From contig NC_080044.1 of the NCBI RefSeq assembly GCF_012489685.1, forward strand, positions 20,254,369 to 20,318,368: a DNA stretch of 64,000 nucleotides. The letters are read 5' to 3'. The translations under genes were made by a program, and so were the position numbers. Below, piece by piece: positions 1 through 64,000 of the stretch. Source of the stretch: Lotus japonicus. Taxonomy: Eukaryota; Streptophyta; Magnoliopsida; Fabales; Fabaceae. The notes below the pieces were generated by a model. The model was not told where the DNA came from. It saw only the letters and a list, made by a program, of their open reading frames with translations, and ran no database searches. How positions within the stretch are numbered: position 1 is the first letter of the stretch; each line of letters starts with the position of its first letter.

Positions 1-21
1 GACGATCATGCTGACACATAG
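1..21 (+). CDS. Last codons of the LTR-resident ORF (partial)
   Basis: The window opens in the final seven codons of the LTR ORF described at 10571-11050. It reads DDDHADT? minus its start, i.e. acidic residues then a TAG stop, matching the ends of the copies at 2370 and 11050. The rest lies outside the window. Confidence 0.6.
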   Translation, partial: DDHADT

Positions 22-513
22 TTTTGAGTGTTAGTGTGAGCTTCTCGAGTTAGGATTAGTGTAGGAGTAGAGTCTTAGCTCTGACAGTCATTGCTTCATT
101 TGCTTCTTTGGGGGACAGGGTAGTTCCGCCTATAGCTTTTTGTGTGGTTTCCTTACGGGAATCACAGAGAGTTGGTTGGACTTAGGAGGTCTTGCTTTAG
201 GCCGATGGGCCAGCTTATTCTCATTTTGAGGGATAGTGTTGCGAACACTTGACCTTTCTTTTGGTTTGTACCTTTTGCCTACGGGCGCTACTTTTCTTAC
301 TTCCCGTCACTAGAGGTTTACTCGTGATGTGGTTAGCTACTTACAGCGGGGGCTGTAATTATTATTGTATATTAGTTTCTGATTATCCTTCGCATTAGAG
401 TTTTATTTCTTTCAGTCTTATTTATATTATCGACGAAAAAAAAATAATTCACGTTTTACCGCATTAAGTTTATTTGGTTACTAAAGTGACGCCACCGAAA
501 TCGGGGTGTTACA
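1..513 (+). mobile_element. 3' end of a Tekay-type LTR (truncated by window edge)
   Basis: This is the last part of a long Ty3/Gypsy LTR. It ends in the family's conserved GGGGTGTTACA, as the LTRs ending at 2864 and 11542 do. The next bases (514-520, TTGTGGT) are the first bases of the family's internal region leading into the primer site, so this was the inner end of a 5' LTR. At 521 the sequence jumps to the middle of another LTR. The first ~190 bases nearly match the copy at 2350-2540; beyond that it is closer to the solo LTR ending at 61220. Confidence 0.85.
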
Positions 514-969
514 TTGTGGTGAAAAATGTTTTCTGAGGCTTCGGCTGACAATGTAGATGATTCATCTACTGAATGTTTTTGAGAGTTTTGAGAAAGTTTG
601 ATAGGACGAATGAGATTCGGGCCTTGTTATGGTTATAGTGGATCGAGACATTCTCGGGAAGTTATTTGGGATTAGGAGATCCTTAAACTCATAAGTTTTG
701 CGATAAGACTAAAATGATATTATTTTATAAGGAAAATTCATAAGACATTAAACAACCTCTAAATCTTCAAATAATGATATTAAACTCGAAAGGAAGCTTT
801 GGAGGTAAATCTTTGTTTTGGAAAACGAGAAGTGTCGTCGGATCCAAGTGTTGAGGAGTTAAGAAGTATTGAGTATGTTGATGCTCTTGTGCTGTTGGAG
901 CAGCTGTGTTGTTGGGCTATCCTGGGGATAAGTCCGGGAAATTGATAGTTTCCGAGTATGTTGATACTC

Positions 970-1173
970 CACTGAGGCGTGAGACCTTGTGGAAAGCGTG
1001 GATCTTCACTGAGGCGTGAGACCTCGTGAATAGCATGAAACTTCACTGAAGCGTGAGACTTCGTGCAAGTGTGTAAATTCACTGGGGCGTGAGACCCCGT
1101 GAAAGCATAAAACTTCACTGAAGCGTGAGACTTTGTGAATGGGTGAGACTCCACTGAAGCGTGAGACTTCGTG
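970..1173 (+). repeat. Six-unit hairpin array in the Tekay LTR
   Basis: Six 22-nt units begin at 970, 1007, 1044, 1080, 1116 and 1152 (spacing 37, 37, 36, 36, 36). Each has a 7-bp stem with a bulged T and a constant 7-nt loop CGTGAGA. Stem arms vary in step: GAGG/CCTT, GAGG/CCTC, GAAG/CTTC, GGGG/CCCC, GAAG/CTTT and GAAG/CTTC, flanked by CAC...GTG. All pair by Watson-Crick or G-T. On the reverse strand the array reads as a repetitive peptide, but the period is not a multiple of three, so I do not call it coding. Confidence 0.85.
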
Positions 1174-1890
1174 AGAGCATTGATGACTCGAAGAGTTATC
1201 GTGAGTGGTTGCACTCATTTTATGGTTATTGTATTTTGTCGAAGAATCGACTTTACCTTAGGGTAAGCTTTTACGGACTTTAATTTACCTAGAACACGTG
1301 GCGACGTGTCGAGTGAGATTCGGAGACGTTGTTTGACTAATCATTCTACATTCTTGCAACATTAATGAGGTATTAACACAGGACGTACTCTGGACCTCGT
1401 CGGTTTCCAAAATGGTCATAAGACCCGGAATGCCGTGTAAGAGCGTTTGTAGACGTCTCTTGTAGCAGACCGAAATGGCAGACCTACGGGTTTACTGCTG
1501 ATCTGACTACGTGTGGTTGTTGAAGTAAGAGGCACGCGGGCCGAAATGGTCCCACTGTGGCTGGTGTTAGGGCTGATCCGTTTGATGTCCATCCCTTTCC
1601 GGAATGCATGTGGTTAACTGGGTTAACCGTCATTTGCATATCATGCAACATGCATACTAATTTAGTTGTTGAGTGTGATTGGTAATTGTTAATCCTATTT
1701 GGAACATGTTATCTGCTATTATTGCGTTTTATGTTATTGTGGAACATGCAACCCTAGGAATCATATCTCTAGCTATAAGCCTAAGCGGCTATCTATTATT
1801 TGTACCTATTGGGTTTATTATCTACATAGTTCTTTCGAGTTGACCCTCGCGTCTTCTGTGTGTGTTTTGGCGGACAACGCCTTTTGTAAG

Positions 1891-2370
1891 ATGTCCATTG
1901 CGGACTGGTTCACAATGGTCCACCCTTCGGGGGGGATCAGATATGAGATGATTGACCAGGATGACCCCGGTTCGTGGGTGGTAGACCCCGCTAGCCACCG
2001 CGCGACCTATTCCGGGAGGATCATGGAGGATAGGGTAGATAGGGGTGGACTCTTGGTAGAGGGAGTGCTGAGGAGGTGCTTTGTCAGCTTCAACTTGCCA
2101 CCGTGTGTGCATTGCGGACCAGGAGCAGGAGGACCACCACCGCCACCGTCATCTTCAGAGGACGAGGATCCCTCAGAGGAGGAGCCAGTGGGAGTGCCTT
2201 CGGCAGAGTCTAGTGCACCCACCGCTGCTATCAATGATGATCATGGATCGGGCCCAAAGCCCGTTAGTCCAGCACCAGAGTGCATCGCTGTTGCGAGAGG
2301 AGGCGGGGTAGTGTTTGTAGACTTAGTTGTTCTGGATTCTGATTCAGACGACGATCATGCTGACACATAG
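1891..2370 (+). CDS. LTR-resident ORF, 159 aa, copy in the 5' LTR
   Basis: I do not recognise this protein. It has an N-terminal block of about 85 residues (MSIADWFTMVHPSGG..., then DPGSWVVDP, YSGRIMED, SFNLPP), a proline run, an acidic Ser/Glu stretch, a Ser/Pro linker and a C-terminal VVLDSDSDDD. The frame is open further upstream, but the solo-LTR copy has a stop there, so the conserved ATG at 1891 is preferred. Here the base before the upstream AG changed (TAAG rather than TCAG), weakening the predicted splice acceptor. This copy has Cys where the other three copies have Gly in the LPPGVHCGPG motif. Confidence 0.6.
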   Translation: MSIADWFTMVHPSGGIRYEMIDQDDPGSWVVDPASHRATYSGRIMEDRVDRGGLLVEGVLRRCFVSFNLPPCVHCGPGAGGPPPPPSSSEDEDPSEEEPVGVPSAESSAPTAAINDDHGSGPKPVSPAPECIAVARGGGVVFVDLVVLDSDSDDDHADT

Positions 2371-2867
2371 TTTTGAGTGTTAGTGTGAGCTTCTCGAGTT
2401 AGGATTAGTGTAGGAGTAGAGTCTTAGCTCTGACAGTCATTGCTTCATTTGCTTCTTTGGGGGACAGGGTAGTTCCGCCTATAGCTTTTTGTGTGGTTTC
2501 CTTACGGGAATCACAGAGAGTTGGTTGGACTTAAGAGGTCTTATTTTCAGGCCATTGGGTCAGCTTATTCTCAGTTTTGAGGGATAGTGTTGCGGACACT
2601 TACCTTTATATTTGGTTTGTATATATTGCCTACGGGCGCTACTCTTCTATTACCGTCACTGGAGGTTTACTCGTGACGAGGTTGCTACTTACAACGGGGG
2701 CTGTTGTATATATATAGTATATTAGTTCTGTTGATTTCGCATTTGGGTTCTATTTAATTCAGTCTTGTCTTTATTATTATCAAAAAAAAAAAAATATTCA
2801 CGTTTTTCCGCATTAAGTTTATTTTTGGTTACTAAAGTGACGCCACCGAAATCGGGGTGTTACATTG

Positions 2868-2879
2868 TGGTATCAGAGC
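2868..2879 (+). promoter_or_regulatory. Primer binding site, tRNA-iMet type
   Basis: TGGTATCAGAGC begins 3 bases after the LTR end. It complements the 3' end of plant initiator tRNA-Met, the usual primer for chromoviruses and SIRE elements. Confidence 0.9.
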
Positions 2880-3076
2880 ACGGTCGAGTCTTTCGGGAGT
2901 TGTTGGGGAATAGGTCTTCTGTGCTAGGTTGTGTGACTCTGCAAAGAGTGAAAATTGATTGTCTGCAAGCGATTTTTCGCTTAGAATTGATTGAAGTTAT
3001 TGCTTACTCATATTGTATAGTGATGCTAGATGCTATCTTATGATGAGTACTGACTGTTTGCTTCCTTTAACAGAAC

Positions 3077-4300
3077 ATGGTGAATACCAATCAGTTAGCT
3101 GAGATGATGGCCACTATGGCCCAAGCGGTAACAGCGCAGGAAAACGATAATGCCATGAGGCGTGCTGCTGAAGAAGCACGTGAACAACATCAGTGCCAGA
3201 GGGAAGTAACTCTGGACCAGAACAAAGGTCTCAATGATTTCAGGAGGCAAAACCCACCAAAGTTCTCTGGTGGTACTGACCCAGGCGCAGCGGATCTCTA
3301 GATCCAGGAAATCGAGAAGATATTCGGCGTTCTGCAGACTGTTGAGGGTGCCAAGGTGGGCATGGCGACTTATCTTCTGCTAGGAGATGCTGAGTACTGG
3401 TGGAAGGGCACCAGGGGAATCATGGAAGCCAACCATGAAGAGATTAACTGGAACTCGTTCCGAACCGCATTCTTGGAAAAGTATTTTCCAACAAGTGCCC
3501 GGGATGAGAGGGAGGCGCAGTTTCTGACACTCCGTCAGGGAGGTATGTCTGTACCGGAATTCGCTTCGAAGCTGGAGTCTTTAGCGAAGCATTTCCAATT
3601 CTTTAATGATCACGTGGATGAGCGCTACATGTGCAAGCGCTTCGTTAATGGACTGAGGCCGGATATTGAGGACTCAGTGAGGCCACTGGGAATCATGCGA
3701 TTCCAATCGTTGGTGGAGAAAGCCACAGAAGTGGAACTGATGAAGAACCGGAGGCTAAACCGGACTGGAACTGGAGGGCCGATGAGATCGGGCTCTCAGA
3801 ATATTCAGAACAGGGGGAGGTTTCAAAACAGGAGGCCGTATCAGCGTCCTGCTGGTAGAGGGTTTGCGTCAGGATCTTACAGGCCCATGGTGGGTGCTGT
3901 TGGTGGTTCTGGGGGTCAGACTCAGAACAGGGAGCTGACGTGCTTCAAGTGTGGGAAGCCGGGGCACTTTGCTCGTGCTTGTTCCGACACGAGACCTCAA
4001 TGTTTCAACTGTAACAAGTTGGGGCATACTGCTGCTCAGTGCAGGGCACCAAAGACGGAACCAACCGTCAACACTGCTCAAGGAAAGCGTCCTGCTGCAA
4101 AGGCGAGAGTCTACACCATGGATGGCGAAGATGCTGAGGGGGTCGATGGACTGATTAGAGGCGACTGCGAGATTGACGGTAATCTCCTATCCGTACTTTT
4201 CGATTCCGGTGCAACACATTCTTTTATCTCTAGAGAGTGTGCAATCAGATTAAAGCTTCGACCTTATAGTTACTACTCCTGCCAAGACTCTACTTGCTAA
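3077..4300 (+). pseudogene. gag: Tekay gag and start of protease, one stop codon
   Basis: This encodes the retroelement capsid/nucleocapsid protein. From the ATG at 3077 the frame runs to a TAG at 3299-3301, where relatives have Trp, then continues in the same frame from 3302. The capsid core (AEYWWKG, ...FLEKYFP, RQGGMSVPEFASKLESLAKHF) is followed by two CCHC zinc knuckles, CFKCGKPGHFARAC and CFNCNKLGHTAAQC. The protease active site DSGATHSFIS lies near 4203-4232. A one-base shift around 4262-4270 moves the reading into the frame of the following ORF. The stop and the frameshift make this copy probably non-autonomous. Confidence 0.9.
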
Positions 4301-4310
4301 TACTGCATGT

Positions 4311-7300
4311 ATGTACTGTCTGATAACCTATAACAATAGAGTATACCATGCTAACCTAGTATGCCTAGCCCTTAAGAACCTAGATATTATCCTAGGAATG
4401 GATTGGTTGTCCCGCTATCATTGTCTTTTGGACTGCAACCGAAAGAGAGTGGTATTTCCTGATTCGGATCTTTCCAAGTATCTATCTGCTAATCACATTA
4501 GCGTCTCTTTGAACGAGGGATCTCAAGAGTATTCCGTTCTGCTGAGTTTGGAGAGTAAAGGGAATCCGGAAGTTGATAGTATTCCAGTGGTGAAGGAATT
4601 CACGGATGTTTTTCCTGGCGATGTACTTGGACTGCCGCCCGTACGCGACATTGAGTTTGTTATAGACATCGTATCGGGAACAGGGCCGATTTCGATTGCA
4701 CCATATCGTATGGCACCTGCGGAGCTAGTGGAATTGAAGTCCCAACTAGAAGATCTTTTGTCGAAGGGATTTATTCGACCAAGTGTTTCACCTTGGGGAG
4801 CGCCAGTCTTATTGGTGAAGAAGAAGGACGGAAAATCAAGATTATGTGTCGACTACCGACAACTGAACAAAGTAACCGTCAAGAATAGGTATCCGTTACC
4901 TAGAATTGATGATTTGATGGATCAACTGCGAGGAGCTGCAATATTCTCGAAGATCGACCTGAAGTCGGGTTATCATCAAATCAGAGTCAATACCGAGGAT
5001 ATCCAGAAGACGGCATTCAGAACCCGTTATGGACACTACGAGTACTTAGTGATGCCACTTGGGGTGACAAATGCACCGGCAATATTCATGGCTTACATGA
5101 ATATGACCTTCCATACATTCCTGGATCGATTCGTCGTGGTGTTTATCGACGATATTCTGATCTACTCAAAGAATGTTGAGGACCATGAGGAGCACTTGCG
5201 ACAAGTTTTACAAGTGCTGAGGGAGAAGGAGTTGTACGCCAATCCTTCTAAGTGCGAATTTTGGCTCGAAGAGGTAAAATTCTTAGGCCATGTGATCTCT
5301 AAGGAGGGTATAGCTGTGGACCCAGCAAAGGTAGAGACCGTATTGTCATGGGAACGGCCAAAGACAGTGACTGAGATCAGAAGTTTTGTCGGTTTGGCGG
5401 GATACTATCGTCGCTTTATCGAGAATTTCGCGAAGATTGTTGGACCGTTGACTCAACTTACGAGGAAGGACCAGCCTTTTGCATGGACTGAAGCGTGCGA
5501 AACTAGTTTTCAGACGATGAAGGAACGTTTGACGACGTCACCTGTACTCGTCTTACCGCAACCAGAGGAACCTTATGAGGTTTATTGTGATGCTTCGCAT
5601 CAAGGCTTGGGATGTGTGCTGATGCAACATCGGAAGGTGGTTGCTTATGCATCAAGACAACTGAAGGTGCATGAGAAGAATTATCCAACTCATGACTTGG
5701 AACTAGCTGCAATCGTATTTGCACTGAAGATTTTGAGACATCACTTATATGGATGCAATTTCACCATATTCAGTGATCATAAGAGCTTGAAGTATTTATT
5801 TGAGCAGAAGGAGCTGAACATGAGACAGCGTCGGTGGATGGAATTTCTCAAAGATTACGAGTTCACCCTGCAATATCATCCTGGAAAGGCGAACGTTGTT
5901 GCTGATGCCTTGAGCAGGAAGATGCATATCTCGTCGATGATGGTGAAAGAGCTGCAACTGCTGGAACAATTCCGAGACTTAAGCTTAGATGTGAGATTGT
6001 CCGAAGGAGAGCTGAAGTTCGGAATGATCAGGATTGCCAATGGATTGATGGAAGAAATCCGAGACCAACAGTTACAAGATGAGTTTCTGCTCGGGAAAAG
6101 GAATTTGGTAAGTCAAGGTAAAGACCCGGAATTCAAGGTAGGAAGTGACAATACCCTACGGTGTAAGGATAGGGTTTGTGTGCCTAACAACCCTGACTTG
6201 AGAAGATTGATTATGGATGAGGGTCACAAGAGCAAGTTAAGCATTCATCCTGGAATGAAAAAGATGTATCAGGACTTGAAGGTAAATTTCTGGTGGCCAG
6301 GAATGAAAATACAAGTGGCTGAGTATGTAGCTGCATGTCTGACATGTCAGAAGGCAAAGGTGGAACATCAGAAGTCTTCGGGTATGCTACAAAGTTTGGA
6401 TGTACCAGAATGGAAGTGGGATAGCATATCGATGGATTTCGTCGTGGCTTTGCCAAGGACTCAGAAAGGATATGATTCTATTTGGGTAATCGTGGATCGA
6501 TTGACAAAGTCGGCTCATTTCGTACCTGTGAGGACTACGTACAACGTGGAGAAACTATTCGAGATTTATATATCCGAGATTGTACGACTTCATGGAGTAC
6601 CGACAAGTATTGTTTCCGATCGAGACCCGAAGTTTACATCACATTTTTGGGGAGCTCTTCAAGAGGCTTTGGGAACGAGGCTGAGACTAAGTTCTGCTTA
6701 TCATCCGCAGACTGATGGACAGACTGAGAGGACAATCCAGTCATTGGAAGATTTACTACGCGCTTGTGTGTTAGACAACAAGGGCAGTTGGGATGCCTTA
6801 TTGCCATTGATTGAGTTCACATACAACAACAGTTTTTATACGAGCATTGGTATGGCACCGTATGAGGCTTTGTATGGCCGCAAGTGTAGAACACCTCTAT
6901 GCTGGTATCAAAATGGAGAAAATCTGTTAGTAGGACCGGAACTTCTGCAACAGACGACTGAGAAGATCAAGCAGATCAGAGAGAAGATGAAGACTTCTCC
7001 GAGTAGACAGAAGAGTTATGCAGATCAAAGACGTAGATCTCTGGAATTCGAAGAGGGGGATCATGTATTTCTGCGAGTGACTCAGACTACGGGAGTTGGT
7101 CGAGCAATCAAATCAAAGAAGCTTACGCCGAAGTTCATTGGACCTTATCAGATCACTCGTCGAATTGGACCAGTCGCTTACCATATTGCACTACCTCCAT
7201 TTCTATCGAACATTCATGACGTATTCCACGTGTCACAACTGAGGAAGTATATTGCGGATCCGACACATGTTATCGAGCTGGATGACATTGAGTTGAAGGA

Positions 7301-7475
7301 TGATCTGTCTTTCGAGGCACCGCCAATTAGCATTGGTGACACCAGGATAAAACAGTTGAGAGGAAAAGAGATCGAGTTAGTGAAAGTCATTTGGAATAAA
7401 GACACCGGTGATGCGACATGGGAGCTGAAGGAGAAGATTCAAGAACAGTATCCAGAACTTTTTACGAACCCTTAA
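4311..7475 (+). CDS. pol: Tekay pol: RT, RNase H, integrase, chromodomain
   Basis: An open frame of 1,054 codons. Protease tail ([10 protein letters not shown], ~28-37); reverse transcriptase with [11 protein letters not shown] (~178) and catalytic [10 protein letters not shown] (~278); RNase H with [10 protein letters not shown] (~425); integrase with zinc-finger region HPGMKKMY...CLTCQKAK (~650-690) and DDE core ([23 protein letters not shown]); C-terminal chromodomain-like segment ending [17 protein letters not shown]. The RT segment [17 protein letters not shown] departs from the usual APxxFMxxMNRxF pattern, so activity may be impaired despite the open frame. The fusion to gag is broken by the frameshift near 4265, and the true frame opens slightly upstream of the first ATG. 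Confidence 0.93.
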
Positions 7476-8218
7476 GTTTCGAGGTCGAAACTTTCTTTTT
7501 GGAGGGTAGTAATGTAAGGCCCAAGTTTTAAGCTTTTGTCAAGTGAATAAAATTCTTTTTCACGATTAGGGTTGATGTATCGTGAAGGGAAACCTGAACT
7601 AGAGTTTACCAAATGAAATAAATTTATGAAGGAGAAAGTTCAGGAAAAGTCAAAGGATTGTATCGAAGTCGATTTAAGTTATAGCACGATCGTTATACGC
7701 TGAAACTTAGGTCAGAAACCCTAGTATATAGCTAGTTTTCACTTTTAGGCACGATGGAAGTTAATTCCAAAAATCTTCAGAGAAATGTTAGAACTTCTCT
7801 TTTTCCATATATCAAAATCGTTTCGAGGCGAAACTCTAGGATCTACGAACGTCCGATTCCAATCATCGGAAGTTTGCCGAAACCGAATCCCTGGTATTTC
7901 AAAACCCTAGAATCAACCGACAATGAAGAATTTTTCTATTCAGAGCTTCAAATGAAGATTCTACACGCGTACACCCATTTCTCTTGATGATTTCAATCTT
8001 TCTTCAGAAGGAAGTTTTCCATTCCGACATTCGATGCAAAAAGCAACTTATCGGGTAAAATAGTCTTATACCGATTATGCATTAGTCGCTAAAAATACAA
8101 GGAAACCTCATTTTAGTTTTGGAATTCTTTTGCCAAAACATATCTATTAATTCACGGAGAATGAAGCCAGAAAAATCAGATTCGCGAAACTTTCATTTTA
8201 CCGCGTTTTGCCAACCTC

Positions 8219-8227
8219 TATATATAG
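8219..8227 (+). promoter_or_regulatory. LTR TATA box
   Basis: TATATATAG lies in CTCTATATATAGCC. The solo LTR has the equivalent CACTATATATAGG near 57800. Transcription would begin about 30 bases downstream. Confidence 0.7.
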
Positions 8228-8367
8228 CCAAGAAATGAGAAAAAAATCACAAAACTCACCCAAAAACCCATTCAAGGCCGCGAGTTTGCATAGGAGAGGA
8301 GGAGGAGAGATTTTCTTCATTCCTTGCTTGATCGTCGATCAATCAGTTGCTGCTTCAAGGTTTCGAG

Positions 8368-9032
8368 GTATAGTCGCTAATCCTTACCTCTGATCGCTTT
8401 TTCCATAGCTTTTCTGTAGACTTTTATGAGCTGATAGTTTTGAGGTTTTTGCAAAACTATCCTGAATATTTCATTTCTGATTCTAAACCTCTTCCTTATG
8501 TGCCCAAGATCACTTCTGCCTGATTAGATTTTCCGTTATGCCGCCGGATTTCCGCCGGAATCAATTTTAGCCTTAAATACCCATTTTTGGAGTAAAGCTT
8601 CAACCTTTAGGCTGAAAACTATCGCCTTAGCTTAGTGCTAGTAGGATTAGTTGTCATAAACGTCGTTAGTAACGTCCCTGTCAAATTTGCTTTTTGGGAT
8701 TTCAGTTTTGAAATTCTAAGTTAAAAATCATGACCAAAATACCCCTGCGACAGTTTTTGATCCGATAATTTTTCCGAGTTCAGAATACCCTTAGTTACGG
8801 CTAATGATAGCATAGGAACCAAGTTTGATCGAAGAAAAATCGAGTCCTACAATTACCAAAAGTGGCCGAACCTATAGGGGAGGAGGAGGAAAATTTCCTT
8901 TTCCGAAAACTTGTCCTTTCGCGCTAGATTATCGTACCTCGGAGTATGTACTACTTCGTGTAACCTTAGTGATGTATTGATAGCTTAGTTTCCGATAGAT
9001 TCTGATAGTATTTCTGTGGTTTTGCTCTAAAG
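8368..9032 (+). other. Predicted leader intron 1 in the LTR
   Basis: The donor is TTCGAG|GTATAG (8368) and the acceptor is GCTCTAAAG (ending 9032). The solo LTR has counterparts: CTTGAG|GTAGGT (57953) and TTGCTTTAAG (ending 58613). Short exon-like blocks between are recognisable in both LTRs. This is inference from motifs; no transcript evidence is available. Confidence 0.35.
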
Positions 9033-9110
9033 GTGATTTTGAGGAATTTCCAGCGGAGCAAGGCTTTGATTGTGAAGGAGCTTTAGGAGATAACCCTGGA
9101 GAATCTGCAG

Positions 9111-10570
9111 GTGAGGGCTACTCACTGAATCTCTAGTTAATGCTTAGGGTCGATGCTTTCGACATTGTTTACTGTTTATGCACTTGTTTGTGTTTGATTG
9201 GAAAAATGTTTTCTGAGGCTTCGGCTGACAATGTAGATGATTCATCTACTGAATGTTTTTGAGAGTTTTGAGAAAGTTTGATAGGACGAATGAGATTCGG
9301 GCCTTGTTATGGTTATAGTGGATCGAGACATTCTCGGGAAGTTATTTGGGATTAGGAGATCCTTAAACTCATAAGTTTTGCGATAAGACTAAAAGGATAT
9401 TATTTTATAAGGAAAATTCATAAGACATTAAACAACCTCTAAATCTTCAAATAATGATATTAAACTCGAAAGGAAGCTTTGGAGGCAAATCTTAGTTTTG
9501 GAAAACGAGAAGTGTCGTCGGATCCAAGTGTTGAGGAGTTGAGAAGTATTGAGTATGTTGATGCTCTTGTGCTGTTGGAGCAGCTGTGTTGTCGGGCTAT
9601 CCTGGGAATAAGTCCGGGAAATTGATAGTTTCCGAGTATGTTGATACTCCACTGAGGCGTGAGACCTTGTGGAAAGCGTGGATCTTCACTGAGGCGTGAG
9701 ACCTCGTGAATAGCATGAAACTTCACTAAAGCGTGAGACTTCGTGCAAGTGTGTAAATTCACTAGGGCGTGAGACCCCGTGAAAGCATAAAACTTCACTG
9801 AAGCGTGAGACTTTGTGAATGGGTGAGACTCCACTGAAGCGTGAGACTTCGTGAGAGCATTGATGACTCGAAGAGTTATCGTGAGTGGTTGCACACATTT
9901 TATGGTTATTGTATTTTGTCGCAGAATCGACTTTACCTTAGGGTAAGCTTTTAGGGACTTTAATTTACCTAGAACACGTGGCGACGTGTCGAGTGAGATT
10001 CGGAGACGTTGTTTGACTAATCATTCTACATTCTTGCAACATTAATGAGGTATTAACACAGGACGTACTCTGGACCTCGTCGGTTTCCAAAATGGTCATA
10101 AGACCCGGAATGCCGTGTAAGAGCGTTTGTAGACGTCTCTTGTAGCAGACCGAAATGGCAGACCTACTGGTTTAATGCTGATCAGACTACGTGTGATTGT
10201 TGGAGTAAGAGGCACGCGGGCCGAAATGGTCCCACTGTGGCTGGTGTTAGGGCTGATCCGTTTGATGTCCATCCCTTTCCGGAATGCATGTGGTTAACTG
10301 GGTTAACCGTCATTTGCATATCATGCAACATGCATACTAATTTAGTTGTTGAGTGTGATTGGTAATTGTTAATCCTATTTGGAACATGCTATCTGCTATT
10401 ATTGCGTTTTATGTTATTGTGGAACATGCAACCCTAGGAATCATATCTCTAGCTATAAGCCTAAGCGGCTATCTATTATTTGTACCTATTGGGTTTATTA
10501 TCTACATAGTTCTTTAGAGTTGACCCTCGCGTCTTCTGTGTGTGTTTTGGCGGACAACGCCTTTTGTCAG
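9111..10570 (+). other. Predicted leader intron 2, ending at the LTR ORF start codon
   Basis: The donor CTGCAG|GTGAGGGC is near-consensus. The solo LTR has CAACAG|GTGAGGGC at 58692. The acceptor CCTTTTGTCAG ends exactly at the ATG of the LTR ORF (10571). The reverse copy has the same TTTTGTCAG before its ATG, and the solo LTR has TTGTCAG six bases before. The hairpin array lies inside this intron. Confidence 0.4.
9650..9853 (+). repeat. Hairpin array, second copy
   Basis: This is the same six units as at 970-1173, offset by 8,680. Two units have since changed G to A in the 5' arm (CACTAAAG, CACTAGGG), breaking one pair each. The pairing is therefore older than this insertion. Confidence 0.85.
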
Positions 10571-11050
10571 ATGTCCATTGCGGACTGGTTCACAATGGTC
10601 CACCCTTCGGGGGGGATCAGATATGAGATGATTGACCAGGATGACCCCGGTTCGTGGGTGGTAGACCCCGCTAGCCACCGCGCGACCTATTCCGGGAGGA
10701 TCATGGAGGATTGGGTAGATAGGGGAGGACTCTTGGTAGAGGGAGTGCTGAGGAGGTGCTCTGTCAGCTTCAACTTGCCACCGGGTGTGCATTGCGGACC
10801 AGGAGCAGGAGGACCACCACCGCCACCGTCATCTTCAGAGGACGAGGATCCCTCAGAGGAGGAGCCAGTGGGAGTGCCTTCGGCAGAGTCTAGTGCACCC
10901 ACCCCTGCGATCATTGATGATCATGGATCGGGCCCAAAGCCCGTTAGTCCATCACCGGAGTGCATCGCTGTTGCGAGAGGGGGCAGGGTAGTGTTTGTAG
11001 ACTTAGTTGTTTTGGATTCTGATTCAGACGACGATCATGCTGACACATAG
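10571..11050 (+). CDS. LTR-resident ORF, 159 aa, intact copy in the 3' LTR
   Basis: No known family recognised. This is the best-preserved copy: conserved N-terminal block (about residues 1-85) with DPGSWVVDP, YSGRIMED and SFNLPPGVHCGPG; five prolines; acidic SSSEDEDPSEEEP; low-complexity linker; and C-terminal VDLVVLDSDSDDD, which resembles a SUMO-interacting motif (hydrophobic core followed by Ser/Asp). There is no signal peptide or membrane segment. It lies about 2.3 kb after the LTR TATA box and 490 bp before the LTR end, directly after a splice-acceptor-like TTTTGTCAG. It differs from the 5' LTR copy at about eight residues. Function unknown; possibly an accessory or leader protein of the element. 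Confidence 0.65.
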   Translation: MSIADWFTMVHPSGGIRYEMIDQDDPGSWVVDPASHRATYSGRIMEDWVDRGGLLVEGVLRRCSVSFNLPPGVHCGPGAGGPPPPPSSSEDEDPSEEEPVGVPSAESSAPTPAIIDDHGSGPKPVSPSPECIAVARGGRVVFVDLVVLDSDSDDDHADT

Positions 11051-11545
11051 TTTTGAGTGTTAGTGTGAGCTTCTCGAGTTAGGATTAGTGTAGGAGTAGA
11101 GTCTTAGCTCTGACAGTCATTGCTTCATTTGCTTCTTTGGGGGACAGGGTAGTTCCGCCTATAGCTTTTTGTGTGGTTTCCTTATGGGAATCACAGAGAG
11201 TTGGTTGGACTTAGGAGGTCTTATTTTCAGGTCATTGGGTCAGCTTATTCTTAGTTTTGAGGGATAGTGTTGCGGACAGTTACCTTTATATTTGGTTTGT
11301 ATATATTGCCTACGGGCGCTACTCTTCTATTACCGTCACTGGAGGTTTACTCGTGACGAGGTTGCTACTTACAGCGGGGGCTGTTGTATATATATAGTAT
11401 ATTAGTTCTGTTGATTTCGCATTTGGGTTCTTTTTAATTCAGTCTTGTCTTTATTATTATCAAAAAAAAAAATATTCACGTTTTTCCGCATTAAGTTTAT
11501 TTTTGGTTACTAAAGTGACGCCACCGAAATCGGGGTGTTACAGCA

Positions 11546-13690
11546 TGTTTAAAAAAGAATGCAAGTTTTCAGTGGACAGGGGCGTGCGAGGATGCCTTCC
11601 AGCAGCTTAAGGAGTTACTGGCTTCACCACCTATGCTAGCTAAGCCAACGCCCGGGATTCCTTTAATTCTTTACTTGGCGGTCACTGAGGCGGCGGTAAG
11701 CACGGTTTTGCTTAAAGAAGAAAAGAAGCAGCATAAAATCATATACTTTGTTAGTCACACGCTGCAAGGGGCAGAAGCGCGGTACCAGAAAATAGAAAAG
11801 GCGGCTCTAGCAATACTAAAGACGGCCAGGCGACTTCGGCCATACTTTCAGAGTTTCCAAATAAAGGTCAAGACAGACATTCCCTTGAGGCAAGTTTTGC
11901 AAAAGCCTGATTTATCAGGGCGATTGGTGAGTTGGTCGGTCGAACTGTCGGAATATGACATTAGCTATGAACCAAGAGGACAAGTCACGATTCAGAGTCT
12001 GATTGACTTTGTAGCAGAGTTAACACCCACAGAAGGTGATAAAGAAAATGCAGAATGGGTACTTTCGGTGGATGGCTCGTCCAATGAATCAGGAAGTGGT
12101 GCAGGCGTGTCGATCGAAAGTCCGGACAAAATGCTGATTGAACAATCACTTAAGTTTGGATTCAGGGCGAGCAACAATCGGTACGAATATGAAGCATTAA
12201 TAGCCGGTTTGAGACTCGCCATTGAATTGGGAGTGCAAAAACTGTATATAAAGGGCGACTCTCAATTGGTAGTAAAGCAAGTGCGTGGTGAATACCAAGT
12301 GAAGGACCCACAATTGTCCAAATACCTAGAAATTGTTCAAAGGCTTATGCAGGCGATTGGACATGTAAGGATCGAGCACATACCAAGAAGTGAAAACGAG
12401 CGTGCGGATGCATTGGCTAAGCTAGCCAGCACTGGGCGACTCGGAAACTACCAAACTGTAATACAAGAAGTTTTGCCCCATCCAAGTACAGACATGGTAG
12501 AGTTCAAAGTGGCGAAGGCTATAGGAAATGGAGAACCATCTTGGATGGATCCAATCATTGAATTCTTAAGTCAACAACCGCAAGATGAAAGCAAAAACAC
12601 CAAGGAAAGAAGGCGCGAGGCTAGCTTTTATAATTTTGTTGGTGGACAGTTGTATAGGCGGGGAATTATGTCTCCAATGCTTAAATGCGTGGATACCGCC
12701 AAATCTCAAGAAATAATGGCTGAGGTTCATGAGGGAGTATGCTCAAGCCACATTGGGGGGCGGTCTTTGGCCGTAAAAGTTCTTAGGGTGGGCTTCTATC
12801 GGCCAACCATCAAGAAAGATTGCATGGAGTACGTGAAAAAGTGTTCAAAGTGTCAAGTCTTTGCTGATATACACAGGGCACCACCAGAGCAACTCACAAC
12901 GATGACCGCCCCGTGGCCCTTCGCCATGTGGGGAACGGATATTTTGGGACCCTTTCCAAGGGCAAAGGCTCAAATGAAGTTCATCGTGGTAGCAGTGGAT
13001 TATTTCACCAAGTGGATAGAAGCCGAGGCACTCGCCACAATCACGGCTGCCAAGGTGCGAAACTTCTTGTGGAGGCGTGTTGTGTGCCGTTTTGGAGTCC
13101 CAATGGCATTAGTTATGGATAATGGCACTCAATTTACCAGCGCACTAACAAGGGACTTCTGTGCTGACCTTGGGATTGACATGCGGTTCACTTCGGTTGA
13201 ACACCCTCAGACGAACGGCCAGGCTGAGGCGGCAAACAAGGTCATATTAAACTGATTGAAGAAGAAGCTTGATGAGGCGAAAGGATGGTGGGCAGAGGAG
13301 TTGCCCGGTGTTTTGTGGGCGTACAATACCACGGTCCAAACCAGCACTGGAGAAACGCCGTATAGGCTAACCTATGGTTCAGACGCCATCACAAACTTGA
13401 TCATGCTCCCAGAATTGCAAAGGGAGGCACACTTGCGTAATGAAGCTGGAAAGATAAGGGTCGCCCGAAAGTACGCAACAAAGGTCATCCCTCGAAAAAT
13501 GAAGGCGAGAGACTTGGTGTTGCGTGAACGGACGCTGACTTCAGGAAAGAACAAGTTGACACCCAATTGGGAAGGCCCTTTTAGGGTTAAAGCTGAAGTG
13601 GGCGCGGGGGCGTACAAGCTGGAACAGTTGGATGGCGGGGCAGTGCGCCGCACGTGGAACGCCTCTAGTTTAAGGCAATACTATAGTTAA
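11546..13690 (+). pseudogene. pol: TatA pol, 3' part: RNase H, second RNase H, integrase
   Basis: The reading frame emerges from the Tekay insertion at 11546, in the RT/RNase H junction. The first RNase H (GAEARYQKIEKAALAIL, RLRPYFQSF) is followed by a second, archaeal-type RNase H (WVLSVDGSSNESGSGAG, FRASNNRYEYEALIAGLRLA, GDSQLVVKQVRGEYQ). That dual arrangement marks the Tat/Ogre lineage. The integrase follows: zinc-binding ...CVKKCSKCQ-like segment, WGTDILGPF, MDNGTQFTS, NGQAEAANK. A single in-frame TGA at 13253-13255 replaces a Gly codon (compare TatB). The C-terminal part resumes at 13256 and ends WNASSLRQYYS. Confidence 0.92.
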
Positions 13691-14156
13691 GAAGAAGAAA
13701 GTCGCACTCTTTTTTCCTTGAAAAAGGTTTTTAATGAGGCGACCAATGAAAAGAATGGGGGAAACTCTCATGTACGGGTCTATAAACCCTAAGTTTTATT
13801 AACAGCAATGAAAAATTTTTTACAGTTTGATGTTTGTCACAACTGACGAGATCTAACTCATAAACTTTGCTAAACAAATTTCCTATGGCGATGACCCAAC
13901 ATGACAAAAAACTTTCGCAATAAGAAAGTGTCATCACTGAGCAAACATAGCCTTGGAAATTCTAGTGGCCACTAGAAACCAAGCCTCGTCCGTAAAACGA
14001 CTAAGGCCAGTAAAATGCGCCTAAGCCTTGGTTATCATACCAAGCTGAAAAACCTCGCCAAAAGGCGAGTAAAGTCTCAGCAAAACACGCTATAACGAAA
14101 TTAAAATGATTGAGTAAAACATGATTGAAAATAAAAAGGGAACAAGCACCCAAATG
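13691..14156 (+). other. TatA post-pol untranslated segment
   Basis: No gene seen. Near 13706-13740 it has CTCTTTTTTCC followed by AAAAAGG-TTTTTAATGAGGC. The same arrangement occurs twice after TatB pol (41970-41987, 42040-42056). It looks like a short stem-forming, lineage-conserved element just downstream of the integrase stop. Confidence 0.5.
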
Positions 14157-15407
14157 TCATACGTCATTACAAAACAAAGGGCGGAGCCCGAAATCCAAAT
14201 AGAAGCAACAAAAAGTTAAGTTACAAATATGGAAAATATCCTTAATATCGTATGCTTGGTTATTTGCGTTGGTTTCACTTGCAGCAATCTTCTTAGCATC
14301 CTCGCCCTCGCCCTGAGTTGTTTCACTTGCAGCAATCTTCTCCGCATCCTCGCCCTCTTCCTCATCGTCGGACTCTTGCATAAAAGGAAGGCTGCGCACT
14401 TTAGGATCGGGATCGCCTACAACTTTGCCATCCACGATCTTCTTCATGAAACCAAACATAGAAAAATCAAGTTTCGGATAAAGAATCCGAAGTTGCTCTT
14501 TGGCGCTGAGATGACCTAAAACATATTGGCGAGAACTCTTCACTAAAAGTGTCTCGTTAGTTTTATGCAACTCAGCCTTCAGCCTATTAATTTCTTCTTC
14601 AGCAGTGTTAAGTTTGGTTTCAAGGATCCCCTTGGCAGCCCTCTCCTTGGCAAGATCCTCAGTCGCCCCCTGAAGCTGACGGCGGACGCCGACCAAAGCA
14701 TCTTCAGTTTGCTTTTTGGCAGAATCAGCGCGCTTGGCGGCGGTGTCCGACTCAGTTTTCAATTGAGCATATGCCACCTTAGCATCTTCAAATTTTTGCT
14801 GGGCGCGGGCCTTATCAGATTCGATATTCTTCAAATGAGGAAGAAAACCGGCGGCACAGCTGGCAGCGGCGAGCGCTTGGTTTACTGCGAGAGTCACAGC
14901 GGTTCGAACACCCTTGGAGGCCACGTCATGCGGAATTTGAGTGTTAAAATTCCTCTCTATAAAGTTAAGGCCATTGAATTTGGGATCAAAGACGCTGTGA
15001 AGAGCGCCAGTATCGCTACCAGGTACTGCGTCCCGAGATTATTGAGGGGTAGGGCTGGCGGCAGCGATCAGGTTGGCAAAAGCGCCAGGAGTTTGAAGTG
15101 GGGGCGGGGGAATGTTGCTGGAAGACCTCCTGTCTTTTGAAGCCTTGGATAAGGCATCATTCAATGTTGGCTGCTTGGGGTCACTCTTGGAGGAACCGCC
15201 AGGTTTTTGGCGCTTGGGGTTGCGTTCATCAATCAAGGGTGACTTATTTTTCCTGTCACTCTTCAAGTCTTTCTTTTCATTCTTCCTTTGCCCCTTAGCA
15301 GCATCGACCTGACTGGCGATTAAGGCTTGCATGCTGTCAGCACTAACGCCGCCTTTGGCCTTGCCCATTTCAGCTGAAAACAGTAAAAAAAAAAAAAAAA
15401 TTAGCAA
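14157..15407 (-). pseudogene. TatA antisense ORF 2, coiled-coil protein, one in-frame stop
   Basis: It reads on the strand opposite to pol. It starts MGKAKGGVSADSMQ (15407), has a basic Lys/Arg-rich N-terminal region, then one in-frame TAA at 15039-15041, and continues in the same frame. A long Ala/Lys/Glu-rich coiled coil follows (AQQKFEDAKVAYAQLK..., ~14480-14850), then YPKLDFSMF...KIVDGKVV and an acidic tail. The tail contains a tandemly duplicated EGEDA-K-IAASET segment. It is the counterpart of TatB 50014-51101: YPKLDF/KIVDGK corresponds to NPNLTINF/RIVDGK. Function unknown. Confidence 0.65.
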
Positions 15408-15428
15408 CGGGCGACCAAGGAAAGCTCA

Positions 15429-16424
15429 TTACAAGGCATGCATAATGAATCCAGACTTCCAAAAAAATTGCGGAAGTTTCTCATCTTTGGCGGCCTGAAG
15501 AAGGTCAGAACAGGAAATTTGAGGGAGGGTAAGGATGTAAAAGGCGACCTGTTTCTCCTCTTTGTTCAGCGCCTCAAGCACGACAGTGATGTCCCGCCGA
15601 GGGTTCACGGTCCAGTGTAGAGGAAACAAGGGGCGGTCTTTTTGGTCAAGGATGAGGTTCGGAATGTCGGGCGAATGAACGATCTTAAAAAACTTTTTTT
15701 GCCAATGTTTGAAGTTACTCTTCAAGGGTTTGAAAATGGACATGTTAGGACGGGCCGATAAAGGAACAAAAGACACGCAAGAAAGTTTGGCGATGCTAGT
15801 TTTATAGAAAAAGAAAAATAAAGGGTAAGTGGGGACAACGTTTAGCTGCTCACACAACAATTCAAAACAACGAATGAAGCCCCAGGCGTTCGGTAGAAGC
15901 TGGCAGGGGGCGACATTTAGGAAAGTAAGCACATCACAAATAAAACTGGAAAAAGGAAGCTTCATGAAAAGCTCCGTAAAAATATACCCATAAAGATAGA
16001 ACCAGGCGGGCTCTCTGTTGGCTCCATTAGGTTTAAGGGTTACGACTTCACTGTCATCGCAAAGGGCGACGTTCAAGGATAGGTCGTCATTATGGCCGGT
16101 TTCGGGGTTCACCCTGGTAAAACCTCGGGCGTTAAGGCGATTGTTATTCAGTGCTTGAACACTGTTCCAAACGGAACGGAGGAGACACTTGTCATCAATA
16201 CACTTATCACTAGTGCGCCAACTTTCAGAAGTTGAGGGGTTATCGGTGGAAAGGTTAGAGGTTATAGAGGCCGTTCTTTCTTGGGCGGGTTCCGAGGAAG
16301 AGGGCGAGGTGTGGGACTCAGAATCAGATTCAACCGTAATAACCTTTTGGTTATTAAAAATTTTGTCATCATCAGAAACAGGATCAAGAGAAAGAGAAGA
16401 ACAAGAGGGGTTTTTGGCAGACAT
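15429..16424 (-). CDS. TatA antisense ORF 1, 'putative gypsy type transposon' domain
   Basis: 331 codons with ATG at 16424. The Ser/Thr-rich acidic N-terminus (~1-75) is followed by a conserved domain: FMKLPFSSFICDVLTFLNVAP, LPNAWGFIRCFELLC and FPLHWTV. This resembles the Transposase_28 family, a plant domain common in such antisense ORFs; despite the name no catalytic role is established. TatB carries a homologue at 51181-51961. A TATA box on the same strand lies ~230 bp upstream. In TatA the splice to ORF 2 is not obviously in phase: a GTAATG follows the last codons, but the TTTTCAG acceptor would bring in a stop. Confidence 0.7.
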   Translation of the reverse strand: MSAKNPSCSSLSLDPVSDDDKIFNNQKVITVESDSESHTSPSSSEPAQERTASITSNLSTDNPSTSESWRTSDKCIDDKCLLRSVWNSVQALNNNRLNARGFTRVNPETGHNDDLSLNVALCDDSEVVTLKPNGANREPAWFYLYGYIFTELFMKLPFSSFICDVLTFLNVAPCQLLPNAWGFIRCFELLCEQLNVVPTYPLFFFFYKTSIAKLSCVSFVPLSARPNMSIFKPLKSNFKHWQKKFFKIVHSPDIPNLILDQKDRPLFPLHWTVNPRRDITVVLEALNKEEKQVAFYILTLPQISCSDLLQAAKDEKLPQFFWKSGFIMHAL

Positions 16425-16655
16425 TTTGGAGAAGCTTCAGAAAAGGGAGATGAATGGAAAAACAACAAGAAAAGTAAAGAGAAAAGAGAGAAACTGACCG
16501 AAGATAGGTGAGGTAATGGGAATGCAGCGAGCAATGGTGGTCGGAACACTGAAAGGTCACCGGAGTAGCAAGCGGCAGTCGAGTTCAGAGAACTTCAACA
16601 AATACAAGGGTTGAAAGTAAGGAAAAGTAAAAGAGTGAAAAATGAAGATTTGGGG

Positions 16656-16665
16656 TTTTATATAG
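16656..16665 (-). promoter_or_regulatory. Antisense TATA box of TatA
   Basis: CTATATAAAA on the reverse strand, ~230 bp before the antisense ATG at 16424. TatB has the equivalent CTATATAAGG at 52337-52346. Confidence 0.6.
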
Positions 16666-16906
16666 GGAAGTCAAGTAAGGAGAGAGAAGGAAAGTGGAAA
16701 AGACGTGACCATTTTTAAACGTTTTCACAAATCGAGGCAATCCCTCGAATTCCGCGTGAAAAGACTGCGGCAGTTGAAGGCTAATGATGGCAATTTTTTG
16801 GTAACGGTGCAACGATAGAAGAAACGGCACGAGTCAAACAAGTTGGGCGACCTGGCGTGAATTTTATAAGACAAGCAGACTCCAAAAAGAAGTAGTCTCT
16901 TGTCTT

Positions 16907-17376
16907 GTGGGCTAGGTCAGATAAGGCGGGCTTACCGCGGGAAGGGCGGCAAGAACATTTCTATCTTGACTAAGACATTTCAGTTCCAGAAGAGATGGAG
17001 CTTCATGTCTTGTGGGCTTATGGGCCGGGCGGGTCATCATAAGTCTACTGACCTGCCCGGTAAGACCAGCAACGAGGTTATTAGGACGTAAACCCCAGCT
17101 TAAGGATGTGGGCCCGAGTTGTTTTGTCTTATCATATTGTATACATGCATTTGTCTTATTCAACATAGGGATTTGGGCCCTGTATGTAAGGCTCAAATCC
17201 ATGAACATTCTAGATAAGGATAATTCCTACTATAAAGGATGTCCTCACCTTGTACTAGGGACCTTTTCAACCATTTATGAGATTATTTCCTTATTTACGT
17301 ATTGTTTTCCTCTTCTAGCTCTGCTAGGGTTTTTCAAGGGTACTTTATTTCCATTGTCATACCTTAGGAAGGAACA
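16907..17376 (+). repeat. TatA 3' LTR (boundaries by analogy)
   Basis: By analogy with TatB (TTG|TGGTCTGAT...GGAACA), the start is set at TTG|TGGGCTAGG and the end at AGGAAGGAACA. A TATA-like CTATAAAGGATG lies near 17231, and a transcribed, pyrimidine-rich tail follows. The 5' LTR is outside the window, so neither end can be tested. Confidence 0.5.
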
Positions 17377-17576
17377 CATTCGTACCAGAGCAGCATCTTA
17401 GAATACATATATACAGAAAAAGTAAAATGAAAGTCAATGCCATATTATATTTGTATAGCTAGGGTTGTCCATCAGCCAAATACAATCGGTTTCGGGCCGC
17501 CATCGTTGGTTTCTTCGGGTGGAAATAACTAAAAACCTAGGCTCACCACTGTCTGTGTAAAGCGTCGGTTCGGTCA
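17377..17576. other. Intergenic sequence
   Basis: 200 bp between the TatA LTR and the solo Copia LTR. No gene or clear element seen. Confidence 0.5.
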
Positions 17577-18455
17577 TGTTGTTCCTTTGTTGTCATCAAT
17601 TTTGTTAAAAACAACCTGATGTCCTAGCCGATGTTGTGACATCTGCCTTGATGAAGGCCAGGACATCCGCCCCTGCTGGCATGCAAGTGGGTCCCTTGTG
17701 GTTATGCTTTATGGTATGATCTGTGCTTACTTGAAGGTCAAGTAACTGTGTGTTGGGAGCCAGTTGCGGGTTGTTATTGTTGAAGCAAATATGTGATTAA
17801 AAAGATTTGTTTCTATTTTTACTTGTTGATCACTCATATCAGATCTTGAAAGATTCTCTGCTGATATGAGTTGGATCAAAGTGTTCTTCAGCCCAAATAA
17901 ACCCTAGCCGCCTCTGCTGAAGTATATATTGACAAAGACCTGAAGCTTGAAGTTGATCGAGAGAATTACCTTGAAGATCAAGTGTTCTTAAGAGTGTAAG
18001 TTGTTCTTTGTCTTTGTTAGTTGTGAACTCGTCTTGCTCACTGATTCTATAAAGTGAGACTGAGTTCTGTGTTGTGTTTGAGTGTCAAACAAACTCTGTG
18101 TTATTGTTGTTCACCAATCACTGTGGCAGTGATTGAGGAAAAGTGAGAGGGGCTCTCATACTTAGGCTGTGGTTCTAAGTAGAATACCACTGGGTAGATT
18201 AGGTTAAGAACAATGAACTTGATGTGTTCATGTGGGTCTGTAATACCTAGTTCTTGAGATAGTGGAATTCCTTTTCATTGGGCGAAAGCTAACCAGACGT
18301 AGGTGTAGTTTCACCGAACTGGGTTAACAACTTCCTGTTTCTTGTTCCCTTTTAGTTGTTTGTTGTTTTGTGTTCAGGTCTTTCAGTTGTATGATGTTCT
18401 AATCGATTGTCCCAGCATCGTGCAGGACATTTGTTCTAAGGGATCTAGAATTTCA
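17577..18455 (+). mobile_element. Solo Copia-type LTR (879 bp)
   Basis: It begins TGTTGTTCC and ends CTAGAATTTCA, flanked by a perfect 5-bp duplication GGTCA (17572-17576 and 18456-18460). It has a TATA-like AGTATATATTGAC near 17920 and a leader-like downstream part. No primer site or internal region follows, so it is a recombination-derived solo LTR. The Copia assignment rests on its overall look and is less sure. Confidence 0.8.
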
Positions 18456-18460
18456 GGTCA

Positions 18461-19328
18461 TATCTCGGATATTGTGGGTGTGGGTCAATCTGGTTGGTTA
18501 CTGGACTGTGCGAGCCTCCCATATCCAAGAGTCGCTCACGTAGGGATAGTGGGTTCAAGCACATGACGCTCGCCAGAGGACAGCCTGGTAGAGCGAGACT
18601 TTATTTTTTCTTAGGTTGCTCGCTTGAAGCGAGAGTTATTTGTTAGGTAGTTGGGCTTAGGATAAGGAGGCCCAACAATCCCATTAGGGCAGCGTTTAAA
18701 GCCCACCAAGCCTCTATAAATAGGGGTTAAGGGGTCATTGTAAGGGGCTTTCTGCTCATTTGAACCAATAACAAACTTTTACTTATTTATCCATGTGTTC
18801 AATTCCTTAGGACTTTGGGGGTTACCTTTTCCGTGAGTGTTCAATTCAAGAACAGTTACGAACGAGATAAAAAAAGGGATGAGGAGGAAAAAAATTGCTT
18901 TTCTTTGATGGATCCAAAAAAATAGAGAAGTGTAGTTCATTGTAATACATGCCAGATTCAATAAATCCAGAAAAATCTCACCAAAATAAAAGATAAGATG
19001 ACAAAAAGAGAAAAGATACATAAAAATAAAACATAAATACAAGAAGATGAACACAGACTTCACATTGGTGCTCACTGCTCGGAGATGAGATAAAGGCAAC
19101 GCCTTGGCATGTCATGGCTTGTGGTTAGCTAAAGAACGTGAGAAGACACATATCCAAAGATGAAAAGAGCTATTACCAGACTAAAGATGGGAAGTGCGAA
19201 GAAGCAGATCCAGAGCTCTTTCAAGATGGAGAATTGTGATTGTTCTTGTGACGGCGAGTGCACTGGGTTGAAGCGGCGAACACATGGTGGTTGATTGCGA
19301 CGTAGAGGAGAGGCTTTGAGTGGGTTTG
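18461..19328. other. Host or decayed repeat sequence upstream of TatB
   Basis: 18461-18770 includes CTCTATAAATAGGGG and pyrimidine-rich text that could be another decayed LTR. 18780-19285, read on the reverse strand, continues the possible host transcription unit that TatB split. It contains a 34-codon frame starting at 19285 and a TM-like frame without an ATG. Neither is a convincing gene. Confidence 0.35.
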
Positions 19329-19333
19329 AGTCT

Positions 19334-19560
19334 TGGTCTGATATGGACGAATCAATGTATTTTACAATTGGGCTGACCAAACTTATGTACCAAATGGGTC
19401 GGGTAACCCATGGTCCAACCGGACCAAAAGCCAAGCTATAAATAACAGGCACCACCCAAGCGGTAGGGGGACCTATCATTTCACGCATTTTTACTCGTTT
19501 GTTTACCTCTTGTTCGCTCTCTAGTTTGATTAGCCCTATCGGCAGTTCAATACCGGAACA
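19334..19560 (+). repeat. TatB 5' LTR (227 bp)
   Basis: TGGTCTGATATGG...CCGGAACA. A TATA-like CTATAAATAA lies near 19435. It is short for the lineage. Confidence 0.93.
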
Positions 19561-19561
19561 T

Positions 19562-19579
19562 TGGCGCCCACCGTGGGGC
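19562..19579 (+). promoter_or_regulatory. Primer binding site, tRNA-Lys
   Basis: TGGCGCCCACCGTGGGGC complements the 3' 18 bases of plant tRNA-Lys including CCA. It starts one base after the 5' LTR. Confidence 0.85.
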
Positions 19580-19615
19580 CGAAGGATACTTTCCTAGGCT
19601 TCATTTTTCACTGCA

Positions 19616-20444
19616 ATGGTGACTCGATCCGGTGCGAACGGAGAGAGGAATCATGTCCAACAAGATAATGTTCCTCCCGATGTTCTTCAGCAGATCATGG
19701 ATGATCTCAATGATCTCCGTCAACATAATCAACATTTACAAAATCAACTTACTGATCTCAATCAGACTCAGGGCTTACGAGAGGGCGATCGACGAATGGC
19801 TGAGACGGTGGTGGATTTCCAACCTTTCACAGAGGAAATAGCAAACACCACCGTCCCTGATAATTTGAATACACTAAAGCTTGATTCTTACTATGGCGAC
19901 ATGGATCCAAAGGATCATTTAGTGTATTTTAACACAAAAATGGTTATTGTAGACACGTCAGACGCGTTGAAGTGCAAAATGCTTCCATCAACTTTCAAGA
20001 AGTCAGCAATGATTTGGTTTACAATTTTGCCTTCAAGGTCAATCGTCAACTTCACGGAGTTATCAACAAAGTTCTTGTCTCAATTTTCAACTAGTCGTGC
20101 TCAAAAGGTGACTCCAGCGACATTATTCAATGTTCGTCAGGGACCAAATGAGACTTTGCAGTCTTACATGGGGCGATTCAACCAATTATCTGTTCATTTG
20201 GAGGATAAGATGCCGGAAATCTGCATTGCAGCTTTTGAATTGGGTTTGAAGCCTGGAGGCTTAAACAACAATTTAAGTAGGAAACCTGTGGAAACAATGG
20301 CACATTTACGTGAAAGAGTGCAAGGGTACATCAGGGAGGAGCAAAGCGACCGGATAAAAAATAACCGCCCAAATGCAGCGGTTACGGGGCAAAAACAACA
20401 GTTTGAGGCGAAGAAGGGAGCGGTTACGGATCAATATTCGAAGG
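19616..20444 (+). pseudogene. gag: TatB gag, N-terminal part, interrupted by SIRE
   Basis: ATG (19616) lies 36 bp after the primer site. A coiled-coil-like N-terminus (LRQHNQHLQNQLTDL) leads into a Retrotrans_gag core: MLPSTFKKSAMIWFTILPSRSIVNFTEL..., NVRQGPNETLQSYMGRF and AFELGLKPG. The frame is cut at the GAAGG duplication (20440-20444) where SIRE entered. It resumes in the same phase after 37404. Confidence 0.9.
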
Positions 20445-21651
20445 TTAAGGTATGAAAAACGGTAGAAGGGGGGTTTGAATAACGTTTTCAAGATTTAACT
20501 TCCACCTTAAAGATTTTAATAAATCTTTTCGAGAACTAAGTGCTAAAGATAAGAGATAGAAAAGCACACAAGGATTTTATCCTGGTTCACTTGATAAATC
20601 CCTCAAGCTAATCCAGTCCACCCGTTAAGGTGATTTCTTCCTTCTTAGAATGAAGGCAATCCACTAATCAGGTAAAGTGTTACAACTGCGCTTGAAACCT
20701 ACAAGTGACTAACAATTACACTGACTTAGCTCACACTAAGATTCACTCTCTTAGTCTTCTCTAGGATCCGATCAACCTTGATCTCCTAAAGGTAACTAAA
20801 CAAACTGTTTAAGAAAGAATGTTTACAAGAGATTTGCTTCTGAAAAGCTAATAGTAAACACAATGAATTCAGATGAAAGAATGCTAAGAAGGATTTTTGA
20901 ATTTAGCTTGCGCGTGTGTAATTCGTCCAACCGCATCTTTCAATCTTCAGCCTCTATTTATACTCCAAGGATTAGGGTTTGAAAGCTGCATGGAAATGCT
21001 ACCGTTGGAGGGCAGTTCTGGAAATTCCAGCTTCTGTTGTGGCTGAGAATGTTAGGTAGGTCGTCAGGATAGTACATTTGCTTTTGTACTTGGATAGTGA
21101 CTTGTCCTTTAAACCAAGGAGACTTCTGATCAGGGGAATGCTTCATGTTGGAACTTGTGAAGCCGGTTGATCAGAGTCAGAGGGAAAGCACAGATCCTCT
21201 GACCGTTGTATCTTCTGATTCTGAACTCAGAGGGAAGTACATGGTCTTCAGAGTTTCTTGCTTCTGGACATCAGAGTTTCCACTATTCAGCTTCTGGATC
21301 TTCAGAGTCTTCTACACCATCAGAACATCTGAACCTTTAGAGTTTCTTGGTTGTCAGAACTTCTGGATCTTCAGAACTTCAAGTGACTGAGTCCATATCA
21401 GAGCTTGTATAACTTCAAATCTTCTGAAGCATTTCTACTGTTCAGAATGAACATAGATGTTGCGAAAGCGTTGCTTGGGTCACTCTTTATGCACAGTGCT
21501 TCTGATTTGTGTGAGATTGAGTTGAGGTCAGAGCCTGTAAATAGCACACTCAGAAAAACACGTTAGAGTACCATAATTGTTCATACTCAAATGTTAACTT
21601 GTAATCATCAAAACATAGAGTTGTACTACTCGATCAAAACTTGATCTTACA
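20445..21651 (-). repeat. Outer SIRE 3' LTR
   Basis: In window orientation it begins TTAAGGTATG, where the partner LTR has TGAAGGTATG, so the terminal dinucleotide has mutated. It ends GATCTTACA. It contains many CAGA/TCTG-rich short repeats. Confidence 0.9.
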
Positions 21652-21652
21652 A

Positions 21653-22190
21653 TCTCCCCCTTTTTTATGATGACAAAACTAAGTATTTTGATGAACAATT
21701 CTTAAACAATAAACTGAATTCACTCAGAGTTTAGAGATATAGAAAAAGACTTATCCTGATGTGAATAGTTTATCTTGCTCATTCTGAATCCAAGTCACAG
21801 CTTGATTCTGAGCATAGCTCCCCCTGAATCTAAGACTTAATGAAAACGTTAGAAATGTCTAGATTCTGAGCTTGATAATGTAAGAGTTCAGAGTGAAGGC
21901 GCATGACATAGATGAAATAGAATAATCAGAGCGCATAAGTATTCAGAGTCAACGTTAAGTGGTATCAGAGTCAAATAGAATCACTTCAGAAGAAGTGAAA
22001 TGTATTCCTTGTATTTGCCCAGTGACACATCTATGGTCATAAAAGTGGAACTCTTAAATTCTCCAAAATAAAAATAAATCACACTAACACAGCTTACACA
22101 TCAAAAACTGGGTGCACTCCCCCTTTTTGTCATAAGCAAAAAGTATGGGGTGTGAAAAACTCAGCTTGAAGTACAAGGTACTCCCCCTCA
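21653..22190 (-). promoter_or_regulatory. Four polypurine-tract-like motifs of the outer SIRE
   Basis: On the reverse strand AAAAAAGGGGGAG abuts the 3' LTR (21653-21666). Further GGGGGAG-type tracts lie near 21818-21826, 22116-22126 and 22181-22189. The inner SIRE has the same four in the same order (27747-27758, 27913-27921, 28002-28014, 28072-28080). The LTR-adjacent one is the expected plus-strand primer. Confidence 0.65.
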
Positions 22191-22377
22191 GAGAAGGTCT
22201 GAATGAAAAGATGGAGAAATAAACGCGGTAAGAATGAGAGTTACGCGAAGTAAAGAAGGGAGTTAATGCAGGAGAAGAACGTTTACCACCGGCCACGGGA
22301 GTAAAGAGAACTTCAGTTACCAAGGACTTAACCTCGAGAAACTGTAGGAGCAATAACTTCCAAGGAGAGAATGAAGC

Positions 22378-22387
22378 TTATATAAAG
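22378..22387 (+). promoter_or_regulatory. TATA box of the SIRE antisense ORF
   Basis: TTATATAAAG lies 53 bp before the ATG at 22440 on the forward strand, against the element's own direction. Confidence 0.55.
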
Positions 22388-22439
22388 CGAGTTAGAGGAG
22401 GGTAAGCTTCACAACTCGATCAATTCCATAGAAAGAAAA

Positions 22440-22832
22440 ATGGCATCATTCATGGGAGCACTGGAAGAGCTCAGAAGGAAGGCCTTCGAGGAGGACTTGT
22501 TCCTTAACATAAGGCATCCAGATGGTACAAAGACCATACACGAGCTGACGAGGACACTGCTTGAGGAGGACCTTCGTCCAGAGCTGAAGAACGACTTGAA
22601 GGAATTCCTTGCCTTCGTGGAGGAAGTTCAAGAACTCAGCCAGCTTGAGCTGAGGCTGCTGGAAGAGAAGGAAACTATAGAAAAGAAGCTCAAGACAACA
22701 GAAGAGATTCTGGAGAGGGATGAACTAAACGTCAATCTCAACAACATCCAGTATTCACTGGATCGTCTGGAGAAAGAGAGGTCAGAGCAGCGCCAAGAAT
22801 GCAGAAGAATGAGGAGGGATCCTCCATTCTAG
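22440..22832 (+). CDS. Antisense coiled-coil ORF (130 aa) in the outer SIRE
   Basis: An intact ORF on the strand opposite to gag-pol, between the env-like ORF and the 3' LTR. It begins MASFMGALEELRRKAFEEDL, then has a short segment with RHPDGTKTIHELTRTLLEED, then a highly charged coiled coil (Glu/Leu/Lys-rich, ~60-125) ending RRDPPF. It has a TATA box, a plausible short leader and AAAAATGG start context, like a stand-alone plant gene. The inner SIRE lacks it. Unrecognised family; function unknown, possibly dimerising through the coiled coil. Confidence 0.6.
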   Translation: MASFMGALEELRRKAFEEDLFLNIRHPDGTKTIHELTRTLLEEDLRPELKNDLKEFLAFVEEVQELSQLELRLLEEKETIEKKLKTTEEILERDELNVNLNNIQYSLDRLEKERSEQRQECRRMRRDPPF

Positions 22833-23048
22833 ATTTTAGGGAAAAAAAATGTATGATGTAAACACATAATGATTATGAATAAAGAAAAGAAAGTTTTGCA
22901 AACACAATGTGACAAATATATATATATATATATGTATGTGCAAAGATAAACAACAACTAACAAAGCATAACAACTAAAGTAACTTAAAGAAAATAAAAAG
23001 AAGTTAAAATAAAACAAAGTTAAGAGAGAAAACGAAGAGATCCTAAGA
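22833..23048. other. Spacer with AT-rich microsatellite
   Basis: This lies between the antisense ORF and the end of the env-like ORF. It contains a (TA)n run near 22917-22934 and A-rich text; no gene seen. Confidence 0.5.
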
Positions 23049-25929
23049 CTAGGGTTTGTCAGAGCGACGCAGAAGTTCCTTAAGAATTTGCTTCATGTCC
23101 ATCAGCAGAGACTCATGAGTATCAAGACGTTGTTCCATGAGATCGAGTCTGGAAGAGCTTGACTGTGTGGAGCTAGAAGGAACATTCTGAGCAGATTGAT
23201 GAGCTGGAATGGAAGCAGAAGCAGTAGGAGTAAAGACCACTGGTGCAAGTGCTTGGCATCTAAGGGCTTCAGCTTCAGCTTCAAGTCTCTCTGCTTCTAA
23301 TCGTGCTTGTTCAGCTTGAGCTGCTGCTTGACGTGCAGCTTCCTCTGCTTGCTCTTGCTTTCTTCTGGCCTCTTCAATAGCTTCAAGTAGTTTAGTTCTT
23401 TGATGTTGTTCATGCAGAGCCACTCTTCTTGTAAACCTCTGCTTAGCAGCCTCGATCCTCTGATCCCTTTCTACAGTCAGATGCCTCATCATAATAGGAA
23501 CCTGAGCTACTAGCCAAGTACTCAGACTATTCCACTCTTCAGCAACAGATTCAGCATTCTCACTCAGGTCAGTGTGACCTTGCACATTGCGTAGCATCAG
23601 TGAAGCTTCATGATTAAAGACATTAATGCACTCAGAGAGAGAGGTGGGTCTGAGGTAAGTGTAGGGAACTATGGAGAGGTTGGTTTCAGGAGAGGTTGGG
23701 TGATTGCTACTGTTTGCCTCAGAAACACCTTGAGGAGAGCCAATGTTAAAGGTTTGGACATGTGGTTCAGAGGCTCCAAGGTGAGGTTCAAAGGTTTCAA
23801 CCAGAGGATGTGGTGATCTAATCGAAGAGTGGTTAGACACAGAGTGTTCTGGTTCTGGTTGAACTGGCTCTTGATGGACAGGGTCAGGTTGAGCTTGTTG
23901 AGCCAAAGAGTCTGCCTCATGTAAAGGGTCAGCCAGGATAGGTTCATCTGGGTCAACTAGACGTTCAGGTCTAGGTCCAGGATATCTCCTAGGGCTTGTG
24001 ACCGTAAGGTAATACTCTGGGATGGTAGACACTTTTTCTTTTCTGACCTCCATGAATTTACGATGTGACTCTGAGTTGTTGGAAGGTGAGGAGTCAGCAA
24101 CGTTAATGGGGAATGATACAGGAGTATAGGCAGTTGAAGAATCTGTATCAGTGGTTCTGGCAACTGGACGTTCTGATGCTCTGGGGACATAGTGATCAGA
24201 CGTTCTGGGTTCAGGTTCTGGTTGGACAGGAATTATGAGTTCAGGTCCAGAGGGTTCAAGAATAATGGGTTCTTGCTGGATTGTTATGGGTGAGGTTGGT
24301 TCATCTGGACATGGGGTTTGAAGCATATTCCACAGAGGGGCTTCTTGTTGGGAAGGTTGGAAAAAGGAAGACCTTGGGGAATTTGGTGGAGATGTGGTTT
24401 GGACAGCAGGTTGAGACTCTGGAATGGTAGTGAGTTGGGTTGGATGTGCGTTTGAGGAGGGTAGAAATGGGAAGTGCATCAATAGAATTTAAATCATCAT
24501 CAGATTCAATGATAGCAGACTTACTTGTACGCACGGCAGAGCGAGTCACTCTGGCAGAAGTCTCCATCCTGATGACTGCAGCAGCAGGTTCCACACGTGT
24601 AGGCTTCACCACGATTCTGACTTGTTTCTTCTTCTTCTTGGGAGGAGAAGGATCATCTTCATTATCATCATCATCACCATCATCTGGCTTGGTGGTTTCA
24701 GCATGTTTCCTCTTAGGCTGGTCAGCCTTCTTCTTCCTCTTCAGAGGGACATCAGATTCCTCAGAGGATTCTTCTAAGACCATCTTCCTCTGAACTTTCC
24801 TCTTGGGAGGAGAGTCAAACTCTTGAGCTGGGGGCAATCTTCTGAAGAATTCATCTACATCAATCTCATACCCTTGTTGCTTCAGATCATCAATGTAGCA
24901 TAGAATAGCCTCTGGGTTGTCTGCTTGGGTCCACAGAGGGAAATCATTCAGAGGCACCCTTCTTTGTCTGATTTCAGCAGACGTATCTTCATGAGCAGGG
25001 GCGATTTTCTTCTTGAACAAGCCCATCTTCTTCAAGGAATTGGCAGTGAAGACATCACTGACTATTGTGGACAAATCTTCTGTGCAGCCAGCATTGATCA
25101 GATCTTCTACGAATTTGCTCTCAATGAAGAGATCTGATAGCAGTCTCCCAAAGGGAATATACTTGATGGCAGACTTGATGGAGGCAGTAGTTCTTGACTT
25201 CTTGATACATTCCTTTAGGTAAGAGAACAAGAAGAAGGGTAGGCAGATCTTCTTCTTATCTTGAATGAAGAATAACATCGCCTTCTGGCAGAAGTTGATG
25301 TAGTCAGGAGAGCAACCCTTCGGCCTTTGATTGATGCAGTGAAGAACGATCTTGTCCCAGATTCTGAGTTTGGGATGAAGATCCACCACCTTGTAGTCGC
25401 TCTTGCCCGGTTTGTATGTGGTGTACAGAGCCTTGTTGGTTTCATCCTTGGTTCTGGGTTTCAGCTTCGATTCAGTTAGTTGAAATCGATACCCATTTGC
25501 AGTGTCTGCACCCAGCAGATTCACAATCGACTTCTCAGTGATGATTATTCTCCTTCCAGCAATGTAGGAGACCACTTGAGTGTCATCGCAGTCGGCATGC
25601 TTCCAAAATTCTTTGACCAATTTGTTATAAATGGGTCCTCTGAGCCTGTTGAAGTACTCTTCCCATCCCTGAGCTTGAACTTCAGGACGCAAGTCATACC
25701 CATTTGCAGCAATGTTGTCTAGGTCGAATCTCCATTTTGCAAGTACTTGGAGTTCTTCAGGAGCATAAACGCAGTGAACGGCACAGCCCCGTTCTGCGAT
25801 TAGGATCATCTTCTCTGACGCTTGACCTTGATTTGGATTCTCAGGACCCATTTGGCCTGTAGCTTGACCTTCTACCATGTGAGGGAACCTGGTTGCATCC
25901 GTAGCTTCAGTTCTGGTTTTTCTCACCAT
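23049..25929 (-). pseudogene. SIRE env-like ORF (plant transposon domain plus coiled coil), frameshifted
   Basis: Downstream of pol, same strand. The best ATG is at 25929 (MVRKTRTEATDATRF). A conserved domain follows: APEELQVLAKWRFDLDNIA..., RGPIYNKLVKEFW, GRRIIITEKSIVNLLG, INFCQKAMLFFI and YIPFGRLLSDLF. It resembles the 'putative plant transposon protein' (Transposase_32) domain. Next come Lys/Asp-rich stretches. A frameshift between about 24301 and 24482 leads into a second frame (24482-23049): a Pro/Ser/Glu-rich stalk and a C-terminal coiled coil (RRKQEQAEEAARQAAAQAEQ). SIRE elements carry an 'env-like' ORF here; membrane function is unproven and I see no clear transmembrane segment. The 5' leader is CT-rich, like a plant mRNA leader. 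Confidence 0.7.
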
Positions 25930-26383
25930 TTTTGGAGTCGGTTGAAGGTTTTGGGTCGAAGGTGAAGTTGAAGGAAAAGAATAGAGAGCGAGAGAGAGAT
26001 CGTGGGTAAGAAGTTTTGAAAAACTGAAGAGAGAGAGAGTAAAACCGTAAGTGTAGGAGATCGTGTGTGTATAGTGGGTTTTGACAAATAACCGTTGTTC
26101 ATTCAAAAAGCAATTTTAAAATCAACGGTTAAAAATTAAAGACATGTTAGTAACAGTAAATACACCTATCACACGCAGGAGAGAAGCACATCAACACTCA
26201 TTACAACAGACAGTCAGCACGGGCACAAGGAACTATGTGTCATAGATACTGACACACGTTTACTGTCTCGGCTTCAGAGTCAGCACCAATGGGTACATAA
26301 ACTCTGATAAAGTTACCTTCTGGACTTCTGGACTAGACATCTTCTGATGAAGAAGTATCATAGTCAGAGGTTCTGATCCATCT

Positions 26384-26537
26384 TCATGCTGGACAAAAGT
26401 CCATATTCAGATTTTTCAGAATGAAATTAAATCTATCCTCTGCTAAGGGCTTTGTAAAGATATCTGTCCATTGATGGTCAGTATCAACAAACTTCAGAAG
26501 AAGTACGCCCTTCTGTACATAATCTCTAATAAAGTGA
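26384..26537 (-). pseudogene. pol: C-terminal end of outer SIRE pol, severed by the inner SIRE
   Basis: Reads IRDYVQKGVLLLKFVDTDHQ, then WTDIFTKPLAEDRF, and ends at a TGA (26384-26386). This is the usual Copia pol tail. It is separated from the rest of pol (31387-34337) by the inner SIRE and its AGTGA duplication (26533-26537, 31382-31386). Confidence 0.85.
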
Positions 26538-27745
26538 TGAAGGTGTGAAAAACGACTAGAAGGGGGGGTTGAATAGCGTTTTGAATATAAAAACTTTCCC
26601 CTTAAGATTTAAAGTAAATCTTTTCGGTTTCTCTAAGATAGATGGTGCAGCGGATAAGGATAGAGAGAAGAGAAAAGCACACAAGTATTTTATCCTGGTT
26701 CACTTGATAAATCCCTCAAGCTAATCCAGTCCACCCGTTAAGGTGATTTCTTCCTTCTTAGAATGAAGGCAATCCACTAATCAGATAATTGTTACAACTG
26801 CACTTGAAACCTACAAGTGACTAACAATACACTGACTTAGCTCACACTAAGATTCACTCTCTTAGTCTTCTCTAGGATCCGATCAACCTTGATCTCCTAA
26901 AGGAATCACCACTAAGATTCACTCTCTTAGTCTTCTTAAGGATACTGACCTACCCGGTCCCTTAAGGAAAATCAAACAACTGTTTGAGGTTGGTGTTTAC
27001 AAAGGTTTGCTTCTAAATAAGCTGAGTGTAAACTAAATAAGAATAGATGAAGAAAGTAGAGGCTTGAATCTTTTCTTGTATTGCAGCTCTGGGTTTCTCT
27101 CTTAGCTTTCTTCTTTTCTTCAGCCTATTATAGTCCAAGGTGCAAAGGATATTTCTGTTGAGAGAATATGACCGTTGGAGGGCATTTCTGGAACTTCCAG
27201 AACCTGCTGTGGCTGAACCTTGGTAGGAGGGCTTTTCAGAATAGTACACTGCTCTTGTACTTCTTGATAGAGACATTTGCCTTTACCCATTGACTTCTGA
27301 TCAGAGGAATGCTTCGTGTTGGAACTTGTGAAGCTTGGTGATCAGAGTCAGAGGGATGCTTGGATCCTCTGACCTTCGTAACTTCTGCTTCTGGACCTTC
27401 AGAGCTTCTGGACCTACAGAGCCTCTGGTCCTTCAGAGCTTCTGGTCTTCAGATCTTCTGATCCTCAGATCTTCTGATCCTCTAATCTTCTGATCCTCTG
27501 ATCCTCAGATCCTCTGATCTTCAGATCTTCTGATCTTCAGATCCTCTGATCCTCAGATCCTCTGATCTTTAGATCTTCTGATCTTCAGAACTTCTGACGA
27601 ATATATCTTCTGGTGTCAGAATCAGAACCTGTTTGTCAAAACATTCAAGACAAACATTAGAGTATCATAGTTGTTCATCCACAAATAAATACTTGTTATC
27701 ATCAAAACATAGAGTTGTACCACATGACCAAATCTTGATCTTACA
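26538..27745 (-). repeat. Inner SIRE 3' LTR
   Basis: TGAAGGTGTG...GATCTTACA. Between about 27420 and 27600 it has many short repeats built from CTTCTGATC, CTCAGATC and similar 8-9 bp blocks. Confidence 0.92.
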
Positions 27746-28407
27746 ATCTCCCCCTTTTTGATGATGACAAAACCATGTATTTTGATGAACAACTCTAAAC
27801 AAATAAACTGAATACACTCAGAGTATAAGGTATCAGAGTTAAAACTTATCCTGATGTGTATAGTTTATCTTGCTCCTTCTGAATCCAAGACTCGTGCTTG
27901 ATTCTGAGCTAAGCTCCCCCTGAATCTAATACTTAATATCAACGTAAGTAATATCTAGATTCTGAGCTAAATAATATAGGAGTTGTCAAGATACTATAAG
28001 TTCTCCCCCTTTTTGTCATAAGCAAAAAGAATGAAGGTGGGAAAAAAAATAGTAAGAGCATAAGACGAAATACTCCCCCTCAGAAGGAATACCAAGGGAT
28101 ACTTGGCTGCTGATTAGTGTATCTTCTGATGAGAGCAGAAGTGTGGTTCTGGTGACATCTCCGTTCTGGACAAAATTTCATCTTTAGATACTTCAGAATG
28201 AGAAGCTAGGAACCTACTCTTCTTCTGATGACGCAAGTCAGAAGTTGTAGTAGCATCTTCTGATGTTGTTGCTTCTGGTTCATCAAGTTCTGAGTCTTTG
28301 TTTCTATCTGAAACAGTCATGCTCATCTCTACAAGCTTTTTCAGCTAGCTTTGACTTGACCAAATCTTACTCTACTGATGCCTCCAAGATCAACTTCACC
28401 TTCAGGT

Positions 28408-30099
28408 TCAAGTTTTGGATCTTGGGACATATGCCTTTCTCCCGTCATGTGTTGCCTGCATCCACTGTCCAGGTTCCATGGTTGGAGTTTCGATGGACCT
28501 ATTGAAGATATCTGCAACATATATAATCTTATCCCTAGGTACCCACTTTCTGGGTCCTTTCTTGTTAGTTAGCCCAGAAGTTCTGACAACTTTGGGTCTT
28601 TCAACAGGATAATATAAAAGAATTTGAGCATGATATTTTGACATAGAGAAAGTTCCTTTCTTAAGAGATGATGCAGCAACTTCAGAAGATTTAGAATAGA
28701 AAATGCCATATATTCCATTTCTGCTTACGCCATAGATCATTGAAGCCATTAAGCTTCTGTCTACGCTTTTAGCCAGGAATCTTTGAAAAGACTTTTCATA
28801 CTTAGATTCATTTCTACAATCAGAGGCATCACAGGCAACAATTTCTTCTAACTTAGCAATCTGGTTCTTAAGCACAGAGTTAGAATTTACCAAAGCATGA
28901 TTATCATTTTTCAAATCAGAAATAATTTTCTCATGTTCAGAAGGAGTCTTGGAAACAACAGATAAGTCCTTTTTCAACTTTTTATGCTTAGACAATAAAG
29001 AGTTATACTTATCCATGATATCAGACAAAGCATGTTTCAGTTCAGAGGTTGAGAAAGAAGCGAATACCTCATTTTCATCGTCTGAGGTAGGATCTCCTTC
29101 TGATGCTGAGTCAGAGTCAACAGCATCCTTTGACTCTGCTCCTTTGTCTTTGACAATAGCCATGAGTCCTTGAACTTCACCATCAGAGTCAACATCCTCT
29201 GACTCTGATTCATCAAAAGTCACCATCAGACTCTTCTTGGTCTTGAAATGCTTCTTTGACTTTTTGTCCTTTGATGAGCCTTTGAATTTGCTCTGCCTGT
29301 GCTTCCAGATGCAGTTGAGCTTTCTGGATATCAGAGTCAGCTCATCTTCATCAGAATCTTCAGAGGCTTCTTCAGATTCTTCTGCTTCTGCTTGGAGAGC
29401 CTTAGCCTTTTCAGATTTGGATTTCAAGGCAATAGACTTCTTCTTGTGATCTTGATGTTCAGCACGCTTTAGTTCATGACACTTCAGTATGCTTATGAGT
29501 TCTGCCAAACTCATCTGCTCAACATCTTTTGTGAGCTCCAAGGAAGTTATCAAAGGCATCCAGCTTTCAGGAAGACCTCTAAGGATCCTCATGACATGAT
29601 CCGCAGTGGTGTAGCTATTGTTGAGGGGTTTTATTCCAGCAACAAGCAACTGAAATCTGGAGAACATTTCTTCAATGGATTCGTCAGGTTCCATTTGGAA
29701 GGATTCATATTGCTTGATTAGAGACAACGCCTTTGTCTCTTTCACTTTCTTGTTTCCTTCATGAGACATCTGCAAGGATTCAAAGATGCCCTTGGCGGAA
29801 TCACGATCAGTAATTTTCTCATATTCTTCATATCAAATGGCACTTTGCAGAATAGATCTTGATCTGTGATGATCTCTGAATTCCTTCTTTTGATCTTCAC
29901 TCATCTTCTTCCTTGGGATCTTTACACCATGTACATCAACAGGAGGGGTGTAGCCATCAACAACAAAATCCCAAAGATCAGGATCAAAGCCAAGAAAGAA
30001 GCTTTTGATTCTGTCTTTCCAGAAATCAAATCTCTGACCATCAAAGATAGGTGGTCTTGCACTGTATTGATATTTGCTTGTAGTAGTGGTGGAATCCAT
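28408..30099 (-). pseudogene. gag: Inner SIRE gag, one in-frame stop, no zinc knuckle
   Basis: ATG at 30099 (MDSTTTTSKYQYSARPPIFDG). An in-frame TGA at 29833-29835 falls where the outer copy has Ser, and the frame continues to 28408. UBN2-type Gag core: MEPDESIEEMFSRFQLLVAG, LRGLPESWMPLITSLE. Then a charged region (SEEASEDSDEDELTLISRKL) and a coiled coil (DNHALVNSNSVLKNQIAKLEE). The zinc-knuckle segment of the outer copy is absent. The frame overlaps the remnant of pol (DSGC...HMTGER) in the +1 frame. Confidence 0.85.
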
Positions 30100-30173
30100 G
30101 AGTTTTTCACACTGGCCCGGATCTACTGAACACTGTTAAGTGTGGTAATCAGAACTTGCGCTCTGATACCAAT

Positions 30174-31381
30174 TGAAGGTGTGAAAAACGACTAGAAGGG
30201 GGGGTTGAATAGCGTTTTGAATATAAAAACTTTCCCCTTAAGATTTAAAGTAAATCTTTTCGGTTTCTCTAAGATAGATGGTGCAGCGGATAAGGATAGA
30301 GAGAAGAGAAAAGCACACAAGTATTTTATCCTGGTTCACTTGATAAATCCCTCAAGCTAATCCAGTCCACCCGTTAAGGTGATTTCTTCCTTCTTAGAAT
30401 GAAGGCAATCCACTAATCAGATAATTGTTACAACTGCACTTGAAACCTACAAGTGACTAACAATACACTGACTTAGCTCACACTAAGATTCACTCTCTTA
30501 GTCTTCTCTAGGATCCGATCAACCTTGATCTCCTAAAGGAATCACCACTAAGATTCACTCTCTTAGTCTTCTTAAGGATACTGACCTACCCGGTCCCTTA
30601 AGGAAAATCAAACAACTGTTTGAGGTTGGTGTTTACAAAGGTTTGCTTCTAAATAAGCTGAGTGTAAACTAAATAAGAATAGATGAAGAAAGTAGAGGCT
30701 TGAATCTTTTCTTGTATTGTAGCTCTGGGTTTCTCTCTTAGCTTTCTTCTTTTCTTCAGCCTTTTATAGTCCAAGGTGCAAAGGATATTTCTGTTGAGAG
30801 AATATGACCGTTGGAGGGCATTTCTGGAACTTCCAGAACCTGCTGTGGCTGAACCTTGGTAGGAGGGCTTTTCAGAATAGTACACTGCTCTTGTACTTCT
30901 TGATAGAGACATTTGCCTTTAACCATTGACTTCTGATCAGAGGAATGCTTCGTGTTGGAACTTGTGAAGCTTGGTGATCAGAGTCAGAGGGATGCTTGGA
31001 TCCTCTGACCTTCGTAACTTCTGCTTCTGGACCTTCAGAGCTTCTGGACCTTCAGAGCCTCTGGTCCTTCAGAGCTTCTGGTCTTCAGATCTTCTGATCC
31101 TCAGATCTTCTGATCCTCTGATCTTCTGATCCTCTGATCCTCAGATCCTCTGATCTTCAGATCTTCTGATCTTCAGATCCTCTGATCCTCAGATCCTCTG
31201 ATCTTTAGATCTTCTGATCTTCAGAACTTCTGACGAATATATCTTCTGGTGTCAGAATCAGAACCTGTTTGTCAAAACATTCAAGACAAACATTAGAGTA
31301 TCATAGTTGTTCATCCACAAATAAATACTTGTTATCATCAAAACATAGAGTTGTACCACATGACCAAATCTTGATCTTACA
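30174..31381 (-). repeat. Inner SIRE 5' LTR
   Basis: Matches 26538-27745. The primer site (reverse of GCTCTGATACCA, about 30160-30171) lies two bases outside it on the gag side. Confidence 0.92.
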
Positions 31382-31386
31382 AGTGA

Positions 31387-34337
31387 TACTTTACCTCAAT
31401 GTGCTTTGCCCTTGAATGTAAGATAGGATTCTTACTCAATGAAATTGCAGCAGTGTTATCACAATAGATTGGGATATTGCTCTCTAGGATTTGATAATCC
31501 TCCAGCTGATGTTTCATCCAGAGCATCTGAGTGCTGCATATTGCTGCTGAGATATATTCTGCCTCTGCAGTTGATAGTGCAATGGTTGATTGCCTCTTGC
31601 TTGCCCATGAGACTAAGTTGCTTCCCAGAAATTGACAATTTCCAGAAGTGCTTTTTCTCTCTGTTCTATCTCCAGCATAATCAGCATCACAATAACCTGA
31701 AAGCTTATACTCTGATGTTTTCTTATACATCAAGCCAAGGTTAGTGGTACCTTTCAGATACCTTAGGATCCTCTTAACAGCAGTTAAGTGGGTTTCCCTT
31801 GGATCTGATTGGAAACGAGCACATAAATTAACACTAAACAATATATCTGGCCTAGATGCAGTTAAGTATAGAAGTGAACCTATCATACCACGATAGAGCT
31901 TCTGACAAACTTTACCACTTGCATCTTCTTTCTCCAGAATGCATGTAGGATGCATTGGAGTCTTGGCCACTGTAGAATCCAGCATATTGAACTTCTTCAG
32001 AAGTTCTTTAGTGTACTTGCGCTGATGGATATATGTTCCTTCTGGTGTTTGATCAACTTGTATTCCCAGAAAGTACTTAAGTTCTCCCATCATACTCATC
32101 TCAAATTCAGCCTGCATCATCTCAGAAAATTCTTTGCATAGAGATTGATTAGCAGAACCAAATATAATATCATCAACATAAATTTGCACAATTAAGATAT
32201 CATCTTTGTAAGTTTTGCAAAAGAGAGTTGTATCTACTTTACCCCTTACAAACTTATTCTCCAGAAGGAATGAGCTGAGTCTCTCATACCATGCTCTGGG
32301 AGCTTGCTTAAGACCATAAAGTGATTTCTTCAATTTGAACACATGGTCTGGATTCTTCTCATCTTCAAAACCTGGGGGTTGATGAACGTAGACTTCCTCT
32401 GATATGTATCCATTTAGGAAGGCACTCTTAACATCCATCTGATGTAGAATTATGTTGTGATTCACTGAGAAAGGGATCAACAGTCTGATTGCTTCTTGTC
32501 TTGCTACTGGAGCAAATGTTTTTGTGTAGTCTATTCCTTCTTGCTGGCTGTAGCCTTGAGTAACTAGCCTTGCCTTGTTTCTGACTACATCTCCTTTCTC
32601 ATTCAACTTGTTTCTGAACACCCATTTTGTTCCAATTACATGGACACTTTCAGGCTTCTTCACTAGGCTCCAAACATCATTCTTGGAAAATTGATTCAAT
32701 TCTTCTTCCATGGCCAAAATCCAGTCCTTGTCTTGAAGAGCTTCATCAATTGACTTGGGTTCAATTAAGGACACCAATCCTTTCAGACTAAGCAAGGTCT
32801 CTTCAGAGGGTCTGAAGGCTGATCTGGTTCTGACTGGTTCGTCTTTGTTTCCCAGAATCAATTCCTTAGGATGAACTGCAGTGATTCTGCTCTTCTTCAG
32901 AGTTTGTGAATCAGAGGGACCAGCTTCTTCTTCTGGTTCATCTTCCTCTGGCTCAGCTTCCTCTGGAGCTTTGCCTTTGTCAGAAACATTTATACTTAAA
33001 TCTGCAAATTTCTCAACTAGCTTTGACTGGTCAGAGTCAAGCTTATCGTCAAATCTAACATGAATAGATTCTTCAATAGTCTTAGCATCAGTATTATAAA
33101 ATCTAAAACCTTTAGATCTCTCAGAATAACCAAGTAATAGACACTTAGAAGACTTAGCATCAAATTTATGCAATCTATCCTTAGTATTGAGAACATAACA
33201 AACACAGCCAAAAGGATGAAAATAAGAAATGTTGGGTTTTATGTTCTTCCACAATTCATAAGGAGTCTTATTCAGAATTGGTCTCACAGAGATTCTGTTC
33301 TGAATGTAACATGCTGTATTTACTGCCTCTGCCCAAAAGTGCTTAGCCATGCCAGTTTCTTGGAGCATGGTTCTAGCCATCTCCTGAAGAGTTCTGTTCT
33401 TCCTCTCAACAACACCATTTTGTTGAGGAGTTCTGGGACAAGAGAAATCATGTGCAATTCCATAGGAATCAAACAGACTCTCAAACTTGTCATTCTCAAA
33501 CTCTCCACCATGGTCACTTCTGACACGCACAATCCTACAAGCCTTCTCGTTTTGCACTTGAGCAATGAAGGTAGAGAACACAGCATGAGACTCATCCTTG
33601 CGGGTTAGAAACTTTACCCATGTCCAGCGGCTATAGTCATCAACGATAACCATCCCATATCTCTTGCCACCTATAGACTCAGTTTTCACTGGTCCAAAAA
33701 GGTCGATATGCAGAAGTTCCAACGGCCTTGAGGTTGAGACAACATTCTTTGCCTTGAAAGGGACTTTTGTGAATTTGCCTTTCTGACATGCTTCACAAAG
33801 AGCGTCTGAAGCGAACTTCAGAGTGGGCAAGCCTCTAACAAGGTTTAGCTTGCTCAGCTGAGAAATCTTTCTCATACTGGCATGCCCTAACCGTCTATGC
33901 CATACCCATTGCTCTTCATTAACAGACAGAAGGCACTTCACATTCTGAGCCTCCAACTCAGATAATCTGATCTTATAAATGTTGTACTTCCTCTTGCTGT
34001 TAAATAGAACAGAGCCATCGATCTGACTTACAGCCCGACAGGACTTTTGATTAAAGATAGCATAATAACCCTTGTCAGCTAATTGACTTATAGACAATAA
34101 GTTATGAGTTAAGCCGTCTACCAATAACACATTATCAATGCATGGACTACTATCTACACAAATAGTACCAGTACCAACAATTTTACCCTTTTCGTTGCCA
34201 CCAAAGCCAACTTCACCTCCAGGCTTAAGTTTTAGCTCTTGGAACATACGCCTTTCTCCCGTCATGTGACGCGAGCATCCACTGTCCAGATACCATGACT
34301 GGTGTTTCAGTGGAGCTATCAAGGATATCTGCAACAT
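31387..34337 (-). CDS. pol: Outer SIRE pol: protease, integrase, RT, RNase H (C-terminus severed)
   Basis: A frame of about 980 codons. Aspartic protease WYLDSGCSRHMTG (~residue 15); GAG-pre-integrase WHRRLGHASM (~145) with CEACQKGKF; integrase DDE core HIDLFGPV, VRSDHGGEFEN, PQQNGVVERKNRT; RT with KARLVTQGYSQQEGIDY, LHQMDVKSAFLNG and catalytic YVDDIIFG; RNase H with GYCDADYAGD and STAEAEYIS. It runs into the inner SIRE at AKHIEVKYH. The first ATG is arbitrary: the frame overlaps gag (34225-34337) in +1 relation. No stop occurs within the preserved stretch. Confidence 0.93.
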
Positions 34338-36117
34338 AGATAATCTTATCCTTAGGTACCCACTTTCTGGGTCCGCTCTTGTTAGTTACCCCAGAGGTTC
34401 TGATCACCTTGGGTTTCTCAACATGATAATGTAAAGCAATTTTTGAATTATATTTAGACATGGAGAAAGATCCCTTTTTAAGAGGAGGTTTAGCAACTTC
34501 AGCAGGTAAAGGATCAGGCAATATGGTACCAGAGGGAACAAAGCATTCATACAAATATTTAGCTTTAGGCACAGAAGGCTCATTTCTAATTGGTTTAGAA
34601 TAGCCAATGCCACGCATTCCATTTCTGCTCACGCCATAGATCAATGAAGCCATCAAGCTTCTATCTACGCTTTTAGCCAGGAATCTTTGAAAATATTTTT
34701 CATACTTAGATTCATGCTTACTATCAGAGGCATCGCAGGCAATAACTTCTTCTAACTTAGCAATTTGTTTCTTAAGCACAGAGTTAGAGTTTACTAAAGC
34801 ATGGTTATCATTTTTCAAATCAGAAATGATTTTCTCATGTTCAGAAGGAGTTTTAGAGACAGCAGATAAGTTCCTTTTCAGCTTCTTATGCTTAGACAAT
34901 AAAGAATTATACTTATCCATAATGTCAGACAAAGCATGTTTCAGTTCAAAGGTAGAGAAAGAAGCGAATACCTCATTTTTATCGTCTGAATTATGATCTC
35001 CTTCTGATTCTGAGTCAGAGTCAACAGCTTCCTTTGACTCTGCTCCTTTGTCTTTGACAATGGCCATGAGTCCTTGGACTTCACCATCAGAGTCAATATC
35101 CTCTGACTCTGATTCATCAAAAGTCACCATCAGACTTTTCTTGGTCTTGAAGTGCTTCTTTGGCTTCTTGTCCTTCTTCAATTTTGGACAGTCACTTTTG
35201 TAGTTCCCTGATTCTTTGCACTCAAAGCATGTGACTTCTTCTGACCTGAGGATTCAGACTTTCCTTTGGCCTTTCCAGAGCCTTTGTACTTGCTCTGCCT
35301 GTGCTTCCAGATTCGGTTGAGTCTTTTAGAGATCAGAGTCAGCTCATCTTCATCAGAATCTTCTGATGCATCTTCAGATTCTTCTGCTTCAGCTTGAAGA
35401 GCTTTTGACTTTTCTGCTTTCGCCTTCTCAGATTTGGATTTTAAGGCTATTGACTTCTTCCTCAGATCTTGCATCTCTGAGCGCTTCAGCTCATGGCACT
35501 TCAGTATGCTGATGAGTTCTTCTAAACTCATACGCTCAACATCTCTCGTAATTTCTATTGAAGTCACCAAGGGCTTCCAGCTTTCAGGAAGACATCTGAT
35601 GACCCTGATGACATGATCTTTTGTTGTGTAGCTCTTGTTGAGAGGTCGTATTCCAGCTACAAGCAACTGAAATCTGGAAAACATTTCTTCAATGGACTCG
35701 TTTGGCTCCATGACGAAGGATTCATACTTTTGGATCAAAGATAATGCCTTTGATTCTTTGACTTTCTTGTTTCCTTCATGAGACATCTTCAGGGATTCAA
35801 AAAATGTCTTTTGCATACTCACGATCTGTAATCTTTTGGTACTCTTCATAAGAAATAGCACTTAGAAGAATTGCTCTAGCTTTGTGATGTTGTGAGTAAA
35901 GCTTCTTTTGATCTGCAGTCATCTCTGACCTTGGGATCTTCTTGCCTTCTTCATCAGTTGGACGCTCATAGCCATCCACAATAATATCCCAGAGATCTGC
36001 ATCAAAACCCAGAAAGAAACTTTCAAGTCTATCTTTCCAATATTCGAACCTTTGACCGTCGAACATGGGAGGTTTTGCATTGTAACAATCTCTTTGAGTT
36101 TCACTAGTGGTAGCCAT
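34225..36117 (-). pseudogene. gag: Outer SIRE gag, two frameshifts
   Basis: ATG at 36117 (MATTSETQRDCYNAKPPMFDG). The frame shifts by one base in a T run near 35797-35801, follows a second frame (MSHEGNKKVKESKALSLIQKY..., LPESWKPLVTSIE), and shifts back around the zinc knuckle (~35200-35250). The knuckle reads CFECKESGNYKSDC, with Asn at the metal-binding His position. The C-terminal coiled-coil region (SEHEKIISDLKNDNHALVNS) is the same as in the inner copy. The pol frame starts within the last ~110 bp. Confidence 0.88.
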
Positions 36118-36175
36118 TGTTTTTCACACCGGCCCGGATCACTGAACACTGTTAGGTGTGGTAATCAGAACTTGC

Positions 36176-36187
36176 GCTCTGATACCA
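36176..36187 (-). promoter_or_regulatory. Outer SIRE primer binding site, tRNA-iMet
   Basis: GCTCTGATACCA in window orientation, i.e. TGGTATCAGAGC on the element strand, two bases from the 5' LTR. Confidence 0.9.
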
Positions 36188-36189
36188 AT

Positions 36190-37399
36190 TGAAGGTATGA
36201 AAAACGGTAGAAAGGGGGGGTTTGAATAACGTTTTCAAGATAAAACTTCCACCTTAAAGATTTTAACAAATCTTTTCGAGAACTAAGTGCTAAAGATAAG
36301 AGATAGAGAAGCACACAAGGATTTTTATCCTGGTTCACTTGATAAATCCCTCAAGCTAATCCAGTCCACCCGTTAAGGTGATTTCTTCCTTCTTAGAATG
36401 AAGGCAATCCACTAATCAGGTAAAGTGTTACAACTGCACTTGAAACCTACAAGTGACTAACAATTACACTGACTTAGCTCACACTAAGATTCACTCTCTT
36501 AGTCTTCTCTAGGATCCGATCAACCTTGATCTCCTAAAGGTAACTAAACAAACTGTTTAAGAAAGAATGTTTACAAGAGATTTGCTTCTGAAAAGCTAAT
36601 AGTAAACACAATGAATTCAGATGAAAGAATGCTTATAAGGTTTTTTGAATTTAGCTTGCGCGTGTGTAATTCTTCCAACCGCATCTTTCAATCTTCAGCC
36701 TCTATTTATACTCCAAGGATTAGGGTTTGAACGCTGCATGGAAATGCTACCGTTGGAGGGCAGTTCTGGAAATTCCAGCTTCTGCTGTGGCTGAGAATGT
36801 TAGGTAGGTCGTCAGGATAGTACATTTGTTTTTGTACTTGGATAGTGACTTGACCTTTAAACCTAGGAGACTTCTGATCAGGGGAATGCTTCATGTTAGA
36901 ACTTGTGAAGCCGGTTGATCAGAGTCAGAGGGAAAGCACAGATCCTCTGACCGTTGTATCTTCTGATTCTGAACTCAGAGGGAAGTACATGGTCTTCAGA
37001 GTTTCTTGCTTCTGGACATCAGAGTTTCCACTATTCAGCTTCTGGATCTTCAGAGTCTTCTACACCATCAGAACATCTGAACCTTCAGAGTTTCTTGGTT
37101 GTTAGAACTTCTGGATCTTCAGAACTTCAAGTGACTGAGTCCATATCAGAGCTTGTATAACTTCAGATCTTCTGAAGCATTTCTACTGTTTAGAGTGAAC
37201 ATAGATGTTGCGAAAGCGTTGCTTGGGTCACTCTTTATGCACAGTGCTTCTTATTTGTGTGAGATTGAGTTGAGGTCAGAGCCTGTAAATAGCACACTCA
37301 GAAAAACACGTTAGAGTACCATAATTGTTCATACTCAAATGTTAACTTGTAATCATCAAAACATAGAGTTGTACTACTCGATCAAAACTTGATCTTACA
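36190..37399 (-). repeat. Outer SIRE 5' LTR
   Basis: TGAAGGTATG...GATCTTACA, 1,210 bp, followed by the GAAGG target duplication. Confidence 0.92.
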
Positions 37400-37404
37400 G
37401 AAGG

Positions 37405-40400
37405 GAGGGACTGAACATGGAGATATAGGATATAATAATCAAAACCTTTATGACAGTCGATTTGATAACCGTTCTCATTTCAAGAATCGTGCTCAACCGT
37501 ATGGAGTGCATGGGCCAGGGCATTCGATGATGTGGACTCGGAATCAAAATGATCGTGTTGCACCTTTGGCGGTTAATTTAACCGATGCTTTGCACACGTG
37601 TTTGGAGGCGAACGTTATCCGTTTTCCGCGGAAACCAAAGCCGTCGACAGGTTATGTGGATAAGACGAAGTGGTGTGAATATCATAGGATTTCGGGACAC
37701 AATACTGATGATTGTTTTACTTTGAAGAAAGAGATAGATAAATTGGTGAAGGCTGGATGTATGAAACAACTTGAAGGGCAAAACAATTCATATGAGGCAG
37801 GAACTTCAACAAAGCGAACTGAAGATGGAAAGGAAGTTGAGAGCGATGGTCAAAACAGACAATCAGGAGGGAAAGCGAAGGGACGAATTCATTCTATCTT
37901 TGGTGGATTCCGAGGTGGTGGAATAACTAATTCAGCTCGAAAGAGGTATGTTCATTCAATCAATGTTGTTTATTCTAATGATTGGGGAAGTTGGGCAACC
38001 AACCAGCCAGATATTACTTTTACTGTGCGAGATTTTGAGGGAGTTCAGCCTCATGAGGATGATCCAATTGTGGTGATGCTGACGATCGCGGAATATGAAA
38101 TTGAGTGGGTACTGCTGGATCAAGGGAGTTCAGCGGATTTAATTTATGGAGATGCTTTTGAAAAATTGGGGTTGACAGAATCTGATTTGCAACCTTATGA
38201 TGGATCTTTGGTGGGTTTTTCTGGCGAAAAGGTGTTTGTCAGAGGTTATGTGGAGTTGAGCACTATTTTTGGAGAGGGGAAAAATGTGGAGACATTTGTT
38301 ATTAAGTTCTTAGTAGTAAAATGTACTTCACCATACAATGTGCTTATTGGGAGGTCCTCATTGAATAGATTGGGGGCGATCATTTCTACCAGACATTTGA
38401 CAGTCAAGTATCCGTTGAGCAAGGGAGGAGTTGGAGTTTTAAAGGCTGACCAAATCGTAGCCAGAAAATGTTATTCTGAAAGCTTCAAACAGTATGGTCA
38501 TATGTGAAAGAAAGCTGTGAAAGAGGGACATCGGGTTTATGAGATTGAAATGAATCAAGGCGAAGCAAGTTTGGATCCTCGTGATGGATTTATAGAAAGC
38601 AAGATGACGTCAGAGGAGGAAACCAAAGTAGTGGCAATTGGCGAAAGGAATTTAAAAGTTGGCACGAGTTTAACAGCAAGTCAGCAAGACAGGTTGGTTA
38701 AACTTTTGGCTGAGAACATGGATTTGTTTGCATGGAGTGCGAAAGACCTTCCTGGAATTGATCCGGAATTTATTTGTCATAAATTAGCCTTAAATCCAAG
38801 AGCAAAGCCAATTGTTTAGTTTAAAAGGAAGATGGGCGAAGAGAAAGCAGAAGCTGTAAAGGTAGAAACTAGCAAGTTATTGGAAGATGGATTTATCCGA
38901 GAAGTAAAGTATCCAACGTGGTTGGCGAATGTTGTTATGGTGAAAAAGGCTAATGGAAAGTTGAGAATGTGTACTGATTATACAGATTTGAACAAGCATT
39001 GCCCGAAGGATTCTTATCCTTTTCCAAATATTGACAAACTTGTGGATAGGGCGTCTGGATTTGGAATGCTCAGCCTTATGGATGCATATTCTGGATACCA
39101 TCAAATCAAAATGTATGGACCGGATGAGGAGAAAACAACTTTCATGACGAATCAGGCGAACTACTGTTATCAAACCATGCCATTTGAGCTCAAAAATGCA
39201 GGAGCAACTTATCAAAGGTTGATGGACAAAGTTTTTGATAAACAGGTGGGGCGAAACATGGAAATTTATGTTGATGACATGGTGGTAAAATAAGATGAAA
39301 TGTTAACGCATTGTTCAGATTTGAGAGAAGCCTTTGGGGAGCTCAGAAAGCATAATATGATACTTAATCCAGAGAAGTGCTCGTTTGGGATTCAGAGTGG
39401 AAAGTTTCTGGGTTTTATGATCACAAGAAGGGGAATTGAAGCAAATCCTGATAAATGCAAAGCTATTATTGAAATGCAGAGTCCCACCTCAGTGAAAGAT
39501 ATGCAAAAGTTGACGGGAAGAATTGCAGCCCTGGCGAGATTCTTACCATGTTCTGGAAATAAATCAGCTCCATTCTTCCAGTGTTTGAGGAAAAACAAGG
39601 CGTTCCAATGGACAAAGGAGTGTGAAGTGGCGTTTCAAAATTTGAAGGAGCACTTATCAAAACCACCAATCTTATCAAAGCCAGTGCCAGGTATTTCGCT
39701 GTCAATATTTATTTCAATATCTGATAGCGCTGTTAGCTCAGTTTTATTGCAAGAACTTAAAGATGATTTGAGGATCATATATTTTGTGAGTCATGCACTC
39801 CAAGGGGCAGAATTGAGATACCAAAAAATAGAAAAGGCTGCTTTGGCCTTGATTATATCCGCCAGGAAGTTAAGACCTTATTTTCAAGGCTTTCCAGTGG
39901 TAGTCAAAATTGACTTACCACTTCACCAAGTGTTACAAAAGCCTGACTTAGCATGAAGAATGGTTTCATGGGCTGTTGAATTGTCTGAGTTTGGAATTTC
40001 ATTTGAGAAGAAAGGACAGGTTAAAGCACAAACTTTGATTGATTTTGTTAATGAAATGTCTCCAGACGAGAAAAGTGAAGAGTCAGGTGAATGGAGTTTA
40101 TCAGTTGATGGTTCGTCCAATATTAAAGGTAGTGGAGCTGGAGTGATTTTAGAAGGACCAGGGGCGTAACAATTGAACAGTCATTGAAATTTGATTTTAA
40201 AGCCAGCAATAATCAGGCAGAGTATGAGGCTATAATTGCAGGGCTGAGATTGGCGATCGAAATGGGCGTACAAAGCATCAGGATCAAGACAGATTCACAA
40301 ATAGTGTCAAGACAAATCCAGGGAGAATATCAGGCGAAGGATGCACAGTTAGCCAAATACTTGGTGAAGGCTAAGAATTTAATGAAGTAGGTGGCGAAGG

Positions 40401-41785
40401 TGTAGATCAACCATGTTCCAAGAGAAGAAAATACGAGGGCTGACATCTTGTCAAAGTTAGCAAGTACCAAGAAACCAGGGAACAACAAGTCAGTAATTCA
40501 GGAAGTTTTAAACAGTCCCAGCGTTGAAAACGAGGAAGTTATGGCAATTCCAATGGTGATAGATCAAGAATGGATGGGTCGAATCAAGCTGTGTTTAGAG
40601 GCGGAAGGAGCTGATTTGCTTTTATTTACTAAGGATCAGATTCGGGAGGCGAGCCACTACACCCTTTTGGGCGATCAATTGTACAGAAGGGGAGTAGGAA
40701 TTCCACTATTGAGGTGCGTTTCCAAAGAAGAGGCTGGCATAATTATGTTTGAAGTGCATGAAGGAGTGTGTGCAAGTCACGTAGGTGGAAGATCTTTAGC
40801 AGCAAAAGTCTTAAGAGCAGGATTTTATTGGCCAACACTGAGGTCAGATTGTATGGAGTATGCAAAAAAGTGTGTAAAGTGTCAGATGTACGCAGATTTG
40901 CATAGAGCACCGCCGGAGACGTTGAGTTCATCATGGCCATTTGCAATGTGGGGCGTGGATATCTTGGGACCTTTTACTCCACCAGGTTCACAAGTTAAAT
41001 TCGTATTAGTGGCAGTAGATTATTTTACTAAATGGATCGAGGCGGAGTCAATGGCGAAGATAACAGCAGAAAAAAATAAAAAGTTTTACTGGAGGAAGCT
41101 AATTTGTAGGTTTGGTGTTCCAGCTACCATCATTTCAGACAATGGGACACAGTTTACTAGCCGAAGTGTGAAAAAATTTTGTACAGAAATGGGTATTGAA
41201 ATGCGTTTTGCTTCGGTGGAGCATCCACAATCAAATGGGCAGGTAGAGTCCGCAAATAAAGTGATTTTGAATGGAATCAAAAAGCGTTTGGGCGAAGCAA
41301 AAGGATTATGGGCAGATGAATTGATTACTGTTATTTGGGCATACAATACAACTCCACAGTCCACAACGGGCGAGACACCTTTCAAGTTAACTTATGGGGT
41401 TGATGCTATGATCCCAGTGGAAGTTCAGGATGTAACATTCAGGGTGGCGACCTATAATGAGGAACAGAATGATATGAATAGACTTGTTGATTTGAATTTG
41501 GCTGATGAGACACAGGCAGAGGTTCGTTTGAGACAAGCAGTGGTAAAGCAAAGGTCAGAAAGGCGATACAATACAAGGGTGGTTCTAAGACAGATGGAAG
41601 CAGGAGATTTGGTGCTGAGAAGAAAGGCAAGAGGACCAGACGATTCAAAGTTGTCACCGAATTGGGAAGGACCTTACAGAATTCGAAGGGAGTTAGGACA
41701 AGGGGCGTATCATTTGGAAGAATTGTCTGGGCGAAGGGTACCGAGGGCTTGGAATGCACAGCATCTCCGTTACTATTACAGTTGA
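37405..41785 (+). pseudogene. pol: TatB gag C-terminus, protease, RT, dual RNase H, integrase
   Basis: It resumes the gag frame after SIRE. Gag zinc knuckle CEYHRISGHNTDDC; protease VLLDQGSSADLIY; RT with MCTDYTDLNKHCPKDSYP, LMDAYSGYHQI and catalytic YVDDMVV; RNase H (GAELRYQKIEKAALALI); archaeal-type RNase H (SVDGSSNIKGSGAG, FKASNNQAEYEAIIAGLRLA); integrase (CVKCQMYADLHRAP, WGVDILGPF, SDNGTQFTS, NGQVESANK); end WNAQHLRYYYS. Lesions: in-frame TGA 38505, TAG 38817, TAA 39291, TGA 39954; a one-base loss in a G run near 40163; TAGs at 40388 and ~40403. Clearly non-functional, unlike TatA pol with one stop. Confidence 0.93.
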
Positions 41786-42682
41786 AGTGCAAGATGTTCG
41801 TCCAGCTTGCTTTGTGTTTGTACAGTTTGTTTCAGTTTGTGTATGTTGAAGACTACTTTCGTTATTTCAGTTGTGTGTGTGAAAGATGGTGTTGGTTCTC
41901 CATGTTGTTTAGGATTATGTTTGTTGCGTAAGACTAAGTTTGATGTGCTCTTTTCTCTACCTGAAAAGGAGAGTTTTTAACGAGGCATCACATATTAATG
42001 AATAACAGGTATGCACTCTTTTCTCTACCCCGGGCGGGAGAGTTTTTAACGAGGCATAACCTTTTAAAAATGTTCAAGGGCGTAACATTTTATTTTTTTC
42101 CTATAGCGGAAACGTATCAACTAAGGTCTATCAATTGGGCGACGTCAGACAATTGAGAAAGAGTAAGTCTCTTAAAACAAGAGCATTTGACCACGAATTC
42201 ATAAGCACAGCCTTAAATTGGATTTAAGCTTGTCCAAACTAAGCACAAGTCTCCACGCGAGCATATTAATGAAATCAAATACTGTGACTTTGATTTCCAT
42301 GGATAAATAAGTCAAAAAGGACAATTTGACTAAGTTATATACACAAAGGCCTTATGATTCCAAAGTAGTTGATTGAGTTTAAACTTTACAAAATCTGTGA
42401 GATTCACTCAGCAGTATTTTACTATATACAGTAAAATAAGAAAAGCGAAATGATCCTAATCGCTTAACAAGTTACTGCGTTATAAACAATAAAGAAAGGC
42501 GGAGCGATTCTGATGAAAAGGTTAGTGATTGAAATTTCCATTAAGTTATATTTTGAGCTTTGATATTGAGGTTATATTTTTAGTTTTGTAATTGTTCAAC
42601 ATAGAGCGTTAGTTAAAGTAGAAGTTATTCTTAGATTTCTTTGTCTAAGCGAAAAAGTAATTTCAGTATACTAGATGAAATG
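41786..42682 (+). other. TatB post-pol segment before the Athila-like insertion
   Basis: No gene seen. It has two copies of CTCTTTTCTCTACC...GAGAGTTTTTAACGAGGCAT (41950-41988, 42016-42057), the motif also seen after TatA pol. The rest is AT-rich. It ends with the AAATG target duplication (42678-42682). Confidence 0.6.
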
Positions 42683-44213
42683 TGATAGCAATTCCGCAAG
42701 TGCACGGATTGCCCGAAGTAATATAAAGATATCGAACCACAGAGATAGTTGTTTATCAAATTGTTCAAAGACTTTTAATGTTTAGAATTGTAAAAGGAAA
42801 AGCAATATATGTTTGAAGTTTGGTTGTGTGAAAAACACTTGTGAATAAAAGCTAGAATTATAATTCAGAAAAGAAGTACCCTGGGCAAAGCTCCACTTAG
42901 TCCAATTATGTTTCTCAAATCAAGTTCTTATATGAAGTTTAGAATCCTTATCCATGGTGATGTAGCCTCTACCTCTACTTGTTAATTCCTTAATCAAGTA
43001 AAACATTCAATTTCATTTGCCAAACCTAATTCCTTAGTGCCTAGTCCATTCAATTGAAGAATGAAGTTTATAAGTTCAGGCCAACACAATAAGTTTCTAC
43101 CCTTATTCCTAAGTGATAGCAAACAAATCAATCTAATCCCAAGTCCCTTAATCCTCACAAACTTCCGTTGTGCAAGAAGAAAGCAAAACACTTGTGTGCA
43201 CTCAAGAGAATATTGATACAGAGAAGAGATACATAGAAAGGAAACTTTATTCATATAAGAAACTCAGAAGTTCAAAACATAATCAAAGCTAAGGTTCACT
43301 TCACCCAAAGTACAAAGGAAACTAGCCAAGCATGGCTATGAAATTCATAATGCAAATTAAGAGAGCAAAAACCTGAATCAAGAGTGCCAAGAAGCCTCCC
43401 ACAAGCTACAAGAAACTAGAACTCTAAGTTTTGCTCAGAAAATACAAAGATACCTAAAAGAAATCACAAAATCCTAATTTATAGACTTTCCAGCGGCCCG
43501 CCACGCATGTGCGTGGCCTCCTCCACGCACATGCGTGGATGATCTGTCAAAAAAAACGCTCCTAGGTCTGCTTACCACGCATGTGCGTGGCCAAAACGGC
43601 GCACATGCGTGGTTTCCACGTTCCTTCATCTTTTTCCATCAGAACCACCACGCATGTGCGTGGCCTGAGGGGCGCACATGCGTGGTCTTCACCAGATTCC
43701 CCCCTTCGTTCACAGAACAGCCACGCATGTGCGTGGCACAGGTGGCGCACATGCGTGGCTCATCAGATTCTTCTCCGAATTTTGTAACTCCTTCTTCAAC
43801 TATCATCATGGCTCATTACTTGGTCTTCAATCAACTTCATTAGCCATCAAAAACACCTGAAGCCTTCAAGGAATCTTAACAAACCATCATTCCACCAATG
43901 TAACTCATGAATCCACTCATTTAATCACAATAATTCAGAAATCATCTATTCAATTCATCAAATAAAACTCCTAATATGCAATCAACTCTCATATTCTCTC
44001 AAGATTTCAGCTCAAATCTGAACATAAGAATTAACCTCAAACTAAAACTAATAAAAAGACCAAATAAATAAATTAAAAATGCCTAAACTAATGCAAATGC
44101 AATTATGAACTATAAAGGGACCCAACTTGACTCAACACTAAATGAAGGACTCAAAAAGAAGAATAAAGAGGCAAAAAGGACTCGATAAACATACAATAAA
44201 CCTCGGGTCATCA
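42683..44213 (-). repeat. Athila-like 3' LTR
   Basis: Window orientation TGATAGCAATTCC...GGGTCATCA. Contains the paired palindromes (43501-43758). Confidence 0.93.
43501..43758. repeat. Four paired CG-rich palindromes in the LTR
   Basis: Each unit is CCACGCATGTGCGTGG, a 6-9 nt spacer, then its reverse complement (full in unit 1, 13 bases CGCACATGCGTGG in the others). Units start at 43501, 43575, 43648 and 43721, a 73-74 bp period. Each arm is itself nearly palindromic. The block stands out as GC-rich in AT-rich DNA. Short ORFs through it, on both strands, are by-products of the repeat. Confidence 0.9.
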
Positions 44214-45478
44214 CACCACTATACTCAACGGCAGCTTGTTCTCAAGCGTAAACTCAAGGTAGCTTGTCCTCAAGCACAGAATAAATCACCGCTTCTTCAG
44301 CTGTTTAAGCTTTTCAAAACAAGATACTTCACACAACAAGAGAAAGGTCAAATGCACACAACTAAAGATGAAAAGTCAGCAAGAGTAAACAAGACTTCCA
44401 AGCAAGAGCTCATCAACTTCCTCACATATCAAACACTTTCCTCACATTTTGGTGCTCTAACATACAAGCACAAAACTTCAGCCCTGGTAATCAATCAAAT
44501 CAAAGTTAGTTGCAAAGTAGCAAGAATCAGAGAGAGACTGAAAATGATTGTAACTTTGGCTAGGGTAAAGGTAGGGAAACCAAGAAAAAGGGTAGCACAA
44601 GGGGCTCTCAAAACATGTTGGGGTGAGTGACTTCTTTATTCAACACAACCTGAGCAGAATGTTTAGACTTTGGGATTCCTTCCTTCTTTTTATTTTATTT
44701 TCTTTTTCTTTTGTTTTTCAATTGTCAAGGCACTTGCCCTTCTTTTGACAATTCAGCTAGCTTTTTTTTTCTTTTCTTTGTTAGGAAGGAATTCCTTTTA
44801 TAATTTTACCTGCTCAAACAAAACCATAAGACACTCACCAACAACACAATTCACCATAGTTTGGGGGCCAAGAAAAATTATTCAATTATAAGGCTCAACT
44901 TGGGCAACTAGGGAAAACAAATGCAATTTCAGCAAAGTTCTGAGGCCAGAAAGAATTTCCTACCAAGTCTCTTCAAAGATTCAAGCACTAAGCAAAAACC
45001 AACATGTATTTCAAAACAGAGCTAAGTATGTGCAAGCATGTTAGGAATAAACTTTGAGACACTCAGCACTCCACAAAAACAATAGGGTGTTGAAGTGAAA
45101 CACCCTTTCTTATGAACTCAAGCAAGTAAGATCAAGCTACCTCACCTTCCAAGCACAATAGTATGTACAAAGACCACAAGATAAAAACATGGAAGTATCG
45201 TCAACTTTCAATAAGAAGCAGCTAAGTCAAGGGTGAAACCACTTAAACAAGTTCAGCATAGCAGCAAGAAACCCAAGGATATTCATACTGACTCGAAGGT
45301 AAAAAAAACAAAACATGCAAAAGACTCGATGCACTAACTACCTAAAAAGAAAATGTTTTTTTTTATAGAAGAACACAAAACTAAAGCAAACTCAAATTCA
45401 AGAAAAGCAAACCTGGACTTGGGTTGTCTCCCAAGAAGCTCAATTTTAAAGTCTTTGATAGACTTCCCTCCTTTTCAG
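44214..45478 (-). other. Athila-like 3' untranslated region
   Basis: No gene seen. It contains AGCTTG-CCTCAAGC-type direct/inverted repeats near 44230-44280 and T-rich tracts (44680-44780). It lies where pol and env would be in an autonomous Athila element. Confidence 0.6.
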
Positions 45479-48142
45479 CTAAGAAGGATTAGAATCACAC
45501 TTTCTCAAACTTTTGCATGAGCAAGGTAGGAATTTTGCACCAAACTTTTCCACAAGGTCTTCCCAAGTAACAATACTTCCTTGAGGTTGAGATTGAAACC
45601 AAATCTTAGCTTCATCCTTCAAGGAGTATGGGAACAACCTCAGCCTAAAGGCATCATCAGACACATCTTTTATCCTTACTGTGCTACTGAACTGATGAAA
45701 CCGCACCATATGAGCATGAAAATTCTCTGTGGCTGACCCTCCATATTGGTGCTCGCCTACAAGCTTTATGAGAGTTGGGTTCATCTCATAGTTGTCCTTT
45801 TTTACTTCTGAGGCCGCCTTTCCTGAAATCTTAGCAAACTCTTCACAAACAAATTCATCAATCACTTCACAGCTAAACACATCCTCACAGTTAGGATGCT
45901 TCAATGTTCTAAAAACTGAAAACTTTACCTTTTCATCACCAACTTTCAAGGACAAAAGACCCTTGGCAACATTGATTTTTGCATTACCAGTTGCCAAGAA
46001 AGGTCTTCCCAAAATTAGAGGAACTCTAGAGTCCTCTTCAATGTCCAGAATCACAAAATCAACAGGAAAGATAAATTTGTCCACCCTTACCAAAACATCT
46101 TCAGCAATCCTATATGGGTGCTTAATGGACCTGTCCGCCAATTGCAAACACATCAAGGTAGGAGTGGCCTCACCCATATTCAATTTTTTAAACATGGAGA
46201 GCGGCATTAGATTGATGCTAGCCCCCAAGTCACATAAGTCCTTAGCCCCAGGTAAACCTTCAATCTCAACAGGAATGGTAAAACTCCCAGGATCTTTCAA
46301 CTTATGGGGGAGTTTTCTCTGGACAATTGCACTACACTCCTCTGTCATCATAATTGTTTCATTCACCTCACTCAATCTCTTCCTCCCAGATACAATATCC
46401 TTCATGAACTTTGCATAGGTTGGCATTTGCTCTAAGGCTTCAGAAAAAGGAATATTGATTTGCAACTTTTTAAAAATTTGTAAGAACTTTGAAAATTGTT
46501 TTTCCAGATTTTTCTTCACTAAAGCCTTAGGAAATGGTACCTTGCAAGTTATTTTCTCAGGAAAAGAATCCTTACTCTCTTTGTTTTTTACAACTTCCTC
46601 ACTTTTTGTTCTCTCTTTTTCTTTCTCAACCACTTTCTCAAGTTCAACACTCTTCTTTTCAACTAACTCCTCAATTTCATTCAAAGTTTTACCACTCCTA
46701 AGAGTGACAGCAGAAAAATTTTCAGATTTAGAGTCTTTAGGATTAATAAGAGTGTCACTAGGAAACGTACCTGGGAACCTTTCTGCAATGGCCTTGGCAA
46801 TTTGGCCAACTTGAGTCTCCAAATTTTTTATGGAGGACTCATGATTCTTGAAGCTGGTTCTAGTTTCATTCATGAAACCCCTGGTCTCATTCATGAAACT
46901 CTGATTAGTAAGAGCCAAATCAGCGACAATCTCCTCCAAACTCTTCTTACCATTCCCCTGATTTTGAGGTGGTGGAGGCCTTTGATTCAGCTGGTATTGC
47001 CTCTGATTTGGAAATTGCTTTGAACCACTAGCTTCTCCTGAGTTGTTTTGGTCCCTCCAGGAGAAGTTAGGATGATTTCTCCAACCTGGATTATAAGTGT
47101 TGGAGTAGGGATCATTTTGATAATTCCCCATGGCCTTAACCTCTTCATCAAATTCAGCATCCTCAGCATTTCTTTGCCCAAATTCGAGCCTCTTCACCAT
47201 GGCATCCACCTTTTGTGCAAGCTTTTTGTTGGATGCAAGAACTGCATCAAGAGTCTCAACCTCATAAACTCCCTTGCGGTTCTGCCTATCATTGTTTGAA
47301 TGTGCAGCTCTAGCAGCCAAATTGTTTATGATGTCAAGTGCTGGTTGGGTTGGTAGAGCATCAAAGGCTCCGCTTGCAGCTGTGTCCAACTTGTCTCTGG
47401 TGTAGTCATTGAGAGCTGCATAGAATTTCTCCACTTGGTCAGCAGTGGAGATGTTGTGGCCTGGGCATTTCATCAAGAGTCTTTTGAACCTCTCCCATGT
47501 CTCATAGAGATTCTCAGAGTCCAGCTGGATGAAGGAATTGATCTCTTGCTTCAACTTCCTTATGCGGTTGTAGGGGAAGAACTTAGTTGTGAATTTCTCA
47601 GCTAAATCATCCCAAGAAGTAATACTCCTCAATGGTTGTGTTCTCAACCATTCTTCAGCAACATCCCTGAGAGAAAAAGGAAACAACATTAACCTGATGG
47701 TGTCCAGGTTGACATTCCTTCTCAGTGTGGAGCAATGTCTGGTAAAGCGCTCCAAGTGTCCATGAACATCTTCATTTGCACTCCCTCCAAACTGGTGTTG
47801 ACTGACCAAAGTGATGAAGTGTGGTGGGATTTGGAAGTCTGGAGGAGCATCTTGAGGTACAACAATGCTCCCCTCAAAGTTGTAGTCCACACGAGGTGCA
47901 GTGATGTCCCTCAAGGACCTTTGAGCCTCCTGCTCTTCTCGAAGTTGCCTATCTCTTTCAGTCTGGGCAGCAACTTGAGCAGTGATCTCAGCACGAAGCC
48001 TTGCTTCCATCTGAGCTGGTGTTTCTTCAGCGGCCATGTCAATAGCCTGAGTGCGTCTCCTCTGTTGTGCAAGTCTGCGATGGAAAGTACGGTCAATCTC
48101 TGGATCAAATAGTAATGACTTAGGATCAACTGAACCTCGCAT
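45479..48142 (-). CDS. gag: Athila-like Gag-protease with an extra C-terminal Gag core
   Basis: Intact, 887 codons. N-terminal coiled coil (EARLRAEITAQVAAQTERDR, ~45-75); Retrotrans_gag core (~105-230: FITLVSQHQFGGSANEDVHGHLERF..., MLFPFSLRDVAEEWLRTQP, FTTKFFP); Gln/Asn/Pro-rich segment; Lys/Glu-rich region; retroviral-type aspartic protease with DLGASINLMP (~638), ILDIEEDSRVPLILGRPFLAT. Unusually, residues 788-887 form a second Gag core: LVGEHQYGGSATENFHAHMV, RLFPYSLKDEAKIWFQSQP, LVEKFGAKFLP, about 40% identical to the first by eye. No CCHC knuckle seen. Confidence 0.9.
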   Translation of the reverse strand: MRGSVDPKSLLFDPEIDRTFHRRLAQQRRRTQAIDMAAEETPAQMEARLRAEITAQVAAQTERDRQLREEQEAQRSLRDITAPRVDYNFEGSIVVPQDAPPDFQIPPHFITLVSQHQFGGSANEDVHGHLERFTRHCSTLRRNVNLDTIRLMLFPFSLRDVAEEWLRTQPLRSITSWDDLAEKFTTKFFPYNRIRKLKQEINSFIQLDSENLYETWERFKRLLMKCPGHNISTADQVEKFYAALNDYTRDKLDTAASGAFDALPTQPALDIINNLAARAAHSNNDRQNRKGVYEVETLDAVLASNKKLAQKVDAMVKRLEFGQRNAEDAEFDEEVKAMGNYQNDPYSNTYNPGWRNHPNFSWRDQNNSGEASGSKQFPNQRQYQLNQRPPPPQNQGNGKKSLEEIVADLALTNQSFMNETRGFMNETRTSFKNHESSIKNLETQVGQIAKAIAERFPGTFPSDTLINPKDSKSENFSAVTLRSGKTLNEIEELVEKKSVELEKVVEKEKERTKSEEVVKNKESKDSFPEKITCKVPFPKALVKKNLEKQFSKFLQIFKKLQINIPFSEALEQMPTYAKFMKDIVSGRKRLSEVNETIMMTEECSAIVQRKLPHKLKDPGSFTIPVEIEGLPGAKDLCDLGASINLMPLSMFKKLNMGEATPTLMCLQLADRSIKHPYRIAEDVLVRVDKFIFPVDFVILDIEEDSRVPLILGRPFLATGNAKINVAKGLLSLKVGDEKVKFSVFRTLKHPNCEDVFSCEVIDEFVCEEFAKISGKAASEVKKDNYEMNPTLIKLVGEHQYGGSATENFHAHMVRFHQFSSTVRIKDVSDDAFRLRLFPYSLKDEAKIWFQSQPQGSIVTWEDLVEKFGAKFLPCSCKSLRKCDSNPS

Positions 48143-48250
48143 AAACTAACAAACAGTTAATAGCACCTATTCACTCAACAGAGATTCAAGCAAGCAAGTA
48201 ACAAAGATTCTAAACAAAAAACCATCCAAGAATGTTTGATAAGACTCAAC

Positions 48251-48270
48251 TATCCCCGGCAACGGCGCCA
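48251..48270 (-). promoter_or_regulatory. Primer binding site, tRNA-Asp
   Basis: On the element strand TGGCGCCGTTGCCGGGGA complements the 3' end of plant tRNA-Asp, as in Athila elements. It lies 6 bases from the 5' LTR. Confidence 0.85.
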
Positions 48271-48276
48271 AAAACT

Positions 48277-49807
48277 TGATAGCAATTCCGCAAGTGCACG
48301 GATTGCCCGAAGTAATATAAAGATATCGAACCACAGAGATAGTTGTTTATCAAATTGTTCAAAGACTTTTAATGTTTAGAATTGTAAAAGGAAAAGCAAT
48401 ATATGTTTGAAGTTTGGTTGTGTGAAAAACACTTGTGAATAAAAGCTAGAATTATAATTCAGAAAAGAAGTACCCTGGGCAAAGCTCCACTTAGTCCAAT
48501 TATGTTTCTCAAATCAAGTTCTTATATGAAGTTTAGAATCCTTATCCATGGTGATGTAGCCTCTACCTCTACTTGTTAATTCCTTAATCAAGTAAAACAT
48601 TCAATTTCATTTGCCAAACCTAATTCCTTAGTGCCTAGTCCATTCAATTGAAGAATGAAGTTTATAAGTTCAGGCCAACACAATAAGTTTCTACCCTTAT
48701 TCCTAAGTGATAGCAAACAAATCAATCTAATCCCAAGTCCCTTAATCCTCACAAACTTCCGTTGTGCAAGAAGAAAGCAAAACACTTGTGTGCACTCAAG
48801 AGAATATTGATACAGAGAAGAGATACATAGAAAGGAAACTTTATTCATATAAGAAACTCAGAAGTTCAAAACATAATCAAAGCTAAGGTTCACTTCACCC
48901 AAAGTACAAAGGAAACTAGCCAAGCATGGCTATGAAATTCATAATGCAAATTAAGAGAGCAAAAACCTGAATCAAGAGTGCCAAGAAGCCTCCCACAAGC
49001 TACAAGAAACTAGAACTCTAAGTTTTGCTCAGAAAATACAAAGATACCTAAAAGAAATCACAAAATCCTAATTTATAGACTTTCCAGCGGCCCGCCACGC
49101 ATGTGCGTGGCCTCCTCCACGCACATGCGTGGATGATCTGTCAAAAAAAACGCTCCTAGGTCTGCTTACCACGCATGTGCGTGGCCAAAACGGCGCACAT
49201 GCGTGGTTTCCACGTTCCTTCATCTTTTTCCATCAGAACCACCACGCATGTGCGTGGCCTGAGGGGCGCACATGCGTGGTCTTCACCAGATTCCCCCCTT
49301 CGTTCACAGAACAGCCACGCATGTGCGTGGCACAGGTGGCGCACATGCGTGGCTCATCAGATTCTTCTCCGAATTTTGTAACTCCTTCTTCAACTATCAT
49401 CATGGCTCATTACTTGGTCTTCAATCAACTTCATTAGCCATCAAAAACACCTGAAGCCTTCAAGGAATCTTAACAAACCATCATTCCACCAATGTAACTC
49501 ATGAATCCACTCATTTAATCACAATAATTCAGAAATCATCTATTCAATTCATCAAATAAAACTCCTAATATGCAATCAACTCTCATATTCTCTCAAGATT
49601 TCAGCTCAAATCTGAACATAAGAATTAACCTCAAACTAAAACTAATAAAAAGACCAAATAAATAAATTAAAAATGCCTAAACTAATGCAAATGCAATTAT
49701 GAACTATAAAGGGACCCAACTTGACTCAACACTAAATGAAGGACTCAAAAAGAAGAATAAAGAGGCAAAAAGGACTCGATAAACATACAATAAACCTCGG
49801 GTCATCA
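48277..49807 (-). repeat. Athila-like 5' LTR
   Basis: The same 1,531 bp as 42683-44213, with its own palindrome block at 49095-49352. Followed by the AAATG duplication. Confidence 0.93.
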
Positions 49808-49812
49808 AAATG

Positions 49813-50013
49813 TTTATTAGGCGAAGATTTTGAATGTGCGGAAAAGTTAGACATTTATGTGAAACTTAAGCATTCATGTAGTACTGAAAGAAAATTCATT
49901 GCATAAAAGGAAAAGTTTGTTACATTAAAGCAAGGGAAATAAAGGAACATAAAAGTAAAAGAGATTGGAGTCCTTAACATGATTTGCTAAAAGGAGGAGT
50001 ACATGAATTGGAG
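49813..50013 (+). other. TatB segment between the Athila-like insertion and the antisense gene
   Basis: 200 bp, AT-rich, no gene seen. Confidence 0.5.
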
Positions 50014-50119
50014 CTAATAGTTCTCTCCTTGCCCCTCTTTGTTGGTGACATTTTCTTCTTCATTTCCTTTTTCTTCTTCTTCTTCTTCTTCTTCTTCTTC
50101 TTCTTCTTCTTCTTCTTCT

Positions 50120-50154
<35 letters not shown>

Positions 50155-51101
50155 TTCTGCATTGTCGGGGCTGATCAACTTACCATCCACAATACGGGCG
50201 TAAGGATTGGAGCCTTCAAAGTTGATAGTCAAATTAGGGTTGAGAAAGGTGATATGATTCAGTGCTTTGGCAAAGCCAGCCTCAAATTGGTCCAGGACAG
50301 AGCATTTCAGTTCAGCAACTTCAGATTTAAATTTGGAATTTTCTTCCAAAAGTTGGTTGTGTACAGCAGTCATCTAGACGATATCAGCTTTCACCTTTTC
50401 ATTCTCTTCAGTCAATGCTTGGAAAGAAGTCTTGTTTTCTTCAGCAGTCTTCTTCAAATTGGCAACTTCCAATGCCAAATCAGCAGCTTTTTTCTCATTC
50501 GCCTTGTTGGATTCGTCCAACAACTTCATTGTAGCCTTCATTTTTTCAATTTCCTTCTCCTTTTCTTCAACAAGTTTTGTGTTGGCGAGACCATCAAATC
50601 CAGCAGATTCTAACTCAATCATCTTAGAGATGGCAGCAATCTCTAAGCCTTTAGTCATCATGGCCTGACAAGCTTCCTTCAGGCCAATATTTCTCATCTT
50701 TTCTCGGTCCGCCTCAAAGACGAAATTTGTTTCCACCAAAGAATTGAAGTCAATCTTCGAGTCCCACAGTGAAGTTACTTCATTTGAAGATAACTCTTCA
50801 AATTCCTTCAACAGGTTTTTCCAGCAAGGGGGTGGGCCACTTGATGAACAACCTTTGTTCGTCTCAAAAGCACCGCTTTTGCTCATGAATTGTTCCAGAG
50901 AAGTTTGGTTGGAGGCCTTGCTCTTGGCTGAAGCAAGATCTTCATTTTTCTTCTTCTTCTTAGTAGGACGACCCGTTTCAGTGCCTGAATGGCTAGTGTC
51001 TTGATCAGCAAGCGATTTTGAAGGATTCCTCTTTTCACGAGCGGCTTGTTGTTCGCGGCGGAAACGAAGGATGTTTTCCTCTGATAGGCGAGCCATTTTT
51101 C
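50014..51101 (-). pseudogene. TatB antisense gene, exon 2 (coiled coil), one in-frame stop
   Basis: It begins at the predicted acceptor (51101) a few bases before MARLSEENILRFRREQQ (51096). A basic segment (TETGRPTKKKKKNED) leads into a conserved block (LWDSKIDFNSLVETNFVFE) and a coiled coil (LVEEKEKEIEKMKATMKLL, ...). At 50374-50376 an in-frame TAG is directly followed by ATG, and the frame continues: NPNLTINFEG, ARIVDGKLISPDN and a ~30-residue polyglutamate tail encoded by the (TTC)n tract. Homologous to TatA 14157-15407. Confidence 0.7.
50067..50158. repeat. (TTC)n microsatellite
   Basis: About 30 TTC units, nearly uninterrupted. It encodes polyglutamate in the antisense exon. TatA has only a short acidic tail here, so it expanded in TatB. 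Confidence 0.9.
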
Positions 51102-51180
51102 CTGCAAAAAGTAAGAGTGTTAGAGTACCAGAAAGCATAGCGTAGAGCATGAAAAGAAAATGCAAATTAGGATGCCTTAC
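51102..51180 (-). other. Predicted 79-bp intron of the TatB antisense gene
   Basis: On the reverse strand TATTG|GTAAGG at 51180 and TTTTTGCAG| at 51102. Removal joins the two exons in phase. Confidence 0.65.
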
Positions 51181-51961
51181 CAATATACACACCCACTTGA
51201 TTTTTAGAAAGGGCGGTCATAAAATCTTTAAGGTTTAGTCCTAAGTTCGACAGGAATTGGCAATCAACTAGTTCTTCAGGAGTCAAGGCATCATCAGGAA
51301 TTTTGATGATAACTTCATATTGGTTCGTCCAATAAAATGGAAATCGAGGGCTTCCATCGTCAAAATAGAATATATCCTTACAGCGATCGGATTCACGAAG
51401 TTTGAAAATTTTTCCTTTGAAATGTTTGTAATGACTCTTGTAGAGAGTAAATAGCCTCAAACCCCTAGCAATAGCGAGCGAAACATATTCGCCTCTAACA
51501 TTTCGCCCACATGTTTCAAAGAAATAAAAAAAATTGTTTCTGGTGGGTTCGATGTTTAAGGTAAGGCGGAGAATTTCGAAAGCTTTCAGGTAAGCCCAAG
51601 CATTACCATGAAGTTGGGTAGGAGCTACGTTTAGGAGGGTTAGAACAGAGCATGTAAAGTCAGAAAAAGGGAGGTTGTATTTCAAATCGGAAAATAGATT
51701 TTCAAAGAGGTAACTGAAGTTTCGCCCTTGATTGTCTGGTTGTCCAAAACAACATGGTTCGTATGGGGAGCAGGGAATTATGTCCAAGTGGGCATCTAGA
51801 CCATCTTTCCTAAAGTTATATTTGGTAACTAAATCTACAACAGCTTTTGGAGTATTGATTTTAGAAAACTGTTTTTTAATTTTGCTAGCAACCCAAAGTG
51901 AATCAGCAGTAGGTGAGACGTTAGATGCAGAAACTTCTCTACGAGTACATTTGGAAGCCAT
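51181..51961 (-). CDS. TatB antisense gene, exon 1 ('putative gypsy type transposon' domain)
   Basis: ATG at 51961 (MASKCTRREVSASN). It contains the conserved domain YNLPFSDFTCSVLTLLNVAP, HGNAWAYLKAFEILR, ...SHYKHFKGKIFKL and FPFYWTNQYEV, homologous to TatA 15429-16424 (LPFSSFICDVLTFLNVAP, LPNAWGFIRCFELLC). Resembles Transposase_28. No stop or frameshift seen, although TatB pol is heavily damaged. Without splicing the frame would run into the intron and end at 51167. Confidence 0.7.
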
Positions 51962-52336
51962 TTTCAAAGGTTCCTGAAAGTAGAAGTTCGGAAGTGTAAG
52001 ATGAAGAGAAAAATCAGGTTTGAATTTCTGGGTTTGAAATGCAGAACATTGTTTCTAGGTTTCTGGGTTTGGCAATATGAGATGTTCAAAAGTTCAAATG
52101 TGGAATCAGGTATACAAAAGAAAAAGAGGAAAGGGAAAGAAGTGAAATTTACCTTGACTACGTAGAAACTTGATTGATTTCTGGGTTTGCTGGTGATGAA
52201 GGCACGGGAAGGATGTTGAATGATGATTGCACTTGTTGATGAAGCAATGAAAGGGTAATCTCTTTTCGTTGCAGTGAAAAGAGAGAATATGTGTAAGGGA
52301 AAAGTGAGAGTGTGGAAGAAAGGTAAAAACTTTGGA

Positions 52337-52346
52337 CCTTATATAG
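52337..52346 (-). promoter_or_regulatory. Antisense TATA box of TatB
   Basis: CTATATAAGG on the reverse strand, ~375 bp before the ATG at 51961. The interval could hold a leader, perhaps with an intron. Confidence 0.6.
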
Positions 52347-52349
52347 AGA

Positions 52350-53026
52350 AAGAAGAGAAGGTGAAAAGGTGAAGTGAAAGGGTGCGTTAATGGGTGAATT
52401 AAAGGATGAGCAGACGCGTGCCTCCACGCATGCATTGAAGGGGCATATTCTGACGGTTGGACGGAAAGGACATATCGGTCTGACTAAAATTTGAATTTGA
52501 AGAGATTTGATTGGAAGGGACATTTTCGTCCGGAAGCAATGACGTTCTGAAAAGGTTTGAGCTTTCTCACCGAATGGAAAGGGTATGTTAGTCTAAGGAG
52601 AAACGTTTCATGAAAGGGTATGACCTTTCACATCTAAAATTAATTATGCTTTTAATAATATTTATTTGCTTTGATGATCAAGTTAGTGGGATTCGCAAGT
52701 GTTTATTGATACTGTGGCACCAAGTTCCCAAAATTATATGCAGGATCTTTTGTTGATATATTATGACAGGTGGAGTAATGGTGACTTTGAAATTTTGTCA
52801 CGGTCAGAGCATGTGAAGTGACAACTGAAGAGATTTGACGATTCAACATGCGAAGAAAGAAGATAAGAGGAAAGTTAGGTTGATGTGATTATTGTTATCT
52901 GTTTGTCAAAGTTTACAAGTATTAGAATTTACACGCTCATTATTGGGCATTGTATTTGATTTAATAGTTGAGGGCTTATTAAAGACACATTCGCCTTATA
53001 CTAAGTCTTAGTGTCTTGAGAGCTTG
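52350..53026 (+). other. TatB segment before the 3' LTR
   Basis: No gene seen. It holds upstream sequence of the antisense promoter and leads to the 3' LTR. The expected polypurine tract is weak (GAGAGCTTG just before 53027). Confidence 0.5.
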
Positions 53027-53252
53027 TGGTCTGATATGGGCGAATCAATGTATTTTACAATTGGGCTGACCAAACTTATGTACCAAATGGGCCGGGTAAC
53101 CCATGGTCCAACCGGACCAAAACCCAAGCTATAAATAACAGGCACCACCCAAGCGGTAGGGGACCTATCATTTCACGCATTTTTACTCGTTTGTTTACCT
53201 CTTGTTCGCTCTCTAGTTTGATTAGCCCTATCGGCAGTTCAATACCGGAACA
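53027..53252 (+). repeat. TatB 3' LTR (226 bp)
   Basis: Matches 19334-19560 with three substitutions and one G fewer in a G run. Followed by AGTCT (53253-53257). Confidence 0.93.
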
Positions 53253-53257
53253 AGTCT

Positions 53258-53930
53258 GAAAGATAAGAGAAGAGACAATGTTTTGTTATTGTTGAGAGAT
53301 GAGAAAAGGAGAAGAGGCTTTGGAAAGACGATGGTTTGTTTTTGTTGATGTACACCTTGTGCCTCTTTTATATATAATTTCTTCGTCTTTCCAAAATAAT
53401 TAAGTGTACAATAAGAGAAGAAATACATTTCATTTAAACTGTTTTTTTTTTCTTGAAAAACATTTTAAAAAAAAGTTTTAAAAAAGGTTTTTAATTATAG
53501 AAAATTAAAACCACAATCAAACAAAGTTTAAATGGACAGATAAATATAAATAATTTTTTTAAAATGGACAATTAATAAAAAAGGATGTAGTAGGCTAGTA
53601 GCACATGTAAAGCAGTAGAAACTAGAAAGTGATACAAAGAAGTAGAAACTAGAAAGTGATACGTTCCTTGATTTCACATAATTGTTCACTATAGTAAAAC
53701 TTTTCCTTATTTCATGTAATGGGTCTGACAAGGTCAAGTCAATATGGGACTATCACGACCAGATGTATAAGTATAGACTATAGAAGTCAAGTCACCTTAG
53801 GACAGGAGGGTTGGAGGTGGAGCATATTGTTCATTATCTTTCCATACGTATGTTTAATCTCCATCTTAGTTTGATTTCAATTCAATACTAGTCCACACCC
53901 ACATATCTCCGTGGGAGTCCATTAAAATTA
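53258..53930. other. Host sequence right of TatB, with a possible reverse-strand promoter
   Basis: On the reverse strand TATATATAAAAGAGG (about 53362-53376) is followed by a CT-rich, leader-like stretch to the TatB target site; its continuation lies left of TatB at 19328 downwards. A 22-bp block (AGTAGAAACTAGAAAGTGATAC) is tandemly repeated at 53612-53663. 53430-53880 otherwise holds nothing recognisable. Confidence 0.4.
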
Positions 53931-54070
53931 GGCTAAAAAGCACTTTTGGCCCCGTGAGGGGTAGACGGTGCACTGTTTGAAAACATGAGGGGTAGAAACA
54001 TCGACAAAAATAGATAGGGGCAGAATTTGCACAAACTTGGAACATCAGGGGCCAAAAATGCTTTTTAGCC
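53931..54070. mobile_element. Mutator-type MITE (140 bp)
   Basis: Terminal inverted repeats start GGCTAAAAAGCACTTTTGG and pair at 22 of 23 positions with the right end. A perfect 9-bp target duplication TTAAAATTA flanks it (53922-53930, 54071-54079), which indicates the Mutator superfamily. Confidence 0.85.
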
Positions 54071-54218
54071 TTAAAATTAAAAGTATTCAAAAGGTATAAA
54101 ATAATTGAAAATTAGATTTCTATGATAACGTGGGACCAAACGAGATGATTCAAACCACGGTACATATCACATTGGACATATATAAGGTATTGGGTGTATG
54201 CAAGAGTTATCTCATTTA

Positions 54219-54491
54219 CTCCCTCCATTCCTATATAACTGACATTATTTCTAGCTTAATTTTGTTTCTAATTATCTGCCACTTAAAGTTCAAGAGAGCA
54301 TTAATAATATTTTGCCAATTATACTCTTCATTTATTGGTGGTAGGAAAATTGAAAAGTTAGAATTAATAAGAGAGATAAATGGTATAATAGGAAGTTAGA
54401 TAGTAATTTTAATAAAACAAGAACATTAATTATTATTTCTTAATACTTGTGCAACAACCTTAAATTGTCAGTTATATAGAAACGAAGGGAG
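54219..54491. mobile_element. Stowaway-like MITE (273 bp)
   Basis: Ends CTCCCTCCATTCCTATATAA and TTATATAGAAACGAAGGGAG form terminal inverted repeats, flanked by TA on both sides (54217-54218, 54492-54493). This fits Tc1/mariner-type Stowaway MITEs. Confidence 0.85.
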
Positions 54492-54523
54492 TATAAGTAT
54501 ATACTGTTTATAAACTGCTTAAA

Positions 54524-54589
54524 GTTGTCCCTAACTATGATGTGATCACCAACATAATCAATGACGGGCTTGAATGCGGGCACGAATAG
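54524..54589 (+). pseudogene. Chitinase fragment 1
   Basis: Reads [20 protein letters not shown], then Glu and a stop. This is the conserved C-terminal part of family 19 (class I/II) chitinases (usually ...VITNIINGGLECG). Only 22 codons remain. The same motif recurs in the larger remnant at 61394-62035. Confidence 0.75.
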
Positions 54590-54641
54590 CAGTATAGGCG
54601 CATAGCAGTGACAGATGCAAGGGGGGACATGGCTATGTCAT

Positions 54642-54792
54642 GGTAATTGTTTTTCTCACCCCCTCTCATCTAGTTACACCCCTTTTAAGTGCGTTAACAT
54701 TGCACTTTCAAGTACGTGAACATCGTATTTTCAAGTGTGTATAAAAAGGGGAGGTAAAAGTAGATGAGAGGGGGGTGGGAAAAACAATTACC
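54642..54792. mobile_element. Second Mutator-type MITE (151 bp)
   Basis: Inverted ends GGTAATTGTTTTTCTCACCC and its near-complement, flanked by a perfect 9-bp duplication CTATGTCAT (54633-54641, 54793-54801). Different family from the MITE at 53931. Confidence 0.85.
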
Positions 54793-55116
54793 CTATGTCA
54801 TGGTCACTCCCAATTTATTGGTTTTATCAATTATGTGCACCACCCTAAGGGAGAACATGGCTATATTGGTCTGTTGTTTTTATTTGCAGTCATGTGAACT
54901 CACTTTCACTTAATTATTTCTCATAATTTTTATGTTATTTTAATTTTTTGATAAGGCTAAAGTGACTTTTTAGCGATATATAAGCTTCCTTTAAAATTTT
55001 CTATTTCTTCCACTTTCACATTTACCTTTGAAACTTATCGGAGTACAATCTTTTGATATGATGCTACTTCTTTTTTTGAACTCAAATAGCATGATATAAA
55101 TTAAACCGGAAAAGAT

Positions 55117-55526
55117 GTCAAAACATCAGAGTCTACAAATCGAACAGCGCAAGGCGGAACCTCCTCCACCTAGACAAACTCGCCATAGGTGGAAGCGTTC
55201 CGAGTTAAATAATCTGCCACGGAATTACCTGAGCATCTAGTAAAAGTAAAAATAACAGAATCAAAGTGCAAGTTAAGTCTATGACAATCATTGACAATAA
55301 TAGCCAAATAGTTTCTCCCTACTGCTCCTGTCCTCCAAGCCTTGAATAATTGAAGACAATCAATCTCGAAAATCACTTGACGGAAGCCCAAATCAATAGC
55401 AAGAGACATTGCCCAGCGGAGACATAAAGCTTCAGCAAGTAAAGGTGATAAAACATAGCAAGAAGATGCTACTTTTCTACTACATTTTGAGATGATACTA
55501 CTTATTTTTCTAATTTCTTTTGACAT
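55117..55526 (-). pseudogene. LINE-type RNase H fragment 1
   Basis: Reverse-strand frame with LLAEALCLRWAMSLAIDLGF, VIFEIDCLQLFKAW, HFDSVIFTFTRCSGNSVADY and LTRNA. This is the RVT_3 RNase H fold found at the end of plant LINE ORF2 and in related host genes. The catalytic region upstream is missing, and A-rich sequence follows at the 3' side (55070). A shorter second copy lies at 62368-62588. Confidence 0.75.
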
Positions 55527-56699
55527 TTTATTGCTGGTCTAATAAGGCGAGATATTATTTATTATATATTATACTCAATTTACCATAAAATATTGAGTAT
55601 ATGTTAAATTTGTCACACAAATTATCCAGTAGAAAATTAATTATTTTAGAAGACGTTGGACTCTAACTATTTTTTTTTTTGAAATCCGGAGTTGGTCTCT
55701 AACTAGGAAAGTTAATGCTAGAGCTTGAGAAGCTTCTGGGTCAAATGGATCTATAAAAGTCATCTTAACTTGGTCACCCAACTGAAAATTGAAGGAATTG
55801 TATTCTATGCCTTCTATTGATAAGTAAATGAGTATATATACACAAAGGTCCTAGTTAGTTAGGGAATGAAACTAGGCTAGATTACAGGTGTAATTACATT
55901 AAAATAAATTTTAAATGGTCGCACTTTGAAGGTGTGTTTCCATCGCACTCTTTAGATGTGTATCTATTACACACTTTTAGGTGTGTTACTCACACGCTCT
56001 AAAATGCGTTACTCGCGCACTTTACAGAGCGATGGTCACGCACGCACCTGCAAATGTGAGCGAAGGCCAACAAAAGACGGATGATGAACTAGATGCTAAA
56101 ACAGATAGAAGACAAAAACAGACAGAAGACAAGGTGACATTCATAACACATTAATTTACAAATAACTTTTAATGGGAAAATAATACCAACAAGATAAAGG
56201 GTATTATATCTTGGTCTTCCATTTTTTTTTTGTCATGAATCAGTTTTTGATGGATTTAACCGGTTCACAACCTTTTTTTACCGATTGTACCGATTTTTCA
56301 AAGGTCGGTAATTATAGGAGAAGATCGAAAAAACTAATTAAGGTGGATTCTGGCTGGTTGGATCCGGTTCAGACAACAATGACTTTAACTGAACACGTTT
56401 ATTTTCTAATCAATTCTTTTGCATGACTACAATTTCCAAATAATTGTTTCATTGCAACAAAACTGATTTCGTGAAACTATAGGTTTGTTGATACCTTCGT
56501 TTCTTATTAACAGTCCACTTTGAAGAACAAAAAAGTATTCCTATATGGCGAAAAATAATTAAATGATGTTTCAAAGTTAGAATTAAATGATGTTTTTCCA
56601 AGAAAAGCCCTTGCAGGAATAATAAATGACGAAAAATAAAATGCATTATGTTAATATGTGTGTTTCTTCTCTCTCTGACGAGTTATATATGAATGAAGG
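55527..56699. other. Intergenic, AT-rich
   Basis: No gene seen. 55915-56060 has a run of related blocks around GTGTGTT/CACACTTT/GCGCACTTT of unknown nature. It ends with GAAGG, the left target site of the solo LTR. Confidence 0.5.
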
Positions 56700-57422
56700 T
56701 GTAAGACCCAAATTTTTAAGTTTTGGATAAGGGAATAAAATACAAGAGTTTATTGGATGAAATAAATTTATGAAGGAAAAGGTTCAGGAAAAGTCCAAGG
56801 ATTGTATCAAAACCGATAAGAGTTATAGCACGACTAACATTCGCCTAATCTTAAGTCGAAGACCCTAGTGAATAGTTAATTTATACTTTAGGACACGATG
56901 GAAACTAATTCCAAAAATCTTCAGAGAAATATTAGAATTTCTCTTATTCGTCTATAAACAAGTATTTCGACGCGAAACCCTGGAACGTACGAACGTCAAA
57001 TTCCAATTCTCGGAAGTTTTCCGAAACGGAATCCCTGATAGTTCGAGAAACCTAAGATCGACGGACGATGAAGACTTTTTCTATTCGGAGCTTCAAATGA
57101 AGATTCCACCCGCGTTCGCCTATTTCTCTCGTTATTTCTAATCTTTCTTCAGAAGGAAGTTTTCTCTTCCGACATCCACTGCAAAAAGTAACTTATCGGG
57201 TAAAATAGTTTTACACCGATTTTGCATTAGTCACCTAAAATACAAGGAAACCTCTGTTGAGTTTTGGAATTCTGTCACCAAAACCTATCTTAGAACTCAC
57301 GGAGAATGAAGCCGGAAAAATAGGAATCACTCTTATATTTTTATTTTAACTCTATGAGTTAAATCCTCCGGTGTCTAAACTAATCTGTACCGGTTTACAA
57401 AATATCTTCTCAAAATATCTCC

Positions 57423-57665
57423 CTAAAATATCTATTCGTTCTTATCCAGTCTTTGATAAATATCTATTCATTCTTATCCAATCTTTGATAAATATCTATT
57501 CATTCTTATCCAATCTTTGATAAATATCTATTCGTTCTTATCCAATCTTTGATTAATATCTATTCGTTCTTATCCAATCTTTGATAAATATCTATTCGTT
57601 CTTATCCAATTTCTGATAAATATCTATTCAACCTTATCCGATCCTTGATAAATATCTACTCATCA
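57423..57665. repeat. 32-bp tandem repeat in the solo LTR U3
   Basis: About seven copies of a 32-bp unit built on ATCTATTCATTCTTATCC and AATCTTTGAT, decaying to the right. Absent from the 3' LTR at 7513. It lies ~150-380 bp before the TATA box. Confidence 0.8.
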
Positions 57666-57796
57666 TTATCTAATCTCTACAAAATATCTTTACAAAATAT
57701 CTTTACCAAAATATCTTCTCAAAAATATCTATCCATCCTTATCCATCCACCAATGCATCCTTATCCAAACTTTGTAAAATATCTCCATTTCCTTCA

Positions 57797-57806
57797 CTAT
57801 ATATAG
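57797..57806 (+). promoter_or_regulatory. TATA box of the solo LTR
   Basis: CTATATATAG within CACTATATATAGG, the counterpart of 8219-8227. Confidence 0.6.
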
Positions 57807-59456
57807 GTTATAAGCTAGAAAATGAAAATTTTGCAAAACTCACCCATTTCTTTCCCCAAAACCGCGGCCAAGAGAGGAGAAGAGGAGGAAGTTGATCTTC
57901 GCGAATTCTTGCCCGTTTGCTTCACCGATCGTTGCTAATCGAAGACCTTGAGGTAGGTAAACTATATCTCTCTTCTGATCGTCGTTTCTGTCGACTTCTC
58001 CTAAGTCTTTATGTGTCCAAAGTTTTGAGGTTTTTGGAAAATTGTCCAAATAGCTTGATTTCTTTGTCTAAACATCTTCCCTACGTGCTCAGGAGCACTT
58101 CTGTCGGATTAGTTTTTTCGTAATGTCGCCGGAATTCCGCCGGAATCAATTCTACCTCAAATACCCATTTTGGGGCAAAGTCTCAATCTTTTAGCTGAAA
58201 TCTATCGACTTGGCTTAGTGCTAGTAGGATTAATCATCATAAACGTCGTTATTGACATCCCCATCCAATTTGTTTTTCAAAAATCCAGTTTTGAAATTCT
58301 GAGTTTAAAATAATGACCAAACTACCCCTATGTCAGTTTTCGATCTGAAAATTTTTCTGAGCTTAGATCCGCCTTAGTTACGACTTATGATAACCTAGGA
58401 ACCAAGTTTGATCGAAGAAAAATCGACCCTCCCAATTAGGAAAAGTGGCCGAGAGCTATACCAAGGGGGGGAGGAAATCCGACTTTTTCAAAAACTTGTC
58501 CTAACGCGTTAGATTGTCGTACCACGGAGTTGTAGTGTTCCGTGTGACCCTAGGACTTATTGTTTGCTGAGTTTCTGACTCATTGTGATTGATTTCTGTG
58601 AAATTGCTTTAAGGTTCGTTTGAGGAATTCGGAGGACTTGAGGAGGAAGATCGTGAAGGAAAGACCAAGGAGCGAGCTGGAAAATCAACAGGTGAGGGCT
58701 ACTCTTTGAATTACTAGATAATGCTTTAGGTGTCGACGAATTCGACTTGATTTATGTGTTATGCACTTAATTGCTAATTGTCTGAAATGATTTCTGAGGC
58801 TTCGGCCGATCTTGTTGAGTACTTGATGTCATGATATTGTGTGCTAAATGATTCACATGTTATGTGCTAAATGGTTAATCTAGGATGTGTTGGAATATGC
58901 TGTTAATGCTTATTGATTGAGCTGATTTATTTATGTTACTCCACTTATATCTGTTATGCTTCAGAGTGAGGATAACGGGCATGTCATGCCGATTTTATTT
59001 TGAGATTTTGGGAAAGTTTGATGGGACGGACCGAGGTTCGTACCCTATTATTGTTTTATGGATCGAGACCTTCTCAAAGGAAAATTGAGTTTGAAAATGT
59101 TATTGGAAAAAACCCCATTTGAATTCACGTAAGAACTTGGGTTGTTCTGTCTAAGGCAAGAAGGGCTTTTAATGAGGCATTGTGCCCGGCCAGCTTACCT
59201 GGGAACTTCTCGAGCCATTACTTGGGTGATGATGGACCTTTTGTTTTGATACCTTCTCCAGGGAATCATTGGAATTATGGGATCTTTGAAACTAATAGGA
59301 TTAGAGACGCAACTTAAACAATTTCATAATGAATCTCCATAATGTATTAAACAACCTCAAAACCCTTAATATAATGATAAAAGACTCAGACAATAGTTTA
59401 GGGCTTGAACATAAGTGTTTTGAAAATGAGAAGTGTCGGCAAATCCAAGATTAGGA

Positions 59457-59630
59457 GAAACTCATAAGTTTCCAAGTACATTCGTACTCTTTCGCTCGAT
59501 GAGCAGTTTATTGTTTGGCTATCTAAAGTTTAGCCGGAGACTATAAGTTTCCAAGTACTTCGGTACCTTTTCGCTCGATGAGCAGTTTATTGATTGGCTA
59601 TCTAAAGTTTAGCCGGGAACCATGAGTTCC
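59457..59630 (+). repeat. Hairpin-rich repeats in the solo LTR
   Basis: At the place where the other subfamily has its six hairpins, this LTR has GAAACT-CATA-AGTTTC (59457-59472), a weaker variant near 59537, and GGAAC-CATGA-GTTCC (59616-59630). The hairpin GGCTA...TAGCC occurs twice between them (59516-59534, 59597-59615). Confidence 0.55.
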
Positions 59631-60313
59631 AAAGTACATTCTTCTTCTTTTTGATTAATTCATTTTGTCGCAGAATCGACATTTGCCTTAGGGTAGGCTT
59701 TTTAGAGACGATAAGTTAGCTAGAACACGTGACGACGTGTCGAGTGAGGTCGGAGACGTTGTTTGGCTAATCACTTGCATTCATGCACTCATTTTGAGGT
59801 TAATACACGGCGTGATACCGGACCTCGGTGGATTCCAAAATGGTCATAAGACCCGGATTTCCATATTTAGGACACTACGGTGGTCCTCAGTAGCAGACGG
59901 AATGGCAGACCTACGGGTTCACTGCTGATCTGACTACTTTTGTGTGGTGTAAGAGGCGCCCGAGCGGAATGGTCCCACTTTGGCCGGTGTTAGGGCTGAC
60001 TCGATGGTGTCCATCCTTCTTCCGGAATGCATTTTGTTACCCAGCATTGCATTTCATGCAACATACATGCTGACTTAGTTGCTGAGTGTGATTGGTACCT
60101 GTTTATCCTATTTGAGGCATGCTAATTGTTATTATGATCTTTATATTCATTGTGATATATGCAACCCTAGGATGTTATCCCTAAACGTATAAGCCTGAGA
60201 GGCTAAATAATTATTACCCTATATATCTGGTTTTATTATTTATATAATTCTTTGGAGTTGACCCTCGCGTCTTCTGTGTGTGTTTGGGCGGACTACGCCA
60301 TTGTCAGTTGAGT

Positions 60314-60760
60314 ATGGCGGACTGGTACGAGACGGTCGTCCCTTCGGGGGGGACCAGGTTTGAGATGTTGGACCAAGACACCCCAAGCTCATGGGTGGTC
60401 GACCCCGCCGGCCACCGAGCTATCTATTCAGGGCGAATAATGGAGGATCGCATTGACCGGATGCCAAGCCTGACGCACGGAGTCTGGAGGCACTACACTA
60501 TCAGCTTCAACTTGCCACCGGGTGTACACTGCGGACCTGGACTGGGAGTGCCACCACCACCGTCGCCTTCGGACGACGAGTACCCCTCGGAGGAGGTGCC
60601 TGTGGGAGGGACTTCTTCAGGCACTAGTTCACCCACTGTCGCGGCTGCTATAGACTTGGGATCGGGTGCAGAACCCGCTCGACCAGCTGTGGAGACCGAT
60701 GCAGTCATCGACATAGTCGTCTTGGATTTTGATTCAGACGACGATCTTGGGGATGCATAG
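60314..60760 (+). CDS. LTR-resident ORF, 148 aa, intact in the diverged solo LTR
   Basis: Starts MADWYETVVPSGG and keeps the motif order: PSSWVVDPAGHRA, IYSGRIMEDRID, SFNLPPGVHCGPG, proline run, acidic DDEYPSEE, variable linker, and C-terminal VIDIVVLDFDSDDD. It is shorter by indels that preserve frame. By eye, in the first ~45 codons about 15 differ silently and about 12 change the residue from the 11 kb copy; in SFNLPPGVHCGPG all three changes are silent. A stop upstream shows that translation must start near this ATG. Function unknown. Confidence 0.65.
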   Translation: MADWYETVVPSGGTRFEMLDQDTPSSWVVDPAGHRAIYSGRIMEDRIDRMPSLTHGVWRHYTISFNLPPGVHCGPGLGVPPPPSPSDDEYPSEEVPVGGTSSGTSSPTVAAAIDLGSGAEPARPAVETDAVIDIVVLDFDSDDDLGDA

Positions 60761-61393
60761 TTGGGATTAGTGTAGGAGTAGCGTCTTGGCTCTGATGTTC
60801 AGTCTTTCGTTTTGGGCAGGGTAGGTCCCCGACCTTTAGCTTTTCTTGTGGTTCTCTTTACGAAAATCACAGAGAGTTGGTTGGACTAGGGGGTCTTGTT
60901 TTAGGCCATCTGGGCTGACTTATTCTCATTTTGAGGGTTTGTGTTGCAGACACTTAACCTTTTCTTTTGAAATGTACCTTTTGCCTTCGGGCGTTGCTCT
61001 CTTTTGCTGTCCGTCACTAGAGGTTTACTCGTGACGTGGTTTACTACTTACAGCGGGGGCTGTAATTATTATTGTATATTAGTTCTGTTATCTTCTGTTG
61101 TCAGGTTCTATTTCTTTCAGATTTAATTTTGTATTATCGAAAAAAAAAAATATTCACGTTTTTCCGCTTAAACTTTCTTTTCGGTTACTAAAGTGACGCC
61201 ACCGAATTCGGGGTGTTACAGAAAGTAGTAATTATTTTGGTTTACATAATAAGATATTTCATAGTCAGTCACAAGTTTGATTTTGTACAAGAAGTTCTAG
61301 TTTTATTATTTGTTTTTTAGGCAAAACCAAAAGGTATGAATTAATTGGTGAAATCACTTAATTATGAATCAATTATATTAATGTTTTGAGCAG

Positions 61394-62035
61394 GAGGGTG
61401 GTCATCTGCTCCAGATGGTCCATACGCGTGGGGATATTGCTTTGTTAACGAACTCAGTAACCCTGGAGACTATTGCACGTCCAGAGATTGGCCATGTGCT
61501 CCTGGTAAAAAGTACTATGGAGAGGATCGGACCAATTCAACTCACTCAGTAAGTCCCTTCTTTCATCATGAAACTTAATTGAATGCACAAAAAGTATCAA
61601 CTATATAATTAGTGATATGAGTAATGAATATGGCTATTGACACTAATGGAACCTTTTATAACACCAATTACAATTATGGTCAAGCGAGTAACGCAATTGG
61701 TGAAGATTTGATAAACAATCCGGATCTAGTATCTACAAACCCGATCGTGTCCTTCAAGACAACCATATGGCTTTGGATAACTCGAGAGGCAAACAAGCCA
61801 TCACGCCACTATGTGATTACTGGGGAAATGGAGGCCATTTGGTGATGACTGGTCAGCATGGCGAGTCCCTAGGTACAACGTGATCACCAACATAATCAAC
61901 GACGAGATTGAATGCGGGCACGGGTGGGATCGTCATGTCCAAAGTCGTATTGGGTTTTACCGAAGGTACTGCCAGATATTAGGAGTGAGCCCTGGAGATA
62001 ACTTGGACTGCAACAACCAAAGGCCATTTGCTTGA
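61394..62035 (+). pseudogene. Class I/II chitinase remnant (exons 2 and 3)
   Basis: Family 19 glycosyl hydrolases cut chitin in defence. Exon 2 (61394-61549) follows a TTTTGAGCAG acceptor: [20 protein letters not shown], then [19 protein letters not shown], then a frame disruption near 61525 before the GPIQLTH equivalent, and a CTCA|GTAAGT donor. Exon 3 (~61664-62035) has [20 protein letters not shown], an extra G near 61822, then [27 protein letters not shown] and a stop at 62033. Exon 1 with signal peptide, chitin-binding domain and the first catalytic Glu is absent. The 4.5 kb solo LTR ends 170 bp upstream, perhaps in the former intron 1. Confidence 0.85.
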
Positions 62036-62367
62036 TGGTGTTAATGTATTGCAAATAATAAAGGGGATTACAATGATCCTAAGTGTAACACGGATCTTCT
62101 TGCTAAAGAAGGTAGATCCTGCTTATCTAGTTTAAATAAAATAATTCAGCATGTTTGAATTTTAGTTAAACTCAATATTTATCCTTGATCTCACGAAAAT
62201 GATATTTTAAACAAAAGAACTCATGCACAAAATATTACACATAAACATTAGGGGTGTACAAAATATGTTCTTGTCTTTTGACCCGTTCTACCCGAAGTCC
62301 ATTCAACCTGCACCTCATCGAGTGTCTTTGGGTATATGGACGAGTTCGGGTTTAAAAATTTGGTATA
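62036..62367. other. Sequence between chitinase and LINE remnants
   Basis: No gene seen; AT-rich, presumably old 3' flank of the chitinase gene. Confidence 0.4.
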
Positions 62368-62588
62368 GTCAAAACATTAGAGTCTACAAATCGAACAGCG
62401 CAAGGCATAACCTCCTCCATCCAGACAGACTCGCCATAGGTGGACGCGTTCCGAGCTAAATAATCTGCCACGAAATTACCTGAGCATCTAGTAAAAGTAA
62501 AAATAACAGAATCAAAGTGCAAGCTAAGTCTACGGCAATCATTGACAATAATAGCCAAATAGTTTCTCCATGCTGCTCCTGTCCTCCA
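62368..62588 (-). pseudogene. LINE-type RNase H fragment 2, cut by a Tekay LTR
   Basis: Near-identical to 55123-55330 (AIIVNDCRRLSLHFDSVIFT, RCSGNFVADYLARNASTYGE). The match breaks at CTCCTGTCCTCCA, where the LTR starts at 62589, so the LTR insertion interrupted this copy. CTCCA would be the target site. Confidence 0.75.
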
Positions 62589-64000
62589 TGTAACACCCCG
62601 ATTTCGGTGGCGTCACTTTAGTAACCAAAATAAACTTAATGCGGAAAAACGTGAATATTTTTTTTTATAATAATAACTAAGACAAGACGGAATTAAATAA
62701 AACCCAACAATAACAAAAATCAGAACTAATATACAATATATAAACAGCCCCCGCTGTAGTAGCAACCTCGTCACGAGTAACCTCCAGTGACGGAAAGAAA
62801 AGGGCAACGCCCGTAGGCGATATATACAAACCAAATGAAAAGGTGAAGTGCCCGCAACACTATCCCTCAAAACTGAGAATCAGCTGACCCAATGGCCTGA
62901 AAATAAGACTTCCTAAGTCCAACCAACTCTCTGTGATTCCCGTAAGGAAACCACACAAAAAGCTATAGGCGGATCTACCCTGTCCCCTAAGTAACAAGTG
63001 AAGCAAGACTGTCAGAGCTAAAACTCTACTCCTACACTAATCCTAACTCGAGGAGCTCATACCAACACTCAAAACTATGTGCTAGCATGATCGTCGTCTG
63101 AATCAGAATCCAGAACGACCAAGTCTACTAACCCTATCCGTCCTCCCCTCGCAACCGCAGTGCGCTCCGATGCTGGACTCACAGGCTTAGGGCCCGAACC
63201 CTGATCATCGATGATCGCAACGGTGGGTGCACTAGACCCTGCCGAAGGCACTCCCACTGGAATCTCCTCTGAGGGATCCTCCTCGTCTGAAGACAATGGT
63301 GGTGGTGGTGGTCCTCCAAGTCCTGGTCCACAGTGAACGCCCGGTGGCAAGTTGAAGTTGATAGAGCATCGCCTCAACACTCCTGACCTCAGAAGTCCTC
63401 CGCTATCCACGTGATCCTCCATGATGCACCCCGAATACGTCGCTCGATGGCTCGCGGGGTCAACCACCCACGACCCGGGGTCGTCCTGATCGATCATCTC
63501 ATACCTAATCCCCCCCGAAGGGTGGACCATGGTGAACCAATCCGCAATATTCATCTGACAAAAGGCGTTGTCCGCCAAAACACACACAGAAGACGCGAGG
63601 GTCAACTCTAAAGAACTATGTAGATAATAAACCCAATAGGTACAAATAATAAATAGCCACTTAGGCTTATAACTAGAGATGTCATTCCTAGGGTTGCATG
63701 TTCCATATCGAACGTAAATGACAACAATAACAAATAGCATGTTCCAAATAGGATTGACAAATAACAATCACACTCGACAACTAAATTAGTATGTATGTTG
63801 CATGATATGCAATGCAGGTTAACCCAGTCAACCAATATGCATTCCGGAACGGATGGACATCATCGGATCAGCCCTAACACCAGCCACGGTGGGACCATTT
63901 CGGCCCGTGATGCCTCTTACTCCAACATCATCATGTAGTCAGATCAGCATAAAACCCGAAGGCCTGCCATTTCGGTCTGCTACTAAGAGTCACCTAGCAG
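62589..64000 (-). mobile_element. Reverse-strand Tekay LTR, runs off the window
   Basis: Begins TGTAACACCCCGATTTCGG, the reverse complement of the family's LTR end. It holds an LTR ORF (63075-63554). The rest of the element, if any, lies beyond 64000. Confidence 0.9.
63075..63554 (-). CDS. LTR-resident ORF, 159 aa, reverse-strand copy
   Basis: Starts MNIADWFTMVHPSGG directly after TTTTGTCAG and ends VVLDSDSDDDHAST. Intact. The N-terminal block, SFNLPP-equivalent NFNLPPGVHCGPG, proline run, acidic stretch and C-terminal motif are all retained. It differs from the 10571 copy at more positions than the 1891 copy does (for example CIMEDHVDSGG, LRSGVLRRC). Function unknown. Confidence 0.62.
   Translation of the reverse strand: MNIADWFTMVHPSGGIRYEMIDQDDPGSWVVDPASHRATYSGCIMEDHVDSGGLLRSGVLRRCSINFNLPPGVHCGPGLGGPPPPPLSSDEEDPSEEIPVGVPSAGSSAPTVAIIDDQGSGPKPVSPASERTAVARGGRIGLVDLVVLDSDSDDDHAST

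Follow-up and report, generated by a model that had tools for sequence, protein, structure and literature searches.

An open reading frame under purifying selection within the long terminal repeats of Lotus japonicus retrotransposons

RESULTS

The LTRs of the window and their open reading frames

The stretch of DNA analyzed here (the window; 64,000 nucleotides, C4:20254369-20318368 of Lotus japonicus) carries a retrotransposon with parts or all of both long terminal repeats (LTRs), a solo-like LTR and further LTR sequence at its two ends (Table 1). Each of these LTRs contains an ORF or part of one. The earlier note had reported four intact frames, and all four were open when they were read again; the ORF tail that opens the window comes from a copy (L002) whose 159 codons are likewise intact.

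Table 1. Features of the window and of the LTR ORF
Feature	Position	Strand	Remarks
ORF tail of the LTR copy upstream of the window	1..21	+	Whole copy is L002, 159 aa
5' LTR	521..2864	+	First ~1.7 kb missing
LTR ORF copy A, 159 aa + stop	1891..2370	+	In the truncated 5' LTR; same element as B
Primer binding site (PBS) TGGTATCAGAGC	2868..2879	+	
gag and pol frames	3356..7475	+	Same element; two open frames, 3356-4300 and 4311-7475
Polypurine tract GGAGGGTAGTAA	7501..7512	+	Immediately 5' of the 3' LTR
3' LTR, complete, 4,030 bp	7513..11542	+	Start TGTAAGGCCC, end GGGGTGTTACA
Block GAGTTGACCCTCGCG	10517..10531	+	Conserved in both LTR families; ends 40 nt before the ATG
LTR ORF copy B, 159 aa + stop	10571..11050	+	In the 3' LTR
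N-terminal beta-rich domain, residues 1-75	10571..10795	+	Conserved
SIM-like acidic motif DLVVLDSDSDDD, residues 144-155	11000..11035	+	
Solo-like LTR, subfamily C	56700..61220	+	Flanks GAAGG / GAAAG
LTR ORF copy C, 148 aa + stop	60314..60760	+	Subfamily C, solo-like LTR
LTR ORF copy D, 159 aa + stop	63075..63554	-	LTR cut by the window end

In the complete 3' LTR, the ORF lies wholly between the LTR start TGTAAGGCCC and the LTR end GGTGTTACA, and upstream of the PBS, so that a complete element has two copies of it and a solo LTR keeps one. In the window element it is separate from gag-pol and outside the internal region. The PBS of this element (TGGTATCAGAGC) is presumably of the initiator-Met tRNA type. 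Although gag-pol is interrupted in this copy, Pfam matches were obtained for gag, protease, RT, RNase H and integrase, in the Ty3/gypsy order gag-PR-RT-RH-INT. The last 124 residues (the integrase C terminus) gave no Pfam match to a chromodomain, and a CHD-II-like tail was seen there by eye only. The domain order agrees with the label proposed earlier, a Tekay chromovirus, which is plausible.

Between positions 505 and 530, the end of another LTR (513) is followed by a few bases and then by mid-LTR sequence of the 5' LTR (521); this is a deletion junction between two related elements. The flanking repeat around the solo-like LTR matches at 4 of 5 positions. Elsewhere in the window, a long T tract (49984-50613) produces a poly-Phe frame of 209 aa, which is mechanical and bears no sign of a gene.

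The 63 nt 5' of the ATG are highly conserved. Among 59 intact copies of the ORF (described below), 58 are open for 20 codons 5' of the ATG, with a pN/pS of 0.24 and very low variability over these codons, and a pN/pS of 0.72 in the nearest 30 nt. Coding in this stretch was not established, as 13 of the 59 copies have a non-triplet indel in it and none has an in-frame ATG. The protein may have a short in-frame N-terminal extension.

The frame is kept intact in most copies of the family

From the 553.7-Mb genome, 75 LTR copies of this family (family 1), including copies A and B of the window, were fetched around the ORF: 40 through the ORF DNA, and 35 added through the LTR DNA downstream of the ORF. 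The flank-based search returned 40 full matches, including the query copy and its partner, 5 of which were already in the sample; a 41st match, a 57-base piece, was dropped. The frame is intact, with 155-162 codons, in 59 of the 75 copies and incomplete in the other 16, and in a protein search 139 of the best 150 scored matches are stop-free, both being fractions that selection of samples by ORF DNA or by protein biases upward. In the flank-selected LTRs, which were chosen without regard to the ORF, it is intact in 32 of 40 copies (30 of 38 when copies A and B are set aside). As for the others, L046 and L067 are cut off before the start, L073 has lost the start region, L014, L051 and L057 have a frameshift or stop, and L043 and L075 share a large deletion.

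The earlier note had held that frequent frameshifts would speak against a protein, and these were not seen. Frame-shifting indels start inside the ORF in 4 of the 38 copies that span it, a count that omits two gaps (-4 and +4) which lie 7 nt from each other and together restore the frame (34 of 38 with them included), against 36/38, 36/38 and 39/40 copies in three flanking windows of 480 nt. Counted as distinct events over all 75 copies, there are 15 indels in the ORF and 418 in the flanks (31 versus 224 per kb).

A run of seven G residues (window 10609-10615, codons 13-15) is a recurrent place of +1/-1 frameshifts in this family and in the second family described below (L009, L013, L014, L087, L088, L093 and L094). 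In 16 of the best 150 family 2 matches, the match begins only at residue 10-13, and the downstream frame is open in most of them. The run may be a hotspot of decay, an assembly error or a site of slippage.

Selection on the protein between elements

The dN/dS values (NG86) between subfamilies of family 1 range from 0.12 to 0.35, the lowest being that of L098-L097; those of the other pairs are 0.19 (B-D), 0.35 (B-C), 0.18 (B-L096), 0.20 (B-L097) and 0.17 (C-L097). Values near 1, also named beforehand as contrary evidence, were therefore not found. The silent excess that had been counted by hand between copies B and C has the right direction, with an NG86 estimate of 0.35 for the frames at 10571 and 60314. 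With counts rounded, the excess is significant in five between-subfamily pairs (p = 3e-5 to 2e-11) and in a sixth, closer pair (p = 9e-4). Between family 1 and the second family, dN/dS is 0.16-0.42 where computable, with dS near-saturated and three pairs not computable.

As would be expected of a coding sequence, third codon positions are 3-4 times more variable than first and second ones: heterozygosity in the 59 intact copies is 0.051, 0.038 and 0.157 by codon position. The flanks have no codon pattern (0.064/0.091/0.077 upstream and 0.044/0.040/0.062 downstream). In 600 random pairs of intact copies, which are not independent of one another, pN/pS is 0.23 in the sense frame and 0.30-1.83 in the five other frames, all of which contain stops. 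The two shifted sense frames have values of 1.2-1.7, and pseudo-frames in the flanks 0.50-1.26. Antisense coding was rejected: the best antisense frame has a pN/pS of 0.30 but 3 stops, and its low value is expected because wobble positions coincide. The most constrained stretch tested is the first 20 codons (pN/pS 0.03). Codon periodicity, the scarcity of indels, dN/dS and the existence of a second, diverged family thus all bear out purifying selection on a protein, as the earlier note had proposed, and on these sequence data the LTR ORF is almost certainly a functional protein-coding gene.

Relaxed change after insertion

A different picture emerged within single elements. Eleven 5'/3' LTR pairs were taken from 18 same-strand neighboring pairs, the rest being tandem, redundant combinations or further apart. 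Together they differ by 40 replacement and 16 silent changes (pN/pS 0.80), with no significant silent excess (p = 0.27), whereas pN/pS is 0.22-0.24 between copies whose flanks differ by at least 4%. The within-element pairs differ significantly from pair B-D (Fisher p = 0.0016) and from pair B-L096 (p = 0.006). LTR identity within these elements is 0.981-0.993, and the ORF is intact in both LTRs in 10 of the 11 pairs, the exception being L013/L016. Near-neutral change within elements and constraint between them mean that selection acts while elements multiply, and not on each resident copy. In a separate region (C4:15304907-15339500), three LTR copies (L035, L036 and L037) lie 14-20 kb apart with an ORF that ends at codon 97 in each; L035 and L036 are 99.95% identical, and the group is probably a local duplication of an element.

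A second LTR family and conserved noncoding blocks

A second LTR family, with ORFs of 218-223 codons, was reached through three database proteins (P0009-P0011) that share 50-53% identity with copy B. Of 20 copies fetched, 12 have a full-length frame, 6 a shortened one, and 2 lack the start pattern used. In 17 of the 20, the LTR end GGGTGTTACA follows the ORF start at a distance of ~1.1 kb, and in 2 a PBS comes behind it. In the copies compared, both noncoding flanks of the ORF can be aligned between the two families; the common ancestor of these families thus most likely already had the ORF in its LTR, and a passenger transposable element inserted into the LTR is not favored.

The conserved block that ends 40 nt 5' of the ATG in copy B takes the form GAGTTGACCCT(C/A)GCG across the families and is a candidate core promoter or 5' UTR of the ORF. 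A hairpin of 17 predicted pairs occurs 3' of the ORF in both families (window 11159-11226; L077:1840-1909). Two of its pairs are kept by changes on both sides, and these changes largely track the family split, so that they represent few independent events.

The gene is very abundant in the genome. Scored matches are the best 150 of 6,403-9,080 loose candidates for each of four window/Lotus queries, and the candidate totals of a first look (up to 9,645) are equally loose and not copy counts.

The predicted protein

The conserved residues 1-75 are predicted to fold into a sheet of four strands accompanied by one short helix (pLDDT 77), and no significant structural match to this model was found in the PDB. 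A variable linker rich in Pro, Ser and acidic residues follows (residues 76-140), and the protein ends in a conserved acidic tail (VDLVVLDSDSDDD in family 1, VVDLDTEMITVDSDSDSD in family 2) with a hydrophobic core and then DSDSDDD. The pN/pS values are 0.24 for the N-terminal domain, 0.48 for the linker and 0.26 for the tail. We take the tail to fit a SUMO-interacting motif (SIM), that is, a hydrophobic core flanked by acidic residues. A SIM-like pattern occurs in 75 of the 78 proteins scanned, over the final 25 residues in family 1 and the final 70 in family 2, with copies A and B of the window being counted twice; short acidic tails meet this pattern fairly easily, and 20% of shuffled family 1 tails match it. 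The net charge, computed for three of the proteins, is -18 to -21. No known domain, fold or homologue was detected in sequence, profile and structure searches.

Among 5.8 billion proteins (partly through the best ~7,990 candidates), the matches named by genus are from Lotus japonicus only, and the rest are lgn or ena entries. On this distribution, capture of a host gene is not favored. The entries named Lotus include UniProt I3SYR4 (P0016) and an 'isoform X1' model (P0014); such entries generally derive from cDNA or RNA-seq, and the two are not counted here as evidence of expression. Over their full length, the database entries P0013, P0001 and P0005 are at most 75%, 91% and 95% identical, respectively, to scored copies in the genome (92% for P0001 and 96% for P0005 over part of the length), which suggests that they come from relatives or other Lotus japonicus accessions, and hence that the ORF is probably present in relatives too. 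Homologue searches are limited by the fact that LTR ORFs are rarely annotated.

A lineage that has lost the ORF

The deletion in L043 and L075 removes ~318 of the 480 nt of the ORF (about two thirds) and leaves a stop at codon 6 in both. This ORF-deleted lineage has at least 40 copies, and 6 of 40 matches, query included, are identical over the 166-base junction. Some of these LTRs are in tandem, spaced 6.05 and 6.49 kb apart. With the deleted LTR estimated at ~3.7 kb (4.03 kb less the deletion) and the gag-pol interior at 4.6 kb, this spacing is too close for an LTR plus a full interior, so that the lineage was probably mobilized in trans. It is probably a recently active nonautonomous family. 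Its recent multiplication means that the ORF is not required in cis and may be dispensable; the lineage fits a trans-acting protein and equally a dispensable one.

DISCUSSION

LTRs are usually taken as noncoding. Among animal retroviruses, MMTV Sag, lentiviral Nef and foamy virus Bel are accessory proteins encoded in, or into, the LTR and duplicated by reverse transcription, and they are expressed from spliced or internal-promoter RNA. By intra-LTR location, these are the closest kind to the Lotus ORF known to us. In plants, we found no LTR-encoded protein in the open-access literature searched, in agreement with the initial impression that none had been described for Tekay elements, and the available text of PMC3778962 and PMC12371157 describes no LTR ORF. 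Judged from sequence, the gene inside these plant LTRs is real and selected and, as far as the searches reach, new in place and in sequence.

The nearest plant counterparts lie elsewhere in the element. The ORF0 or 5' additional ORF of Tekay elements (Retrosat2, RIRE3, RIRE8, FRetro3 and sunflower Tekay group 2) is likewise an extra sense ORF 5' of gag-pol, in long-LTR elements, kept in many copies, divergent and with no assigned domain (PMC3485330 and PMC11728184, in the parts available). However, ORF0 occurs once per element, in the stretch from the 5' LTR to gag-pol (PMC3485330 and PMC4093653, from partial texts), while the Lotus ORF is intra-LTR and present twice; the comparison here is one of position. 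According to the accessible portion of PMC3485330, dicot relatives, soybean included, have ORF1 only, and in sunflower the Tekay 5' ORFs, of unknown function, are conserved in 500 of 523 elements (PMC11728184, in part). The aORF-3R of Grande (gene23), RIRE2, Retand and PvRetro13 also encodes an accessory protein of unknown function that is conserved in plant LTR-retrotransposon families, and a nuclear location has been reported for the Grande product (PMC7264820). It is antisense and between pol and the 3' LTR, unlike the Lotus ORF, which is sense and intra-LTR. With the plant aORF/eORF class the Lotus ORF thus has in common that it is kept in most copies (32 of 40, with dN/dS well below 1), but it lies outside the internal region where that class is located.

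We tentatively prefer to see in the ORF a gene of the LTR, 148-222 codons long, on which purifying selection acts; its acidic product is likely a nuclear accessory factor that works in trans and helps the element's LTRs to escape host silencing. Its separate parts differ in strength: action in trans is probable, and an anti-silencing or transcription-factor role is conceivable from the sequence but doubtful. Under this reading, the ORF would be translated from within the LTR, the conserved block just 5' of the ATG would serve as its promoter or 5' UTR, the acidic tail would bind SUMO or silencing proteins that depend on it, and the N-terminal domain would target LTR chromatin or a partner. The ORF-deleted lineage, by the spacing of its LTRs, likely borrows proteins. 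A nuclear anti-silencing or transcription role is tentatively chosen because PIAL2, a SUMO ligase-like protein, acts with MOM1 in plant silencing (PMC6084981, in the part available). The anti-silencing VANC proteins of VANDAL DNA transposons (PMC5735166 and PMC10398659, partial texts) are a proposed likeness only, in that each would be a transposon-encoded trans factor undoing the silencing of its own family: VANC is a DNA transposon gene, the Lotus protein comes from an LTR ORF, and anti-silencing is here a guess. In its unlikely, strongest form, every LTR, solo LTRs included, would be a self-contained gene (promoter, ORF and terminator) for a SUMO-binding anti-silencing protein, with the dispersed LTRs as a trans pool.

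Other roles for the protein have to be weighed against this. Most proposals for the extra ORFs of plant retrotransposons concern particle assembly, nuclear import or integration-site choice (PMC7264820; PMC11728184, in part). The Lotus protein could be an accessory factor of this type, with a tail and an N-terminal domain that would bind Gag, integrase or a partner in host chromatin, and ORF loss in a lineage probably mobilized in trans fits this as it fits any trans factor. We regard this role as somewhat unlikely, since the ORF of the window element stands apart from gag-pol and the internal region and its sequence holds no hint of a link to Gag or integrase. The protein is also small, encoded by a transposable element and without known relatives, and a DRBM-like fold has been suggested for grass Tekay 5' ORFs (PMC11728184, available sections), as might suit a cytoplasmic suppressor of RNA silencing that binds small RNA or an Argonaute/DRB partner in the way of plant-virus suppressors. 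A net charge as negative as the one computed speaks against RNA binding, and the N-terminal model matches nothing significant in the PDB, which makes such a suppressor improbable.

The frame might also be of little use to the element, or used only as nucleic acid. The size of the ORF-deleted lineage, the many damaged copies and the lack of a homologue named other than Lotus would suit a selfish module that is present only in the master lineages of this host group and now decaying. Against this, recent elements nearly all keep the ORF intact in both LTRs, pN/pS between copies is still low, and the identities of P0013, P0001 and P0005 suggest that the ORF is probably in relatives too; we hold this explanation to be quite unlikely. 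Regulatory sites are expected in LTRs, and a conserved hairpin 3' of the ORF and the highly conserved 63 nt 5' of it could be cited for a frame kept by RNA structure or overlapping regulatory sites with no protein used. The excess of third-position change, the avoidance of non-triplet indels, the specificity for the sense frame and conservation across ~50% protein divergence leave this with very little credibility.

A selected gene in the LTR would be duplicated at every insertion and persist in solo LTRs. Plant LTRs are annotated as noncoding and masked, and such a gene would be missed by surveys that begin at 250 codons, as did an 80-species survey of extra ORFs (PMC6317226, in the text available). 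If the protein is an anti-silencing or accessory factor, it would offer a direct handle on why a few retrotransposon families flood plant genomes, and solo LTRs need not be inert. Should the self-contained form of the anti-silencing reading be true, thousands of dispersed LTRs would keep the whole family, and with it nonautonomous parasites that lack the ORF, expressible, and this would be the first LTR-encoded protein of a plant retroelement.
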